NCBI GenBank assembly: GCA_009841615.1
Contig: VXLL01000010.1
Location: 1 to 64,000, forward strand
Source of the DNA: Gammaproteobacteria bacterium
GTDB taxonomy: Bacteria; Pseudomonadota; Gammaproteobacteria; Pseudomonadales; Azotimanducaceae
Length of the DNA: 64,000 nucleotides
Direction of reading: 5' to 3'
Made by a program: the position numbers and the translations under genes. Of the stretch, positions 1-64,000 are shown in pieces (the stretch's first letter is position 1; each line of letters begins with the position of its first letter). Under the pieces are notes generated by a model. The model saw nothing but the letters and a program-made list of their open reading frames with translations, was not told where the DNA came from and made no database searches.

Positions 1-55
1 GAGCGCGACAATGGCATTGTCGAGGTCGGGGGTTCGATCCCCCCTGGCTCCACCA
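1..55 (+). tRNA. tRNA-Ala (anticodon GGC), 5' part cut off by window edge
   Basis: The last 55 bases of an alanine tRNA are visible. An anticodon stem CGACA/TGTCG encloses a seven-base loop with anticodon GGC. It is followed by the five-base variable loop AGGTC, a T-arm GGGGG-TTCGATC-CCCCC, the acceptor strand TGGCTCC, discriminator A and an encoded CCA at 53-55. The layout closely matches the 3' half of E. coli tRNA-Ala(GGC). The D-arm and the 5' acceptor strand lie before the window. The gene converges on the MgtE operon. Confidence 0.93.
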
Positions 56-82
56 CCAGAACTTGAAAGTAAGATCTTTCCC

Positions 83-1375
83 CTAGATCATACTCGCTAA
101 CAGAGTAGCGATTCCCAAGAACACGAAAAACCCCACGACGTCGGTGATCGTGGTCAGAATGATTGAAGAAGCAGTCGCTGGGTCTTGTCCAAAGCGCGCA
201 AGCAGAATCGGTACTAGCGCGCCAGCAATTCCAGCGATAGCAAGTGCAATCACCATCGAAAGAGAAATGATGAGTGAAAGCCCCCAAGATTGTTGCCAAA
301 GGAAGACTGCCAAGCCGCATACGACTGCGATTAACACCCCATTAATCGAACCTACAAACAACTCCTTACGCGACAGCCTGAACCACTGCCGAAAGCTAAT
401 TTCGCGCAGCGCTAAGCCTCGAATGGTTACCGCCATTGATTGTGAACCGGCATTTCCGCTCTGCCCGGCAACGACAGGAAGCAACACTGCCAATGCGGTG
501 AACTGCGCCAACATATTCTCAAATAGTCCGACAACCGCCGCTGCTAAGAATGCAGTACCTAAATTGATGTATAGCCATGGTAAACGGTGTTTGATTGAAA
601 AGATACCGCGAGAGAGTGCGCGTTCGTCTACGCTAACCCCCATCATACGTTGCAAGTCGGCTTGAGCATCCTCTTGAACCACATCCTGCAAGATGTCTTG
701 CCGTACAACTCCAAGAAGTTTGTTTTCGTCATCAAGTACGGGGAGAATGTCGAAGTCCATCGTCTCCATCATTTCCACGACGGCTTCCCGCGACTCGACG
801 ACATTAATTTCGCAAGGAACGCTTTCGATAATGTCTCGGATAGACGTACTTCCATGGGCTAATGCGAGGGAATGCGTTGTTACTCTGCCGAGTAATCGAT
901 TGTCCCGGTCCACGACGAGTTGGGTCAAATCGACCGTTTGTGCTTCAATGCGAATTTGCTCAATCGCTTCGTCAACTGTCATATCTACGTAAATAGTGCC
1001 GACCGCTGAACTCATAATGTTGGCGACAGAATCTGCTGGAAACGACAGTACGGTTTCTATTTCCTTTCGAGTACCGTCAGGAAGACTTTCCAGTACCGAA
1101 GCCTTCTTCTCTTCCGACATCGTGAGAAGTACTTTGAGAAGTACGCGCGTAGGTGCTGTTAACAAGATCTCACGTTGTTGATCTGAAGATAGTCGAGGGT
1201 ACAAATGTGTTGCTCGACTTGGAGAAAAGAAGTCGATGATTTCAATGAGTGAATCTACCGGCAAGTCTTGAATTTCTTCCAATAGTCGATCGTCAGGTAG
1301 GGCTTGGAGTACATCAGCTGCTTCCGATGGAAATTGCTCCACGAATTGTTGTCTAAGGAGTATGCTAGCCTGCAC
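83..1375 (-). CDS. mgtE: Magnesium transporter MgtE
   Basis: This 430-residue protein has the standard MgtE layout: a helical N-domain (about 1-115), a CBS pair (about 115-240) that senses Mg2+ in the family, and five membrane helices (about 265-430). The signature GQSGNAGSQS near residue 300-310 lies in the first pore region, where family members bind Mg2+. It starts with GTG, preceded by GAGGT, two bases after the stop of the MgtE-like soluble protein upstream. It is the last gene of a four-gene minus-strand operon. The length is near that of bacterial MgtE, and nothing looks broken. The transporter sits in the inner membrane and imports Mg2+ down its gradient, closing when cytosolic Mg2+ is high. 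Confidence 0.93.
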   Translation of the reverse strand: MQASILLRQQFVEQFPSEAADVLQALPDDRLLEEIQDLPVDSLIEIIDFFSPSRATHLYPRLSSDQQREILLTAPTRVLLKVLLTMSEEKKASVLESLPDGTRKEIETVLSFPADSVANIMSSAVGTIYVDMTVDEAIEQIRIEAQTVDLTQLVVDRDNRLLGRVTTHSLALAHGSTSIRDIIESVPCEINVVESREAVVEMMETMDFDILPVLDDENKLLGVVRQDILQDVVQEDAQADLQRMMGVSVDERALSRGIFSIKHRLPWLYINLGTAFLAAAVVGLFENMLAQFTALAVLLPVVAGQSGNAGSQSMAVTIRGLALREISFRQWFRLSRKELFVGSINGVLIAVVCGLAVFLWQQSWGLSLIISLSMVIALAIAGIAGALVPILLARFGQDPATASSIILTTITDVVGFFVFLGIATLLASMI

Positions 1376-1377
1376 GT

Positions 1378-2214
1378 TTAACCTCGGAATCTCGTTCGCG
1401 GTTTGCGTGCACTCGGTAGGTCTTTGACCACGTCAAGCATGGTGCTCATGATGTCCATCACCAGTGTGTATTCTTCATTTTGTGACGAATCTTCTCGTGT
1501 TTGATGACGTTCAATCAAGTGTTCCCAATGTAATACTCCAATAGCTCGTCGATTTTTGTCGACGACAGGGAGTCGGTCTACCTGGTGCCAAGCTTCTATT
1601 TCTACTATGGATTTAGCCGTCGCACTTCCGGGTAACAAAGTCGTTCGTTTGATGCATCCAGCAATTGGTTCTTTTCGACCGCTGCGGAGCAGACGTCTAT
1701 CATCCAAAAGACCAAGTACCCGGTCCTCTGCGTTTACGATTAAGAGATTTTCAGTGTCGTCTTTATCGAGGTTTCGAATACTTTTCCTAACTTCTGCACA
1801 TGTCATCTTATCAGGAAATGTGAGATAGTCCTTATCGGCAAGTGCAGCAACAGAGTCTTTTGCGAAATTTACGTAGTCTCGTAACACTCGCAACTTATTG
1901 ACATCTTTAATTTGTGAGAGGACAGTCGCACGCACGTCTTCTGGAAGCCTCCGCGCGATCCGCGTAACGGCATCGTCGCTCCCAATATGAATCCACCTCA
2001 ATATCGCATCAGAGTCCTGAGTGTCAATGAACTCCACGGTAAATTGGCGCGGCGCATACGCTAACACCTCGACCACCGAAGAATGAGGCAAGTCTGTTAA
2101 TATTTGGTGTGCTTCGTTTGTAGCACAACTCGCTAAGACTTGACCGAATTGTTCTGGATGTTCTTCGGCGAAGTTGAGAATGAGTCCGCGCTGTAGAACT
2201 ACCGAATCCGACAT
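1378..2214 (-). CDS. MgtE-like soluble protein (N-domain plus CBS pair, no channel)
   Basis: A 278-residue protein that resembles the cytosolic half of the MgtE encoded just downstream: a helical repeat N-domain (about 1-115) with phrases such as LPEDVRATVL, then two CBS-like segments (about 125-235). It stops before any membrane segment; the C-terminus is a short basic tail. It begins with ATG 13 bases after the channel gene and ends two bases before mgtE, so the two MgtE-type genes are co-transcribed. Inference: it may be a duplicated sensor half that binds Mg2+ or nucleotide and regulates MgtE or the channel next to it. It is not a truncated pseudogene by appearance, since it has its own start and stop and a clean junction. 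Its exact role is unknown. Confidence 0.8.
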   Translation of the reverse strand: MSDSVVLQRGLILNFAEEHPEQFGQVLASCATNEAHQILTDLPHSSVVEVLAYAPRQFTVEFIDTQDSDAILRWIHIGSDDAVTRIARRLPEDVRATVLSQIKDVNKLRVLRDYVNFAKDSVAALADKDYLTFPDKMTCAEVRKSIRNLDKDDTENLLIVNAEDRVLGLLDDRRLLRSGRKEPIAGCIKRTTLLPGSATAKSIVEIEAWHQVDRLPVVDKNRRAIGVLHWEHLIERHQTREDSSQNEEYTLVMDIMSTMLDVVKDLPSARKPRTRFRG

Positions 2215-2227
2215 GCTAATATCGCCG

Positions 2228-3004
2228 TTAGTCGTCCGAGGAGATCAGCACAAAAGGTTCATGTGAAAATAGGGAAGCCGGAATATAGGTGATACCCTCT
2301 TCCGTCATTAAATGCACCTTAGTTCGACGAATTTCGACAATCGTACCGACATAATTTTGAATTTTTATACGATCTCCCACAGACAAATTCGCGAGTTCTT
2401 GTCTAGCGACTAAATTTGCGACATGGTGATGTGATCCAATTCCAATTGTGATACCAATGGAAGCTAAAACCACACCAAGCAGTACGATGATGGAATTACC
2501 CAAAAACGAAATGTCGACATCTACTTGTTGAAGTCCGATGATAATGCCGATTACAAATATGCTGAAATAGCTGACTCGACCGATTGTGGCTCCAATGCGA
2601 GTATCGGACATTGCGCGTATTACAAAATCTCGAACTGCGACACCCACAAGATGACCAACCAATATGACGATTGCCCCTAAGAGTACGTTAGGAAGTCGTT
2701 TTGAGAACTCTTCTAAGAGTGGGTTTTCACTCTGGAAATCGAGAAATTGGAAGGCCAGCAATGCCATCACGAACACACACGTCCAAAGTGCAATTGGTCC
2801 GGCACGACGTAGAGCTATCTCCAGACTCTTCGCAGGACTGTCCTTAGCTTTACTGATTCGCTCGGCTAACCGAACGAAAATCAACCGAGCGATGAGACCG
2901 CCAATCAGTCCTGCTAGTATGAGGATGAGTGCCCAAACTTCATTGGGGACCGCGCCGATGTAGGCACCTATACCGTTTGTGGGTTGATCCACGGGGGAGG
3001 ACAT
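2228..3004 (-). CDS. Small mechanosensitive-channel (MscS) family protein
   Basis: This 258-residue membrane protein has a helix near 15-40, helices near 70-90, 105-125, 145-165 and 170-195, then a soluble beta-rich domain. The pore-like helix GVVLASIGITIGIG, followed by VANLVARQELANLSVGDRIKI, corresponds to the TM3/beta-domain junction of MscS-type channels. The large C-terminal alpha/beta domain of classical MscS is nearly absent: the chain ends about 65 residues after that junction. It therefore belongs to the short, conserved-TM-helix subgroup. It lies between a PspB-like gene and the MgtE-like genes in one operon, which suggests a role in osmotic or ionic stress. Ion selectivity cannot be judged. 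Confidence 0.8.
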   Translation of the reverse strand: MSSPVDQPTNGIGAYIGAVPNEVWALILILAGLIGGLIARLIFVRLAERISKAKDSPAKSLEIALRRAGPIALWTCVFVMALLAFQFLDFQSENPLLEEFSKRLPNVLLGAIVILVGHLVGVAVRDFVIRAMSDTRIGATIGRVSYFSIFVIGIIIGLQQVDVDISFLGNSIIVLLGVVLASIGITIGIGSHHHVANLVARQELANLSVGDRIKIQNYVGTIVEIRRTKVHLMTEEGITYIPASLFSHEPFVLISSDD

Positions 3005-3026
3005 TCTGCTATTCTGTTAGATTACA

Positions 3027-3266
3027 TTAGAGCGAATCAATGTTCTTTCGAAGACTGCTCTGCGGGTCCGTAACTATAGACTCAAGAACTCGAACGCGTT
3101 CCTCCAACTGTACAAGATCAGTTTGCGATTCAAGTGCGGAGATTCGAGAGTCGAATTCACTCTTTCGGCTGCGGTATCGCGCGCGAATCCATTGGGATAT
3201 CAGGCTTGAAGCGATCGAGAGAAACACGATCATGACAATACCAGCCCACATATATTTAGAGTCCAT
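3027..3266 (-). CDS. PspB-like small membrane protein
   Basis: A 79-residue protein with one N-terminal membrane helix (about 6-25), a basic stretch RARYRSRKSE on the cytosolic side, and a coiled coil (about 38-65). The segment LEERVRVLESIVTD resembles the C-terminal part of phage-shock protein B, which has a similar size and layout. PspB normally works with PspC to relieve PspA inhibition of PspF; none of these partners is visible in the window. It is the first gene of the operon with the MscS-like channel and the two MgtE-type genes, 22 bases upstream of the channel gene. Assignment as a PspB relative is fairly likely; a role in envelope stress is inference. Confidence 0.65.
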   Translation of the reverse strand: MDSKYMWAGIVMIVFLSIASSLISQWIRARYRSRKSEFDSRISALESQTDLVQLEERVRVLESIVTDPQSSLRKNIDSL

Positions 3267-3510
3267 GCTACATTACTATCCTAGTTTCCAATCTATGGTG
3301 AATGATGTCATCAAGACAAGCAAAAACAATCTTCAAATTATAGAATTATGTCTGGTTCTAAACGTTTGCGAAAACAAGTTAGAATACGCCCAATTCAATA
3401 CGTCGTTCCGACTCACCGTCAAAAGAAATCGCTGATTCTGAGCAGGTCTGGCTAAGGAACTTTTCGCCTCCCGTCCTATACAATAGAGATTAGATATAAG
3501 TCATATAGAA

Positions 3511-4125
3511 ATGAGCATTTTTCGTCGTTTAACAGAAAAACCCTGGGTGGAAACCGATGACCGTGTGGAGAGGCTACACACGAAGTTGTTTCGTGCTCAT
3601 GACCGGAAGGTAGCACTGTATATTTTCCTGTGTGTCGTAGGAAGTGTTTTCTTTTTGTTGTTTGCAGCTACGCACATGCGCATCGCGCTTGCGACCGACT
3701 GGGTACCAATGCCTGAGCCAATTTTGCTCTGGGTCAATAGCGTCGTCTTAGTGGCAGTGAGCATGGCTTTGGAGTACTCTCGAAGACTCGTGAATAGCAA
3801 TCAAGATGGAATGTTTGTTTTCTCAATTGGCGGGGTCTTAACGTTCTTGTTCTTAGGATTACAAATAGTCGTGTGGTGGCAATTGATAGCGCTCGGGTAT
3901 GCTGCGCAGCGTAATCCTTCCAATGCCTTTTTCTATGTTCTCACGGCACTCCATGCAGCTCATTTAATTGGCGGTCTGATTGCATGGTGCCGCGCGTTGT
4001 GGCGGATGCGGAGCAAGGATGGGGACTACCCACACATCCGACTGAGTGTCGAATTGTGTGCAATTTACTGGCACTTCTTACTTCTCGTTTGGGTTGTTGT
4101 CTTAGCACTCTTTGTATCAACGTAG
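3511..4125 (+). CDS. Cytochrome c oxidase subunit III-like membrane protein
   Basis: A 204-residue protein of the heme-copper oxidase subunit III family. About five membrane helices are visible (about 37-57, 70-90, 100-125, 135-155, 175-200). The family-like features are a helix with TALHAAHLIGGL near residue 150 and the closing CAIYWHFLLLVWVVVL. Such subunits support proton uptake and stability of the catalytic subunit. No catalytic subunits I or II lie nearby, so it is an orphan, or part of an oxidase or nitric-oxide-reductase-like complex encoded elsewhere. The copper ATPase begins six bases after its stop, suggesting co-transcription and a link between copper supply and the oxidase. Confidence 0.85.
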   Translation: MSIFRRLTEKPWVETDDRVERLHTKLFRAHDRKVALYIFLCVVGSVFFLLFAATHMRIALATDWVPMPEPILLWVNSVVLVAVSMALEYSRRLVNSNQDGMFVFSIGGVLTFLFLGLQIVVWWQLIALGYAAQRNPSNAFFYVLTALHAAHLIGGLIAWCRALWRMRSKDGDYPHIRLSVELCAIYWHFLLLVWVVVLALFVST

Positions 4126-4131
4126 TTTTCT

Positions 4132-6522
4132 ATGAGCGCATCGGTTAGCGCCTCACAACAGTTCAGCTTCAACATCACCGGTATGACTTGCGGTTCCTGT
4201 GTTGAACGATTAGAGAGCGCATTCAAAAAAGAACACGGGGTGTTAGATGTCGCGGTGAATCTTGCTGCAGAGAAGGCTTATTTGCGTATTGATCCAAAAC
4301 TACTACCCGTGAAAGAATTAGCGGGAGTGGTTCGACGTGCTGGTTTTGACGTGGGCGTAGACACACAGACCTACCAAGTCGGAGGAATGTCCTGTACCGC
4401 GTGCGCTAGTCGGATTCAAGACGCGCTGCTCAGAGTTCCCGGTGTCGAGACGGCGGAGGTGAATTTTGCGACAGAGAATGCGACGATACGAACTATCAAC
4501 GGCTTGGTAACCGAACGAGACTTAATAGGTAGAGTTCAAGCGGCTGGTTTTAATTTGTTGACGCGACCGGAGCCCGAAGACGAAACGGCTCAATTTCAAG
4601 CTGAAGTCACTAAAGAACGACGATCCGTGTTATTAGCTTCATTCTTTTCGTCGTTACTGGTGCTTCAAATGGTAGCGCAATTCATCGGCTGGCGCCAGTT
4701 TCATTGGATGCCGGCAGCTGAAGTGTTGTTTGCCACGCCGGTACAGTTCTGGTTTGGTCGAAAGTTTTATATTGGCGCTTTCAACGCACTCAGAAATCGA
4801 AGCGCTAACATGGATGTCTTAGTTGTTCTAGGTACTACGTCAGCGTACCTTTACAGTTGGTATCTCATGATTCAGCACGGCGAAGCCGCGCAAGGGGAAA
4901 TGTACTTCGAGTCAGCAGCGGTGATTATTACGCTCGTGCTGTGGGGCAAATTTTTAGAAACGCGCGCGAAACGAAAAACGTTTTCTGCAATACGTGAACT
5001 ACTGAGCTTACGACCAAGGGTAGTGCGGGTTCGAACTGAAACTGGCGAGACAATCGAAAAACCAACTGAACTACTTGAACTAGGAGAAGTAATAACCTGT
5101 ATTCCAGGGGAACGAATCTCGGCAGATGGAGAAGTTATTGAAGGTGAAGCACACACTGACGAATCTCTAATAACTGGTGAGAGTAATCCGGTGAATCGGC
5201 AAATTGGCGACGAAGTGTATGAGGGCGCGGTAAATCTTGATGGCCATCTCGTAGTACGAGTAACAAAAGTTGGGAATGATACGACCTTGAATCGGATCGC
5301 TCGGCTGGTGGAACAAGCACAAGTTGGAAAAACCGATATTCAGCGACTAGTCGACAAGGTGAGTGGATTCTTTGTTCCCGTTGTGATTCTCATCGCAATA
5401 GGCACGCTAATCGCGTGGAGCATCGTCGGAGACTTTGAAAATGCACTCATCAATTCTGTGTCAGTTTTGGTCATTGCGTGCCCCTGTGCCCTTGGATTAG
5501 CTACACCTACTGCTGTGATTACTGGCACGGGAACTGCAGCACGGGCTGGGATTTTGTTTCGCGACATTGAAGCACTAGAACATGCTCATCGAGTAAAAGA
5601 AGTTGTTTTCGATAAGACTGGTACATTGACACACGGTAAGCCTACATTTGTTCGTGGTCAGGTGGTGCGCAACGGCAAAGCTGAGTTATACGACACGTAT
5701 CTAAAGGCCGCCATCGCGTTACAGTCGCTTAGTGAACACCCGATCGCAAAAGCGTTTCTCGACCACGCAAAAAAGCAGGAAATCGATGTTCTTACTCCAA
5801 CAGGTTTTCGCGCCTATGTAGGTGAGGGCGTTAGTGGAAGCGTTGACAGTATAGATTGTGCTTTGGGCAACGACCGTTTGTTACGACGCTATGGCCACGA
5901 ACCCGTAGCGACGGACGAGTTTGAGAGTACTGTATGGCTGCTGTTTGCGGATGAAGTTGTGGCAGAGTTTGTTTTTGTGGATATCGAACGTCCCACTTCT
6001 CAGGAGGCGGTCGAGAAACTTCAACAACGCAAAGTAGATGTGCACATTCTTAGCGGTGACAGCAAAGAGGTCACTGAACGTTTAGCTCATACTCTTGGCA
6101 TCACTTCTTATGGCTATCGGCAAACGCCTGAAACCAAAGTAGAGCGAGTTGAAGCAATTCAGACAGAAGGTACATCGGTGGCTATGGTCGGAGATGGCAT
6201 CAATGATGCTCCCGCACTAGCACAAGCACGACTTGGAATTGCAATGAGCTCCGGCACCGATATTGCAATGGAAGTCGCGGCGGTAACTTTAATGCGTGCC
6301 GATCCTCGACTGGTGGCGGCGACCTTGGATATCAGCACACGTACCTTCAGGAAGATACGACAAAACCTTTTTTGGGCTTTTATTTACAACGTTGTGATGA
6401 TACCATTAGCAGTGTTAGGATACCTTGATCCTACTATCGCCGGAGCAGCAATGGCACTATCGAGCGTCAGCGTTGTGACGAATTCGTTATTGTTAAAACG
6501 GTGGCACTCGCAAGTGACTTGA
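4132..6522 (+). CDS. copA: Copper-translocating P1B-type ATPase
   Basis: A 796-residue copper pump with two N-terminal heavy-metal domains bearing GMTCGSC (about 17-23) and GMSCTAC (about 86-92), then membrane helices, an actuator domain with TGES, the transmembrane metal site CPC at residues 450-452, the phosphorylated aspartate D494 in DKTGTLT, and the hinge GDGINDAP near 690. Family members export Cu+ from the cytosol or load periplasmic cuproenzymes. It starts six bases after the oxidase subunit III-like gene. That pairing favours a role in oxidase copper delivery, but a general CopA detoxification role is equally possible. All key residues are present. Confidence 0.94.
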   Translation: MSASVSASQQFSFNITGMTCGSCVERLESAFKKEHGVLDVAVNLAAEKAYLRIDPKLLPVKELAGVVRRAGFDVGVDTQTYQVGGMSCTACASRIQDALLRVPGVETAEVNFATENATIRTINGLVTERDLIGRVQAAGFNLLTRPEPEDETAQFQAEVTKERRSVLLASFFSSLLVLQMVAQFIGWRQFHWMPAAEVLFATPVQFWFGRKFYIGAFNALRNRSANMDVLVVLGTTSAYLYSWYLMIQHGEAAQGEMYFESAAVIITLVLWGKFLETRAKRKTFSAIRELLSLRPRVVRVRTETGETIEKPTELLELGEVITCIPGERISADGEVIEGEAHTDESLITGESNPVNRQIGDEVYEGAVNLDGHLVVRVTKVGNDTTLNRIARLVEQAQVGKTDIQRLVDKVSGFFVPVVILIAIGTLIAWSIVGDFENALINSVSVLVIACPCALGLATPTAVITGTGTAARAGILFRDIEALEHAHRVKEVVFDKTGTLTHGKPTFVRGQVVRNGKAELYDTYLKAAIALQSLSEHPIAKAFLDHAKKQEIDVLTPTGFRAYVGEGVSGSVDSIDCALGNDRLLRRYGHEPVATDEFESTVWLLFADEVVAEFVFVDIERPTSQEAVEKLQQRKVDVHILSGDSKEVTERLAHTLGITSYGYRQTPETKVERVEAIQTEGTSVAMVGDGINDAPALAQARLGIAMSSGTDIAMEVAAVTLMRADPRLVAATLDISTRTFRKIRQNLFWAFIYNVVMIPLAVLGYLDPTIAGAAMALSSVSVVTNSLLLKRWHSQVT

Positions 6523-6544
6523 GTATTTTGAGGTCGAATCTGAA

Positions 6545-7039
6545 TTAGTCGACGTCAGATGAACTAGAAGCTTGGTCAACAGAACCAAACACCCGCGATC
6601 GACTTGAACTGAGATGGACATTCACTCCTGGTGGTACGCTAAACACTAGTTCAATTTGACCAATTTCATGTCCGTGCGCTTTCACAGTGTCTTCTAGTGC
6701 ATACGCTTCTTTGATCAATTGCAAGACGCTCTTTTGATTGTCATTTAAATCCATTTCGCTCACAACTTTATTTAGCCGATCCAACGCGTCTGGTTCGGTA
6801 GGTTCAATACATACTACAATCGCCGGCGGTAGCGTTAGACGAAGCTCGACGTCACCAACGATGAATCCAGCACTCTCTAAGATTGGAGCAATATTCGAGT
6901 ACTCCTCAAACAGTTTCTTAACTGCTTTGGCGAGCCCCTGTCTTCCAGCTCCCGCGACTTTAGCGAATACTTCATCTCCACTCGCTTTCACTTTGTCCTT
7001 AATTTGATCTGCAGTCGACTTGAATTGTTCAAATATCAC
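6545..7039 (-). CDS. Unknown 164-residue protein downstream of coaE
   Basis: No family was recognised. The protein is soluble-looking: an amphipathic N-terminal half with KSTADQIKDKVKASGDE, then two similar beta-type phrases, DVELRLTLPPAIVV (about 63-76) and QIELVFSVPPGVNV (about 127-140), which look like a pair of related half-domains. The end is Ser/Asp-rich and probably disordered. The start is GTG at 7037-7039, one base after the coaE stop, with AGGAGG located inside the end of coaE, so the two genes are tightly coupled. It does not resemble ZapD or YacG, the usual coaE neighbours in gammaproteobacteria. Confidence 0.75.
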   Translation of the reverse strand: MIFEQFKSTADQIKDKVKASGDEVFAKVAGAGRQGLAKAVKKLFEEYSNIAPILESAGFIVGDVELRLTLPPAIVVCIEPTEPDALDRLNKVVSEMDLNDNQKSVLQLIKEAYALEDTVKAHGHEIGQIELVFSVPPGVNVHLSSSRSRVFGSVDQASSSSDVD

Positions 7040-7040
7040 C

Positions 7041-7655
7041 TCAATCTCCTCCTTCTATTCGATGGTGTAGACTAATGAGTTGCTGATCGATAGCTCTATA
7101 TAAATCTTCAATACTAGCATCGTTTTTGATCACTACATTCGACCTACGTACTCTTTCGTCAGTTGAAATCTGTGCCATTAAGCGTTTATTGAGCCGTAGT
7201 TCTGTGGTGTTGTCGCGTACCACTACACGTTGTACCACATTTGATGTATCAGCAATTATCGTCCAGACTTCGTCCACTATAGTATGCCATTCCGCTTCGA
7301 CTAATACGGCCGCTTCGAAAAAGACCACGCGACAACCTTGGACACCTGAAGCTTGTTGTAGCCTTACGATTGCTAGTTGTTTGATAGCCGGCCAAACAAT
7401 TTCGTTGAGGCGGCGTAGTTGGTTGAGGTCTGCGAAGACGATACTTCCAAGTGCTTTACGATCGATCGTGCCATCTGCTGCAACTACTTCGTTCCCAAAT
7501 ACTCTCACAACTTGTTGATAGCATGAGGTATCGGGACGATATGCCTCATGTCCGAGTCGATCGGCATCAATCACGGGATAACCCCGTAGTTCTAAGTATC
7601 GTGCAACGGTTGACTTTCCTGCACCGATGCTACCCGTCAAGCCGATAGTGTACAT
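7041..7655 (-). CDS. coaE: Dephospho-CoA kinase
   Basis: The protein phosphorylates the ribose 3'-hydroxyl of dephospho-CoA, the last step of coenzyme A synthesis, in the cytosol. The 204-residue chain opens with a P-loop GSIGAGKS (about 7-14), followed by YPVIDADRLGHEAY, the typical substrate-binding region of CoaE, and shows the expected basic lid segment NKRLMAQIS near 157-165. The length matches the family. It starts with ATG. A small lipoprotein gene lies 80 bases upstream on the same strand and a protein of unknown function follows after one base. Confidence 0.95.
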   Translation of the reverse strand: MYTIGLTGSIGAGKSTVARYLELRGYPVIDADRLGHEAYRPDTSCYQQVVRVFGNEVVAADGTIDRKALGSIVFADLNQLRRLNEIVWPAIKQLAIVRLQQASGVQGCRVVFFEAAVLVEAEWHTIVDEVWTIIADTSNVVQRVVVRDNTTELRLNKRLMAQISTDERVRRSNVVIKNDASIEDLYRAIDQQLISLHHRIEGGD

Positions 7656-7735
7656 TTTGGAAAGTAAACGATCGTCGAATTAACGCACTATTCTTAGCGT
7701 GAATTGGAACGGACGCTGTCTAAGAAAACGCCTCG

Positions 7736-7879
7736 CTATTCCAATGTTGGTATTTCGTCAGGGAGTTCGTCTGTTCCGCAATCCCTAGGCTCAAACAACG
7801 CACAACCGCCCACGAATAGGAGTGTTAAAGAAAGGAAGAACAACCATGCTAACGTTCGTCTTAAAGGGTGGTTTGTCAT
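7736..7879 (-). CDS. Tiny predicted lipoprotein (47 residues)
   Basis: A short reading frame, ATG at 7877-7879 to TAG at 7736-7738, encodes a textbook lipoprotein signal: a basic start with RR, a hydrophobic run of about 14 residues, then the lipobox VGGC with Cys at residue 26. The mature part is only 22 residues, acidic, with a second cysteine and ending PDEIPTLE. It lacks the GLKGPLY motif of LptM. The signal would send it to a membrane facing the periplasm. It faces away from the SelD fusion gene, so the two share a divergent control region, and it may be co-transcribed with coaE. Its function is unknown. Confidence 0.65.
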   Translation of the reverse strand: MTNHPLRRTLAWLFFLSLTLLFVGGCALFEPRDCGTDELPDEIPTLE

Positions 7880-7929
7880 GTGATCTGTCTTGAGAAAGAA
7901 CGGTCTAGTATCAGAAACTGAGATTGTAA

Positions 7930-7952
7930 GTTTAGGCTTTATCTACCTAAAC
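7930..7952. repeat. Perfect 7-bp inverted repeat between lipoprotein and selD genes
   Basis: GTTTAGG (7930-7936) and CCTAAAC (7946-7952) are separated by nine bases. The repeat lies in the 272-base divergent region between the small lipoprotein gene and the SelD fusion gene. No T-run follows on either side, so an operator fits better than a terminator, but neither is shown. Apart from this and the selD ribosome site, nothing else stands out in 7880-8151. Confidence 0.4.
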
Positions 7953-8151
7953 ATTATCATTATGTTCGCATTGGATTGGGCGAATTCGGAGGAGCAAATC
8001 CACTATTTGACATGATGTAGAGATCTGTCGGTAGCCACGCGACTTTGAATTTCAATCGGACACACAATTCCAGTGGGATTTCCCTTCATTTACAGCACGA
8101 AAACATCATTACAGAGTCAGAGATTTCACAACATTTAAGGATGTAAGTCGC

Positions 8152-10338
8152 TTGGATCAATCTTCATCGTACTATAAACACGATTTACTTTTAGTTGGTG
8201 CGGGGCACTCGAATGTGCAAGTATTGCGCAAATTCGGCATGTCTCCGCAACCCAATGTTCGTGTCACCGTGGTCGCACGTGAAGCCCATTCTCCATATTC
8301 GGGAATGCTTCCGGGATTCGTTTACGGTATGTATTCTTGGGAAGATATTCACATCGACTTAGCGAAACTGTGCACCTTCGCAAATGCTCGGTTGATCGTC
8401 GATGAAGTGGTTCAAATTAGTCCTTCAGACAACAGTGTCAGACTGCGAGAGAGACCCAATCTTCGCTACGACTGTTTAGTTATCAATACCGGTGGTGAAC
8501 CGGGAATAAAGTTTCGCGGTCTCTCGAATGTCACCGCGGTAAAACCAATTGGACGTTTTACTACGGAATGGGACGTCATCGTGGCACAAGGTGAATCCGG
8601 CGTACATAGTAAGCTTGTCGTGGTTGGTGGAGGCCCTGGAAGTGTTGAGGTTGCCCTTGCTGTTAGAGAACGGTTTGGCTCAGTGTTCGACATCACGATC
8701 GTATCCGCTGATCCTGAATTGATGATTCAACACAATCGACGAGTGAGAAAAACAGCAGTAGCAACATTGACGCGAAATGCCATTAAGTTTCTTGTCGATT
8801 TTCGAGTTTCCTCGGTGACTGATAAGGAAGTGGGAGCGGAACATGGCGCTACAATTCCATGTGATCATGTTTTGTGGGTTACTGGCGTGGAAGCGCCTGC
8901 GTGGATTCGCGATTCCGGTTTTGACGTTGATGCTGGAGGTTTTCTTAAGGTAGATAAGAATCTACGTAGCACTTCTCATAGCAATGTCTTTGCTGGGGGA
9001 GACATGGTTTGCCTTGTAGGTCAGGAACGACCAAAATCCGGCGTGTTCGCGGTACGTGAAGGACCGATTCTTGCGCGCAACGCGCGAGCATTTCTCAAAG
9101 GAAAATCACTTCGTTCATACAACGCTCAAAGACAAGCTCTAGCGATCTTACGTCTACCGGGCAACGATGCCCTTGCGTCCAAGGGGCCGTGGTGTATGCG
9201 CTCGAAAATTATTAGTCGATGGAAGCACAGAATTGATGTGAAGTTCATGCGTCGCTTTAAAAAGTTACCTGTAAGGTCGTTCCCTGCTCTGTCATCGTTT
9301 GTGCCCAAGAGATCCGATGTGGACGCAATGCGTTGTGGTGGATGTGCATCGAAACTAGGCGCGCGATTGCTGGACCGCGTCCTCTCTCGGCTAAAAGCAA
9401 ATGACGCACACAGCGCGATTAATGGTTTAAATGATGATGCCGCGATAATCGACCTTGGTTCGAACACTATAGCCACAAGTTGTGATCACTTTAAACCGAT
9501 GATTACTGATCCTTTTCGGTTTGGAAGGGTTGCTGCCGCACACGCTTTGAACGATCTATATGCAATGGGATCTGTTCCCAAAATTGCGTTGGCGTTGGTA
9601 ACCGTCCCATTGATGGCAGAACCTCTTATGGAGGATGACTTCTACCAGGTTTTGGCAGGTGCAGTCTCGGTTTTTAGCACTGATGACGTGATTTTGGTCG
9701 GTGGTCATTCAGCTGAAGGGAGTGAAGCGTCGTTGGGCTTTGCGGTGACTGGAACACCTACTGATTTGCCATGGTTTCGATCGAGTATGTTGCAAGGTCA
9801 GGATTTAATCCTGACGAAACCACTGGGCACTGGGATACTATTGGCGGGATTAATGTATATGAAGACTCGTGCAACCGACTTAGTGAAATGTGTCGAGAGT
9901 ATGGAACTTTCTAATAAACTTGCAACCTCCATATTCCGAAAGTTTGACGCGTCGGCAGTCACAGACATCAGTGGATTTGGGCTCGTTGGGCACAGTGTGG
10001 AGCTCGTAAAACAGTCCTCCGTGGGTATCGAACTCTTCGCAAACTCCGTTAACGTACTACCAGGTACTCGAGACGTATTGAATCAAGGGATCACAAGTAC
10101 ACTACACGATGCGAATGTACAAGCATTAGAAGTCTTTGAGATTTCTTCTGACTTGACAGAACAAAGTCTCGCTCCACTAGTAGATCCTCAGACTAGTGGT
10201 GGTCTCTTGGCGGCAGTGCCTTCTGCTGTTTCTAACGAGTGCTTAGGAGCTCTCGTTGATGCCGGATATCAGCACGCAGCAGTAGTCGGACGAACAGTTG
10301 ACGAAAATTCCTCTCGGATTCTCAACGGAAATGGCTAG
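8152..10338 (+). CDS. selD: Fusion of FAD-dependent pyridine-nucleotide oxidoreductase and selenide-water dikinase
   Basis: The 728-residue protein has two parts. Residues 1 to about 385 form an NADH-dehydrogenase-like flavoprotein: an FAD motif VGAGHSN (14-20), a second Rossmann motif VVGGGPGSVE (about 160-169) and a FAGGD motif near 280. From about 390 onwards it is SelD, with the active C398 and K401 in CGGCASK, corresponding to C17 and K20 of E. coli SelD, and an NDDAAI motif near 425 matching the metal/ATP aspartates. SelD makes selenophosphate from selenide and ATP. The fused flavoprotein may supply reduced selenium; this is inference, although the same fusion type is known from other organisms. 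The start is TTG with AAGGA ten bases before. The active residue is Cys rather than selenocysteine. selC lies 3.5 kb downstream. Confidence 0.93.
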   Translation: MDQSSSYYKHDLLLVGAGHSNVQVLRKFGMSPQPNVRVTVVAREAHSPYSGMLPGFVYGMYSWEDIHIDLAKLCTFANARLIVDEVVQISPSDNSVRLRERPNLRYDCLVINTGGEPGIKFRGLSNVTAVKPIGRFTTEWDVIVAQGESGVHSKLVVVGGGPGSVEVALAVRERFGSVFDITIVSADPELMIQHNRRVRKTAVATLTRNAIKFLVDFRVSSVTDKEVGAEHGATIPCDHVLWVTGVEAPAWIRDSGFDVDAGGFLKVDKNLRSTSHSNVFAGGDMVCLVGQERPKSGVFAVREGPILARNARAFLKGKSLRSYNAQRQALAILRLPGNDALASKGPWCMRSKIISRWKHRIDVKFMRRFKKLPVRSFPALSSFVPKRSDVDAMRCGGCASKLGARLLDRVLSRLKANDAHSAINGLNDDAAIIDLGSNTIATSCDHFKPMITDPFRFGRVAAAHALNDLYAMGSVPKIALALVTVPLMAEPLMEDDFYQVLAGAVSVFSTDDVILVGGHSAEGSEASLGFAVTGTPTDLPWFRSSMLQGQDLILTKPLGTGILLAGLMYMKTRATDLVKCVESMELSNKLATSIFRKFDASAVTDISGFGLVGHSVELVKQSSVGIELFANSVNVLPGTRDVLNQGITSTLHDANVQALEVFEISSDLTEQSLAPLVDPQTSGGLLAAVPSAVSNECLGALVDAGYQHAAVVGRTVDENSSRILNGNG

Positions 10339-10339
10339 G

Positions 10340-11320
10340 CTAAACCTGCAGAGGCTCTAAGAAATAACAGACGCAATCTTGACGAGCGATACGCGGATCT
10401 TCTGTGTACATAGACAAGATCGTGTCTTTTCGAATCGACACGTTTCTCCCGTTGTAGGTTAAGAAAGTTCCGGTCTGATCTTTCTGATCTTCGTCGACCG
10501 CTCTGAGTCGCGCATGGTCTACTACCAATTGCGCGAGCTCCGTCCCCTCAGGAATGGTCTTGAAGTTGTAGCGATAGAGTTTCGGAGCAAATTTTGGCAC
10601 TTGGTCATCCGTGATTGTGTCAGCGTTTTCGACTAAGACTCGGACGTTATTTTGAAACAGTTCTTGATCCGAGGTGTCGGTTTCGGGTACTTTACCAGTG
10701 TTCCATAAAACACTTATGTACTCACGTGCGCGAGCCGCGCTTGCGGGGTCTTCTGGTAAGCCTGCTTCGATGGTAATGGATGTACAAAAACCCGATGTAC
10801 GTCGAGTCAATACGCCAGGAGGTTGCTGTGCAAAAATAGCTGTTTGGCTAAACAGTCGTGCGGCAGACATCGTAGTCGCGTCAATGCTGGTTACGATCGA
10901 GTGATGTGGATTGGGACCTGTATTGTTATGAACGTCAAGCGCGAACCACGGTCGTTTTGACTCCAAAAATGAAACGACATCATCCGCCCATTTCGCATAA
11001 GGCGAACTACCACCCTCCCAAATCCTATTGAAATCCGGTTGTCCGTCCAACATTCTTCTGCTGTGTTGCGCAGCTTGAACATTTCCAATCAAAATTAAGC
11101 AGGAAGGAAGGCACTTGTTCTGATACTCTTCATGAACTAGAGCTCGCAACGCCTCCCACCCAGAAGTCTCGTTGCCGTGAAGAAGAATTGATAGAAAAAA
11201 TGGTGCATGATCGGATGTACTAAAGTCGAACAACGTAGGAGAGTGTAGTACTGATGCGAGCTCAGTTGCGGGCCGCGTGGTCAACTTTCTGAAGAACGCT
11301 AAATCGGATGACAATTTCAT
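10340..11320 (-). CDS. AstE/aspartoacylase-family zinc hydrolase
   Basis: A 326-residue member of the succinylglutamate desuccinylase/aspartoacylase family (M14-like). The zinc ligands seem to be H48 and E51 in HGNETSG and H131 in DVHNNTG. Such enzymes cleave amide bonds of acylated amino acids or small peptides. I chose ATG 11318-11320 because it overlaps the stop of the amidoligase gene as ATGA, a classic coupling signal; an in-frame ATG at 11428 would overlap that gene by over 100 bases and adds a basic, low-complexity leader. It converges on selD with a one-base gap. The pairing with a GCS2-family ligase suggests a ligase/hydrolase pair acting on one amide-linked metabolite. Confidence 0.82.
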   Translation of the reverse strand: MKLSSDLAFFRKLTTRPATELASVLHSPTLFDFSTSDHAPFFLSILLHGNETSGWEALRALVHEEYQNKCLPSCLILIGNVQAAQHSRRMLDGQPDFNRIWEGGSSPYAKWADDVVSFLESKRPWFALDVHNNTGPNPHHSIVTSIDATTMSAARLFSQTAIFAQQPPGVLTRRTSGFCTSITIEAGLPEDPASAARAREYISVLWNTGKVPETDTSDQELFQNNVRVLVENADTITDDQVPKFAPKLYRYNFKTIPEGTELAQLVVDHARLRAVDEDQKDQTGTFLTYNGRNVSIRKDTILSMYTEDPRIARQDCVCYFLEPLQV

Positions 11321-12738
11321 GGGGTCGGCCACGTGTGCACTGGCTCGTTGGTTTCCTGTAGTCGCGCGTAATCGAGAGTGAGTCGCGGAAAGTCGCGACC
11401 GTTTTTTGCGACCCATTGTTGTTGCCAAGTAGCGCCGTTCAATCCACTTCGAACTCGTTCATCTATGATTCCGAGGAATAGGTTGCACTCGTCTTCTGGA
11501 ACGTGTGCAGCAATCAATGCTTCGCGAGCTGCAGGTAGTAGTTCCTCTGTAATTACATCGGTTATTTTTACGGTACGGCCATTGGTCCAAACGATTTCAG
11601 CAGCTAAACCTTGTGTCGCAGCTGTGTAGAAGTTTTGTTTTGCAATGGCGAATGGAATTTCCTGTTCAACCGGAATCGCGTGGTTTACCAGTGCGCGTAC
11701 AAAACCAACAAAGGCCGCACAATTTGCTATGCAATCTTTGATGGTAGGTCCGGAAGGAACCGTTCTATGTTCAATCCTAAGGTGTGGTTGTCCATCGTAG
11801 TCAAATCCAATGAGAGGACGGTTCCATCGCCATATCGTGCCGTTCTGGAACCTAAGATGAGCGTATTTATGGAGCGGTTCTGCTTGGACGAAAGGCAACA
11901 ATATCGCATGGTCGTGGAGATTGGCCGCAAATACTTCCATGAGCGATTCGTTTACGTAATCTGAACCAAAATAAACTCGGTTTAAGTGCCTTGTACCAAT
12001 ATCAATCGCTTGTTCAAACAATGGAATTCGTGTTTCCGACCACAGCTCTTTGCCAAACAAGTAATGAGAATTTGCACTAAGCGCCACCATTGGAGCTGAT
12101 GCTACAATCGCGGCATTAAAGTCGCGGATAGCACGTTCCGGTTTACACTGTAAGTGGATTTGAAAGCTAGTTGCTGCCGCTTCCAGCATTACATCGTCGT
12201 GTCTAATATCTAACTCTTCGTTCGCACCTTCTATACGTATTTCAATTTCCGTACCGTCGCGTAGAGCCATAAGGCGATCGTTGAGGGCTTGGAATCGCAC
12301 CATGTCGGACATATGTTCGGAAGTCAAGAGTCTTTGTTCAATGGTAGGTAATATTCCTATTTGTACTAAGTTGCAGTTGAGGGCATTAGCTGTTGATTGG
12401 CAGTCTTCCCACGTCGACATCAACTCATCGTGTAATCGAGAGAAAACGTTACCTGTGAGGGCCGTTGGGCTACCGTTGAGTTCGACGTTAAACTGTGAAA
12501 GTTCTGGTACGACTAGTGGATTCTTCAGGGCTTGGAGCAACCGTTTATTTGCGGCGCGGGGATGTCCATCGTCACCGACAATACAAGCTTCTAGTTCAAA
12601 TCCGACAATGTCTCCCCGCTCGCTGATTCGTTCAGAGTCCAGCAAATTCTGCAGATGGTCTGTTTCTTGTTTTAGCAATCGTCGAAAGCGACTAAAGTCA
12701 ACTGCACCGAAATGTCGGCGATCAATTTCGTCTCCCAT
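11317..12738 (-). CDS. GCS2-family carboxylate-amine ligase (glutamate-cysteine ligase-like)
   Basis: A 473-residue protein of the glutamine-synthetase-like amidoligase fold. Family-type features are FELEACIV (about 46-53) for the metal-binding acidic strand, QFNVELNGSP (about 81-90), QIHLQCKP (about 192-199), and a conserved HLRIEHRTVPSGPT (about 323-336). Relatives join an amino acid or amine to a glutamate-type carboxylate using ATP. It is not E. coli-type GshA, so glutathione synthesis is possible but not proven. The gene starts with ATG, faces the rhomboid gene across a 174-base divergent region, and its stop overlaps the start of the AstE-like hydrolase gene by four bases. Confidence 0.8.
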   Translation of the reverse strand: MGDEIDRRHFGAVDFSRFRRLLKQETDHLQNLLDSERISERGDIVGFELEACIVGDDGHPRAANKRLLQALKNPLVVPELSQFNVELNGSPTALTGNVFSRLHDELMSTWEDCQSTANALNCNLVQIGILPTIEQRLLTSEHMSDMVRFQALNDRLMALRDGTEIEIRIEGANEELDIRHDDVMLEAAATSFQIHLQCKPERAIRDFNAAIVASAPMVALSANSHYLFGKELWSETRIPLFEQAIDIGTRHLNRVYFGSDYVNESLMEVFAANLHDHAILLPFVQAEPLHKYAHLRFQNGTIWRWNRPLIGFDYDGQPHLRIEHRTVPSGPTIKDCIANCAAFVGFVRALVNHAIPVEQEIPFAIAKQNFYTAATQGLAAEIVWTNGRTVKITDVITEELLPAAREALIAAHVPEDECNLFLGIIDERVRSGLNGATWQQQWVAKNGRDFPRLTLDYARLQETNEPVHTWPTP

Positions 12739-12912
12739 CTAAGATGTCTCGTGAGTTATCAACCGTAATTGTCTAATTCAAAGACCAAAATTGTACGAAC
12801 AGAAATGTCCCACTTCGGATTGTCAGATCATGAAATTTATGAGTGCTACTCTATGGTGTTTTCGACTGATCGTAATAGCCTCTTCGCTTCTTCTTTAAAC
12901 AGGGCTTAGTTT

Positions 12913-13797
12913 GTGTCCATAGAAGACCGTCAATGGGTTAGGATTATCGAAGCGAAACGCTATCGAAAAATTCTGGAATTTGACCTAGTGCTGACATCCG
13001 TGGGTATTGAATCAAGAGTCGAACGTTTAGGACGCGATTGGGTTTTGTTGGTACCGAATAATCTTGAACGAAGTGCCCGGGAACAAATTTCACTCTATCA
13101 GTTTGAGAATCGAATTCTCAATCGTACCCGTGCTCCCTCTCCAATCCTTGAGAGTGGTGTGGGTGGTTGCGTAGTGTTTGTCGTTGTAATCTGGAGTATT
13201 TGGATTTTTGAAGGCATGGGGATTATCCCAAACTTTCGCAATCAAGGTGCAATGTGGGTTCTTGCGGTCGAGAACGGTGAATGGTGGCGATGTATAACAG
13301 CTCTTTTGCTGCACGCAAATATAGCACACATTGTCGGAAACACCGTGATGGGTGTGGTTTTTGGATGCCTGGTCGCTCGTCATTTTGGGAGTGGTCTGTG
13401 TTGGTTATTGGTGCTTGTTTGTGGAGCAATGGGCAACTACTTGAACGCACTCATTCAAGGACCGATGTTTGCGTCTATCGGGGCTTCCACCGCTACTTTT
13501 GCAGCAGTCGGCTTGCTTGCTGGATTATTCTTTCGTCGCAGGTTGATCATCGGTCGGGGATGGAGATACAACGCGCTACCTATCGCTGGTGCTATTGGTC
13601 TTTTCATATTGCTTGGAATTGGTGGAGAAAATACCGATGTAATCGCTCATTTCACTGGAATGTTCTGCGGTGTAATTGTTGGTACAGTGGTGGCAAGCTT
13701 CAATCTACGTTGGTTAGGACGATCTGGCCAATGGATTGCTGGCGCGTTAGCTATTTTTGTGATCTGTTGGGCTGTAGTGAAGGCGAACGCTGGATAA
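12913..13797 (+). CDS. Rhomboid-family intramembrane serine protease
   Basis: A 294-residue protein with a soluble N-terminal domain of about 80 residues and about seven membrane helices. The rhomboid signs are LLHANIAHIVGN (about 134-145), the catalytic serine S192 in GAST, and the catalytic histidine H246 in AHFTGMFCG. Rhomboids cut transmembrane segments of substrate proteins inside the inner membrane. The start is GTG at 12913; there is no good ATG nearby. The N-terminal domain begins RQWVRIIEAKRY and differs from that of GlpG, so the substrate cannot be guessed. It converges on selC. Confidence 0.9.
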   Translation: MSIEDRQWVRIIEAKRYRKILEFDLVLTSVGIESRVERLGRDWVLLVPNNLERSAREQISLYQFENRILNRTRAPSPILESGVGGCVVFVVVIWSIWIFEGMGIIPNFRNQGAMWVLAVENGEWWRCITALLLHANIAHIVGNTVMGVVFGCLVARHFGSGLCWLLVLVCGAMGNYLNALIQGPMFASIGASTATFAAVGLLAGLFFRRRLIIGRGWRYNALPIAGAIGLFILLGIGGENTDVIAHFTGMFCGVIVGTVVASFNLRWLGRSGQWIAGALAIFVICWAVVKANAG

Positions 13798-13848
13798 GGA
13801 GATATTGAAGGGTTCTCCTCGAGAAGTACTTCCGTTCCGGCAGCTTGA

Positions 13849-13942
13849 TGGCGGAAGAGGTAGGAGTCGAACCCACCAGACACCGACTAGGCATCTCAAC
13901 GGCTTTGAAGGCCGCGCATCTCACCGGAGACGATTCTCTTCC
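13849..13942 (-). tRNA. selC: tRNA-Sec (selenocysteine, anticodon TCA)
   Basis: On the minus strand this 94-base gene has the selenocysteine-tRNA plan: acceptor GGAAGAG/CTCTTCC, a six-base-pair D-stem CGTCTC/GAGATG with the tetraloop CGGT, an anticodon loop CTTCAAA with TCA, a long variable arm whose stem is AGATGCC/GGTGTCT, a T-arm GTGGG-TTCGACT-CCTAC, discriminator G and encoded CCA. It is clearly like E. coli selC. The 3' strand from T-loop to discriminator is 12 bases, giving a 7+5 acceptor/T stack instead of the usual bacterial 8+5. It carries serine, then selenocysteine, to UGA codons via SelA and SelB, which are not in the window. Confidence 0.96.
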
Positions 13943-13949
13943 GGTGAAT

Positions 13950-13978
13950 ATTTAATCCAGTTAAGCAAGAAAGGTCAA
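13950..13978 (-). promoter_or_regulatory. Predicted sigma-70 promoter of selC
   Basis: On the minus strand TTGACC (13973-13978) is followed, after exactly 17 bases, by TTAAAT (13950-13955). The mature tRNA begins seven bases further on, just where transcription would start. This is the best promoter match in the window. Confidence 0.75.
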
Positions 13979-14145
13979 CATTTGAAGACCGGGCGGTGAG
14001 ATGGTTTCGGCCTGTGTATCTACAATTTTGTCTCAATTTATCGATCGCTAGCCAACATTCCAGATACCAAACTCTCGCTATTTCGGTCAGAGTCAGCGAG
14101 CGACAGCGTGATCTTCCACCGTGAATCTTCAAAGGACTTTTTTGT

Positions 14146-17022
14146 ATGCAAATCAACCCTACAACTCATACATCTGCACGTCGATATTACCTAGTGTTGT
14201 TGTTGTTATTTTCCGTCAATGCCTTGTTGATATTTGGAGAGTCTATTGAAGAATTCGAAATAACCGAAGAAGTAATCACAGTCGGAACTCGCACTAGTGA
14301 TCGTTCGACGATCGAGAGTACCGTACCCGTACAGTTGTTTGACGAAGAAGAAATTGAAAGTGTCGCGACGGCAACAGATTTAATTGATGTGGTACAGCGA
14401 TTGGTTCCGTCATTTAATGTTTCACGTGAACCTATCTCTGACGGTGCATCCTTTATGCGTCCTCCGTTCGTTCGTGGATTGGATTCCGATAAAGTACTCG
14501 TTCTGTTGAACAACAAACGTCGACACAAAGGTGCTCTTGTCCGTTTAGGTGGTAGCGGTACGCATGGAGCTGACATTGCTTCGATTCCAGTGTCGGCATT
14601 GAAGACCGTGGAAGTTTTATATGACGGCGCAAGTGCTCTATATGGCTCAGACGCTATTGCCGGTGTCATTAACTTCAAATTGAAAGACACTCGTGATTCT
14701 TCCTCTTTCACTGCATCAGTGGGAGAGTACACTCAAGGAGGAGGGGACGTTAGGTTTACTTCAAATCTTGGACTACCGCTGCTTCAAGGCTTCATAAATT
14801 TGAGCGCCGAGTACAGCGATTCGCGTGGTACGTCAAGAGGACAACGTTACGACTTAGCCGTAGGTGGGGGTAGTGGGTTAACCCCAGCACAAAGTGCTGA
14901 AGTTGCAGTCGATACAAACGGTGACGGTGTACCTGATCGATTTGGACCGGACTCACTTACAGAAATTCGTGATCAAAACGGGACTCTTCTCAGTCTAGTA
15001 TGGGGTGCGGACGGCATTCCAGATGACACAACTCCAAAATATCGAGAAAATCTGGCTAATCCTGAACAGGTATGGGGAGAACCCATACGAGAGGATGCTA
15101 AATTGAGCGCGAATTTTGCAATTCCCATGTATAGCCAAATACTTGGAGATGTCCAAATCTACGGCTTTGGAAACTGGCGAGATAGCGAGAGTACTGGGAG
15201 TTTCTTCTATCGTCGACCGGGCGTCGGACAGCTCAATCCGATTCGCTTAAGGGATGGATCCATATTCAATCCTCGTGATCGCTTTCCAGGAGGATTCACA
15301 CCGAAATTTACCGGCAATATTAACGACCTTGCGGGTGTACTGGGTCTGCGCGGCAACTTTTCTCAATCTGTTGATTGGGATCTGAGTTTGCGGTACGGCA
15401 GCAGCACGATGAACTATCAATTAAAGGATACTTGGAATCCCTCCATGGGACCGAGTTCCCCTACCACTTTTCATCCAGGTGAATTGAATTCATCTGAACT
15501 AGCCCTTAACTTCGATTTTGAATGGACTCTGGTGACTGATTGGCTCCAGCCTGTCGTTGTTGCATTTGGCTTTGACTTTCGTCGAGACTCCTACGAGATC
15601 AGAACAGGTGATCCAGCCTCATATCTCGTAGGACCATTTGCTCACGTTGACCCATTCAATTGGGACATTACTGAAGCAGAAGTTGATGCAGATCCTAACG
15701 ATGCGCTGGAGACGGCGATGTGTCGAATACCTGGGCACGCGGCATTGATTGCCAACAATCCTGATATTGAAGCTCAACCCGGTGGCAACTGTATCGCAGG
15801 CGACCCGATTTATAACGTCATGGCAGTTGGTTCCAATGGTTTTCCCGGCTACCCTCCACAGTATTCGATAGATCGCACTCGAGATGGGGGTGCCGCGTAT
15901 GTTGATCTATCCTTCGATATAGGGGACGATTGGGTAGTGGACCTTGCAAGCAGGATCGAAGATGCTGGTGCGTACGGAAACATAGCTACTTGGAAGTTTG
16001 CGACAAAGTACCGATTTACTAAATACTTCGCGATTCGATCTTCCATAGGTACCGGTTTTAAAGCTCCCACCATTGGTCAGATTTCCACGGTCAGTGTGGT
16101 CACCCGTATCAACAGCCAGGGTATTCCAGTAGCGGAAGGCATTTTTCCTACTGGTCATCCTGTCGCGGCTTATTTCGGCGCAGTACCACTTAATCCGGAA
16201 ACGTCGACACACATTACCGCAGGTATAGTGCTGTCGAGTGCGACCGCAAATTCACGACGAAGAAGTACTGTACCTTTATCTAATCAAACTCATGCACAAA
16301 GTAGGTCGGCAAATGGTTCTACAGGTTTTAGAGACAACTGGAGCGTAACACTTGATGGTTACGTTGTCGAACTTGAAGATCGGTTGACTCTGTCTTCTCC
16401 TTTTGTAGTTGATGAACGTGCTGTAGCAGATCTGATCGCGCGCGGAGTAGCTAACGCGAATTCCATTGCTCAAGTGGTCTACTTCACGAACTCGTTGAAG
16501 ACTCGGTCCGAGGGATTGGACATTGTCGGGACGTATAGATTTATCAATCGATTCGGTACGACCGAGCTGGTGGGTACGGTCAATTGGAACAAGATTGAGA
16601 TCGTTGGTCAAGTCCCCCAAACGCGTAGTGATGGGACGACATTTCTGCTAATCAACGCCGAAGGTCTGTATGACTTTGAAAATACGTGGCCACGATATCG
16701 AGGAGTTTTGACGGCGTATCATCATTTACGTGGAGGTACGAATCTAATGGTTCGTGCGAATCGATTTGGCTCTCACAGAAACGCAAGCAACACCTCGTTG
16801 GAAATCATTCAAACCTTTAGTTCAGAGTGGCAGTTGGATGCACATGTAGAGTTCTATCTAAAGGAAAACTTAACGGTTACTGCAGCGGTGACAAACGCTT
16901 TTGATGCTGTACCGGACACAGCTCAGTTTGAGGCCTGTTGTGGGCGAATTGTTCGCTCCGATTCTCTTGTACCTTGGCAAGGACCTTACTACTCGCTTAC
17001 GATGAGATATCGAAGTTACTGA
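14146..17022 (+). CDS. TonB-dependent outer-membrane receptor
   Basis: A 958-residue receptor that takes up an unknown ligand across the outer membrane, powered by TonB. A signal peptide covers about 1-31 (a hydrophobic run LVLLLLFSVNALLIF). A TonB-box-like segment EEVITVGTR lies near 41-49. The plug domain (about 55-190) ends with ALYGSDAIAGVINF, the usual plug signature. The rest is a barrel ending in YSLTMRYRSY. Around residue 262 there is a DTNGDGVPD motif resembling calcium-binding DxNxDG loops. A cluster of Cys residues at 526-545 might form a surface disulfide. It is divergent from selC; no transport partner lies beside it. The ligand cannot be told. Confidence 0.9.
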   Translation: MQINPTTHTSARRYYLVLLLLFSVNALLIFGESIEEFEITEEVITVGTRTSDRSTIESTVPVQLFDEEEIESVATATDLIDVVQRLVPSFNVSREPISDGASFMRPPFVRGLDSDKVLVLLNNKRRHKGALVRLGGSGTHGADIASIPVSALKTVEVLYDGASALYGSDAIAGVINFKLKDTRDSSSFTASVGEYTQGGGDVRFTSNLGLPLLQGFINLSAEYSDSRGTSRGQRYDLAVGGGSGLTPAQSAEVAVDTNGDGVPDRFGPDSLTEIRDQNGTLLSLVWGADGIPDDTTPKYRENLANPEQVWGEPIREDAKLSANFAIPMYSQILGDVQIYGFGNWRDSESTGSFFYRRPGVGQLNPIRLRDGSIFNPRDRFPGGFTPKFTGNINDLAGVLGLRGNFSQSVDWDLSLRYGSSTMNYQLKDTWNPSMGPSSPTTFHPGELNSSELALNFDFEWTLVTDWLQPVVVAFGFDFRRDSYEIRTGDPASYLVGPFAHVDPFNWDITEAEVDADPNDALETAMCRIPGHAALIANNPDIEAQPGGNCIAGDPIYNVMAVGSNGFPGYPPQYSIDRTRDGGAAYVDLSFDIGDDWVVDLASRIEDAGAYGNIATWKFATKYRFTKYFAIRSSIGTGFKAPTIGQISTVSVVTRINSQGIPVAEGIFPTGHPVAAYFGAVPLNPETSTHITAGIVLSSATANSRRRSTVPLSNQTHAQSRSANGSTGFRDNWSVTLDGYVVELEDRLTLSSPFVVDERAVADLIARGVANANSIAQVVYFTNSLKTRSEGLDIVGTYRFINRFGTTELVGTVNWNKIEIVGQVPQTRSDGTTFLLINAEGLYDFENTWPRYRGVLTAYHHLRGGTNLMVRANRFGSHRNASNTSLEIIQTFSSEWQLDAHVEFYLKENLTVTAAVTNAFDAVPDTAQFEACCGRIVRSDSLVPWQGPYYSLTMRYRSY

Positions 17023-17224
17023 CTTGAAAAAGAGGTGCCGCATGGAAGATGTGGTTACGACGACCTATTTGTCAATGCAGACGAGAAACTCATTTTGTTC
17101 GAAGTATTCTCGTAATCAATAGTTTTATAATAGAAAGGTAGTATTCATTGGACCGTGAATGCCTAGGAAATACGGATTAGAGTTATCCGAACCATCTGCT
17201 TAAATCAAGCTTGCTAAATTACTC

Positions 17225-18943
17225 ATGTCAATGAACGAGAGCCAACTATCCGGAAGTAAGTCCGGTGTCATGCCGTATGGGAAGTACCGAGCGTTTTCGC
17301 CAATCGAACTCGCGGATCGAAATTGGCCGCACAAACAGCTAGATGAAGCACCTATGTGGTGTAGTGTCGACTTACGCGATGGCAATCAAGCGCTGATTGA
17401 TCCGATGACTGTTGACGAAAAGACTCGGATGTTTGAACTACTCGTGGGTATTGGATTTCTCGAGATAGAGGTTGGTTTTCCAGCAGCTTCGCAACCTGAC
17501 TTTGATTTCATCAGGAAACTAATCGATCAAGACTTGGTTCCAGACGGAGTTACTTTACAAGTCCTGTGCCAAGCGAGAGAAGAATTAATCACTCGAACGA
17601 TTGACGCTCTCGACGGCGCGAAAAAAGCGATCTTCCATTTATACAACTCAACCTCAACACTACAACGTCGTGTTGTTTTCAATATGGACCAATCTGAGAT
17701 TGTCGATCTTGCAGTTTCGGGTACGGAACTAGTTCGAAAGATGTGTCGGGGCTTGAGTGATACGGACATTCGATTTGAATACTCCCCCGAGAGTTTTACA
17801 GGGACAGAACTCGATTTTGCGATCGAAGTTAGTGAAGCCGTCGCTAAAACTTGGGGAGCTACTCCAGACGACAAGATCATTATCAATCTTCCATCCACCG
17901 TTGAGCTAGCAACCCCAAACATCTATGCAGATCAAATCGAGTATTTCTGCCGCAATTACAAATACCGCGATGCCTCAGTTATTAGCCTCCATACACACAA
18001 TGATCGAGGTACCGGGGTTGCCGCCACCGAACTTGCGCTGATGGCCGGGGCGGAGCGGGTGGAAGGGACATTGTTTGGCAATGGTGAGCGTACTGGGAAT
18101 TGCGATCTCGTTACGGTTGCGATGAACCTGTTCTCTCAAGGAGTCGATCCACAGTTAGACTTACGCGATATGACAGGTATTCGGGAAACAGTGATCGGAA
18201 TCAACAAATTGCCCGTGCACCCACGCCATCCATACGCAGGCGATCTAGTATTTACGGCATTCTCTGGTTCGCATCAAGACGCCATCCGCAAGGGTATGGC
18301 ACAAGTAGATCGAGAAAGGTGGGAGGTACCTTACTTACCGATTGATCCGGCTGACATCGGCGCATCCTATCGCGAGTCTGTCCGTGTAAACAGTCAATCG
18401 GGTAAAGGAGGTGTTGGTTTTATTCTCGAGGAGTATTTCGATATTCATCTTCCCCGCGATATGCTAGTGGAATTTGCACGTGATGTGCAGTTGCTCACTG
18501 AAACCAAACAACGCGAAGTCTCGCCAGATGAAATTCTCGAACGACTCTTCATCGAGTATTGTGTTGAATCCGGTCCATACCGGTTGTTGAGTTGGAAAGT
18601 GGATGGTGAAGAGCCGGACATCAGTGTCAACGCATCAATAGCCTTATCAGATAGTTTCTTAGAACTCAGGGGAAGCGGAACGACACCTATCGAAGGCTTT
18701 GTAAACTCTCTGGTTGAAACCATCAACGAACCTCTGGAATTAGAGGCTTACCAGCTATACGGGGCCTCCAATTTTGATGGTGTGTTCCAGAAAGTACCAC
18801 AGTTTGGCATCGCTACCGTTAGCTTCGAAGGACAAAAGTACTTCGGAATCAGCCGAGATCGAGACATGATCGCGAGATCGTTCTTGGCAGTTTTGTCCGC
18901 TTTAAATCGTCAATGGCGCGAGACTTCCGAACAAACGAACTAA
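17225..18943 (+). CDS. leuA: 2-isopropylmalate synthase (long type)
   Basis: This enzyme condenses acetyl-CoA with 2-ketoisovalerate, the first step of leucine synthesis. The 572-residue chain starts with a leader typical of the long LeuA class, then the TIM barrel with CSVDLRDGNQAL (about 46-57), EVGFPAAS, the zinc-binding SLHTHNDRG near 256-264, and VEGTLFGNGERTGN near 279-292. A C-terminal LeuA regulatory domain follows (about 430-560), which in relatives binds leucine for feedback inhibition. A perfect TATAAT lies at 17126-17131, about 95 bases upstream, but without a good -35. Transcription is on the plus strand after the receptor gene. Confidence 0.93.
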   Translation: MSMNESQLSGSKSGVMPYGKYRAFSPIELADRNWPHKQLDEAPMWCSVDLRDGNQALIDPMTVDEKTRMFELLVGIGFLEIEVGFPAASQPDFDFIRKLIDQDLVPDGVTLQVLCQAREELITRTIDALDGAKKAIFHLYNSTSTLQRRVVFNMDQSEIVDLAVSGTELVRKMCRGLSDTDIRFEYSPESFTGTELDFAIEVSEAVAKTWGATPDDKIIINLPSTVELATPNIYADQIEYFCRNYKYRDASVISLHTHNDRGTGVAATELALMAGAERVEGTLFGNGERTGNCDLVTVAMNLFSQGVDPQLDLRDMTGIRETVIGINKLPVHPRHPYAGDLVFTAFSGSHQDAIRKGMAQVDRERWEVPYLPIDPADIGASYRESVRVNSQSGKGGVGFILEEYFDIHLPRDMLVEFARDVQLLTETKQREVSPDEILERLFIEYCVESGPYRLLSWKVDGEEPDISVNASIALSDSFLELRGSGTTPIEGFVNSLVETINEPLELEAYQLYGASNFDGVFQKVPQFGIATVSFEGQKYFGISRDRDMIARSFLAVLSALNRQWRETSEQTN

Positions 18944-18944
18944 G

Positions 18945-19196
18945 CTACGGAAACAGAGCTCCGCACGAAGCCCCACAACTAGATTCTCCTCCTGAAGAGT
19001 CAATGCCGCTGTCGGTATCGACGGCCTTTCCCTCCACAGCTTCAGTTTCGTCGCCTTCTGTATCTGTTTCTGATGGATGAATAGCGGCGACAGGGGCTAC
19101 CGCGGGTGCTATAAACATACTCTCCGCGCCTTCTGCTGGTCTATTTGAAGTCGATTTAGAGCGGCTGAACCATCGTTTAAATGCCGAAAAAATCAC
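18945..19196 (-). CDS. Small acidic protein with C-terminal CGASC motif
   Basis: An 83-residue protein I cannot place in a named family. It begins with a short basic amphipathic stretch IFSAFKRWFSRSKS, continues as an acidic low-complexity middle rich in Glu, Asp and Ala, and closes with SSCGASCGALFP, a CxxxC pair that could bind metal or form a disulfide. The GTG start overlaps the stop of the CorB-like gene by four bases (GTGA), so translation is coupled and the reading frame is probably real. A partner role for the CorB-like protein is inference only. Confidence 0.6.
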   Translation of the reverse strand: MIFSAFKRWFSRSKSTSNRPAEGAESMFIAPAVAPVAAIHPSETDTEGDETEAVEGKAVDTDSGIDSSGGESSCGASCGALFP

Positions 19197-20515
19197 GTTT
19201 TGGTCTCCTGTTCTGAGTCTTCAGTTTGTTCTTCGTCTTCGCTCAATTCTCGGTCGATCTTTTTATGAATAACCCGCAGACTCCTAATGACGTTCTCCCG
19301 CACAAGGATTGTCTCCATAATGAACTGAGCCTCTTCAGTTTCGATTTTAACACACGTAGGTCCGTCCGGTATAGCTTCAAGATACTCCAATATTAGACCA
19401 TTCATAGTTCTAGGTCCAGTGATCGGGAGATCCCAGTTTAAGCTAATGTTAATTTCCCGTAGAAGTGCACGCCCATTAATTACGAACGTCCCGTCGTTTT
19501 GAGGGTAGACATCGGTGACCGTAGCGTTGATGTCAGTCGTGAATTCTCCCACGACTTCTTCAAGGATGTCTTCCAAAGTCACAATTCCCAAGATCGTACC
19601 ATATTCGTCGACTACATGAGCAATCCTTTGTTTATTTTGTTGAAAGTTAATCAACTGAGTCGACAAGGGCGTACCACTCGGTACGAAAGTCGGGGGTTCT
19701 AATTCACTTTCAAACTGTTTTTGGTCGAATTCACCTGCTTCAAAGAGCTCGCCCGAGCGTTTCATATGGAAGACACCGATCACGCCATTGAGTTCTTCGT
19801 GATAAACTGGGAGTCGAGTGTGTTGTGCCTTGACTATGTCCCGCACGATAGCTTCTTTGGTCTTCGCAACATCGACTCCTTTAACCTTCTGATAGGGGAT
19901 CATGATGTTGTTGACTGTAGCTTTCCCTAGATCCAAAATCCCTAGCAACATCGCCTGGCGCTTTAGATCAATGTCACTGTCACGCTGAACGACGGTACGC
20001 AGCTCATCGAGAGACAAGGAGGATGGCTCCGGTTTGACTTTTTTCACGAAGAGGTCGACGATCATTCGAGCTAAATAGTTCACGAACGTTACGACAGGTG
20101 CGAGCAATCGTTGAAGTGGGTCGAGGAGGTAGGTTGACGGAAATGCAATCGTTTCGGGTCGTCTCGCCGCGATCGTTTTAGGAGCGATTTCGGCAAATAT
20201 CAATACGATTAAAGTCAACAAAATGACCGAAATTAAGTCTCCTAGCTTACCGAACAGTGTTGTGCATATGTTTGCCGCAATCACTGCTGCGCAAATATTT
20301 ACTAAGTTGTTCCCAATGAGAATTACACTCAATAACCGGTCAGTCTTGCGCAACATTCGATTCGCTTTGCGCGCCCCGCGGTGCCCCTCTAACACCATGT
20401 GTTTTAGTCGGTAAGGATTCAGCTTCATCATTGCAGTTTCTGAACTAGAGAAATATGCACTACACAGCAACAACAAGAAAACTGCGACGCCTTGTAATAT
20501 GAGAGAGAGATCCAT
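19193..20515 (-). CDS. corB: HlyC/CorC-family membrane protein (CorB/YfjD)
   Basis: The 440-residue protein has an N-terminal DUF21 membrane domain with three to four helices (about 1-190, including AYFSSSETAMMKLNPYR), a CBS pair (about 200-320), and a C-terminal CorC_HlyC domain (about 350-430). Relatives of this CNNM group are linked to Mg2+ or Co2+ transport or resistance. I chose ATG 20513-20515, 20 bases after the ypjD stop; a longer frame to 20635 would run deep into ypjD. Gene order corB-ypjD/ffh matches E. coli. Confidence 0.88.
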   Translation of the reverse strand: MDLSLILQGVAVFLLLLCSAYFSSSETAMMKLNPYRLKHMVLEGHRGARKANRMLRKTDRLLSVILIGNNLVNICAAVIAANICTTLFGKLGDLISVILLTLIVLIFAEIAPKTIAARRPETIAFPSTYLLDPLQRLLAPVVTFVNYLARMIVDLFVKKVKPEPSSLSLDELRTVVQRDSDIDLKRQAMLLGILDLGKATVNNIMIPYQKVKGVDVAKTKEAIVRDIVKAQHTRLPVYHEELNGVIGVFHMKRSGELFEAGEFDQKQFESELEPPTFVPSGTPLSTQLINFQQNKQRIAHVVDEYGTILGIVTLEDILEEVVGEFTTDINATVTDVYPQNDGTFVINGRALLREINISLNWDLPITGPRTMNGLILEYLEAIPDGPTCVKIETEEAQFIMETILVRENVIRSLRVIHKKIDRELSEDEEQTEDSEQETKT

Positions 20516-20535
20516 AGTTCGAGGAGCGTGTCTGT

Positions 20536-21342
20536 TTAAGCGGTCAGCCTGAGTATGAACCGTAAACCAAAGTAGCCAGCCAATAGAAACGCGAATGCAA
20601 TGAGCGACATTCTCGTTGTAAAGTTTCCACGCCAACCAAACTTAACGTGGCCGAACATTACGAATGCATACAGAACCCACGCGATCATCGTAAAAACCAT
20701 ATGCAGATGACCGATCTCCGAAAATAGCTCTCCCCAGAAAAACACTAAACCTGATACATTCGCGCCGGTCAATAATAGCAACCCAACCCAGATTGCATTG
20801 AACAAAATCTTTTCCGCTGACTCAAGTGGGGGAAACATACTTAGAAACGCGTTGGTTGCATTTGCTCTAAGTGCATAGTCGAGATAAATCAACAAGATGG
20901 CATGGCACGCGGCATACGCTAATATGGAGTAGGCGGCGAGGCTTGACAGTGCATGTACTGTTAGGTTGGGTAATGCACTGGTTACGTGAGCACTTTCTTG
21001 GTGAAACAATGCACCGATTGCGATAACTGGTCCAACCACGACATAGGATACAAATAAGATTGGCCTTGCACGGGTGGGTTGGTAAATGTGTTCAACTTGC
21101 ACGATTAAAGCGATACACAAAGTAACCACGAGTAGGATTGGATAGATTGCTAAGTCGATACCTCCTGGAACCCAAAATCGAGAATAGGCGTATCCTGCAT
21201 GAAGAACAGTTGCCAAGATTCCGAGAATATATACAACGCTATACAGACCACGTTTGGATCCGCGGAGTCCAAAGACCAGAACAGCCGCTGTAAGGTAGCT
21301 TATTCCAATCAACAAGGGAACTGCAAGATGTGCGATTGTCAT
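20536..21342 (-). CDS. ypjD: CcsA/YpjD-family inner membrane protein
   Basis: A 268-residue polytopic protein with about eight hydrophobic helices and the features of the cytochrome c assembly (CcmC/CcsA-like) group, such as the helix containing HALSSLAAYSILAYAACHA and HLHMVFTMIAWVLYAFVMFGHV with several histidines. In E. coli the equivalent gene ypjD (corE) sits between corB and ffh, exactly as here. A role in Mg2+/Co2+ export together with CorB has been proposed for that locus; heme handling is suggested only by the fold. It is divergent from ffh. Confidence 0.85.
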   Translation of the reverse strand: MTIAHLAVPLLIGISYLTAAVLVFGLRGSKRGLYSVVYILGILATVLHAGYAYSRFWVPGGIDLAIYPILLVVTLCIALIVQVEHIYQPTRARPILFVSYVVVGPVIAIGALFHQESAHVTSALPNLTVHALSSLAAYSILAYAACHAILLIYLDYALRANATNAFLSMFPPLESAEKILFNAIWVGLLLLTGANVSGLVFFWGELFSEIGHLHMVFTMIAWVLYAFVMFGHVKFGWRGNFTTRMSLIAFAFLLAGYFGLRFILRLTA

Positions 21343-21474
21343 TCTGACACAGTTGAGATGATGAGTAAAAGACGGAGTAGGCGGTAGAGTAGAGACTGCG
21401 GCATAGGTACTTACCTATACTTTGTAACGATTGTCCCACGTTCTGGGCTCAACGATCCACAAAATTTTTTCCAA

Positions 21475-22833
21475 ATGTTTAGTAATCTATCTGACAAGTT
21501 ATCGAATGTCCTGCTCCCCCTTAAGCACCGGAAGCTAACTGAAAGCAACATAAAAGACGCTATGAGGGAAGTCCGCACTGCGTTGTTGGATGCTGATGTT
21601 GCGTTTGGTGTCGTACTTGATTTTGTACAAAACGTGCAACAAAAAGCAGTCGGACAAACGGTGGCACGACAAACTCAGCCGGGTGATGCATTCATCAAGA
21701 TTGTTCATGAGTCCTTAGTCGAGGTCATGGGGGGAGTAAATAATCGACTTGATCTTGATGGCGGGAGTCATCCAAACATAGTTTTGATGGCAGGGCTGCA
21801 GGGCGTAGGAAAAACCACTACGGCAATTAAGCTAGCGAAACTGTTGAAAGAGCGCGAAGAGAAGCAAGTAGCTGTTGTTTCTGCAGACGTGTATCGTCCC
21901 GCTGCACTCGAACAACTTGAGATCTTAGCGGAAGAAGCAGGTGTTCGATGCATAACCTCCAATATCGACCATAGTCCTGAAAAAATTGTAATGAGTGCCT
22001 TAAATGACTCACAGAAGCAGTTCGATGAAGTGTTGGTTGTAGACACAGCAGGTCGTTTAACAGTAGATGAAACGATGATGGAGGAGATCACAAAGCTTCA
22101 CAAAGTGTTACAACCAAGAGAAACACTCTTCGTCGTCGACGCGATGACCGGGCAAGATGCCGCGACTACCGCGAAAGCATTTCAGGAAGCGGTACCGTTG
22201 ACTGGGGTAATACTAGCTAAAGCAGATGCTGATACGCGAGGTGGTGCAGCTCTATCGGTTCGATCAGTTCTTGGCAAACCCATCAAATTCATTGGTACGG
22301 GTGAAGGAATCGATTCGTTAGAGCCTTTTCACCCTGATCGAATCGCGTCGCGGATCCTGGGAATGGGGGATGTGCTCTCGTATCTCGAAGAAGCAGAAAG
22401 GAAACTTGACCATAAGAAAGCTCAACGGCTTGGTAAGAAGATCGTGAGTGGCAGAAAGTTCAATCTAGAAGATATGAGAGATCAGTTGTCGCAGTTCGTC
22501 GAGATGGGAGGACGCTCAAGCATGCTTGATATGTTGCCGAATTTAGGTTCAATGAATGCAAAAGTCAAAGATGTTGACGAAGCAGAGATTCAGAAACAAT
22601 GCGTGATTATCGACTCCATGACACCGCGGGAGAAGTTGTTTCCTAATCTCGTCAACAATTCGCCGTCTCGCAAGAAAAGAATTGCACACGGTAGCGGTAC
22701 TCGGGTCCAAGACGTAAATCTCACCTTACGAAAATTTCAACAGCTAGAAAAGCAAATGAAGCGCATGGGTCGTAAGAAACACCTATCAAGAGCTATGGCG
22801 GCGATGAATCCAGAACAGCTGAAGATGAAATGA
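21475..22833 (+). CDS. ffh: Signal recognition particle protein Ffh
   Basis: The 452-residue GTPase binds signal sequences of nascent membrane proteins together with 4.5S RNA and docks with FtsY. Visible are the N-domain, the G1 loop GLQGVGKTT (about 108-116), DVYRPAA (about 140-146), the G3 DTAGR (about 198-202), TKADAD-like AKADAD (about 251-256) and the Met-rich M-domain from about 330 with MGRKKHLSRAM near the end. The length matches E. coli Ffh (453). It starts with ATG at 21475 and is followed by an outer-membrane protein gene that interrupts the usual ffh-rpsP neighbourhood. Confidence 0.96.
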   Translation: MFSNLSDKLSNVLLPLKHRKLTESNIKDAMREVRTALLDADVAFGVVLDFVQNVQQKAVGQTVARQTQPGDAFIKIVHESLVEVMGGVNNRLDLDGGSHPNIVLMAGLQGVGKTTTAIKLAKLLKEREEKQVAVVSADVYRPAALEQLEILAEEAGVRCITSNIDHSPEKIVMSALNDSQKQFDEVLVVDTAGRLTVDETMMEEITKLHKVLQPRETLFVVDAMTGQDAATTAKAFQEAVPLTGVILAKADADTRGGAALSVRSVLGKPIKFIGTGEGIDSLEPFHPDRIASRILGMGDVLSYLEEAERKLDHKKAQRLGKKIVSGRKFNLEDMRDQLSQFVEMGGRSSMLDMLPNLGSMNAKVKDVDEAEIQKQCVIIDSMTPREKLFPNLVNNSPSRKKRIAHGSGTRVQDVNLTLRKFQQLEKQMKRMGRKKHLSRAMAAMNPEQLKMK

Positions 22834-22894
22834 ATGATCAAGCCTTGTGCTGTTTCAGGCGGTGAATGTTAGACTACCTCGTTGAGAAAAAGGA

Positions 22895-23728
22895 ATGCTG
22901 AAGACATTGAAACTAGTGTGCACGATTGTGCTTTCAATCATTTGTACGAGCAACTTGATCGCTCAAAGCACCGAGTGGTACTTCGGAATTTCTGTCGGCA
23001 CTGACTGGATGAACACGGTGAAACAAGCCGGTTTCAACAATGATAGGATCTGCTATCCGACGTTCGTGTGTCCTCAGGAACCGGGGGGATATCGATGGTA
23101 TTACGATTTGGACACTAGTACAAGGTTCGGAATAGAACTATCAATTGGCAAGTCTATTCGCAAATATCGACTGGAAACAGCTTTCACCCTTGCAAGCAAC
23201 GACATACTCCAGATTTATGACAGAATCACGTTTCTGGATGGATCTCCCTTACTACTAGACGAGAATTCTGAATACAGCAGTGTTGTTGAATCTACTATTG
23301 GAGGTATTTCGTTCACCGGGTTAATGGTGAATTCATATCGCGATTTCCAATTCGCGAGCGATCTTCCTCTAACGAGCTACATTGGACTCGGCGTGGGAGT
23401 TATTCGAGCTGAAATCGAGGAACTACTTTTTCGCTCGGATTATGCTTGTATCAACGATCAGTGCGACGGGCCGCCTGCGTCGAACTTCAACGTGCTTCAG
23501 CAAACAGAATTGATCGATTGGGTCTGGGCTATCAACGTAATGGCTGGTGTCGATTACCAGATTAACTCTCGCATGAGTGTTGGACTGAAGATTGCTCATC
23601 GTGTTCGGGATGATTTGGTTCAAAGTGCAAGTTACCAGCGACACCCATTCCCCGATGCGATGAATACGACAACATTCAGTGAATTGAGTAGTTGGTCCAT
23701 GAGTTTAAATCTCACTTTCAAGAGATGA
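22895..23728 (+). CDS. Predicted small outer-membrane beta-barrel protein
   Basis: A 277-residue protein with a signal peptide (about 1-23, ending LIAQ), then alternating strands typical of an eight-stranded barrel: WYFGISVGTDW, RFGIELSIGKSI, LTSYIGLGVGVI, WAINVMAGVDYQI, MSVGLKIAHRV and a final SMSLNLTFKR. It has four cysteines in likely loops (ICYP, FVCP, YACI, DQCD). I do not recognise a specific family beyond a general OmpA/OmpW-like barrel. Its position between ffh and rpsP is not the usual one, so it is an insertion into a conserved block. Confidence 0.7.
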   Translation: MLKTLKLVCTIVLSIICTSNLIAQSTEWYFGISVGTDWMNTVKQAGFNNDRICYPTFVCPQEPGGYRWYYDLDTSTRFGIELSIGKSIRKYRLETAFTLASNDILQIYDRITFLDGSPLLLDENSEYSSVVESTIGGISFTGLMVNSYRDFQFASDLPLTSYIGLGVGVIRAEIEELLFRSDYACINDQCDGPPASNFNVLQQTELIDWVWAINVMAGVDYQINSRMSVGLKIAHRVRDDLVQSASYQRHPFPDAMNTTTFSELSSWSMSLNLTFKR

Positions 23729-24063
23729 AACTCACAATAATTGTAAATCCTCATTGTATGATCGACGAAGTGGGAATCTTGAAAACGCACATAATTTCGT
23801 AGTTTCATTCTTGGCACTCAAGTACCGACAATATTCCACGTTTGAGCATGTTTGAAATAGGCTAGTACTAGTCTATATGGCTTGCACCTGCGTATCGATG
23901 TTGTATTACTTTAGCACTCAATCTTGCCTCTTTCCCCCCTTTTTACTTGCCTAGTGAAGGTAACTCGAGCACATCGTCATCGAATATACTCTTGTAATTT
24001 CCATAATTGGTACAATTCTTGTAAAATTTCACGCTTTAATTTAGCATTGGTTCTAAACTCAAC
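23729..24063 (+). promoter_or_regulatory. 335-base control region upstream of rpsP with two candidate promoters
   Basis: No gene is visible here. Two sigma-70-like pairs face rpsP: TTGAAA (23852-23857) with TATATG (23874-23879), 16-base spacing, and TTGCAC (23882-23887) with TATTAC (23904-23909), also 16. A palindrome CTAGTACTAG sits at 23862-23871 inside the first. A C/T-rich tract follows at about 23924-23945. The leader from the second promoter would be about 150 bases, long enough for control, but no known ribosomal-protein leader fold was recognised. Confidence 0.4.
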
Positions 24064-24948
24064 ATGGTAGTAATCCGCCTGTCTCGAGCAGGTACAAAGA
24101 AAAAGCCGTTTTACCATCTAGCTGTTGCGGATAAGCGTAGTCCTCGGGACGGAAGATTTATCGAAAGAGTAGGTTTTTACGATCCCGTTGCGCGCGGCAA
24201 ATCCGAACCTTTGCGGGTCGACCTCGAACGTATCGACTACTGGTTGAGTGTCGGCGCACAATTGTCGCCGAAAGTAAAGAGTATCGTTGCTAGAGCTCGC
24301 ATATTGGATGCGCTACCTCCGGAACCTGCAGTGCCCGATTCAATTGAAGAGTCGAGCACCGATGGTCAAGAACAAGAAAAGACGGCAGCGGAAGAGAGCG
24401 AAGATACATCGGTTAAGACTGAAGAATCGGAAGTTGTAACTGCTGATTCTGACGCTATCGTAGAAGAAACGGACCAGGAAGTTGGTACTGAGTCTTCAGT
24501 CGTAGAAGCAACAGAAGAAGCAGCGGCGAAAGATACTGACGAGTCTGATGCGGTGGACGCAACCCGGGACACGCAGTCATCGGAAGAGAGCGCTGGGTTA
24601 GAAGACGTTGCCGAAGACACAGTTTCCCAAGAAGAGTCTGTGGACATAGAAGCCGGTGCCGAGGCCACCGAAGAAGTAGAGGAACCCGTGGTAGAAGCGG
24701 AAGACGAAACCGACACGGAAGACTCCACAGAGGAAGAAGTACCCTCGGTAGAATCAACTGAATCGAGCACAGAGGTTGAAGAAGAGGAACCTGTTGAACA
24801 AGAAGATTCAGTGGAGTCTGAACCAGATGCTCAATCTGCCGAAGTTGAATCCTCAGAGGATGTTGCTGAAGACCCGACCGATGAAACCGATCTCGAAGAT
24901 ACTTCAGACAACGAGGATGGGAAGTCCGACGAAGACAAATCCTCATAA
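24064..24948 (+). CDS. rpsP: Ribosomal protein S16 with a long acidic C-terminal tail
   Basis: Residues 1-85 are an ordinary S16: it opens [18 protein letters not shown] and contains [14 protein letters not shown] and [13 protein letters not shown]. Bacterial S16 normally ends near residue 80-90, but here the frame runs to 294. The extra part of about 205 residues has roughly 85 Asp/Glu and only about six Lys/Arg by hand count, with many Ser, Thr, Val and Ala, and must be disordered and strongly negative. The same frame continues without stop or slip. rimM follows after 37 bases, as usual. Acidic tails on otherwise basic ribosomal proteins are rare; its role is unknown. Confidence 0.95.
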
Positions 24949-24985
24949 ATTGATTATTTAGTACTAATTTCAGTGTTTAGAAGAC

Positions 24986-25516
24986 ATGCAATCGGCAATC
25001 ACACAGTCATTCGTGGTCGTTGGGCGTGTGTCTCGACCATTTGGCGTTAAGGGGTGGAATCACCTCACTAGTTTCACCGACCCACCCGAAAACCTTTTTC
25101 AATATCGACCATGGGCATTGCGAGAAGAACGCAATGATGCCGCAGGTTGGAATGTAATCAACGATTTTGAGATTCAACCGAAGGGAAACAATGTGTTGGT
25201 GTGTTTCGAAAAATCCAATTCTCGCGACGACGCTGACAAATATGTCAACAAACTAATCGGTGTACCGCGAGAAGTATTACCGGCCCTTGACGAAGAAGAA
25301 CACTATTGGGTTGATCTATTGGGCGTGGAAGTGATCAATTTGGAATCGGAGCTCATGGGTGTGGTGCACGATGTAGCATGGAATGGTGCACATCCTGTGT
25401 TGGTCGTAAGAGACCAGTCTGAACAGGATTTGATGATTCCTTTCATATCGGAGTACGTTCACGAAGTAGTCTCTGGATCAAAGATTACGGTGTCTTGGAA
25501 TCGAGATTGGGTGTAA
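24986..25516 (+). CDS. rimM: 16S rRNA processing protein RimM
   Basis: RimM helps mature the 3' domain of 16S rRNA and binds S19 during 30S assembly. The 176-residue chain shows the RimM N-domain with VGRVSRPFGVKGW (about 12-24) and the PRC-barrel domain with HYWVDLLGVEVIN (about 105-117) and PVLVVRDQSEQDLMIPFI (about 136-153). The length matches the family (about 180). It starts with ATG and lies 37 bases after the S16 stop and 11 bases before trmD. Confidence 0.94.
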   Translation: MQSAITQSFVVVGRVSRPFGVKGWNHLTSFTDPPENLFQYRPWALREERNDAAGWNVINDFEIQPKGNNVLVCFEKSNSRDDADKYVNKLIGVPREVLPALDEEEHYWVDLLGVEVINLESELMGVVHDVAWNGAHPVLVVRDQSEQDLMIPFISEYVHEVVSGSKITVSWNRDWV

Positions 25517-25527
25517 AGGACTCAAAA

Positions 25528-26322
25528 ATGTGGCTTGGTGTCGTAACGATATTTCCTGACCTAGTGAAAGCCTCGTTCAAGGAAGGGGTCGTAGGTCGTG
25601 CGATCGAACGCGGCGATATTTCACTTGAGACTATCAATCCGAGAGACTATCCATTGAACTCTTATGGTAGCGTCGACGACAGACCATTCGGCGGCGGTCC
25701 AGGTATGGTTATGGCGGCCGAACCATTAGCAGCGTGCGTGCAAGCGGCAAGAGAAACAGTAAGACCTCATACTCTCAAAACTGCGTTACTCTCGCCTCAA
25801 GGTACCCTGTTTTCGCAGTCACTAGCAACAGAACTTTCGCAACTTGACGCACTATTGCTGGTTGCGGGTCGATATGAGGGTGTTGATGAGAGGTTTATCA
25901 CAAACTACGTAGATTTGGAAATTTCCATCGGTGACTATGTGCTTAGCGGCGGGGAACTTGCTGCATCCGTTGTCGTTGATGTAATTGGTCGATATGTTGA
26001 GGGTACTGTGAACAACCCCGAATCAATTGAGTGCGAGTCTTTTACAGACGATTTACTAGACTGTCCGCAATACACACGACCTCGCGTTTTTGAGGGTTTG
26101 GAAGTACCTGAGGTGTTACTATCGGGAGACCACGGCGCAGTAGAACATTGGCGACACCAGCAACGAATCGAAAAAACATGGACACGACGACCAGACTTGT
26201 TAGTCCAACGAGTCAATAGAGAAACAGAAACTACGGAACTACGGAATTGTATGTTAAACGCCCAGCCGGCGAGCTTGGAGACTGTCGAGGAGGAATCTTG
26301 TGCGAAACAACAAAATAATTGA
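25528..26322 (+). CDS. trmD: tRNA (guanine-37-N1)-methyltransferase
   Basis: TrmD methylates G37 next to the anticodon and so prevents frameshifting. It opens with [12 protein letters not shown], has the diagnostic [10 protein letters not shown] (about 54-63), the knot region [14 protein letters not shown] (about 109-122) and [12 protein letters not shown] (about 132-143). I chose ATG 25528 because AAAGGA sits seven bases upstream and family proteins start at this point; an upstream ATG at 25495 lies within rimM. The 264-residue length fits. It overlaps rplS by 23 bases. Confidence 0.95.
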
Positions 26323-26650
26323 ACAAATTGAAAATGAACAAATGAAGGACTCTGTACCCGAATTTCGGGCTGGAGACACAGTTTCTGTACGCGTCGTTGT
26401 TCGGGAGGGATCGAGAGATCGACTGCAAGCTTTTGAAGGTGCTGTAATTGCGAAACAAAATCGGGGTCTAAATTCCTCATTTACAGTACGCAAGATTTCA
26501 CACGGTGTAGGTGTGGAACGAACGTTCCAGACGCACAGTCCGGCGATTGAGTCTATCAAAGTGTTGAGGCGAGGAGATGTGCGGAAGGCAAAGCTCTATT
26601 ATTTACGAGATCGCTCCGGTCGTTCAGCACGGATCAAAGAAAAAGTCTAA
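26300..26650 (+). CDS. rplS: Ribosomal protein L19
   Basis: A 116-residue L19, at the 30S-50S interface. The middle and end carry [47 protein letters not shown] and [20 protein letters not shown], all typical. The start is GTG at 26300, preceded by GAGGAGG at good distance and matching the start of E. coli L19; it lies inside the end of trmD, so the genes are coupled. It ends the rpsP operon; no clear terminator hairpin follows. Confidence 0.96.
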
Positions 26651-26806
26651 CGATCGACATATTTTTATCCTTAAATCTGATAATTGTTAGTAGAATAAAT
26701 TTTCCTCTTCGGAACCTCGGTGCCGATTACGTTAACACAGTGACTTCATGAGCGCGGCGAAAGTCAATTTAAACACTTTTCGTCCTTTTATGAATGGGGA
26801 AGAAAC

Positions 26807-28576
26807 ATGTCACGCCTAGCTGGTTTCATTGCAATCTTGTTGGCATTGATGGTTTCTGCCATCACCTACCCGCAATCCACATATCCTCTCGCGTCGACAG
26901 ATTCTATCGAACGAGAACTCAAGAACATTGCTCAGTTTGAATCCCATTTCGCGCAAGAGTTGGCATTGATGAGGCTAGTTGAGGGTGCCGTTGACAACGA
27001 ATTGCATGACGTACTTCTACAGTCTGATGAGGTACTCTCGAGGAATTTTCGACACCTTGTTCGTTCGGTTGCAATTCGTCAGTTGGCTACGATCGCTCCC
27101 AAAGAAGCGCTTGAACGACTCAGTGATTGGGATTCGGAAGTACAAACTCAGTTTGTTTCCGTGGTTTTTCAGGAGTGGTCTTTTCTAGATCTAGAAGCCG
27201 CGCTCTCACACATGCAAGACTTGGAGAAGCCATTTCAAAGAGCCGCGCTGCGAGGCATCTTGGATTCTCGCGACGACTTGGATTCCGAAAAACTTAAAGA
27301 AATTGCCTCTCAGTTTGGCCTTGAAACTATAACCAACGCTTGGCTCTCGGAATCAATGAGCCGAAATCCTATACAAGATCCTGAACGAGCATGGGACGAG
27401 CTAGTTCAAACATTCCCTGACGATCTGTTTGAAATCGAAGGCGCGAAACTCGAGTTTGTCGCGCATGTCATCAATGCCAATTGGGAGAAGGATGGAATTA
27501 ACAGTCTCCATAGCTTGTATAAATCCGTTCGCAACCGACCCGGCAGTGTACGTCTCATGCACGCTTTCATAGACCATTTAGCAGACAAAGATCCGGATCT
27601 AGCCTTAGAGGTGGTGATTGATCTAGACCAGAATAATGACGATCTGATGGCTAGTCAACGCATACTGCGATGGGCAGACGACGATCCCTTTGCTGCCTTG
27701 CACGCTTCCCTGAAGACTACGAACAAGAATTTACGCAAGCACTTTTTGCGCACCTTCAACCTCGCATCAGCACCAGATGAAATTTCTCACTTAGTGATCG
27801 AAGAGTTGGTAAGCTACCCCTACGACGTTATCGCGCCCGTTCTTTCTCAGACAATGTGGAACTTGACGTTTCATAATCCAGATCTTGCCACCCAGTATCT
27901 TTACCTTGCCGAGGACTATCGTACCAAATTGGAGATAGCCCAAAAAATTGCTGAGACTTGGTCTCGCGAAGACCCAGATGCAGCCCTTAATTGGATTGGT
28001 ACGGATCAGGAAGTAGAAGAGATGCGTGATCAACTTTGGCGCGTTGTCATGAAGGAGATGACGTTAACCAAACCAGAACAAGCATTCCAAATTGCACTTC
28101 GTCAAACCACGGGCGAATCAGACATTGGACCTGAGGCAGCAGTCATCGAGGAGCTCTCTAGATCCAACTTTGATAGGGCGGTGGCCTTGTTACCACAAGT
28201 ACGCAACAGTGCGACTATGTTGTCCGCAGCTTCTTCAGTTGGGCTTCGTGCAATTGAGAATCGCAAGTCTTCAACCATACACGAAATCGCTCAGCTTTTA
28301 GAAGAATCAAACCAGTCAGACTTCTATGAATCAATTCTTCCATATTGGGTGTGGGATGATCACCAGGGACTGTGCGACAGTTTAGAAGAACTTCCCAATG
28401 CTGAACTGAAAAATTCGGCTGCGAGTTCACTCTTCTTAAAAAATGAGGCGAGCGGTAGGACAATACTAAATGACACACAAAGAAATCTGGTCGAATCCTA
28501 CTTGACGGTCGAGCAACTCGATGAGCTCAGCGAGTTTGCACGAAAAATTGACGATCTTCGGTATTTGTCGCCTTGA
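26807..28576 (+). CDS. Exported helical-repeat protein, paralogue 1
   Basis: A 589-residue protein of unknown function. A signal peptide (about 1-22) is followed by an all-helical chain built of degenerate units of about 30-40 residues with the core W-A/S-x-x-D-P-x-A-A-L, for example LRWADDDPFAALHA and ETWSREDPDAALNWI. It ends with a segment AELKNSAASSLFLKN shared with the next gene, so the two are tandem duplicates. HEAT- or Sel1-like solenoids bind proteins or peptides, but no catalytic residues are seen. It probably resides in the periplasm. It sits between rplS and xerD, outside any known operon. Confidence 0.8.
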   Translation: MSRLAGFIAILLALMVSAITYPQSTYPLASTDSIERELKNIAQFESHFAQELALMRLVEGAVDNELHDVLLQSDEVLSRNFRHLVRSVAIRQLATIAPKEALERLSDWDSEVQTQFVSVVFQEWSFLDLEAALSHMQDLEKPFQRAALRGILDSRDDLDSEKLKEIASQFGLETITNAWLSESMSRNPIQDPERAWDELVQTFPDDLFEIEGAKLEFVAHVINANWEKDGINSLHSLYKSVRNRPGSVRLMHAFIDHLADKDPDLALEVVIDLDQNNDDLMASQRILRWADDDPFAALHASLKTTNKNLRKHFLRTFNLASAPDEISHLVIEELVSYPYDVIAPVLSQTMWNLTFHNPDLATQYLYLAEDYRTKLEIAQKIAETWSREDPDAALNWIGTDQEVEEMRDQLWRVVMKEMTLTKPEQAFQIALRQTTGESDIGPEAAVIEELSRSNFDRAVALLPQVRNSATMLSAASSVGLRAIENRKSSTIHEIAQLLEESNQSDFYESILPYWVWDDHQGLCDSLEELPNAELKNSAASSLFLKNEASGRTILNDTQRNLVESYLTVEQLDELSEFARKIDDLRYLSP

Positions 28577-28715
28577 ATTCTTCAAACGAATTGTTGTCTA
28601 TTCAAGACCAAAACGGTACGCTTTCGCTTTATAGCATGAATTCGCCAAGATGACGCGACTGCATATACAGCAAGGTAGGTAGTCTCACCAACTCCCCCCA
28701 TCGATTGCACACTCC

Positions 28716-30479
28716 ATGACACCAACTAACCGCATAAAGTCTTCTTTGATTGGTGGAACCATAGCGATCGTTGTCGTTGCGTCGGTTGTATGGATACGTT
28801 TTACATTTACGGATCTCAATGACAGCGCGCTATACGCAAACTCATCAGAACAAGTAACAGCGGATGCTAGCGAAACTGAAAACAGAGGTGCTGCTGAGTT
28901 TGATTTTTCAGAAATTAGAAACAAAGAGACTCTGTTTGAAAGAAGGCTAGCGTTATTCGCCTTGATTGACGAAGCGGACGAAAAAACACTGGGTGAACTG
29001 TTTGATCAGTCGATGCTCATGGCATCAAGCTCTTTTCAGCGCGAGCTTTCTAGCACAATCGTCCGTAAATGGGCTTCCGTGAGTCCGCAGCACGTTTTGA
29101 CACATATGGAAGGAATCATATTGCTTCGATATCGTGATTTGTTACCCTTGGTATTTGAAGAATGGGCTCGATCTGATCTGGATGAAGCAGTGTCTTATGC
29201 GAAAAAATTCGGACCGGACACTCGCAAGATAGTGTTCAACTGCATTCGAGAGTTTTTGGAGGATGCTGATGTAAACGAAGTAATGGAGATTGCTCAAAAG
29301 CTGAACCTAGAGTACTATGCAACACACCAAATATTCAGAGAGTTGGCGCGATCGGAGATTGACGATCCAGTGGCGGCATTGGCTCAATTTTTGGATGAGA
29401 ATCGAAACCGTTTCAGGGTGGTAAGGGATCACAAGAGCAACTATCTCCGGGCGATTGCTGATGCAATTGGTGCCCTGGGTGCTGATGCCCTATATGAAGC
29501 TAGTGCGATGCTCACCAACGCAAACGACAGAGTGAGCGTGATACCAAGAATCGTGCACCGAGTTGCACAGCACGATCCGCAAGGTGCTCTAGAGTTTGTG
29601 TTGGCGGACACACAAGCTATCACTGACATGGCATGGGGAGTCGTCTTGACGTGGGCTAAATCTGATCCAAATGCTGCACTAGCAGCCGTGTCTGACATAA
29701 AGAATCACAGACGCAGAGCTCATCTGCTAGGCACTGTCCTAGATCAATGGTCGAAAGATGACCCGTTTTCTCTGTTACAAGAACTGCACAACTTTCCTGA
29801 AAATACTCGCCAACTTGCCGAAGAAAAAGCTCGAGTAGCAGTTGCTGAGCATTCACCCCAAGAAGCTACCGAGTGGTTGCTAGAGATTGAAGATTTAAAC
29901 AAGCGAGCAAATGTTGCTTCTCAAATGGTGAAAAGCTGGGCCAAAAGTGATGCTACCGCAGTATTGGAATGGATTCAATCGGACGGAGACTTGGCTTCTA
30001 TGAGGGATCGGCTTGTGCGCGATGTTGTGCGGGAAGTCACAATGATTGATCCTCAATGGGCAATAGATACCGCTTTGGAGTATTCTGTCCCTGACGATGG
30101 AATCGGTCCCGAAGCAGACTTTATTAGTGTCATTGCTCAATACGATCCAGACGCGGCCCTCAAAATTTTGCCTGTCGCACGTAATGAAACTACAAAACTG
30201 GCAGGATTAATGTCAATTGGTACTCATCTAACAAGGCGCACGGGAGACTCGTACGAGCGAGCGATTGAGTTGGCGGATCAGCTCAGTTCCGAAGAAGATC
30301 GACACCGATATTTAAGCGCACTCATGTACCAATGGGAGTACGAGGACCTCTACAATCAAATCGACCAATTCCCTACTTCGGCCTTAAAGGAACAAGCAGC
30401 AAGCCTGATCTTGAAAAACGACAAGAAAAATCTATCCTCGGATCAGATTGAAAAGCTTGAATCCTACCTAACCGAATAG
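28716..30479 (+). CDS. Membrane-anchored helical-repeat protein, paralogue 2
   Basis: A 587-residue partner of the preceding gene, of nearly equal length. The N-terminus is a single membrane anchor (about 12-28) rather than a cleavable signal, followed by an Asp/Glu/Ser-rich linker and helical units such as VRKWASVSPQHVLTHM, EEWARSDLDEAVSYA, LTWAKSDPNAALAAV and LDQWSKDDPFSLLQEL. Both proteins share a long segment beginning DIGPEAA/GIGPEAD and end with a similar LK-AAS-LKN motif. The two genes are separated by 139 bases. The function is unknown; a scaffold in the envelope is one guess. Confidence 0.8.
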   Translation: MTPTNRIKSSLIGGTIAIVVVASVVWIRFTFTDLNDSALYANSSEQVTADASETENRGAAEFDFSEIRNKETLFERRLALFALIDEADEKTLGELFDQSMLMASSSFQRELSSTIVRKWASVSPQHVLTHMEGIILLRYRDLLPLVFEEWARSDLDEAVSYAKKFGPDTRKIVFNCIREFLEDADVNEVMEIAQKLNLEYYATHQIFRELARSEIDDPVAALAQFLDENRNRFRVVRDHKSNYLRAIADAIGALGADALYEASAMLTNANDRVSVIPRIVHRVAQHDPQGALEFVLADTQAITDMAWGVVLTWAKSDPNAALAAVSDIKNHRRRAHLLGTVLDQWSKDDPFSLLQELHNFPENTRQLAEEKARVAVAEHSPQEATEWLLEIEDLNKRANVASQMVKSWAKSDATAVLEWIQSDGDLASMRDRLVRDVVREVTMIDPQWAIDTALEYSVPDDGIGPEADFISVIAQYDPDAALKILPVARNETTKLAGLMSIGTHLTRRTGDSYERAIELADQLSSEEDRHRYLSALMYQWEYEDLYNQIDQFPTSALKEQAASLILKNDKKNLSSDQIEKLESYLTE

Positions 30480-30568
30480 GACCGCTGCTTAAGTAGTAGT
30501 CGTACTCATGTCTCGCGGGGCTATTCTCGATTGCACCAACAATGGCACTTGATCATTGAGCTGGTTTC

Positions 30569-30586
30569 AACCGGCCAGTTCCGGTT
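30569..30586. repeat. Hairpin AACCGG/CCGGTT upstream of xerD
   Basis: A perfect six-base-pair stem with a six-base loop lies in the 273-base gap between the second repeat protein and xerD. There is no T-run after it on either strand. It could contribute to ending the upstream transcript or be an operator; this is not decidable. Confidence 0.3.
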
Positions 30587-30649
30587 TGCACGACTCCAAG
30601 ACCTAAAGTTTAGACGATGTTCCTGATCAATGTGCTCTGCATCGAAATA

Positions 30650-30677
30650 TTGACAGCCTGACTCTAGGGTCTACTAA
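30650..30677 (+). promoter_or_regulatory. Candidate promoter for xerD-dsbC-recJ
   Basis: A perfect -35 box TTGACA (30650-30655) is followed after 16 bases by TACTAA (30672-30677), a moderate -10 box. It lies about 75 bases before the xerD start codon. Confidence 0.45.
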
Positions 30678-30752
30678 ACATCTCTCCCCAATAAAATACC
30701 ATTGAGATTAGTTATATAAAACAGTTACGGACTAAATAACCGAACTATTCGT

Positions 30753-31673
30753 ATGACACGGATGTCTAGATCGAAGAACAAGACAAACACAGACTTACCG
30801 CTGGAGATTCGGCGATACATGCAACATGTTTGGCTTGAAAAAGGCTTGTCGGCATCGACCTGCGATGCGTATCAACGGGACCTATTGCAGTTGTTTCGGT
30901 GGTTGCGTGACTCATTGCTTAAATGTGATGAAGCAACGATTTTGAACTATCTCGCGTTTCGACAGCGATCGGGTGCGTCGGCAAGATCTTCTGCTCGAGC
31001 GATGTCTACGCTTCGAGGTTTCTATACCTACGCGATCGAGCGAGGACTCATTAACCACAATCCTTGTGCTCATATTCAGCTTCCGAAACTTGGACGCGCG
31101 TTAGCGAACGTACTCACTGAAGAAGATGTCGATGATTTGCTTAACGCTCCGCTAGTGGAAAAACGCCTGTGGGAATTTCGAGATCGAGTAATGTTAGAGC
31201 TGATGTACGCAACTGGTCTACGAGTAAGCGAGATCGTGAATCTTCCTACCAGCGCGGTGAATGTCCGTCAGGGAGTCGTGAGAGTACTTGGTAAGGGCTC
31301 AAAGGAACGCATCGTTCCATTGGGTGAAGACGCACAAGACTGGTTGCAGCGATATTTGCACAATATTCGTCCGGAGCTATTGAAAGGTGGTGCTTGTAAC
31401 GAACTTTTCCCAAGCATACGTGCTCAAAGAATGAGTAGACAAACATTTTGGCATGGAATCAAACGATACGCACAACGAGCTGGAATCGAGAAACCTGTTT
31501 CTCCACACTCGTTGCGACATGCGTTCGCGACGCACTTACTCAATCATGGTGCTGACTTACGTTCGGTGCAGTTAATGCTTGGCCATGAAACTCTGTCTAC
31601 GACCCAAATCTATACACATGTCGCCACTCAACGACTAAAGAACATACACTCGCAACATCATCCCAGGGGATAA
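30753..31673 (+). CDS. xerD: Tyrosine recombinase XerD
   Basis: XerD with XerC resolves chromosome dimers at dif. The 306-residue chain has a SAM-like N-domain (about 15-105), then the catalytic domain with the active Arg in ATGLRVSEI (about 151-159), the HSLRHAFATHLL motif (about 251-262) and the tyrosine in TTQIYTHV (about 287-294). XerD rather than XerC is favoured because dsbC and recJ follow, as in E. coli. It starts with ATG; another ATG lies three codons inside and is an alternative. Confidence 0.94.
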   Translation: MTRMSRSKNKTNTDLPLEIRRYMQHVWLEKGLSASTCDAYQRDLLQLFRWLRDSLLKCDEATILNYLAFRQRSGASARSSARAMSTLRGFYTYAIERGLINHNPCAHIQLPKLGRALANVLTEEDVDDLLNAPLVEKRLWEFRDRVMLELMYATGLRVSEIVNLPTSAVNVRQGVVRVLGKGSKERIVPLGEDAQDWLQRYLHNIRPELLKGGACNELFPSIRAQRMSRQTFWHGIKRYAQRAGIEKPVSPHSLRHAFATHLLNHGADLRSVQLMLGHETLSTTQIYTHVATQRLKNIHSQHHPRG

Positions 31674-31682
31674 GAATCGATT

Positions 31683-32498
31683 ATGAACATAGAACAACGA
31701 AAAATCATACCGACGGCACTCATTTCACTCATGATAGTCGTTCTGGTGTTTCTCGGAGTGACTAGCAGTACACAAGAAACAACGGAATCGAATACAACGG
31801 ATGCGGATTTAGAACAAAAACAAGATGCAGTGGCGGAAACGGTTCGTCGTCTCGGGGGAAAAGTTCAGTCTATTGAAGAGACACCAATAGAGAATCTTTT
31901 TCTTGTCGAAACTTCAGTGAGCGAGTTCATTTACGTTACCGGTACAGGTAAGCACTTTTTTCTCGGTTCGATTTATCAAATGCGCGAGGACTCTCAATAT
32001 CCGATAAACCTAACACTAGAGCGCAGAAACGAATCAAGGTGGAAGTTGATACAAGCTTTGGACGAGGATGAGTCCATCAATTTCGCTCCCGATACAATCG
32101 ACACATCAGAGTTGGCTGTAGTCTATGTGTTTACGGACATTACATGTGGTTATTGTCGCATGCTACATCAAGACATGGATGATTACAACAAGGCAGGCAT
32201 CGAAATACGTTATCTAGCCTTTCCCCGTGCTGGTGTGGATTCGCCAAGTGCTCAATATCTGGAATCAGCTTGGTGTGCCGACGATCCTAATGCGGCTATG
32301 ACGCTACTAAAAAACGGCAAGGAAATTGAACAAAAGAGCTGCGAAAATCCGGTGGCAGAGCATCATCGACTCGGGCAAAAGATGCAAGTGCAGGGCACGC
32401 CGGCATTGATACTTGCAGATGGCAGCATGATTCCGGGATATCAAAAGCCTGCAGTATTAGTTCAGAGGTTGGAGCAGCTTGAGAACTCCGACTCTTAA
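31683..32498 (+). CDS. dsbC: Thiol:disulfide interchange protein DsbC
   Basis: A periplasmic disulfide isomerase. The N-terminal hydrophobic stretch (about 11-28) is a signal peptide or anchor, next comes an acidic linker, then the dimerisation domain and the thioredoxin fold with active cysteines C155 and C158 in CGYC. A cis-proline region appears as VQGTPALILADG near 236-247. Two further cysteines (SAWCADD, EQKSCEN) match the second disulfide of DsbC. The gene lies nine bases after xerD. It needs DsbD, not seen here, to stay reduced. Confidence 0.92.
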   Translation: MNIEQRKIIPTALISLMIVVLVFLGVTSSTQETTESNTTDADLEQKQDAVAETVRRLGGKVQSIEETPIENLFLVETSVSEFIYVTGTGKHFFLGSIYQMREDSQYPINLTLERRNESRWKLIQALDEDESINFAPDTIDTSELAVVYVFTDITCGYCRMLHQDMDDYNKAGIEIRYLAFPRAGVDSPSAQYLESAWCADDPNAAMTLLKNGKEIEQKSCENPVAEHHRLGQKMQVQGTPALILADGSMIPGYQKPAVLVQRLEQLENSDS

Positions 32499-32619
32499 TT
32501 ACACAACTAGACGAGTACCTCTTCAATCTGAAAAGTTGCACTATCGGGAAAAATTGCGAACCTACGCACCCTTAATGGCTAAAGTACAGGATCATCCTAC
32601 CGACATAGCAAAAGACTGA

Positions 32620-34344
32620 ATGGTTGCTTCTTCTATTCAGGAACGTCCCGTCGCAGAACATTGGAAGCAGCTAAGTGAGGAGCTTCAACTAGACCCTGTT
32701 CTCGCTCGCATCCTGACGACCCGCGGAGTTAAGAGCGCGTCTGATCTTGACTACGGTTTTAGAAATTTGATACCTGTAGAAAAATTGTCAGGGGTCGAAG
32801 ATGCGGCGCGCCGAGTAGTACGCGCAATTGAACGACAGGAACGAGTCATTATCGCTGGGGATTTCGATACTGACGGTGCGACTGCTAGCGTGCTGTGCGT
32901 ATCGGCTCTCAGAGCATTTGGTGCAAAACAAGTCGATTTTGCTGTGCCCAATCGTTTCGATTTGGGCTACGGATTAACAAAGAAGTTCGTAGAAACGCTT
33001 TTGCGATTCGATCCGAACTTGATCATCACTGTAGACAATGGGATCAGTTCGCACGACGGCGTGACGTTTGCAAGGGAGAACGACATCGACGTAGTTATCA
33101 CAGATCACCACCTACCACCGAAAGAGCTTCCTCCAGCCAATGCAATCGTGAATCCACAGCTACTCGGTTGTGACTTCGGGAGTCAGCCAGCAGGCGTTGG
33201 GGTGGTGTTTTACTTGATGCTACAGGTACGGCGCCTACTCAATCAAGCTGGATACTTTCAGAAGAACAATATCACTGCTCCCAACTTAGCTTCCTATTTA
33301 GACCTTGTTGCACTTGGTACCGTTGTAGATCTTGTACCTCTAGATCGAAACAACCGCTTACTGGTTACACACGGATTAAAAAGAATGCAGGGTGGTCGAA
33401 CGCGACCCGGTATAGAAACACTCTGTACCGTGAGTGGTGTCGACATCAAGAAGATCGATGAAGAGAAACTTGGATATCAGATCGGTCCTCGATTGAACGC
33501 CGCGGGGAGATTGAAAGACATTAGCGTCGGTATACATACATTATTGGCAGAGGATAACGAGACTGCAATGCGGTACGCTACCGAGTTGCAGAAGATGAAT
33601 AAAGAACGTCGAGAAATTCAACAAGAAATGACTGAAATCGCTTTGGACGCAGTCACAGAAAATATTGATCCGGCCCGGTGTGGGGTTTGTATTTTTGATA
33701 AGAACTATCATGAAGGTGTAGTCGGGCTTGTAGCAGGAAAGCTTGCGCAAACCATTCATAGACCTACTATTGCGTTTGCTGCCGGAAGAGGTGTTAGATC
33801 AATCCTACTCAAGGGTTCCGGACGGAGCATACCAGGTATTAACATTCGAGACGTGATCGCCGATATAGCTTCAGCTTACCCGCAGTTGGTTCATTCTCAT
33901 GGTGGTCATGCCATGGCGGCCGGGCTCACGATTCATCGCGAGAGTTTTGAACGCTTTGCGAACATTTTCGATAATTTTGTAAGTCAACGTGCACCAGAGA
34001 ACGCGTTCGATGCCGTTTTGTATACGGATGGTGAGTTGGAAGATCACCATTTTTCACTAGACTTTGTAAAACAGATCGATTCCTTGGGACCTTGGGGGCA
34101 AGCCTTTCCGAAACCACTCTTTCATGGAAACTTCGGAGTGTTGAGTCAAAAATTTACGTCAAATGGCAAACACTTGAAGTTAGAATTGATTAGCCGTAAA
34201 CAACTATTTTATTCCCTCATGTTTCAACGCGAGTCACGTGTACCCGATGACGTGAAAATTGCTTTTCGTCCTGCAATCAATGACTACCGTGATCGTCAAA
34301 CTCTGCAACTTATTGTTGAACGTGTGGAACCATTAACCAACTAA
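32620..34344 (+). CDS. recJ: Single-stranded-DNA exonuclease RecJ
   Basis: RecJ degrades single-stranded DNA 5' to 3' in recombination and mismatch repair. The 574-residue protein contains the DHH-family motifs: IIAGDFDTDGATAS (about 75-88), TVDNG (about 138-142), VITDHH (about 159-164), and the DHHA1 region ending with GGHAMAAG (about 428-435). The length matches the family (about 570). The order dsbC-recJ-prfB-lysS is the one in E. coli. The start is ATG at 32620. Confidence 0.95.
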   Translation: MVASSIQERPVAEHWKQLSEELQLDPVLARILTTRGVKSASDLDYGFRNLIPVEKLSGVEDAARRVVRAIERQERVIIAGDFDTDGATASVLCVSALRAFGAKQVDFAVPNRFDLGYGLTKKFVETLLRFDPNLIITVDNGISSHDGVTFARENDIDVVITDHHLPPKELPPANAIVNPQLLGCDFGSQPAGVGVVFYLMLQVRRLLNQAGYFQKNNITAPNLASYLDLVALGTVVDLVPLDRNNRLLVTHGLKRMQGGRTRPGIETLCTVSGVDIKKIDEEKLGYQIGPRLNAAGRLKDISVGIHTLLAEDNETAMRYATELQKMNKERREIQQEMTEIALDAVTENIDPARCGVCIFDKNYHEGVVGLVAGKLAQTIHRPTIAFAAGRGVRSILLKGSGRSIPGINIRDVIADIASAYPQLVHSHGGHAMAAGLTIHRESFERFANIFDNFVSQRAPENAFDAVLYTDGELEDHHFSLDFVKQIDSLGPWGQAFPKPLFHGNFGVLSQKFTSNGKHLKLELISRKQLFYSLMFQRESRVPDDVKIAFRPAINDYRDRQTLQLIVERVEPLTN

Positions 34345-34374
34345 ACAACAACCAACTAATATTGGAGAATACGA

Positions 34375-35473
34375 TTGGCTGAACTAACCTCTCTTAAAGA
34401 TCGATTAAAAGACTTGCGTATACGAACGATCGCTTATCGAGACTCTCTTTGACTACGAAGCGAATAAAGATCGACTAGCGGAAATCGAGTTAGAACTATC
34501 GAACCCTGAGGTTTGGAGTAATGTCTCTTTGTCTGAGACTCTAGCCAAAGAACAATCTTCGCTGAAAACGTCCATACAAGGCATCGAACAAATTCTGAAT
34601 CAGCTACAAGAATCTGAAGAGTTCTTCGCATTAGCGATTGATGAACAAGACACTGAGATGTTCGATGAAATCGACTTGCAGCTAGACGTTGTTGAAAAAT
34701 CTTTGCAAGATTTGGAACTTCGAAAAATGTTCTCCAATGAACTTGACCCGCAGAACGCGTATATCGACATTCAATTTGGTGAAGGTGGCACCGAATCCCA
34801 AGACTGGGCAAGTATGCTTTTTCGAATGTATGTGCAATGGTGTGAAAAGAATGACTACAAGTACCGTATTGTCGAACTTTCGGACGGAGACATCGCTGGG
34901 ATTCGCAGTTCCACGATATTAGTCCTGGGAGATCACGCCTACGGCTGGCTGAGAACAGAAACCGGAGTTCATCGCTTAGTTCGAAATTCTCCATTTGACT
35001 CTAACCACAGACGACATACTTCGTTCGCGTCCGTGTTTGTTTACGCCGACATTGACGATGATGTGGAAGTTGAAATTGATCCTAGTGAAGTACGTACGGA
35101 CACCTATCGAGCGAGTGGTGCTGGTGGGCAACACGTGAATCAGACCGACTCAGCTGTACGTCTTACACATTTACCAACGAAGACGGTCGTACAGTGCCAA
35201 AGTGAACGCTCTCAGCACAAGAACAGGGCACAGGCATGGAAACAATTACGCGCGAAACTTTTCTATATGATTCAAAAAGAAAAACAGGCTGAGCGGCAAG
35301 CCATGGAAGATGCTAAACCGAAGATCGGATTCGGCAGCCAAGTTCGCTCTTATGTTCTTGATCAATCTCGTGTTAAGGATCATCGTACCGGAGTGGAGCG
35401 CTCCGACCCTGATCGGGTCTTAGATGGCGATCTTAAGACATTCATGGAAGCAAATTTGTTAGCAGGTATCTAA
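34375..35473 (+). CDS. prfB: Peptide chain release factor 2, made by programmed +1 frameshift
   Basis: RF2 ends translation at UGA and UAA. The gene starts at TTG 34375-34377 and reads 25 codons in one frame until CTT TGA at 34447-34452; after a +1 slip on CTT, skipping T34450, it continues as DYEANKDRL to the stop at 35473, about 365 residues in all. The main part shows the GGQ loop in SGAGGQHVNQTDSAV and the SPF anticodon-like motif in RNSPFDSNHRRHTSF. The site keeps the classic CTTTGACTACGA. An ATG at 34529 is not the start. It overlaps lysS by one base (TAATG). Confidence 0.94.
34447..34452 (+). other. Programmed +1 frameshift site CTT-TGA in prfB
   Basis: CTT TGA followed by C is the conserved RF2 autoregulation site: when RF2 is scarce, the ribosome pauses at the in-frame UGA and slips forward by one base. 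E. coli has AGGGGG three bases before the CTT, acting as a Shine-Dalgarno-like stimulator; here that place reads CGAGAC, a much weaker match. Confidence 0.92.
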
Positions 35474-36957
35474 TGAACGATCGCGACGAAGTTGCCGTTC
35501 GCCAGCGGAAATTGGCGCGCTTGCGCGAACTAGGCGAAGCATTTTCCAACGACTGGAGCAGAACGCACTTTGCCAAAGACTTACGCGACGAGTACGTAAA
35601 CTCGTCCAAAGAGCAACTTGAACAGGATCAGCATTTGGTTGCTCTAGCTGGTCGAATTGTTCTACGTCGCGATATGGGCCGTGCAAGTTTCGTGTCCCTC
35701 CGGGACGTATCCGGTACACTTCAGTGTTATTTGAGATCGGATTCTCTATCTACTGAGGAATACACTCTATTCAAGGAATTAACCGATCTGGGGGACATTG
35801 TGGGTATCAGTGGGACGTTGATGCGAACGAACAAGGGTGAACTGACCGTGCAGGCTTCCGAGTTTAAACTTTTGACGAAATCACTACAACCATTTCCAAG
35901 CAAGTACCAAGGCATTGAGGATCAGGAACTTAAGTATCGTCGACGTTATCTCGATTTGATCGCGAACGAGAGTTCCCGAAAGGTGTTTGAGACGCGAACC
36001 GAAGTCATCAAATCAGTTCGTCAATTTTTCGACTCTCGAGGTTATTTAGAAGTTGAAACACCCATGATGCACCCGATTCCGGGTGGTGCAGTTGCGAAAC
36101 CATTCGTCACGCACCATAACGTATTAGAAATGGATTTATTCCTTCGTGTTGCACCGGAGTTGTATCTAAAACGTTTAGTCGTCGGTGGTTTTGAGAGGGT
36201 TTACGAGATCAATCGAAATTTTCGGAATGAAGGCTTATCGACTCGACATAATCCAGAATTCACCATGCTGGAGTTCTATCAAGCGTATGCGACCTATGAA
36301 GACTTGATTGCGTTAACGAGTGAACTGATTTACGATGTCGCGCAAGCAATGTGTCAGACCGATACTATTCGATGGGGCGACCACGAAATTTGCTTTAGCA
36401 AGGAACCAAAAGTGTTGACGATGGAGGAGAGTGTAGCTTTAGCCTTAGGAGTGTCTCAGACTTCTGACGTTCGGGACGAGAGAGTGTTGAGACAACACGC
36501 TTCGGAACACAATATTTCTCTTGCAAAAGATTTAGGATGGGGTGGGGTACTTAATGAAATATTTGAGGCGTTGGTAGAACCCACATTGATTCAACCGTGT
36601 TTCATCGTGCAATATCCTGTTGAAATTTCACCTCTAGCGCGACGAAACGAGTCGGATCCATTGTTTGCAGATCGATTTGAGTACTTCGTCGGTGGGCGCG
36701 AGATTGCAAATGGTTTTTCAGAACTAAACGACCCAGAAGACCAAGCTGAACGATTCCAGAACCAAGTACAACGTTTAAAACGCGGCGATGACGAGGCAAT
36801 GCACTTTGATCACGATTACATCACTGCGCTACAGTACGGCTTGCCTCCGACCGCTGGAGAAGGCCTTGGTATCGATCGATTGGTGATGCTTTTCACTAAC
36901 ACATCAACGATTCGAGACGTACTACTCTTTCCGCAGATGAAATCCGTCAACCCATGA
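35473..36957 (+). CDS. lysS: Lysyl-tRNA synthetase, class II
   Basis: The enzyme charges tRNA-Lys. The 494-residue protein has an OB-fold anticodon-binding domain (about 55-150) and a class II core with motif 2 in FRNEGLSTRHNPEFTMLEFY (about 250-269) and motif 3 in GEGLGIDRLVML (about 463-474). The length is like E. coli LysS (505). It overlaps prfB by one base at its start and ung by four bases (ATGA) at its end, so translation of the three is coupled. Confidence 0.96.
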   Translation: MNDRDEVAVRQRKLARLRELGEAFSNDWSRTHFAKDLRDEYVNSSKEQLEQDQHLVALAGRIVLRRDMGRASFVSLRDVSGTLQCYLRSDSLSTEEYTLFKELTDLGDIVGISGTLMRTNKGELTVQASEFKLLTKSLQPFPSKYQGIEDQELKYRRRYLDLIANESSRKVFETRTEVIKSVRQFFDSRGYLEVETPMMHPIPGGAVAKPFVTHHNVLEMDLFLRVAPELYLKRLVVGGFERVYEINRNFRNEGLSTRHNPEFTMLEFYQAYATYEDLIALTSELIYDVAQAMCQTDTIRWGDHEICFSKEPKVLTMEESVALALGVSQTSDVRDERVLRQHASEHNISLAKDLGWGGVLNEIFEALVEPTLIQPCFIVQYPVEISPLARRNESDPLFADRFEYFVGGREIANGFSELNDPEDQAERFQNQVQRLKRGDDEAMHFDHDYITALQYGLPPTAGEGLGIDRLVMLFTNTSTIRDVLLFPQMKSVNP

Positions 36958-37667
36958 CGGAAACAGATGATCGAATTAGGCTTCATCCCTCTTGGAAGAG
37001 TGTTCTGACGGAAGATCTTCAAGCGCCATACATGGCGCGGTTGCGGACGTTTTTAAAATCTGAACTGCAGGCTGGGAAACGCATCTACCCACCAATGCGG
37101 GAAATCTTCAGTGCACTGGATTACTGTCCTCTTGATCAAGTTCGTGTTGTAATAATTGGCCAAGACCCCTATCACGGCGAAAATCAAGCCCACGGTCTAA
37201 GTTTTAGTGTGAAACCTGGTGTTCGGCCACCTCCATCATTACGGAACATCTTTCAAGAGATTCATGACGACATGCATGCTTCATCGTCATCGAACCAACA
37301 GATTCCAATGAATCGTGGATGTTTAACGAGTTGGGCGGCGCAAGGAGTTCTGTTGTTAAATTCAGTACTAACAGTGGTTGCCGGTCGATCTGGTTCACAC
37401 CAAGGACATGGTTGGGAACAGTTCACTGACCAAATCGTAAACATAGTAAATGAACAGCGCGAACACGTCGTATTCTTACTTTGGGGTAACCCCGCACAAA
37501 GGAAGGGAGAGATTGTTAATCGCAACAGACACTACGTGTTAACAGCACCGCATCCCTCACCACTCTCTGCGGATCGAGGTTTCTTCGGGTGCCGCCACTT
37601 TTCGAAAACAAATAGTTATCTTCAAAGCCAAGGGTACGAACCCATTGATTGGTTTCGCGTAGAGTAA
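36954..37667 (+). CDS. ung: Uracil-DNA glycosylase
   Basis: Ung removes uracil from DNA as the first step of base-excision repair. The 237-residue protein has the catalytic water-activating motif GQDPYHGENQAHGLSFS (about 70-86), with Asp72 as the general base, and the minor-groove loop HPSPLSADRGF (about 200-210). It starts at ATG 36954, overlapping the lysS stop. The link with lysS is not the E. coli arrangement. All catalytic residues are present. Confidence 0.95.
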   Translation: MTETDDRIRLHPSWKSVLTEDLQAPYMARLRTFLKSELQAGKRIYPPMREIFSALDYCPLDQVRVVIIGQDPYHGENQAHGLSFSVKPGVRPPPSLRNIFQEIHDDMHASSSSNQQIPMNRGCLTSWAAQGVLLLNSVLTVVAGRSGSHQGHGWEQFTDQIVNIVNEQREHVVFLLWGNPAQRKGEIVNRNRHYVLTAPHPSPLSADRGFFGCRHFSKTNSYLQSQGYEPIDWFRVE

Positions 37668-37679
37668 AAGGAGACTTTT

Positions 37680-38300
37680 TTGAGTCAATTTTTTGAAATT
37701 CATCCGACTAACCCCCAACCTCGACTCATTAATGAGGCGGTGAAAATTTTGCGTGCGACGGGCGTCATCGTTTACCCTACAGATGCAACCTACGCACTCG
37801 GTTGCCGGTTAACAGATATCAATGCCCTTGATCGGATACGCTCGATTCGGAAACTGCAATCGAACCACCTAATGACATTGGTTTGTAAAGACTTATCTGA
37901 TCTTTCAATGTATGCTCAAGTGGATAATGCTTCTTATCGATTGATTCGACGTGCGACGCCTGGTCCTTTCACGTTTATTCTGAAGGCATCTAGAGACGTG
38001 CCTAGACGTGTAGTGGGTACCAAGCGCAAGACGATTGGATTGCGTATTCCAGATTCCGAAATTGCACTAGCTCTCTTGGAAGCGCTGAATGAACCGATTC
38101 TCTCCACTACCATGATTTTGCCCGATGAAGACTTTCCCTTGACGGATCCGAAGACCTTTAGAAGTCGGCTAGAACATGACGTTGACGCGATCTTGGACGG
38201 CGGAGCACTCGGACAGGAATTCACTACACTCGTCAATCTCGAAAATGGTTTTCCAACGATCGTTCGTCAAGGTCTCGGTGAGCTACCGGGTCAGGAATGA
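37680..38300 (+). CDS. yciO: YciO/Sua5/YrdC-family protein
   Basis: A 206-residue member of the YrdC fold, which in TsaC makes threonylcarbamoyl-adenylate for the t6A tRNA modification. Typical phrases are GVIVYPTDATYALGC (about 29-43) and KLQSNHLMTLVCKDLSDLS (about 58-76). It is closer to YciO than TsaC, because it lies upstream of trpS-scpA-scpB-rluB, as YciO often does, and has a YciO-type C-terminus. It starts at TTG with AAAAGGAG eight bases before. The in vivo role of YciO is uncertain. Confidence 0.85.
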   Translation: MSQFFEIHPTNPQPRLINEAVKILRATGVIVYPTDATYALGCRLTDINALDRIRSIRKLQSNHLMTLVCKDLSDLSMYAQVDNASYRLIRRATPGPFTFILKASRDVPRRVVGTKRKTIGLRIPDSEIALALLEALNEPILSTTMILPDEDFPLTDPKTFRSRLEHDVDAILDGGALGQEFTTLVNLENGFPTIVRQGLGELPGQE

Positions 38301-38342
38301 ATGTAAATTTGTCTTTTGCTTAACAAATTGACTCACAAATCT

Positions 38343-38371
38343 TTGTCTCGCGTTTAACATACTTTTTATTA
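38343..38371 (+). promoter_or_regulatory. Candidate promoter for trpS-scpAB
   Basis: TTGTCT (38343-38348) and TTATTA (38366-38371) are 17 bases apart, 17 bases before the trpS start. A second -35-like TTGACT lies at 38328-38333. The AT-rich 88-base gap holds no other clear element. Confidence 0.3.
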
Positions 38372-38388
38372 TTGAGAGTTTCTGAGTT

Positions 38389-39591
38389 TTGAACGAAGAT
38401 CGCGTTGTTTCTGGTATGCGCCCGACAGGTCGTCTGCATCTTGGTCACTACCACGGTGCGATCAAGAATTGGGCTAATCTACAGCACAAGTACGAGTGTT
38501 TCTTTTTTGTTGCGGATTGGCATGCTCTTACCACGAATTACCACTCGACTGAACTCATCGAACAGGACACCCACGATATGTTGGTGGATTGGTTTGCAAG
38601 TGGAGTCTCCCCTTCGTCAGCTACTGTGTTCGTACAGAGTAAGGTACCGGAACATGCAGAACTTCATGTGCTACTTTCCATGATTACACCGTTGTCGTGG
38701 TTAGAACGTGTACCTACATACAAAGACACGATTAAGCGACTTAATGACCGAGATTTAAATACTTACGGTTTTTTGGGCTACCCGGTACTTCAAGCAGCTG
38801 ACATTCTGATGTATCGAGGTGGGCGTGTGCCGGTTGGCGCGGATCAAATTGCACATGTCGAACTCACCCGAGAGATCGCCCGTACATTTAATTTCACCTT
38901 TGGCCGAGGGCACCACTGGGAGTCAGTCGCGCAAAAGGCGGTTGAACGCTTACCGAAGAAACTGCGACAACAATATCGGTCGGTGCAACGGAAATTTGTC
39001 GAAGCTGGCAATTCTGAAGGGATCGAAAGGATACGAGCTCAACTATTCGAACAACACTACTTGAACGAAGACGAAAGAGAACGCCTGTTAGGTTATTTAG
39101 AGGGTGTTGGTAGAGTGTTGCTACCGGAACCAGAAGTCTTGCTTACTGAGACTGCCACACTACCAGGACTGGACGGAGAAAAGATGTCCAAATCCTACAA
39201 CAACACGATCTACTTACGTGAAGAACCTAAAAAACTAGAACAAAAGGTTCGCACAATGCAAACCGATCCAGCTCGGGTACGTCGACACGATCCTGGCAAT
39301 CCTGATAAGTGTCCCACCTACTCGTTGCACAAGATTTATTCACCGCCCGAGACCTTGGACTGGGTCACTCAGGGATGTACATCCGCGAGCATCGGTTGTT
39401 TAGACTGTAAGGGTCCATTAATCGATGCATTGCAACAAGAACAAAGAGTCTTTCGGTCCCGCGCCGAACCTTATTTAGAAGATCCTCAACGAGTTCGACA
39501 TGTGATTCAGGAAGGATCGGAGAACGCGCGAACAGTTGCTAAAGAGACCTTGGAAGACGTTAAATCAGCAATTGGAATCAGCTTTCGATGA
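38389..39591 (+). CDS. trpS: Tryptophanyl-tRNA synthetase
   Basis: Charges tRNA-Trp; class I enzyme. The 400-residue chain has the HIGH-type HLGHYHGA (about 17-24) near its start and KMSKS in GEKMSKSYNN (about 264-273). At 400 residues it is longer than E. coli TrpS (334): an extra region of about 65 residues (about 185-245, rich in Arg and Glu) sits between the usual active-site halves, as in the longer Pseudomonas-type enzyme. The start is TTG at 38389. The stop overlaps the scpA start by four bases. Confidence 0.93.
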   Translation: MNEDRVVSGMRPTGRLHLGHYHGAIKNWANLQHKYECFFFVADWHALTTNYHSTELIEQDTHDMLVDWFASGVSPSSATVFVQSKVPEHAELHVLLSMITPLSWLERVPTYKDTIKRLNDRDLNTYGFLGYPVLQAADILMYRGGRVPVGADQIAHVELTREIARTFNFTFGRGHHWESVAQKAVERLPKKLRQQYRSVQRKFVEAGNSEGIERIRAQLFEQHYLNEDERERLLGYLEGVGRVLLPEPEVLLTETATLPGLDGEKMSKSYNNTIYLREEPKKLEQKVRTMQTDPARVRRHDPGNPDKCPTYSLHKIYSPPETLDWVTQGCTSASIGCLDCKGPLIDALQQEQRVFRSRAEPYLEDPQRVRHVIQEGSENARTVAKETLEDVKSAIGISFR

Positions 39592-40397
39592 GTACAGACG
39601 TTAAATCCTCTCAAGATCTGTCGACTGAAAATACAACGACCTTCGATCAAGATTTAATACCGGACGATTTGTACATACCACCAGATGCGCTGGTTGTCAT
39701 TCTGCAAGCCTTTACAGGGCCGTTAGATTTGTTGCTTTATCTCATTCGACGGCAAAATTTAGACATTTTGGACATCCCCATTGCAGAAGTCACAAAGCAA
39801 TATATGGCATACATCGACATGATGACTACCATGCGATTAGAGCTTGCTGGAGATTATCTAGTGATGTCGGCGACATTGGCTCAGATAAAGTCAAGCATGC
39901 TACTACCTCGAGCGCACGAAGAAGAGGAAGAGGAAGCAGATCCAAGGGCTGAGCTTGTTCGGAGGTTATTGGAATACGAAACGTTCAAAAGTGCTGCAGG
40001 CGAGCTAGATCAACTACCTCGCGTGGAAAGGGATGTGTTCCCGATTCACGCAACCTATGACGAAGCGCTGATTAAGGTTGCTCCTGTACCTGTGGAGATG
40101 CGTGAGCTATTACTCGCATTCAGCGATATTTTGGATCGTGTCCGTTTAATTCAAGACTATGAAGTCAGTCCAGAACCGCTATCTGTTGAAGAACGTATGG
40201 AACACATTCTTCAAACAGTCCTTGGTTCAGCTGACTATATATCTTTTCGGGATTTTCTTGGCGAAGTCAAAAATACAGAACTTGTGGTAGTCACCTTTTT
40301 AGCGATGTTAGAGCTGGTTAAGACGGGACACATTGTGCTAGTGCAACACGAACAATTTGCACCGATTTTCATAGGTCGCGCAGCTTCAGCGACGTGA
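39588..40397 (+). CDS. scpA: Segregation and condensation protein A
   Basis: ScpA is the kleisin that bridges SMC heads with ScpB. The 269-residue protein shows the N-terminal kleisin segment FTGPLDLLLYLIRRQNLDILDIPIAEV (split here as FTGPLDLLLYLIRR and DILDIPIAEV, about 43-66), an acidic linker EEEEEEADP (about 114-122), and the winged-helix end with TFLAMLELVKTG (about 242-253). It overlaps trpS by ATGA and precedes scpB by 91 bases. Smc itself is not in the window. Confidence 0.93.
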   Translation: MSTDVKSSQDLSTENTTTFDQDLIPDDLYIPPDALVVILQAFTGPLDLLLYLIRRQNLDILDIPIAEVTKQYMAYIDMMTTMRLELAGDYLVMSATLAQIKSSMLLPRAHEEEEEEADPRAELVRRLLEYETFKSAAGELDQLPRVERDVFPIHATYDEALIKVAPVPVEMRELLLAFSDILDRVRLIQDYEVSPEPLSVEERMEHILQTVLGSADYISFRDFLGEVKNTELVVVTFLAMLELVKTGHIVLVQHEQFAPIFIGRAASAT

Positions 40398-40488
40398 TGT
40401 TCGCTCGTATTCTAGAAGTGTTAAAGTCTCGAACCATCCGATCGGCAAGAGATAACTTGAGGAGGAGTGGGCGCATTAGCTCAACATT

Positions 40489-41133
40489 GTGTTAGCCATA
40501 ACCGAAGTAAAACGGATTGTTGAAACATTGCTGCTGGTGTCGGAGAATCCGCTCACTCAGCAACAGATTATTAATGTGATAGAAGACGATCCGGAAAAGC
40601 AACAGGAGTTATTGGAACTGGTCCCTCGCGCTCTCTATTTGATCGAACAAGACTGCGAAACACGACCCTACGAGTTGAAGGAAGTGAAATCTGGTTTTCG
40701 ACTCCAGATCGGAGCAGAAATGAGCTCTTGGGTCGCTAAGCTTCTGCGACATAAACCTCGAAAGTATTCTCGAGCAACCCTTGAGACTATGGTATTAATC
40801 GCCTACAGACAACCGATTACCCGTGGTGAAATTGAACAAATTCGTGGTGTCAGTGTTAACACGAACACCATTCGAAACCTCATGGATCGTGGTTGGGTGA
40901 GAGAACTGGGTACGAGGAATTCGCCTGGACGGCCGATGACTTACGGGACGACGGCGACGTTTCTCGATTACTTTGGACTTCGTTCGCTAAACGATCTTCC
41001 AGAACTGCAAGAAGCGGACGAACTATCGGTGCAAGTCACCGAGTTAGGCATCGAACGGCTACCTAGTCTAGAGTCGGACTCAACTAAAGAAACTTCTGAA
41101 ACCAAGAGCTCCCGCGATCCCAGCACTGACTGA
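40489..41133 (+). CDS. scpB: Segregation and condensation protein B
   Basis: ScpB forms a dimer of winged helices that binds ScpA and SMC. The 214-residue protein starts with EVKRIVETLLLVSENPLTQQQI, split by the start region, and carries ATLETMVLIAYRQPITRGEIEQIRG, the core of the second winged helix (about 98-125), with a disordered acidic tail. It starts with GTG at 40489; the only strong ribosome site, GAGGAGGAG, is about 27 bases upstream and so is not well placed. No better in-frame start was found. Confidence 0.9.
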   Translation: MLAITEVKRIVETLLLVSENPLTQQQIINVIEDDPEKQQELLELVPRALYLIEQDCETRPYELKEVKSGFRLQIGAEMSSWVAKLLRHKPRKYSRATLETMVLIAYRQPITRGEIEQIRGVSVNTNTIRNLMDRGWVRELGTRNSPGRPMTYGTTATFLDYFGLRSLNDLPELQEADELSVQVTELGIERLPSLESDSTKETSETKSSRDPSTD

Positions 41134-41143
41134 GGCCGCTGAC

Positions 41144-41977
41144 TTGAGCGATCAATCGACTCAAAAGTTACAAAAGTTCCTAGCCGACCAAGGCTTAGGA
41201 TCCCGTCGTGAAATGGAGCGTTGTATACTCGATGGACGTGTGACAGTCAATGGAAAAATAGCACATCAAGGTCAACGTATTGGCGAGTCCGATCGTGTTG
41301 AATTCAATGGTAAACGAATAACCAAAACCGATGGCAGCAAGAAAGTCCGCGTACTGATCATGAATAAAGCACCAGGACAAATTGTTTCTAGAAAGCGTGA
41401 CTCTCAGCATAGAGTAACGGTATTCGATCAGCTACCGAAACTCGCTAACCAACGTTGGATATCGGTCGGTCGCCTAGACGTGGCAACGAGTGGGCTCTTA
41501 CTCTTTACTAACCATGGACTATTAGCACATCGCTTGATGCACCCCTCTTTCGTGATCGATCGCGAATATGCGGTGCGTGTTTTTGGCACACTCACAGAAG
41601 AGCAGCGTAAAGCTTGTCTAGATGGGGTTGAGTTAGAGGGTATTCTTCATCGATTTAGTGACATTCAATACTATGGTGGAACAGGTTCGAACCATTGGTA
41701 TCACGTCGTCCTCATGGAAGGTAGAAATCGAGAAATTCGACGAGTATTTGAGCGTCTAGGTTTAACGGTGTCACGTTTGAAACGTGTGCGATTTGGTCCG
41801 GTAATACTACCGACAAGACTAAGGACAGGGAAGTTTCTCGAAGTTTCTTCCGCCGACGTTGGAGCATTAGCCCAGTGGTTAAAAATTGAAGTAAGTACCA
41901 CAATGTTACCGAAAGTTAAAGAATGTGACAGTTGTCTCATTGACTATCCCGGTATAGGTAAATATCAGACCGAGTGA
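41144..41977 (+). CDS. rluB: 23S rRNA pseudouridine synthase RluB
   Basis: RluB turns U2605 of 23S rRNA into pseudouridine. The 277-residue chain has an S4-like domain (about 6-60, QKLQKFLADQGLGSRREMER) and the catalytic Asp in VGRLDVATSGLLLFTNHG. The match to RluB rather than RsuA or RluE comes from its place after scpB. The long Lys/Arg-rich tail often found on RluB is missing; it ends at KYQTE. It starts at TTG 41144, ten bases after the scpB stop. Confidence 0.9.
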   Translation: MSDQSTQKLQKFLADQGLGSRREMERCILDGRVTVNGKIAHQGQRIGESDRVEFNGKRITKTDGSKKVRVLIMNKAPGQIVSRKRDSQHRVTVFDQLPKLANQRWISVGRLDVATSGLLLFTNHGLLAHRLMHPSFVIDREYAVRVFGTLTEEQRKACLDGVELEGILHRFSDIQYYGGTGSNHWYHVVLMEGRNREIRRVFERLGLTVSRLKRVRFGPVILPTRLRTGKFLEVSSADVGALAQWLKIEVSTTMLPKVKECDSCLIDYPGIGKYQTE

Positions 41978-42273
41978 TCTCGTCAAGACGGTCGCCTACA
42001 TATACATTGCTACCCGCGGAGCTCTACCATGTGTATCAAGGTTTTGCTGACATCTCTCCACACTTTCTTTCCAACAGGAACAATGTTTGTTTCATCTAAG
42101 AAAGACGATATTCACCCGATTTTAAGAGCTTTTGGGCACTGGTGGATTGGGAAATGCGACGATTTGTCGAAAATAGTGTATACGGTAGGAGGACGCGAAC
42201 ACTTACAAGGAGAAGAAGGAAGAATCCACTTCCTAAAGTCTGCCTAAGAAGACCAAGGAGGAGTTTGTCGCGC
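41978..42273 (+). other. 296-base gap between rluB and an unknown protein gene
   Basis: No convincing gene was found. The last part, about 42180-42262, is purine-rich on the plus strand with four AGGAGG- or AAGGAG-like motifs, the last being the AAGGAGGAG that serves the next gene. A short frame beginning with ATG at 42029 has no ribosome site or recognisable content. Confidence 0.4.
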
Positions 42274-43548
42274 ATGCCGCTGAAACGATACTACAGAATA
42301 ACCGCAGGCTTGTTGTTAGTCTTGCTCGTTTCTGCGGCGGTATTTATTTGGTTCTTGTTGACTAACCAACGAAGGAACGAAGACTTTGACACAGCGGAGC
42401 AACATCAAGAAAACGATAATCTCGAAAACTTTAGTGAGAGACTTTTCCCACGCAAGGTAGTTGAACCTATCACGAACGATGAAGCTATAACTAACAACGA
42501 GTCTTCCACACCTTCAATGTCCCTAGTGTCCGCCTGTCCGGACCCTTCAGCAGAACTGACAGAGGAGTGTATGGCAACACTTGATGCTTTGTTTACTGAC
42601 AAGAAGATCGGGCACTTGGATTACTTGTGGATTACATTCAAAAATCAACTCACGTACGGCCAAGTTTATTTCGATCCAGTTGGAGATCGACAAAGAGTGT
42701 CCGAAGCACTCTTCAATCCTGAATGTAGCTTCGGAGACAAAGACGAACCGCGTTGGGACTTGTATGAGGAGTGTCATGCTGACGCGTTTGCGAGACTTTT
42801 TCACTTCACACGAAAGTGCAACAATCCCAGCGGTTATGCAGATCGGATAGACCGATGGTTTTTATACTTATGGGAAGAACAGGAAAGCGGTGAATTAAGG
42901 AATCAGTTTGATTTGCGTTTCCTTGCTATCGAAAATGCACCGTCGACGGAACAAGACAGACTCACACTCCAACTCTGGGAAGAAGTTCTAGAAATTCGAT
43001 GGGTAGTAGAGCGATGTGAACAATTTAACGTTAAAGAGATTTTGATTGATCCCGCGCGTGATATAGAGATCTTTAACAAGCTACGGGCAGCGAATACGAA
43101 AGCTTTTGTCAATGATCGACATGGCCAACGAATGGAAGTCGGGGAATCACTTCAGGTATTCGCGGCGCGTTTTGGAGAAGCATGGGCTGTGATTACATAT
43201 GATGGCACATCGTCATGGCATACTTTTCGAGCTGAACAATATCCATGGATATACACGAATCGAGAACTCTTTAGACGAGACGCAACACGAGCATCTAAAC
43301 TTCTTGCCGGTGTTCAGATAGCCATCGAATTAGAGGAGTCACGAATAGAATTTGATTGGGACTACTTAGTTTCGCACATTTGTACGAATCAGCTAGAAAC
43401 TGATTCCACAAATTGTCAAACAGCTATCAATTCACTGCGCGCAAATTTAGACCCAGTCGAATCTGATAAACTCCTCGTACTTGGACAGATTGAAGAGATG
43501 TCTATTGAGCTCGGAGTCTACGATCAAATCTCAACTGATGACCCTTGA
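42274..43548 (+). CDS. Unknown membrane-anchored protein
   Basis: A 424-residue protein with one N-terminal membrane helix (about 12-28, preceded by a basic start) and a large outside part, probably periplasmic. It has an acidic, Asn-rich linker (about 34-80), then a globular part with cysteines at about 87, 99, 145, 163 and 178 and a Trp-rich stretch (YLWITFKN, RWFLYLWEE). I recognise no family. I chose ATG 42274 since AAGGAGGAG lies just upstream; an earlier ATG at 42142 would add a very basic, unlikely leader. It is followed by a terminator at 43617. Confidence 0.78.
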   Translation: MPLKRYYRITAGLLLVLLVSAAVFIWFLLTNQRRNEDFDTAEQHQENDNLENFSERLFPRKVVEPITNDEAITNNESSTPSMSLVSACPDPSAELTEECMATLDALFTDKKIGHLDYLWITFKNQLTYGQVYFDPVGDRQRVSEALFNPECSFGDKDEPRWDLYEECHADAFARLFHFTRKCNNPSGYADRIDRWFLYLWEEQESGELRNQFDLRFLAIENAPSTEQDRLTLQLWEEVLEIRWVVERCEQFNVKEILIDPARDIEIFNKLRAANTKAFVNDRHGQRMEVGESLQVFAARFGEAWAVITYDGTSSWHTFRAEQYPWIYTNRELFRRDATRASKLLAGVQIAIELEESRIEFDWDYLVSHICTNQLETDSTNCQTAINSLRANLDPVESDKLLVLGQIEEMSIELGVYDQISTDDP

Positions 43549-43616
43549 CAGACTCACCGTATATTCGCGACTCTGACCGGGAAATCTCAGTTTGAAAGCT
43601 ATCGCATAATATTTGT

Positions 43617-43647
43617 AAGCACATGTGAGTGGCTTCGGTGCTTTTTT
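43617..43647 (+). terminator. Rho-independent terminator after the unknown anchored protein gene
   Basis: AAGCAC (43617-43622) and GTGCTT (43638-43643) form a stem around a 15-base loop, followed immediately by a T-run to 43647. It lies between the 424-residue protein gene and the convergent yciK gene. Confidence 0.6.
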
Positions 43648-43700
43648 AAGGGATCACGAGGGACGGTCTCGTTGGCACTATAGTATTTGATCGAAAACTA

Positions 43701-44474
43701 CTAGTACGACCAGTTGTTCGAACTCAATGACATACCCGTGCACTTGGACGAATCTGGTCCCATTAAGTACAGGTATAGGGGCATGTGTTCTTCTGCAGTA
43801 GGGAGTGTATCAGGATCTTCTGAAGGAAAGGCTTGAGCACGCATTGAAGTACGTGTAGCGCCAGGATTCAGTGAGTTCACGCGAATGTTGCTATCTTCAC
43901 TCAGTTCATCTGCGAGCACTTGAGTTAGACCTTCGGTAGCAAACTTTGATAGTGAGTAAGCTCCCCAATAAGCCCTACCGCGGCGGCCAACACCGGAAGA
44001 TGTAAACACGATCGAAGCATCTGGTGCCTTTCGAAGCAAAGGTAGTGCAGCCTGTGTAATCAGATACGCGGAGTGAAGGTTTACTTGGAAAACCTGTATC
44101 CATTTGTCGTAGGGGTACCCCTCAATCAAAGTTTTTGGACCTAGGATTGACGCATTATGAAGAATACCGTCTAGGCGAGAGTATTCACCTTCAAGTCCGT
44201 GTTTTAGTTCAATAGCTGAAGTTGCATCAAAGTGCGTTAAATCGATAGGAATAATTAAAGAAGCTTGTCCGGTGTGTTCCGCGATTTCATCATGGACTGA
44301 GTCTAATTTTTGCCGCGTTCGTCCAAGAAGGATGAGATTTGCACCATGCTTTGCATAAGCGATAGCGGCGACGCGACCGATTCCATCCCCGGCTCCCGTT
44401 ACAAGAATCGTTCGGTTGGCGAGTAAATTCGGGTCTGGTTTGTAAGATTTACTCTGCCGCAGGCTTTTCAGCAT
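43701..44474 (-). CDS. yciK: Short-chain dehydrogenase YciK
   Basis: A 257-residue SDR. It has the NAD(P)-binding TGAGDGIG (about 26-33), NNAS-like HNAS (about 106-109), the catalytic Ser in FTSSGVGRRGRAYWG, and YSLSK with Tyr and Lys (about 172-176). The middle matches YciK, which is found after ubiG in many gammaproteobacteria; the substrate is unclear. The start overlaps ubiG by 26 bases, so translation is coupled. The gph/mupP phosphatase gene that often lies between the two is absent. Confidence 0.88.
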   Translation of the reverse strand: MLKSLRQSKSYKPDPNLLANRTILVTGAGDGIGRVAAIAYAKHGANLILLGRTRQKLDSVHDEIAEHTGQASLIIPIDLTHFDATSAIELKHGLEGEYSRLDGILHNASILGPKTLIEGYPYDKWIQVFQVNLHSAYLITQAALPLLRKAPDASIVFTSSGVGRRGRAYWGAYSLSKFATEGLTQVLADELSEDSNIRVNSLNPGATRTSMRAQAFPSEDPDTLPTAEEHMPLYLYLMGPDSSKCTGMSLSSNNWSY

Positions 44475-45156
44475 GTATCACATAATTAACGTTTACGTCG
44501 TTGCTCAATTGTGCGTATCTGGTGAAAGGGTTGTAGCTAAACCCTGCGCACTCTTTCACAACTAGACCCGCGGTTCGCATGGCTCGAGCGATGTCCGATG
44601 GACGCTGAAATTTCTCGTAGTCATGAGTACCGCGAGGAATCGCGTTAAGGACGTATTCGGCAGCTACAATCGCGAGAAGATAAGCTTGAAACGTCTTGTT
44701 TATAGTTGCGATGAAGACTGATCCTTGCGGTTTGCAAAGATCGGCTAGTGCTTGAATCGTTTCGCCTGGGTCAATAACGTGTTCCAATGTTTCCATCGCG
44801 ATTACAACATCGAAATTTTCAGGTCTATCCGATACGAGGTCCTCTGCTGTTGTGCAAAGATATTTGACGCGATTGTCAATACCCGATTCGATAGCATGCA
44901 ATTTTGCCACTTGAATAGTCCTCTTTGCAGGATCAATTCCGGTTACGTGCCCTCCCATTAATACTATGCGTTCGGAAAGGATTCCACCACCGCAACCGAC
45001 ATCCAATATTTCCTTACCACGAAGGGGGACCCGATCAGCTACAAACCGTACTCTGAGCGGGTTGATATCATGTAAGGGACTAACTTCAGAGTCGGTATTC
45101 CACCAACTAGGCGCGATTTCGTCAAATTTCGCGACTTCTTCGGCATCAATAACCAT
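44449..45156 (-). CDS. ubiG: Ubiquinone biosynthesis O-methyltransferase UbiG
   Basis: UbiG carries out both O-methylations in ubiquinone synthesis using S-adenosylmethionine. The 235-residue protein opens with VAKFDEIAPSWWNTDSEVSPLHDINPLR, split as FDEIAPSWWNTDSE and PLHDINPLRV, a UbiG hallmark, then the SAM motif ILDVGCGGGILSE (about 49-61) and the helix region DVVIAMETLEHV. Its presence fits an aerobic respiratory cell using ubiquinone. It is divergent from gyrA. Confidence 0.95.
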   Translation of the reverse strand: MVIDAEEVAKFDEIAPSWWNTDSEVSPLHDINPLRVRFVADRVPLRGKEILDVGCGGGILSERIVLMGGHVTGIDPAKRTIQVAKLHAIESGIDNRVKYLCTTAEDLVSDRPENFDVVIAMETLEHVIDPGETIQALADLCKPQGSVFIATINKTFQAYLLAIVAAEYVLNAIPRGTHDYEKFQRPSDIARAMRTAGLVVKECAGFSYNPFTRYAQLSNDVNVNYVIHAEKPAAE

Positions 45157-45341
45157 TTTTTGTCCCTCAATCTAGTTCTTAGGTCAGGCTGATGACCGTA
45201 CCATAACGCAGTTATCCGCACGGAAAATCACTGCATGAAAATTATTTGTTAGTATTGTCGAGAATTGAGTGCATTGAACACGGGATTTTCATTACAATAC
45301 TAAGTTTAAACTTCGCTATTTTAAGAAAATAGTCACGTTAT

Positions 45342-48107
45342 ATGACGGATGAAACCACTTCCGATGGTCCTGAAGAGGGAACTGAAGAAGGGAACAACGA
45401 AAATAATACTCCAACTACTCGCCCCGATACAAAATACACTCGTGTAAAACTCGAAGACGAGATGCGCCAGTCGTATCTCGGCTATGCGATGAGTGTGATA
45501 ATTGGTCGCGCTCTACCAGACATCCGAGATGGTCTTAAGCCAGTGCACCGGCGGTGTCTGTTTGGGATGCACGAACTCAACAATCGTCATGATCGTCCCC
45601 CGATGAAGTCTGCAAGAGTGTCAGGCGAGGTCATGGGGAAGTATCACCCGCACGGTGAACTGGCAATCTACAACACGATCGTCATCATGGCCCAAGAGTT
45701 CAAGATGCGTTATCCTTTGATTGATGGCCAAGGCAACTTCGGTTCAATCGATGGTGATCCTGCGGCGGCGAGCCGATACACGGAAGTAAGGATGTCCAAG
45801 ATCGCGGGCGAAATGCTCGCAGATTTGCGCAAAGAAACTGTCGACATGATGCCGAATTACGACGAAACCTTGCGAATGCCAGTCGTGTTGCCTACCCGCA
45901 TTCCAAACTTATTGGTTAACGGTGCTCAGGGTATAGCTGTGGGGATGGCGACAAACATCCCACCACACAATATTGGAGAGGTGGTAGATGCTTGCATCGC
46001 GTTAATCGATGACGAAAGTTTAAACACGAAGCAACTCATGGAATTCGTCCGTGGGCCGGATTTTCCTACTGCTGCGATAATCAACGGAATCGCCGGAATC
46101 TATGAAGCATACGAAACGGGTAGGGGCCAAATTATGGTTCGCGCTCGTGCCTCGGTTGAAGTCGACAAAGCGGGAAGGGAATCGATAGTCATCACAGAAA
46201 TTCCATTCCAACTAAACAAAGCGAAGTTAGTAGAGTCTATTGCGCAGCTAGTACGGGAACAACGTATTACTGGGATCTCAGAATTACGAGACGAATCTAG
46301 CAAGGATGGACTTCGTGTCGTGATCGAAGTGAAGAAGAGCGACAAGGGTGAGATTGTTCTCAATAACCTCTACTCTCAAACTCAGTTACAGACGTCGTTC
46401 AGCGTGAACTCTGTAGCCCTCGTAGATGGTCAACCACGAGTGGTCACACTCAAGGAAATGTTGGTTGAATTCATACGACATCGAAGAGAGGTTGTTGTTC
46501 GGCGTACAGTCTATCAGTTGCGAGAGGATCGAAAGCGGGCGCATACTTTGGAAGGTCAGGCTGTAGCTCTCGCCGATATTGACGAAATTGTGGAACTCAT
46601 AAGAAGTTCCAAGTCATCTGACGTGGCGCGGGAAGCATTGACGAGTCGTGAGTGGTTACGAGATGGCACTGAAAACTCCACAGGCCGAGACCGTGATGCA
46701 AGAGTAGAGGGAGTTCGAGCTTTACTTCGTCGAGCCGATGTGAAACTTGCTAGACGTCTTGATATCGAACCTGATTTAGGGTTCAAAATTGAACGAGGTA
46801 CGTATCGTTTGTCGATTGACCAAGCCAATGCAATCTTGAGCATGCAGTTGCAACGACTCGTAAGCTTGGAGCGAGAAAAACTCATTGCAGACTTTGAGGC
46901 GATTATTGACAACATCAAGGAACTACAACAAATTCTCGATTCTGACGAGCGAATGAATGAAGTTGTGAAAGAAGAGCTGATAGAGATTCGCGAACAGTAC
47001 GGAGACGAGCGTAGAACGGAAATTCGCTCCTCTATCGAAGATCTTTCGATCACAGATTTAATAACCCCAACATATGTTTTATTAACCGTTTCCCATGGTG
47101 GGTATGCGAAAGTACAACCACTGAGTGTTTACGGGACTCAACGACGTGGTGGCCACGGTAAGATTGCACTTACGACAAAAGACGGAGACTACGTAGAACA
47201 TGTCCACGTCGTACATAATCACTCAACTTTGTTGTGTTTTTCCAACAAGGGTAGGGTCTACTGGCTACCAGTTTACAACATTCCTGAAGAGAGTCGAAAC
47301 TCTCGTGGAAAACCGTTAGTGAATATGATCGAAATTCACTCCGACGAGCGAATAACCGCGATCGTTCCCGTACCAGAGGAGATTGAAAATAGATTTGTAT
47401 GTATGGCGACTGCAAAGGGATTGATCAAACGTACGAAATTAGACGAATTTGCTACTCCTAGAAGACTCGGAAAAATCGCAATTTCACTGCAGGAGGAGGA
47501 CGAGCTGATCGGGGTGCACATTACGGACGGGTACCAAGAATTGATGTTAGTTCAATCTGCGGGATATGCCGTGCGATTCAAAGAGTCCGATGTGCGCTCG
47601 AGTGGGCGTAATTCTCAAGGAGTTCGGGGAATTAGACTTCAAAGCACTGAGGATAGTGTGCTTTCATTTGTGGTCCCACAACCAGATTGCTATTTACTGT
47701 GTGCGTCGGAGTTTGGTTATGGTAAGTGTTCCGATTTTTCGTTATTTAGACGCACGAATCGTGCAACTCGTGGCGTGTACGCATTAAAGCCCTCCGAACG
47801 GAATGGGAGATTGACTTGCGCGGTCCAAGTATTTGATTCAGATGAAGTTATGTTTGTCAATGATCGTGGGGTGCTACTGCGCACTGCGGTCAGTCAAATT
47901 GCTAAGTCAGGGCGTCTAACCGTCGGAGTAAAACTCATTGATCTCAAAGAAGGGGTACGCTTAGTTGGTGTTGCCGTTATTCACGAAGACGCGCTCGCTC
48001 ATTTTGAAGACGACATTCCGACGATCGATGAGGACTCCACGGAAACTTCCCTAAGCGAGGAAGACGAATCCTCAGAGCTCGAATCTGATGCCGGTGAAGG
48101 CAGCTAG
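45342..48107 (+). CDS. gyrA: DNA gyrase subunit A
   Basis: GyrA cuts and rejoins DNA to add negative supercoils together with GyrB. The 921-residue protein carries an acidic leader, then the catalytic domain with the active Tyr in AAASRYTEVRM and the quinolone region around HPHGELAIYN, and a C-terminal beta-pinwheel with the GyrA-box-like QRRGGHGK. It closes with an acidic tail rich in Glu and Ser, as in many GyrA proteins. At the quinolone-resistance position usually held by Ser83, the residue is Glu in HPHGELAIYN, which would be worth comparing with relatives. The gene starts with ATG at 45342. Confidence 0.96.
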   Translation: MTDETTSDGPEEGTEEGNNENNTPTTRPDTKYTRVKLEDEMRQSYLGYAMSVIIGRALPDIRDGLKPVHRRCLFGMHELNNRHDRPPMKSARVSGEVMGKYHPHGELAIYNTIVIMAQEFKMRYPLIDGQGNFGSIDGDPAAASRYTEVRMSKIAGEMLADLRKETVDMMPNYDETLRMPVVLPTRIPNLLVNGAQGIAVGMATNIPPHNIGEVVDACIALIDDESLNTKQLMEFVRGPDFPTAAIINGIAGIYEAYETGRGQIMVRARASVEVDKAGRESIVITEIPFQLNKAKLVESIAQLVREQRITGISELRDESSKDGLRVVIEVKKSDKGEIVLNNLYSQTQLQTSFSVNSVALVDGQPRVVTLKEMLVEFIRHRREVVVRRTVYQLREDRKRAHTLEGQAVALADIDEIVELIRSSKSSDVAREALTSREWLRDGTENSTGRDRDARVEGVRALLRRADVKLARRLDIEPDLGFKIERGTYRLSIDQANAILSMQLQRLVSLEREKLIADFEAIIDNIKELQQILDSDERMNEVVKEELIEIREQYGDERRTEIRSSIEDLSITDLITPTYVLLTVSHGGYAKVQPLSVYGTQRRGGHGKIALTTKDGDYVEHVHVVHNHSTLLCFSNKGRVYWLPVYNIPEESRNSRGKPLVNMIEIHSDERITAIVPVPEEIENRFVCMATAKGLIKRTKLDEFATPRRLGKIAISLQEEDELIGVHITDGYQELMLVQSAGYAVRFKESDVRSSGRNSQGVRGIRLQSTEDSVLSFVVPQPDCYLLCASEFGYGKCSDFSLFRRTNRATRGVYALKPSERNGRLTCAVQVFDSDEVMFVNDRGVLLRTAVSQIAKSGRLTVGVKLIDLKEGVRLVGVAVIHEDALAHFEDDIPTIDEDSTETSLSEEDESSELESDAGEGS

Positions 48108-48133
48108 AGTCTTGGTATTTCTCTAACTTCTTG

Positions 48134-49204
48134 ATGCCTCGAGCACACAATTTCTCGGCTGGCCCGGCGGCACTTCCGACCGATGTCATGACCGAAATTC
48201 AACGTGATCTTCTCGATTATCGTGGTACAGGAATGTCTGTAATGGAAATTAGCCATCGTTCGAGAACGTTCATGGACATTGCTTCGCGCGCCGAAAACTC
48301 ATTGCGGCAATTACTGTGTATTAGCGAAGACTATCATGTGTTATTCCTCCAAGGAGGTGCTAGGCTACAGTTCACCATGATTCCGGTCAACTTGGCAGCA
48401 CCGGGTGAAATCGTTGAGTACGTAGATACCGGTATCTGGTCTCAGAAAGCACTACAAGAAGCCGAACGTTTGCGCGATGCGAAAACGGTTGCTTCCGCAC
48501 ACGACCACATTCCAGCCGAGTCAACTTGGTTACGGCACTCAGGCTCGAAATACCTTTACATCACGACAAATGAAACTATTTCTGGTGTCCAATATCACGA
48601 ATTTCCGAATGCAGATAGCGTGCCGCTCGTGGGGGACGCGTCTTCAGATTTTCTTACCCGCCCAATCGAAGTCCACAGATTTGGACTCGTTTATGCCTGT
48701 GCACAGAAGAATTTCGGTCCATCAGGATTGGTTATCGTCATAGTTCGAAAAGACTTGTGTCACGAACCTCTGGGGCACGAGTCAGAGTACTTGAACTACG
48801 CGACGCACGCAAAGAGTACTTCAATGTTTAATACGCCAAACACATTTGCTTGGTACATTGCTGGTTTAATGTTCGATTGGATCTTAGCACAGGGCGGCGT
48901 GAACGAGATGCAAACACAATGCCAATTGAAATCGCAAAAGCTATACGATCTAATTGACGGAAGTACGCTCTATCGTTCAGTCATTGAACCGCGTTTTAGG
49001 TCATCCGTCAGTGTTACCTTTACTCTTACGGACGATAAGTTAAACCAACGGTTGCTTGATGAAGCAGAAAACGTCGGTATCCATCATTTAAAGGGGCACC
49101 GAGCCGTAGGGGGATTTCGTGCTAGTTTATACAACGGTGTTCCGATGCAAGCCGTTGATGCTTTAGTAGAGTTCTTAGCAGACTTTGAGCAACGGAAAAG
49201 CTAA
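48134..49204 (+). CDS. serC: Phosphoserine aminotransferase
   Basis: SerC makes phosphoserine from 3-phosphohydroxypyruvate with glutamate, using PLP, for serine and also pyridoxine synthesis. The 356-residue protein starts RAHNFSAGPAALP, has GTGMSVMEISHRS, FLQGGARLQFTMIPVNL, and the PLP-lysine region in YACAQKNFGPSGLVIVI (about 197-213). The start is ATG 48134, one codon after a TTG. It follows gyrA by 26 bases, as in other gammaproteobacteria. pheA, which usually follows, is missing. Confidence 0.95.
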   Translation: MPRAHNFSAGPAALPTDVMTEIQRDLLDYRGTGMSVMEISHRSRTFMDIASRAENSLRQLLCISEDYHVLFLQGGARLQFTMIPVNLAAPGEIVEYVDTGIWSQKALQEAERLRDAKTVASAHDHIPAESTWLRHSGSKYLYITTNETISGVQYHEFPNADSVPLVGDASSDFLTRPIEVHRFGLVYACAQKNFGPSGLVIVIVRKDLCHEPLGHESEYLNYATHAKSTSMFNTPNTFAWYIAGLMFDWILAQGGVNEMQTQCQLKSQKLYDLIDGSTLYRSVIEPRFRSSVSVTFTLTDDKLNQRLLDEAENVGIHHLKGHRAVGGFRASLYNGVPMQAVDALVEFLADFEQRKS

Positions 49205-49309
49205 GCGAGTATTGCTGAAGCACAGAATCAGTGCTTTACAACTTGGCGATTCGATGTTTGCATCGTTCACCTTTTTCCAAACTTTATACTGAATCGCTTT
49301 TCACAAGTC

Positions 49310-50398
49310 ATGAAGAACGTCAGTGAGAGCATTTCCAAATTACCTCCTTATGTCCTGTCTAAGCTAAGGGTCGGGACGCTGACAGAATCGGGATTCGAGG
49401 ACTTGCTTCAGTTAGCGTGTAACGAAAATCCTCGAGGTCCAAGTTCAAAGGTGCTTGCTGCGTTAAACGATGCACAAAGCTCACTCAATCGTTATCCCGA
49501 TTCGGATGGCTTACGTTTGAAGTCCCAACTAGCCGAGCGTTTGGGTGTGTCAGTGCTTCAAGTCACACTAGGAGCTGGTTCCAGCGGCGTGCTAGATCTG
49601 ATCACCAAAGTTGTACTTTCCCCGGATTCCGAAGTCATTGTTGACGAGTATTGTTTCACACTGTATCCAATCCTCGTCCACACCGCGCATGGTAAATTAG
49701 TCAAGGTTTCGGCCAAGAATTGGAAGATTGACTTCTCAGCAATGCTGGGTGAGATTACCCCCAGTACTCGATTGATTTTTATCACCAATCCGGGTAATCC
49801 CTTAGGTACTTGCACTGAAAACGCAGAACTTGTAGCGTTTCTAGACACGTTACCTCAAGAGATTTGGGTTGTATTAGACGAAGCTTACTTTGAATATGTG
49901 CGAAACTCTAGTTTTCTGGATAGCGTGCAACTTTGTCAAAAGTATCCAAACGTCATTGTCGCGCGGACATTTTCAAAGGTTTATGGGTTAGCTGGACTAA
50001 GAGTAGGGTATGGTATATCGTCGGAAACTATGTGCGAGATGCTCAATCGGATTCGTCCGCCGTTCAATGTCAATAGCTTAGCGTTGACCGCAGCTGAAGT
50101 AGCACTAGCCGACCGAGCTTATGTCCGAGTGTGCCTGGAATTGAACGAGACAGGTCGAGTGTATCTATATCGAGAGTTCGAAAGAATGGGTCTGGATTAC
50201 CTCGATTCACATACAAACTTCATCACTTTCAATTGTGGGAGCGAAGCAGCACCGATTAACACTGAATTAAAGAAACGGGGAATAATCGTTCGAACTCTCG
50301 CGAATTACAATTTACCGAACCATTTACGAGTCACTGTCGGGCTTCCCGACGAGAACAAGAAATTCATCGCTACATTAGAGAAAATTCTGCTAAATTAG
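49310..50398 (+). CDS. hisC: Histidinol-phosphate aminotransferase (HisC)
   Basis: A PLP transaminase of histidine synthesis; HisC2-type enzymes in this position also act on aromatic amino acids. The 362-residue chain has NENPRGPSSKV (about 39-49), LNRYPDSDGLRLK, FITNPGNPLGT (about 157-167), VVLDEAYFEYV and the PLP lysine in RTFSKVYGLAGLRVGY (about 220-235). It starts with ATG 49310. It lies in the place where pheA-hisC-tyrA-aroA would be found, but only hisC remains here, followed directly by cmk. Confidence 0.93.
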   Translation: MKNVSESISKLPPYVLSKLRVGTLTESGFEDLLQLACNENPRGPSSKVLAALNDAQSSLNRYPDSDGLRLKSQLAERLGVSVLQVTLGAGSSGVLDLITKVVLSPDSEVIVDEYCFTLYPILVHTAHGKLVKVSAKNWKIDFSAMLGEITPSTRLIFITNPGNPLGTCTENAELVAFLDTLPQEIWVVLDEAYFEYVRNSSFLDSVQLCQKYPNVIVARTFSKVYGLAGLRVGYGISSETMCEMLNRIRPPFNVNSLALTAAEVALADRAYVRVCLELNETGRVYLYREFERMGLDYLDSHTNFITFNCGSEAAPINTELKKRGIIVRTLANYNLPNHLRVTVGLPDENKKFIATLEKILLN

Positions 50399-50418
50399 AC
50401 TGCACTGGAGAGACTCTT

Positions 50419-51219
50419 CTGACCAAAAAAACCTCCACACCTGAGGATCCGAAAATTCCTGTTATCGCGATCGATGGCTTAGCAGCTTCCGGCAAAGGTA
50501 CTGTAGCGAGCGAAGTGGCTACTAAACTCGGATGGAATCTACTAGATAGCGGATTGTTGTACCGAATCACAGCGTTCTTAGTAAAGGTACTTGGCATCGA
50601 TGTCGCCGACATCGAGTCAATTGAGGCACTGCTCTCGCATCGAGTAAAGATTTCTTACTGTAATGCAGGAATAGACGCTTCGCAACAAGATTGGTTGTCT
50701 CAATCGATGGCTACAAACGATAGTGTGGTTGTGTTGAGTGATTCACTACGGCAGAGCTATGTACGATGGAATGGAAACGACATTACAGAAACGGTACGCT
50801 CAGATCCTATTTCACGGCTTGCAGCTCGGGTAGCAGCTTCCCCGAGAGTTCGTCAATTGCTCATTCCAAAACAACGCGAACGCCGCGAAACTCCGGGATT
50901 AGTTGCTGACGGTAGAGACATGGGTACCGTTATTTTTCCAGACGCTCAACTCAAGATATTCTTAGAAGCTACAGCTGAAACAAGAGCTCAGCGACGTTTA
51001 CAACAACTGAAATTACCAGAATCGGAATTTCAAAGAATCCGTGAAATGATGGAAGAACGCGACCGAAAAGATTCACTTCGAGAAGTAGCTCCTGCGATCC
51101 CTGCTGAAGATTCCGTGTGTTTGGACAGTTCAAATCAAACCATCGAGCAAACGGTCACCGAAGTTTTAAGACTTGCACGAGAGCGCAATCTAGTCAACGC
51201 CAATACCGCACAACACTAA
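50419..51219 (+). CDS. cmk: Cytidylate kinase, probably with a CTG start
   Basis: Cmk phosphorylates CMP and dCMP. The P-loop is GLAASGKGT (near residues 20-28), after VIAIDG. The chain continues through DSGLLYRITAF, RLAARVAASPRVRQLL, VADGRDMGTVIFPDAQLKIFLEA and RDRKDSLRE, all typical Cmk motifs. GTG at 50515 is too late, since it would remove the P-loop. The only start before it with a ribosome site is CTG at 50419, with GGAG nine bases upstream; no ATG, GTG or TTG exists in frame. The gene follows hisC by 20 bases, and aroA, its usual neighbour, is absent. Confidence 0.9.
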   Translation: MTKKTSTPEDPKIPVIAIDGLAASGKGTVASEVATKLGWNLLDSGLLYRITAFLVKVLGIDVADIESIEALLSHRVKISYCNAGIDASQQDWLSQSMATNDSVVVLSDSLRQSYVRWNGNDITETVRSDPISRLAARVAASPRVRQLLIPKQRERRETPGLVADGRDMGTVIFPDAQLKIFLEATAETRAQRRLQQLKLPESEFQRIREMMEERDRKDSLREVAPAIPAEDSVCLDSSNQTIEQTVTEVLRLARERNLVNANTAQH

Positions 51220-51241
51220 GACAGAGCCAACCCGCTCTTAG

Positions 51242-52297
51242 TCACGCGTCGAGTTTTCTTCGATCGTACTCGCTTAAATTCGCGATGTCTGCGCCATGCC
51301 GTAACAAAGTTGAAATCACGCGTGCACGTTTAGAACTAGACTTGATGGTGGAACGAATTGCGTGTTGTAATGGGGAACTTCCATTGTTGTCTAGTATGTC
51401 AATGTGAGCTCCGTTTGCTAAGAGGAGTTCGACTACGGGAACGAAACCAGCCTTACTGGCACAATGCAACGCGGTTTCACCTTTGTGGTTTCGTATATTC
51501 ACGTCAGCACCTAAATCTAACAGTTCTTGGATGCATCGAATATTTCCTCCTCGATCGCCTCGGGACTCGTATACCAATGGAGGCCAGCCGCGTTCGCTGA
51601 CGTTTGGATCTATTGATATGCCGAAGTTTAGTAGCGCGTCTTGGATCTTTGAATTCTTTGCGAATACTGGTTCCCATTTCAATCGATCTGGAATGATTCC
51701 TGCCTGCAAGAGAACGTGAAGAATTTCAAGATCTCCTCTCCAGATAGCAAATTTCACTAGCCATTGCTTGTGATGGATTGGCTTTGGATCATGCTTTAGA
51801 ATTAACTCTAATATGTTGACGTAACTACCACTGATTGCATAGTGTACACTCGTAAATCCAACTTCTCGGTCGTGTTGTTGTTTCTCCTGATTGACTATAT
51901 CGGGTTGTTTTTCAATAAGTTCCTTGACCCTTTCGTACTCACCCAAGAATACAGCGGAAAAGAAATCGAGAGGTTGGTATCGCTCTTGTAGCAATCTCAC
52001 AGTGTCTGCTCTGTTTTTCCAAACTGCTGCTGCATACGCACTAACTTCGACATACATTGGCGTGAAGTAACATCCCCATTGGTGAGGATCAGCACCAATC
52101 TCGAGCAAATATTGAACAATTTTCGTTCTTCCTCGATACGCTGCTTCCCAAAGCATCGTACGTCCGTGCGGACCGTCACGGTTTAACCAATCGGGTCGTT
52201 GCTGCAGAATCTGTTTGACTTCAGATAAACTGCCTTTTTTCGCTGTTGCGAGACCGAAATTTAGAAAATCACTGGTCTTTCCGGGAAGATGTATCAA
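51242..52297 (-). CDS. Ankyrin-repeat protein
   Basis: A 351-residue protein without signal peptide. It has at least five ankyrin units: an early pair around GRTMLWEAAYRGRTKIVQYL, one at FTSVHYAISGSYVNILELIL, then IRCIQELLDLGADVNIRNHK, ETALHCASKAGFVPVVELLL and SSPLQHAIRS in sequence. Ankyrins bind other proteins; nothing shows a partner. The start is TTG at 52295-52297 with no strong ribosome site, so it may be slightly off. It points against cmk and rpsA, the usually adjacent genes, and thus splits a conserved pair. Confidence 0.8.
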   Translation of the reverse strand: MIHLPGKTSDFLNFGLATAKKGSLSEVKQILQQRPDWLNRDGPHGRTMLWEAAYRGRTKIVQYLLEIGADPHQWGCYFTPMYVEVSAYAAAVWKNRADTVRLLQERYQPLDFFSAVFLGEYERVKELIEKQPDIVNQEKQQHDREVGFTSVHYAISGSYVNILELILKHDPKPIHHKQWLVKFAIWRGDLEILHVLLQAGIIPDRLKWEPVFAKNSKIQDALLNFGISIDPNVSERGWPPLVYESRGDRGGNIRCIQELLDLGADVNIRNHKGETALHCASKAGFVPVVELLLANGAHIDILDNNGSSPLQHAIRSTIKSSSKRARVISTLLRHGADIANLSEYDRRKLDA

Positions 52298-52403
52298 ACC
52301 AGAGTACTCTCGAAAACGCGAATGATATACCGGACTCTACCCCGCAAGACTAGTCCTATACTCACTTCGTTAAAATAACGCAAGTTCTGGCTAGGGACTA
52401 CGA

Positions 52404-52418
52404 ACGAGTACCACTCGT
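52404..52418. repeat. Hairpin in the rpsA upstream region
   Basis: ACGAGT and ACTCGT form a six-base-pair stem with the loop ACC. It lies in the 268-base region 52298-52565 before rpsA, in which no gene is seen. It could be part of an S1 leader, but no T-run follows and its role is open. Confidence 0.3.
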
Positions 52419-52565
52419 ACCGTCGCACACAGCTAAATTTCAGTGGGAGTACAAGCCCACAAGTCTTCGTCCGTGTGATTTCTCCGAATTGTCACGCATA
52501 CGGGTTTTTATGCTTATGCCGTTTCCTATGCCCGACTTTTTATCTTATTGAAACCTTGGGAGAAT

Positions 52566-54242
52566 ATGACCGAAACATTCGCTGAGCTACTTGAAGAAAG
52601 TGTTGAAACCGTTGAGATGATACCGGGTTCCATCGTCGTGGGAACGGTAGTCGACATCGATAACGAATACGTAACCATGCACGTTGGACTAAAGTCCGAG
52701 GGAGTTATCCCTCGCGAGCAGTTTCTCGACGTAGAAGGAAACTTCCATCTGAGTGTCGGCGATCAAGTAAAAGTAGCCATGGAAGTCGTGGATGACGGCT
52801 TCGGCGAGACTAGACTCTCCCGTGAAAAAGCAAAGCGCGCAGAGACCTGGGAACGACTTGAAGAAGCATTTGAACGACGGGACGCAGTTCGAGGAAAACT
52901 CTGTAGTAAAGTGAAGGGTGGATTCACCGTCCTGATAGAGGATATCCGCGCATTCCTTCCTGGTTCGTTGGTTGACCTCAAACCTTTGAAAGAACCGACG
53001 GACATTGAAGGCGAGGAAATGGATTTTCAGATCATAAAACTTGATTCCCGCCGAAACAACGTGGTCGTTTCTCGACGCGCAGTATTAGAAACAGAGAATA
53101 GTGAAGAGCGAGATGCTTTATTAGCGTCCCTAACCGAGGGACAAGTCATAAAGGGAACCGTTAAAAATTTAACTGAGTACGGTGCATTTGTCGACTTAGG
53201 TGGCGTGGATGGGTTGTTACACGTCACGGATATGGCGTGGAAGCGGGTTCGCCACCCCAGCGAAGTTGTAACAGTCGGTGAAGAGGTCACCGTAAGAGTC
53301 CTCTCATTCGACTCTGAAAAGTCTCGAGTGTCCCTAGGCATGAAGCAACTAGGCGAAGACCCTTGGAGTGATATATTGGAACGTTATCCTCCTCGAACCA
53401 AAGTGTATGCAACGGTTACCAACATTACAGACTACGGCTGCTTTGCTGAGATCGAAGACGGTGTCGAGGGTTTAGTGCATGTGTCTGAAATGGATTGGAC
53501 GAGTCGAAACGTGAATCCGGCGAAGATCGTCACTGTTGGAGACACAATCGAAGTTATGGTACTCGGCATCGACGAGGAACGTCGTCGAGTCTCGCTCGGG
53601 ATGAAACAGTGTAAAGACAATCCTTGGGAAGTGTTTGGAGACACCCACGAAATCGGTCAAAAAGTATCAGGTAAGGTCAAGTCAATTACTGATTTTGGAA
53701 TCTTTATCGGACTACCTGGGAATGTCGATGGCCTAGTCCATCTTTCTGACATGTCTTGGACTGAACCTGGTGAAACTGTCATTCGTCGATTTAGTCGCGG
53801 CGAGCAAGTTGACGCAGTTGTTCTCGCGATTGATGTGGAGCGAGAGCGTATCGGTCTAGGGATTAAGCAACTCGATGTGGACACGTTTGGAGACTATGTA
53901 AAGGATAATCCCCGTGGTACCGTTGTGGCTGGAGTTGTAACGGAAGTAACACAGCAAGATGCGACCGTCGAGTTAGCTGAGGGTGTCGTAGGTGTAGTCC
54001 GAGTAAGTGAAATTTCTCAAGACCACGTAGAGGATGCTCGCCACGCGTTGAAAGCAGGGGACGGCATTGTCGGGAAGATATTGACCGTCGATAATCGCAA
54101 TCGAGTGTTATGGCTGTCAATCAAGCAAAGTGAAGAAGACCACGAAGCTGAAGCGCATCGTGAGTATCAGCAGCAGACTGAAGAAGAGTCGCGAGCAACT
54201 ACTTTTGGAGAGCTGATACGCTCTCAATTAAAGAAGAAGTAA
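52566..54242 (+). CDS. rpsA: Ribosomal protein S1
   Basis: S1 helps the ribosome bind and unwind messages. The protein of about 558 residues shows six OB-type S1 repeats; the clearest begin at [41 protein letters not shown] and [21 protein letters not shown]. Its length matches E. coli S1 (557). The ATG at 52566 is chosen as start, with GGGAG just upstream; an in-frame TTG at 52548 adds six residues. It precedes ihfB, as in many gammaproteobacteria. Confidence 0.95.
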
Positions 54243-54267
54243 TTTCTTCACGAACGAGGACCCATTG

Positions 54268-54591
54268 ATGGTATTGTCAGAAGTAGTTCAAAGAATAGCC
54301 AAACAACACCCTGATTACGCCGATGAGACCATTAAGCAGTGCACACGTCTCATTGTGGCTCATTTGGATGAGTCTCTAGTAATGGGAAACGAAGTCCAAA
54401 TTCGTGGATTTGGAACTTTTTCGTTACGTCGTCGTGCGGCACGGGTTGCGCGCGATCCTCGAAATGGTGCGACCGTGAACCTTCCGGAAACTTACGTTCC
54501 TCACTTTAAGGTTAGTCCAAAGCTACGCGATTCTGTGCAGCAACATGCCGCTGTCGTTTTTGATCCTACTACGTTAAAGACAGACGACTAA
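54268..54591 (+). CDS. ihfB: Integration host factor beta subunit
   Basis: IHF binds and bends DNA as an alpha/beta heterodimer. The 107-residue protein shows EVQIRGFGTFSLRRRAAR and the beta-arm region RDPRNGATVNLPETYVPHFK with the conserved proline-containing arm (DPRNG), closing with KLRDSV. The position after rpsA identifies it as beta. The start is ATG at 54268, one codon after a TTG. The C-terminal extension of about ten residues is a little longer than in E. coli. lapA/lapB, which often follow, are not here. Confidence 0.93.
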   Translation: MVLSEVVQRIAKQHPDYADETIKQCTRLIVAHLDESLVMGNEVQIRGFGTFSLRRRAARVARDPRNGATVNLPETYVPHFKVSPKLRDSVQQHAAVVFDPTTLKTDD

Positions 54592-54643
54592 ACAGACTGT
54601 TCAGCTTTGTGAGAGGAAGAGCTAGCCGATAGAGTACTTTCGG

Positions 54644-55369
54644 TTACTCCGAGTCGCTCAATCTATAGTTGATCGATGTCGAGAACTTGAATCGAGTGCC
54701 AATTTTCTTGACTAACGCCGATGGAAATTTAGGGAAAGGATCGGCTTTTGTTATTATTTGTAAAGCTTCTTCGTCCAACAAGTCAATGCCACTTGACGTG
54801 GTGATACTTTTGTCTTGTACTTTCCCATCTGAATCGAGAATTAGTTGAATAACTACGGTTCCCTCTTGTTTGGCTATTCTAGCTTCTCTGGGGTACCGTT
54901 TGAATCTATGGATTCGCGCACTCACGCGCTTCAAATAGTTGCTCTCGACGCTTTCTGAGCCTTTCTTTCTCGCGGATTCATCGGTGGGACCTGTACCAAA
55001 GAAGATGGAGTTGGAATCGCCTAACGGGTCGAATGAGTCGTTCAAACTTTGAACATCAAGTGAGAGTTCCGGTAATTTCGAAAAGTCCTCGGGTGATATG
55101 TCTATTGTTGGCGATAAATCGATGTCAAGTGGAATCAACTCAATCGGTTCAGGCATTTGGGGCATGACCTCCTGCCTCGGCGGAGCGGGCAAAGCCTGTT
55201 TAGTTTGAGTTTGTTGGTCTCTCTTCGGCTCTTCAAGTGACAGTTCAACCTCAAGATATCCGTCGTCTCCGTAACTTCTGCCGCCTTCGTAGAACATTGC
55301 AAACACAACGAAGTGTGCCAGGATCGACAATCCAATCGCAAACGTCCAGATAGTCCTTGAGTTAATCAT
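54644..55369 (-). CDS. tonB: TonB-like energy transducer
   Basis: A 241-residue protein with an N-terminal anchor (about 7-27), a proline- and acid-rich periplasmic spacer (about 40-150), and a C-terminal TonB domain with YPREARIAKQEGTVVIQLILDSDG (split: YPREARIAKQ and GTVVIQLILDSDGKV, about 160-185) and SSGIDLLDEEALQIITKA. It transfers energy from the inner-membrane ExbB/ExbD motor to outer-membrane receptors. It is the last gene of the operon with two ExbD and one ExbB gene and follows a receptor gene, with a 115-base gap from the ExbD gene. Confidence 0.9.
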   Translation of the reverse strand: MINSRTIWTFAIGLSILAHFVVFAMFYEGGRSYGDDGYLEVELSLEEPKRDQQTQTKQALPAPPRQEVMPQMPEPIELIPLDIDLSPTIDISPEDFSKLPELSLDVQSLNDSFDPLGDSNSIFFGTGPTDESARKKGSESVESNYLKRVSARIHRFKRYPREARIAKQEGTVVIQLILDSDGKVQDKSITTSSGIDLLDEEALQIITKADPFPKFPSALVKKIGTRFKFSTSINYRLSDSE

Positions 55370-55484
55370 GGGTGATCGTAAATATATTTATTACTGTTGT
55401 CCTAGATTGTAAACTGTTTTACGAATCGCGAGTGTAGGAGCCGGTGCAGAAGACACCAAGTATGAATCCCTAACGAATCAGGTA

Positions 55485-55916
55485 TCAATCCGAAGAATAG
55501 GCGCGCACGGTCGCTAAGGAAATTCTTCTTAAACCAAGGTCTCTTAATTTTTTTAGCACTTCTCTCGTAGCGTGTGCAGAAACGCTAGCGTCAGCTCTGA
55601 TTAGGACCTGAGCGTCAGCAATATCGTTCGCTGAAAGTGGAAATGCTTCCGCGAAATCATCGATGTTGGTCGCGGTATCATCAAAGTACACTGACCCAGA
55701 TTTGTTTAGGGTCACGGTTACATCGTGACGCTCTTGATCAAGGTTACTGGTTGAGGATGGGATAGCCAAATCTTGAATGTCTGGATTTGTTTCGGTCGAT
55801 TTCTCTATGTTTCCTGTTATCAAAATGAAGGCTAGCATCAAGAACACTACATTTATCAAAGGAATCATTTGTGAATCGCTCACATTCGAGGTATTGTGCT
55901 CTAAATTCAAATTCAT
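55485..55916 (-). CDS. exbD: ExbD/TolR-family protein 1
   Basis: A 143-residue biopolymer transport protein: short cytosolic start, one membrane helix (about 18-37, with PLINVVFLMLAFIL) and a periplasmic domain of about 100 residues. The conserved membrane Asp of ExbD is replaced or shifted: the usual PLIDVVFLLL is here PLINVVFLML with Asn. It overlaps the preceding ExbD gene by one base. Two ExbD-type proteins next to each other are known in several TonB operons, where one is often a variant. Confidence 0.88.
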   Translation of the reverse strand: MNLNLEHNTSNVSDSQMIPLINVVFLMLAFILITGNIEKSTETNPDIQDLAIPSSTSNLDQERHDVTVTLNKSGSVYFDDTATNIDDFAEAFPLSANDIADAQVLIRADASVSAHATREVLKKLRDLGLRRISLATVRAYSSD

Positions 55917-56314
55917 TACTTGTCAAGTTCAATTGTTACGTTCGACGCATCAGCTTGCTTCATCCGGTCCAGCAACGTTATTAGTCCTTGCGTAGAAACA
56001 TCCTCTTGAATATCAATGATGTAATTGGTGTTTACGCCCTTGTTTTGTATCCACCATGCTAATTCGTCCTGATCCGCACTTTCAACGAACAGTCCATCAA
56101 TCACGAGTAATCCCTCGTCGTTTTCTAACCAAACTGTGACTGTTTCTTGTTGTAGTGATGGTTGTGCTCTTGAGGTGTCGAGACTGAGCTGTTTATCTGC
56201 TACGACCGTTTTGGTCAGTATAAAAAATAATAACAAGATGAAAACGATGTCGATGAGTGGAACCATACTAACGGTCCGTCTTTTAGATTTCAAGTAATGC
56301 GACAAATCGAGCAT
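55916..56314 (-). CDS. exbD: ExbD/TolR-family protein 2
   Basis: A 132-residue ExbD with the intact motif PLIDIVFILLLFFIL (about 19-33), where the Asp carries protons. The periplasmic part has about 85 residues. It lies nine bases after exbB and overlaps the second ExbD gene. With ExbB it forms the proton-driven motor that powers TonB. The Asp is present here, unlike in its neighbour, so the two subunits may play different parts in one complex. Confidence 0.9.
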   Translation of the reverse strand: MLDLSHYLKSKRRTVSMVPLIDIVFILLLFFILTKTVVADKQLSLDTSRAQPSLQQETVTVWLENDEGLLVIDGLFVESADQDELAWWIQNKGVNTNYIIDIQEDVSTQGLITLLDRMKQADASNVTIELDK

Positions 56315-56323
56315 ATGGCGGAT

Positions 56324-56956
56324 TTATGTTTTCTTACGAAGATGGTATGCGGTAAATATTTGTGTGACTGTGTCGTTGATCAGCATAGCGCTTCGCTGTA
56401 TTTTGCGATCCATCCAATTAAAAGCTGCGAGTACTGGGATTGCGATTGCGAGTCCAAGTGCTGTAGTAAGAAGCGCTTGCCATATTCCCCCGGCAAGTAC
56501 GGAAGGGTCGACTTGATTGCCCGCTACTTCCATCGCTTGAAAAGCGTTGATCATACCTAGTACCGTACCTAGTAGCCCGAGCAGTGGGCTCAGGGTCCCG
56601 ATCACTTCAAGTGCTGGCAAAAGAGATCTCAGTTCTGACAGTTTGGTGATCGATATCCTTTCGATTTCTTCTTTAATGATCGCTTCATCATGTTGATTTT
56701 CGGACAAATTCTCCATAGTGAATTTGACGATGTCATGAGCGAAAGCTTGCTTACTGAGTTTTGATATTGCCGTTGAATGATCATGCTCCACCCAGGCTTT
56801 CATTGCTTGTTGAAGGTGGACGTTGTCATCTGGTCGTGCTTGTACAAGTTGCCACATCTTGTAGATGACTATGGCGATAGCGATGACCGAGATCACCAGT
56901 AGCAACCACACTACTGGTCCCCCGACTGCGAGAAAGCGAATCAACGATTGAAACAT
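56324..56956 (-). CDS. exbB: ExbB/MotA/TolQ-family protein
   Basis: A protein of about 210 residues with three membrane helices: one near the start (about 10-30), and two in the second half with [20 protein letters not shown] (about 112-131) and [20 protein letters not shown] (about 155-174), the MotA/ExbB signature. It pairs with ExbD as a proton channel. ATG at 56954-56956 is used; a TTG two codons earlier is possible. It is the first gene of the exbB-exbD-exbD-tonB group and follows the receptor on the same strand. Three repeated motifs lie at its start. Confidence 0.9.
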
Positions 56957-56986
56957 GTTCAACTGTTAAACGTGTTAATGTTCAAC
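56956..56986. repeat. Direct repeats TGTTCAAC spaced 23 bases at the exbB start
   Basis: TGTTCAAC occurs at 56956-56963 and again at 56979-56986; both are followed by NGTT. Between them lies TTAAACGTGTTAA, an imperfect palindrome. The 23-base period is about two turns of DNA, so a dimeric regulator could bind on one face. The repeat covers the upstream side of exbB. This is a suggestion only. Confidence 0.35.
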
Positions 56987-57058
56987 CGTTGACTTAGTGC
57001 TCGCTAATGACAAAAAACAATGACGCGGAACTATAGAACAGAATACGTAATGGTAGTC

Positions 57059-59590
57059 TTATCTGAAATCCACACCCACTTCGATCCAAAATCGTCGGCC
57101 TTGAGTGAATCGGCGACGAGTGTCGAATCTACTCTTGTCTACGACTTCGTCGAATAGATTATTCACTTCAAAGTTGACGAACCCAGAGAATCTGTCTGTA
57201 ATACGTCCGTTCCATGAAATCTTGGAGTTAACAGTTAACAAACCGTCAAATTCAAAGTCTTCATAAATGTCATGCGACATGCCAGTATCGGGATCCATGT
57301 AATTTTCTCTGGTGTCACGCGCGATAGTTCCACCTTGACGATGGTTGAAAAAGTTCGTCCAAGTGCTATCCCAGACGGGGAATCTCGTCGTGGTGAAAAA
57401 TCCTATACCGAAAGGTACGTTGTAGTCCCAAGCAGGTAGTTCTTCAGCTGAAATAAGACTACCGTTGTAATAGATCAATTCTTCGTCTAAATCATCATCG
57501 TAGCCGCCGTCGTCTTGACGATTCGATTCACTATCCTTATAGCTCACACTAAGCGAGAACGTCGTTTCCGAAATACCGAATTGATAGGGTTGCGAATTTA
57601 TGAACGACGCGGAAACACTCTGCGTGGAACTTCTACCGTCGTTCGTATAAAAGTAGTTGCCATCATCATCGCGTGATCGGGATACGCCCTTCTTCGACTC
57701 GCGAGACACAAACTGTACGCTGGAATCGATCGCGAACGCAGTCGTTGACCAGCCAATCATCCATTCATCTGAGTATGGGGTATCCAGTTCGGATCGGCCA
57801 GATCGGTCGTCAAATGTTCGATGAGTGCAGTTCACGAAATCGGGATCAGAACAGGGTACTTCTTCGCCTGGTCGTCCTCTCGGACGTGTGAGATTTAAGA
57901 AAATTTCCCGCCAACCATAAATAGCGTCGTTCAACTCATACCTAAAGAAACTGCGTCCGTAGTAGCGGCTCAGTCCAGCAACGATAGTACCATCAAATAG
58001 TTCTCTGTCGACGCTGACTCTCGGAGAAATATTGAAATTTTCGAGATAGCTTTCCCAATCTGCGCGCACGCCAACAGTGACATTCGTCGCACTATCACCT
58101 GCGGGAAAGTCGTTCAATGAAAACTTATTCTCAATATAAGCGGATATCTCCTCATAGGAAACATCTACTTCACCCGCAAACCAAAATGACCTAGACTGAA
58201 GATACTCATCGCCGACACTACTCACACCATCTCCGTCTTGATCTTGACATCCCTCTCTTCCCATATCTCGAACACACCAGAAGTTTTCAAACGTAATGTC
58301 TTCAGGACGTTTGTAGAAACTTGTCGTTGTTTTAACTTCGCCACCGAGAGTAAGTTGATGGGAACCCCAAAAATTAGCAGCCCCTGAGGCAGGCCGCGTC
58401 CATTTGGGCTTAAAGCTCCAGCGAGTTTGTTGTTGCTCCGAATCGCCGAATGCTCCTTCATATCTGGACGTGCCACTTCCTTCTAAATGTTCGTGATAGC
58501 TGAAATAGTTTGTGCTGCTGTCGAGAATATCAGACAATTGGTCGAACGAGAATTTCAACTCCATGTCTCCACCTGCGGCAGCATAGGATGTACCAACCGT
58601 GAATCCAATACCGTTATGTTGCTTTTCAAACAGTCCGGTGTAGTTCGTTGAGGTTAGTCCATCGTGCATTCGAGAAGTGGACCGGAACGAAAACGTTAGT
58701 GGCTGACCACCCAATGCAAAGCTAAGTTTCCCAACTATATTTTGAATGCTGTCTTCATAGTCCAGCATTCGAATCGTGTCGGTATCGTCTTCAAATTGTT
58801 GTGCGAATGTGGAGTGTCTCCTTGTAATTCCAAGTGTGATCCCAATGTCCCCTAGTCTCCGTTGCAATGAAAGTTTGTAATTGGATTTTTCATAGTCTGG
58901 AGTATAGACCGCACTATAGCGATCAGCAGTTGTGATGTCGTCTTCAGTCACGTGGAAACTCTCCCACTCATCTTTTTGCAGTCCCCATTTAAACGAAATT
59001 TTGTCTTCTCCGTCGTAGGACTTAAGGTCTGCAGACACAACTCCACCAGTGAATCCTCCAAACTCAACAGGGATGTTACTATCGAACACTTCCACTTTCT
59101 CTAGCAGGTCAACGTCAATGTAATATCCTTGAGGAGAACTACCTCCATGAGGAGCTACCAAACTTGGCGTTCTCCAAACGTCCATGCTATTTGCTGGATT
59201 GAGGTCATTAGTCGCGTCAGAACCATCAATGAGAAAGAGATTTTGATAAAACTCCTGACCATGAATAGAAATTTCGTCAGGACGTAAACTAGCTGTTCCA
59301 GCCGATAGATTACTCTCGCGAGAAAAGTCAACATTTGGGTTGAGCCGTAGCAAATCGCTTAGATTTCCCTCGCCGGTCGGAGACTTTTCGATTGTCTCAG
59401 CAGAGTAGGTAGTCGTCCCTGGAGTGGATTCAATCGGTGTGGCTTCCACATCAATTTCTATCATTCTCGTTGAATCTTGGTCTTCGGAATCTTCAGATTC
59501 GTCTTCAGCTTGTTCGTTTTGGGACACAAGCGATCCGCACATTACGACTAGTGCGACTCCGATTGTTATTTTTGAAAAAAAGTTGCTCAT
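57059..59590 (-). CDS. TonB-dependent outer-membrane receptor of the exbBD-tonB operon
   Basis: A receptor of 843 residues. The start is ATG 59588-59590 with GGAGAG upstream; the further upstream frame to 59728 has no good signal. A signal peptide (about 1-24) is followed by an acidic stretch EDESEDSEDQDS, and by a plug domain with SAETIEKSPTGEGNLSDLLRLNPNV, here cited as LSDLLRLNPNV. FGGFTGGVVSADL marks the plug end near 180. A barrel of strands follows and ends in FWIEVGVDFR. QDQDGDGVSS looks like a calcium-binding loop. It shares its strand with exbB-exbD-exbD-tonB, 102 bases before exbB, so a dedicated receptor-motor set is likely. The ligand is unknown. Confidence 0.88.
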   Translation of the reverse strand: MSNFFSKITIGVALVVMCGSLVSQNEQAEDESEDSEDQDSTRMIEIDVEATPIESTPGTTTYSAETIEKSPTGEGNLSDLLRLNPNVDFSRESNLSAGTASLRPDEISIHGQEFYQNLFLIDGSDATNDLNPANSMDVWRTPSLVAPHGGSSPQGYYIDVDLLEKVEVFDSNIPVEFGGFTGGVVSADLKSYDGEDKISFKWGLQKDEWESFHVTEDDITTADRYSAVYTPDYEKSNYKLSLQRRLGDIGITLGITRRHSTFAQQFEDDTDTIRMLDYEDSIQNIVGKLSFALGGQPLTFSFRSTSRMHDGLTSTNYTGLFEKQHNGIGFTVGTSYAAAGGDMELKFSFDQLSDILDSSTNYFSYHEHLEGSGTSRYEGAFGDSEQQQTRWSFKPKWTRPASGAANFWGSHQLTLGGEVKTTTSFYKRPEDITFENFWCVRDMGREGCQDQDGDGVSSVGDEYLQSRSFWFAGEVDVSYEEISAYIENKFSLNDFPAGDSATNVTVGVRADWESYLENFNISPRVSVDRELFDGTIVAGLSRYYGRSFFRYELNDAIYGWREIFLNLTRPRGRPGEEVPCSDPDFVNCTHRTFDDRSGRSELDTPYSDEWMIGWSTTAFAIDSSVQFVSRESKKGVSRSRDDDGNYFYTNDGRSSTQSVSASFINSQPYQFGISETTFSLSVSYKDSESNRQDDGGYDDDLDEELIYYNGSLISAEELPAWDYNVPFGIGFFTTTRFPVWDSTWTNFFNHRQGGTIARDTRENYMDPDTGMSHDIYEDFEFDGLLTVNSKISWNGRITDRFSGFVNFEVNNLFDEVVDKSRFDTRRRFTQGRRFWIEVGVDFR

Positions 59591-59772
59591 TGTGCTCTCC
59601 AAAAAGTGGTAAAGATGACTGGTAGTGTATCTATTTCTGAAAGGTCGTGAATACGTGATCCTTGAAAGTAAGTGGTATAGCATCTCCGATATCGAAATAT
59701 AGGCGACATTCGGCGATTTATGCCACAAATCTAGTATAACGATTTTAACGAAAGCACCCGTAGTGGGCTAGC

Positions 59773-62700
59773 TCACTTTAGACTGTTCTGCGGTACTTCG
59801 ACTTCGATAAAGAAAGGGATATCGGTGTAATAAATACCGCACTTTATCGTTTTAGGGTCGCACATCTGCATGATCGAAGCATATCTACTCAATTGTTTAC
59901 CATGTCGTTGCTCGCTTTCCTTAAGCAACTCTTCGTGGGAAAAATCTTCATTCATCGTTGTGGTCTTGAAGTCGATGATCCAACGTACGTCTGCGTCGTC
60001 GATGAAGGTCCGATCAATGACGATCTCAAGCAATTCGCCATCAATGTTGGCGGTATAGGCTGATTCTGAACTTGCTTCTCTCTGATTAGGACTAATAATC
60101 CATTGCCCTATATCATGATTGAGTACATTATTGAGGTGTTTTTGTGTCTTCTTCACTAGGAGAGAAATCTCCTCATTACAAAGACCTTCAGCACGTAGAA
60201 ATTGTTGCCAGTTAGCGATGCGTTCAGCACTGAAGACGTTTTCTCTTTGGGTTGTTTGCGACAACCAGTTTAGTTCGCGATGCACTAACTTTCCTAGAAC
60301 AAGTTCTAGTCGAAAATTTGGCGGAGCAGGAATTTCGAAATCGGAAGACAAATCTAATTTCAAACTCTCATCAATTTGATACTTGGAACTTGGCTCGACC
60401 CATTCAAAACTTGGATCGATTCGAGTCAGCAGGTTTCCTCGTGTGACGTGCAAATCCTTCGGTTCTGGTTCGGCGTCGATTTCTGTTGCTTCGTCGAAGA
60501 AGGGTTCAAGTAACGCGAGTAGTGATCCGGTACGTGGTTTCTTTTCAGTGGTGTTAAAACGTCCAAAAATTGAAAGGGTCTTTTTTGCTCTTGTCATTGC
60601 GACATACAGCAAGCGTTTGTTTTCGTTCGCGTCGCGCGCTTTCTCTTCGCGCCGAAGAAAGTCATAAAACGGATCTTCGATTTCTTGATCCCGTACTGCT
60701 ACAAGCAAAGAATTTTCGAATTCAGCCCAGTGCACTAGTTCTCGAGGGGCAGTACCGGTTGCGTTACTGATGTCCACCAAAAGCACATGATCAAACTCTA
60801 AACCCTTTGCCTTGTGAATAGTCATGATGTCAAGATCGGCGTTTTCACCAGATTCGGAAACGTATTCCGACTGCACGCGGGACCAAAGATCGTGTAAGCG
60901 AATTTCTCGCTCAGTTGTAGATTCCAACAGCTCAAAAAATCGTTCGGCATTGACCATGGAGTCGACATCTTCGTACGCGTGATTACCACCTAGTCGAAAC
61001 CATAATCGCTCGACTTGGGATCGCAGGGTTATATGTGACTCTCGCTTTGACTGGTCGACCGCTTTCTGTACTCGAGCCACAAGTTCTAGACCAACACTAG
61101 ACAAAGTAGTACACTTCAGCATTTCAGAACCAGTTTCAAACTTAGCAAGTTTCTCTATATCTGGTAGCGCTAGACCACACAGGGGCGAACGAAACACTGA
61201 GAGCCACGCGAGGCGGGAACGATCTTCATTGACCGCTTCGACCAAGGAATATAGATCTCTCACGACAGGTGCAACTTCGAGTTTCAAAATTTCGATCCCT
61301 TTCCACTGAATGCCTTTGTCTTTCAGAGCATCAAAATATCCCGATAGCCGAGTGCGAGTGGGTACTAGTAATGCTATCTTGTCGTTAGAGCCGTATGATG
61401 AAATAAGCTGTTCAATACGAAGTGCAACTTGTCGTGCTTCACGGCTTCCGTCCGGATCATCTAGGGTTAGAAGGAAGTTCACTGAATCCTCGTTCACGTT
61501 TTCTTTCAGTTGAGTATTCGCGGGTACAGACTCGGTGAATGCTACCTGTCCATAATCTGCATTTTCGTCAGTACCAAAAACGCGTTGAAACACTCGATTG
61601 TTGAACTCAACCAACGATGGGATGGATCGAAAATTGCTGTTCAGTTTGCGAGGTTGTAGTTTTAAGTTCAGAATGTCTTGATTGAATGTACGCTGAAAGA
61701 GGCTTAGATTGGCGTTTCGAAATCGGTATATCGACTGCATGGGGTCGCCGACCGCAAAAAAACTGTTTCCAGAGTCAGGATTCCAAGTGGTCATGATACG
61801 TTCAAAAAACGCGAACTGAGCGTCTGAAGTGTCTTGATATTCATCGATCAAAATGTGTGAAATTCGGTAATCCAGAGCCAGTGCTAATTCGGTAGGCATT
61901 TCGTCGCGTTCTAGTGCCCTTTGTGCCGCGAAGGATAGCTCAGAAAAGTCAATACATTCTCGACGTTGGAACACTACATTGAGTTTTTGAATCAAGGAAG
62001 GAAGTCCAAGACATAAGGAGTCGAATGCTTCTCTGTGACGTGGAATTATCGCTCCATCTGGAATTCGATGAATTCTTTGAAAAACGTCAATGAGATTAGC
62101 TTCTTCAATTTCAACGGCTAACTCACTCCATAGTTGTTTTTCAACCGACTTAGGCGGGAATCCTTGGTTTACATTAACAGCCCTTCGAAGGGAGCTCGAG
62201 TTTGTCAGAAAAACGTTCGCAAGCGTTGCCCAATCATCGGACCGTTCAAAATCGTGAAAAGACCTATCTAAGTTCTTGCAGACCGTTCTACAGAGACTCT
62301 TACATCGTTTCATTAGTGAATCTGGCAGCGAATTTCTTGTCGTTTCAATCACATTGCCAACATATCTATTACGCGTTGCTTCTAGCTGAGCAAAAATTCC
62401 CTCGTCAGATTTCCCATCTCTCTTCGCGTACAACACGCGCTGCACGGACTTGATCCAATTTTGTCTATGACTTAGCATGCTGGCGAAGGTGTCAATAGCT
62501 TGATCAATGTTGTTTTCGAAGAGCGCAAGAATGTCAGTCGCGTATTCAGTATTTACGCCTTGTCGAAGCACCTGTTCAAAAAATTCCACCGCCGCTTCAC
62601 AGTAGATGTCGTCAGACTTTTCCATACTTTGGTAATCGAGACTCAACTGGCACTCAATCGGCATTCGTTGTACGATACCGTACGCAAAACTATCGATCGT

Positions 62701-63042
62701 CTGAATCTTCATGCGTTGCGGATTGAGTTCAAGATCCCAATGAAGCTGCTTGCTACGCTCGTGAACCTGTGCTGCGATCCCATCCTTCAGCACTAATTCT
62801 TTCAGCACTCGGGACTTCATTTCACGGGCTGCCTTCTCGGTGAACGTTATTGCTAGAATTTCTTCCGGTTGCTTCACGACGGTCAACAGATTTAGGTAAC
62901 GTCGTACGAGCAGAGCAGTTTTTCCAGACCCTGCAGGGGCTTGGACGATGAATGACTCGTTAGGCGATACTGCCTCATCACGAATTGGACTGTCCGTGGC
63001 TAGATTGACGCTAGCTACTAGAGTAGTGTCGTTATTCGACAT
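59773..63042 (-). CDS. AddA/RecB-like helicase-nuclease
   Basis: A 1089-residue UvrD-type helicase with a C-terminal PD-(D/E)XK nuclease. The Walker A motif is APAGSGKTALL (about 34-44), with LAITFTEKAAREMKSR next (about 62-77), a DEYQDTSDAQF motif near 395-405, VGDPMQSIYRFRN near 422-434 and MTIHKAKGLEFDH near 740-752; the nuclease has WIIDFKTTTMN near residue 1035. This matches AddA/exonuclease V beta, which process double-strand breaks with AddB. The preceding AddB-like gene overlaps its start by 11 bases. Confidence 0.9.
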   Translation of the reverse strand: MSNNDTTLVASVNLATDSPIRDEAVSPNESFIVQAPAGSGKTALLVRRYLNLLTVVKQPEEILAITFTEKAAREMKSRVLKELVLKDGIAAQVHERSKQLHWDLELNPQRMKIQTIDSFAYGIVQRMPIECQLSLDYQSMEKSDDIYCEAAVEFFEQVLRQGVNTEYATDILALFENNIDQAIDTFASMLSHRQNWIKSVQRVLYAKRDGKSDEGIFAQLEATRNRYVGNVIETTRNSLPDSLMKRCKSLCRTVCKNLDRSFHDFERSDDWATLANVFLTNSSSLRRAVNVNQGFPPKSVEKQLWSELAVEIEEANLIDVFQRIHRIPDGAIIPRHREAFDSLCLGLPSLIQKLNVVFQRRECIDFSELSFAAQRALERDEMPTELALALDYRISHILIDEYQDTSDAQFAFFERIMTTWNPDSGNSFFAVGDPMQSIYRFRNANLSLFQRTFNQDILNLKLQPRKLNSNFRSIPSLVEFNNRVFQRVFGTDENADYGQVAFTESVPANTQLKENVNEDSVNFLLTLDDPDGSREARQVALRIEQLISSYGSNDKIALLVPTRTRLSGYFDALKDKGIQWKGIEILKLEVAPVVRDLYSLVEAVNEDRSRLAWLSVFRSPLCGLALPDIEKLAKFETGSEMLKCTTLSSVGLELVARVQKAVDQSKRESHITLRSQVERLWFRLGGNHAYEDVDSMVNAERFFELLESTTEREIRLHDLWSRVQSEYVSESGENADLDIMTIHKAKGLEFDHVLLVDISNATGTAPRELVHWAEFENSLLVAVRDQEIEDPFYDFLRREEKARDANENKRLLYVAMTRAKKTLSIFGRFNTTEKKPRTGSLLALLEPFFDEATEIDAEPEPKDLHVTRGNLLTRIDPSFEWVEPSSKYQIDESLKLDLSSDFEIPAPPNFRLELVLGKLVHRELNWLSQTTQRENVFSAERIANWQQFLRAEGLCNEEISLLVKKTQKHLNNVLNHDIGQWIISPNQREASSESAYTANIDGELLEIVIDRTFIDDADVRWIIDFKTTTMNEDFSHEELLKESEQRHGKQLSRYASIMQMCDPKTIKCGIYYTDIPFFIEVEVPQNSLK

Positions 63043-64000
63043 TTTCTGGTGTAGGTGTTTCCAGTTTAAAGGAAATGTCGGTGAATTGCCTACAGAGTCC
63101 CATTAAATGGCAATTGTTACACACCGAGTTGACGTCAATTGGATCGACTCGTGCTTCCCCGTTCTTATACTCTTCAACGGTCGCTTCAAGCAACTCTTTC
63201 CATGTCGCTTTGGCATTTGAAAAGTCAGAACCCAACACTTCAGGAACAGCTTTCAGTTTCTTTTTTCTATCTAACGAATTTGCAAAGCCCGTCATGGTTA
63301 TCCTACCGTTGGCAGGAATTTTCTGATAGGCTAATCCATCGGCGTCCGGTACCGCTAACGAGTAGATAGGCATCTGTGGTTCGTTGAGTCTTGGTGGTAA
63401 CCAAGAGTTGGGAGTAGCGGTTCCCGTTTTATAGTCAATAATTAAACAGGACAATTCTTGAGTTGAATCTATTCGGTCAACTCGAAGCGATAGATCTAGA
63501 CCCGCTATAGTGGTGGAAAACTTTTTCTCGAGGGCTACTACCGAAAATTCTTCTCGGTTAACTTCAAACTCAATCCAGTGCCGCGCGAGTTTGTTTAACC
63601 GTTCTCGTTCTCGTTCAATAAAACGAGAGGGCAATCGTCGCCTTCGTTTCTTCAATACGTAGTCTACGGCAGCGGTGATTTCTTGCTGTCCTAGTTGGCT
63701 TATTTCGGTACGGTTCTTAGCGGTTGTCAGTAGTTTCTCGGTTAGTTCATGCACATCCGTACCCCGATCTACAACATTTGGGAGTCTGTGGGGCGAAATT
63801 CGATCCGGCAAATTCAACCGATGAATTGCCCAAGCACGGAACGGACAACGTGACTGATCTCGGATCGTAGAAGAACGAATCCAAGTCGTATCCTGAGGTA
63901 ATTTAGTGCCGCGTTCTGGTGAGTATTGTCGTAGCAGTTGGTCTTTCGGTTGCGTACCCCATGGATGATCTCGACTCGCCACTTCCGGGTGTTTTAATAA
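63032..64000 (-). CDS. AddB-like nuclease, C-terminal part (start outside window)
   Basis: At least 322 residues are visible. The frame stays open up to the edge, so the gene begins beyond it; a GTG at 63980-63982 is not the real start. The end is a PD-(D/E)XK nuclease with ERERERLNKLARHW and LIIDYKTGTATP, and four cysteines spaced as in the AddB iron-sulfur staple: one in SRCPFRAWAIHRL and three in VCNNCHLMGLC. It probably works with the AddA-like protein in double-strand break repair, in place of RecBCD, though a RecBCD elsewhere is not excluded. Confidence 0.85.
   Translation of the reverse strand, partial: LLKHPEVASRDHPWGTQPKDQLLRQYSPERGTKLPQDTTWIRSSTIRDQSRCPFRAWAIHRLNLPDRISPHRLPNVVDRGTDVHELTEKLLTTAKNRTEISQLGQQEITAAVDYVLKKRRRRLPSRFIERERERLNKLARHWIEFEVNREEFSVVALEKKFSTTIAGLDLSLRVDRIDSTQELSCLIIDYKTGTATPNSWLPPRLNEPQMPIYSLAVPDADGLAYQKIPANGRITMTGFANSLDRKKKLKAVPEVLGSDFSNAKATWKELLEATVEEYKNGEARVDPIDVNSVCNNCHLMGLCRQFTDISFKLETPTPENVE

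Follow-up and report, generated by a model that had tools for sequence, protein, structure and literature searches.

Our analysis showed that the rpsP gene of the window (the whole stretch of 64,000 nucleotides analysed here) encodes an ordinary ribosomal protein S16 (bS16) domain which runs on, in the same open frame, into a long acidic tail, and that such a tail is a genus-wide trait and not a peculiarity of one genome. The best reading of the sequence comparisons is that selection has probably acted on the negative charge and the disorder of the S16 tail rather than on its sequence. This retention of charge without sequence suggests that the tails have a working role on the ribosome. A second encoded tail was found on S6 of the same genome. 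As the best overall reading, held tentatively and at somewhat less than an even chance, the S16 tail would form a polyanionic brush on the 30S subunit that is under selection but indifferent to sequence.

The sole Pfam-A match of the rpsP product at E 0.001 or better was Ribosomal_S16 (PF00886), which covered residues 8–68 (E 9e-26, 90 bits against a cut-off of 27). The order rpsP–rimM–trmD-like–rplS, taken from the ORF list with RimM and L19 assigned by Pfam, is that of the normal trmD operon (Table 1). From gene order and sequence we take the third of these frames to be trmD, and from its sequence the frame further upstream is presumably ffh. The preliminary description had pointed to rimM as the next gene; it does adjoin rpsP and is recognised as RimM by Pfam, but the arrangement is the ordinary operon order and has no special meaning. 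The window's own genome (G000, 92% complete) gave one S16 match, so rpsP is not a spare paralogue. No RNA families were found at gathering score within 20000–30000, and the promoter and terminator scan gave a signal no better than that of shuffles.

Table 1. Positions of rpsP, its parts and its neighbours in the window, and of the S6 gene elsewhere in the same genome.
Feature	Position	Strand	Basis or remarks
rpsP, complete ORF	24064-24948	+	ATG to TAA; 294 aa encoded
Conserved ribosomal protein S16 domain of rpsP, residues 1-85	24064..24318	+	Pfam PF00886, AlphaFold, dN/dS
Disordered acidic S16 tail (predicted), residues 86-294	24319..24945	+	85 D/E, 6 K/R
rpsP stop codon TAA	24946..24948	+	
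rimM, 30S assembly factor (context)	24986..25516	+	Pfam RimM and PRC_RimM
trmD-like ORF (context)	25495..26322	+	ORF list; TTG start as listed overlaps rimM
rplS (bL19), 116 aa, without acidic tail	26300..26650	+	Pfam Ribosomal_L19; last 40 residues net +8
ffh-like ORF	21475-22833		
ORF with weak outer-membrane-barrel match, under Pfam cut-off	22895-23728		Between ffh-like gene and rpsP
S6 gene, own genome (G000 contig 16)	L135:9170-9853		Upstream of S18 and L9; Pfam Ribosomal_S6; acidic tail ends in Glu-rich repeats

The 209 residues after position 85 contain 85 Asp or Glu and 6 Lys or Arg. The net charge is +9 for residues 1–85, −79 for the tail and −70 for the whole protein. The preliminary description had given a frame of 294 residues with an acidic tail of about 205 residues (roughly 85 acidic and six basic) that dominates the charge of the protein, and was right in these respects. 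It also held that the tail would be disordered, with which our predictions agree. All 17 S16 tails of the genus fell on the disordered side of the charge–hydropathy line. In the AlphaFold model, which was built from a shallow alignment of 7 sequences and had a mean pLDDT of 58.5, the 10-residue blocks of the core were predicted at pLDDT 72–93, except for residues 41–50 at 52. The last predicted helix ended at residue 83 with no secondary structure beyond it, and the tail blocks from residue 91 had pLDDT 42–53. The low pLDDT of the tail is consistent with disorder, short of proof. We also ranked the 367 ORFs of at least 80 aa found in 430 kb of the own genome by the net charge of the most acidic 60-residue stretch in each. 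S6 was the most acidic ORF of this sample (net −30), the S16 tail came second (−29), and an Asp-rich protein came third (−28).

An S16 match was found in 17 of the 18 genomes of the genus, the window's own included, and all 17 encode an acidic tail in a frame that stays open. The exception, G012, is 77% complete. The total length of S16 in the genus varied between 133 and 294 aa, and the net charge after residue 82 between −18 and −83 (n=17). The record VXNY01000031.1 also encodes an S16 of 294 aa. It belongs to the MAG Gammaproteobacteria SB0662_bin_2 (L038), the closest named record to the window's gene, whose S16 is thus of identical length. This MAG seems to be the genome already counted as G011, and bins of this type presumably come from sponges. 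The preliminary description had proposed that S16 lengths be compared in close relatives, and had named a read-supported stop codon near residue 85 as a finding that would speak against the long form. The comparison agreed with the long form throughout the genus, and no in-frame stop lies near residue 85 of rpsP. These open tailed frames indicate that the tail is not an assembly slip. The probability that the tail stems from an assembly error, a frameshift or an overlooked stop is therefore practically nil: VXNY01000031.1 agrees with the 17 genomes, whose conserved frame refutes such an artefact, and the indels among six aligned rpsP genes were whole codons.

Among 38 relatives searched, 37 had S16, and all 37 sequences were compared. 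Seven other genera of the family were represented in this set, and their S16 was 86–93 aa in six and 159 aa in the seventh (G021). A survey of the family found S16 in 144 of 150 genomes, with two matches cut by contig ends. Outside the genus, the sequences compared from this survey were all open frames of at least 170 aa plus at least one gene from every genus except g28; genus g25 was represented by its second copy only. Leaving aside a second G041 copy fused to a different domain (338 aa), only G153 outside the genus had an S16 above 180 aa (206 aa, net −38). S16 of 137–177 aa in total occurred in several other genera of the family, mostly with acidic tails, such as those of G146 (169 aa, net −30) and G120 (149 aa, net −18); the tail of G065 (177 aa) was of mixed charge (net +2). 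In the class survey S16 was found in 263 of 274 genomes, and among the matches listed the 11 open frames of at least 170 aa other than our own (L150–L158, L174 and L175) included no S16 longer than 169 aa. Since tailed S16 is present in several genera of the family, a longer S16 is a recurrent feature of the family that has become extreme and fixed in the window's genus. As a claim of rarity, the remark that no such S16 tail is known in gammaproteobacteria should be softened, because shorter acidic tails recur in other genera of the family.

The second S16 copy of G041 (L139, on contig 17) carries a C-terminal domain of about 255 residues, and a 268-residue piece of this fusion had no Pfam match at E 0.001.

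The sequence of the S16 tail is not conserved across the genus, while its negative charge is kept. Among six closely related rpsP genes, dN/dS was about 0–0.06 in the core and 0.26–0.59 in the tail, and all length changes were of whole codons, including a 64-residue in-frame difference in L008. When the window's gene was compared with four close relatives, the net charge of the tail stayed at −70 to −83 through 33–96 residue changes. A neutral simulation of the same tail divergence (selection against stop codons only, kappa of 3, 1000 runs, matched number of residue differences) lost about 14–42 charges. In all eight pairs the observed tail charge was at or beyond the simulated extreme, a value reached in 0 to 0.2% of the 1000 runs. 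From L005 to L011, for example, 56 changes over 209 positions moved the net charge from −79 to −78, whereas neutral change gave a mean of −55 (sd 4.8). From L005 to L012, 96 differences over 203 positions moved it from −76 to −70, while the simulated tails averaged −34. Because the simulation starts from one extant acidic tail and ignores the tree, this is a strong indication and not a formal test.

These results bear directly on the possibility that the tail is a weakly constrained passenger, in which a free C-terminus, open to any hydrophilic sequence that is not basic, grew longer through the expansion of GAA/GAC-rich repeats and serves no specific function. The fast change of tail sequence and length, with the in-frame difference in L008, the weak internal repeats of the tail, and the recurrence of tails of varied length in other genera are all in keeping with it. 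However, the tail is kept in every genome of the genus that has an S16 match, its dN/dS is below 1, and its charge is retained much more strongly than in the neutral simulation. If S16 is expressed at ribosomal level, the roughly 209 residues added to each ribosome would also be costly. We therefore regard a mere passenger as unlikely.

The S6 of the own genome is 227 aa long, with a net charge of −1 in residues 1–100 and −44 in the remainder. S6 was found in all 18 genomes of the genus, with a length of 152–245 aa and a net charge after residue 100 of −4 to −49. This charge was −17 or lower in 17 of the 18, the exception being G004 with −4, which means that the pairing of S6 and S16 tails is not strict. 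In 17 genomes of the genus the two proteins were correlated in net charge (rho 0.52, p 0.03) and less so in length (rho 0.38, p 0.13), and in 49 other genomes in length (rho 0.41, p 0.003) and less so in net charge (rho 0.21, p 0.15), all four values being uncorrected for kinship. The S6 and S16 tails thus appear to co-occur loosely.

Acidic tails were otherwise rare among the ribosomal proteins compared. There were 29 of these, namely those in the stretches taken from the own genome plus bL25, which was reached through an acidic-run pattern. Only S16, S6 and bL25 had an acidic tail; in the other 26 the last 40 residues had a net charge of −2 to +11. A genome-wide habit of acidic ribosomal protein tails is therefore ruled out for the proteins seen. 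The bL25 tail (CTC/TL5 type) is like that of S16 in being acidic and gene-encoded and in belonging to a ribosomal protein of this genome, but unlike it is short (28 aa, net −18) and common to other genera. It was shared by the five other family genera compared and, in a weaker form, by 10 of 11 members of the order, and is thus not special to the genus. A GAN x6 search of the own genome returned 40 matches, 30 of them as loci, and the loci read were mostly secreted- or membrane-looking proteins and bL25. Three membrane-receptor-looking proteins of this genome (L223, L229 and L233) have D/E runs of 6–8 at or just past the end of a signal-like peptide.

The composition of the S6 and other ribosomal proteins is relevant to the idea of a chaperone-like shield, raised in the preliminary description. 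The polyanion would act in cis during assembly, neutralising the basic core of S16 ahead of its contact with 16S rRNA and so preventing aggregation or wrong RNA binding, and would be idle later. The charges of core and tail, +9 and −79, fit this idea. So does the assembly order, in which bS16 is reported to join the 5′ domain of 16S rRNA after uS4, uS17 and bS20 (PMC5591316). But S6 has the same kind of tail on a core of net −1, and the strongly basic L2 (+38) and L16 (+23) of the own genome have no acidic tail. The shield is weakened as an explanation by these facts, and we give it a low probability. That the about neutral S6 core is tailed as well favours a function at the ribosome surface over the shielding of a basic S16.

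In E. coli and Pseudomonas, S6 is described as receiving C-terminal glutamates from the enzyme RimK (PMC10931766, PMC10092738, PMC7343187). In Pseudomonas fluorescens the S6 glutamates are reported to alter translation, and an rpsF4glu allele to shift it too (PMC7343187). According to the same accounts, the added chain reaches about four Glu at most in cells and as many as 15 when E. coli RimK is overexpressed, and is unlimited in vitro with P. fluorescens RimK (PMC7343187, PMC10092738, PMC10931766). As far as these descriptions go, the tails reported here are like RimK-polyglutamylated bS6 in being acidic C-terminal tails on a 30S protein. They are unlike the RimK system, which is enzymatic and variable, in being encoded, constant and present on both S16 and S6, in a genus with no RimK_N match.

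RimK_N was found in none of the 18 genomes of the genus (77–97% complete), with a positive E. coli control. In the family it was present in 46 of 150 genomes and not found in 104. RimK was scored as present for matches of at least 140 bits and for G092, whose match is split over two contigs; the weaker or partial matches of G034, G038, G041 and G047 were left out of the comparisons. The genus may have given up the polyglutamylation of S6 and come to encode acidic tails on S6 and S16 instead. The lack of RimK_N matches in the genus fits such a replacement, as does the S6 of the genus, which was far more acidic than that of 28 RimK-less genomes of other family genera (net after residue 100, −32 to +2; p 2e-6, kinship uncorrected). 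In the family and order pooled, outside the genus, S6 was also somewhat longer without RimK (p 0.01) and differed in net charge (p 0.04; 15 with against 32 without, kinship uncorrected). Against a replacement, most genomes of the family gave no RimK match. In family members of other genera the S6 net charge was only weakly tied to RimK (10 with against 28 without, p 0.06) and the S16 length was not (17 with against 32 without, p 0.76), both uncorrected for kinship. In addition, G153 has RimK together with its 206-aa S16. The absence of RimK as the cause of the S16 tail is not supported, S16 length being unrelated to RimK status. Genomes without a RimK match are more widespread than those with the long S16 tail, and encoded tails as a replacement for RimK are a possible, unproven and in our view quite unlikely explanation.

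C-terminal extensions of bS16 are known from Actinobacteria. In Cutibacterium acnes and Mycobacterium smegmatis the extension is reported to be partly ordered, to reach uS4 and to be in part unseen in the maps; the C. acnes ribosome also has a short h17 (PMC10085706, PMC6133939). The present tails are like the actinobacterial extension in that bS16 is lengthened C-terminally on the 30S body. They are unlike it in being 48–209 residues long, acidic and predicted to be fully disordered, where the actinobacterial extension is of about 65–74 residues and partly ordered. The own genome gave no 16S match, but the V3/h17 stretch of one genus member had the same length as in E. coli, 196 nt. Six of 10 scanned 16S loci gave a V3 stretch, which measured 157–158 nt from one conserved motif to the next. 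The E. coli-length V3 of the genus member rules out that the tail makes up for a shortened h17, as in C. acnes. With an h17 of this length and a tail not predicted to fold, the C. acnes and M. smegmatis model does not seem to fit.

In the 16S of the genus members L307, L308, L309 and L312, the usually conserved ACTCCTACGGGAGGCAGCAG reads ACTTCTACGGAAGGCAGCAG (four of the six copies read). The ACTCCTACGGGAGGCAGCAG stretch is the site of common 16S survey primers, and mismatches are expected where it is replaced in this way.

Some bS16 chains in solved ribosomes are also longer than the E. coli form, with 188 aa in 7jil, 192 aa in 9i5v, 162 aa in 5v93 and 137 aa in 9t0z. All of these, compared by length alone, are shorter than 294 aa. 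The literature on S16, ribosomal protein tails and RimK, mostly open full text, did not describe an acidic S16 tail of this kind among the matches listed. The S16 tail belongs with the known extensions of ribosomal proteins, and the second encoded tail on S6 of the same genome is new here.

Long disordered acidic tails often bind basic partners. The S16 tail could accordingly be a docking platform that recruits a specific partner, such as an assembly or hibernation factor, an RNase or the membrane; the preliminary description had spoken of an anchor for other factors. A lysine lies within the last six residues of 15 of the 17 genus S16 tails (24928–24945 in the window), although lysine makes up 2.5% of tail residues; this count of tails is inflated by kinship. 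In 11 of the 17, the pattern D/E-K-S/P occurs within the last seven residues. However, no conserved internal motif was seen across the S16 tails of the genus, and each tail has only 0–2 residues of F, W, Y, C, H or M. With the sequence unconserved and the charge conserved, a specific anchor is weakened, although the terminal lysine still speaks for it; we consider docking very unlikely. The tail may also be a reservoir that is cut off, another proposal of the preliminary description.

We return to the polyanionic brush as the preferred reading. S16 and S6 are core 30S proteins present in one copy each per ribosome; S6 lies at the platform and S16 on the 30S body. The S16 of the genus would be a normal 30S protein whose C-terminus is extended by a long disordered polyanion, and the full-length protein would be part of the mature 30S. 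Once S16 has docked in the 5′ domain, its tail would stand out from the body of the 30S as a flexible brush of strongly negative charge, with a second encoded brush on S6 at the platform. Such a brush may act electrostatically at the surface of the ribosome, where it would repel or modulate contacts with mRNA, with S1- or Hfq-like RNA chaperones or with other ribosomes. By analogy, it may be akin to a permanent version of the S6 glutamate tail made by RimK. On this reading the tails would affect translation. It is possible, if doubtful, that the S16 and S6 tails, which in the window's genome add up to about −120 charges per 30S, form a two-brush polyanionic 30S that permanently does by heredity the job of RimK, tuning mRNA choice or the contacts with RNA, S1 and other ribosomes.

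The extra residues, about 200 on S16 and about 90 on S6, would be a heavy and constant cost for each ribosome. If this reading is true, the presence on two 30S proteins of a disordered polymer selected for its charge would provide a natural test of surface charge in translation, and the tails of this genus would be a hereditary counterpart to RimK glutamylation.
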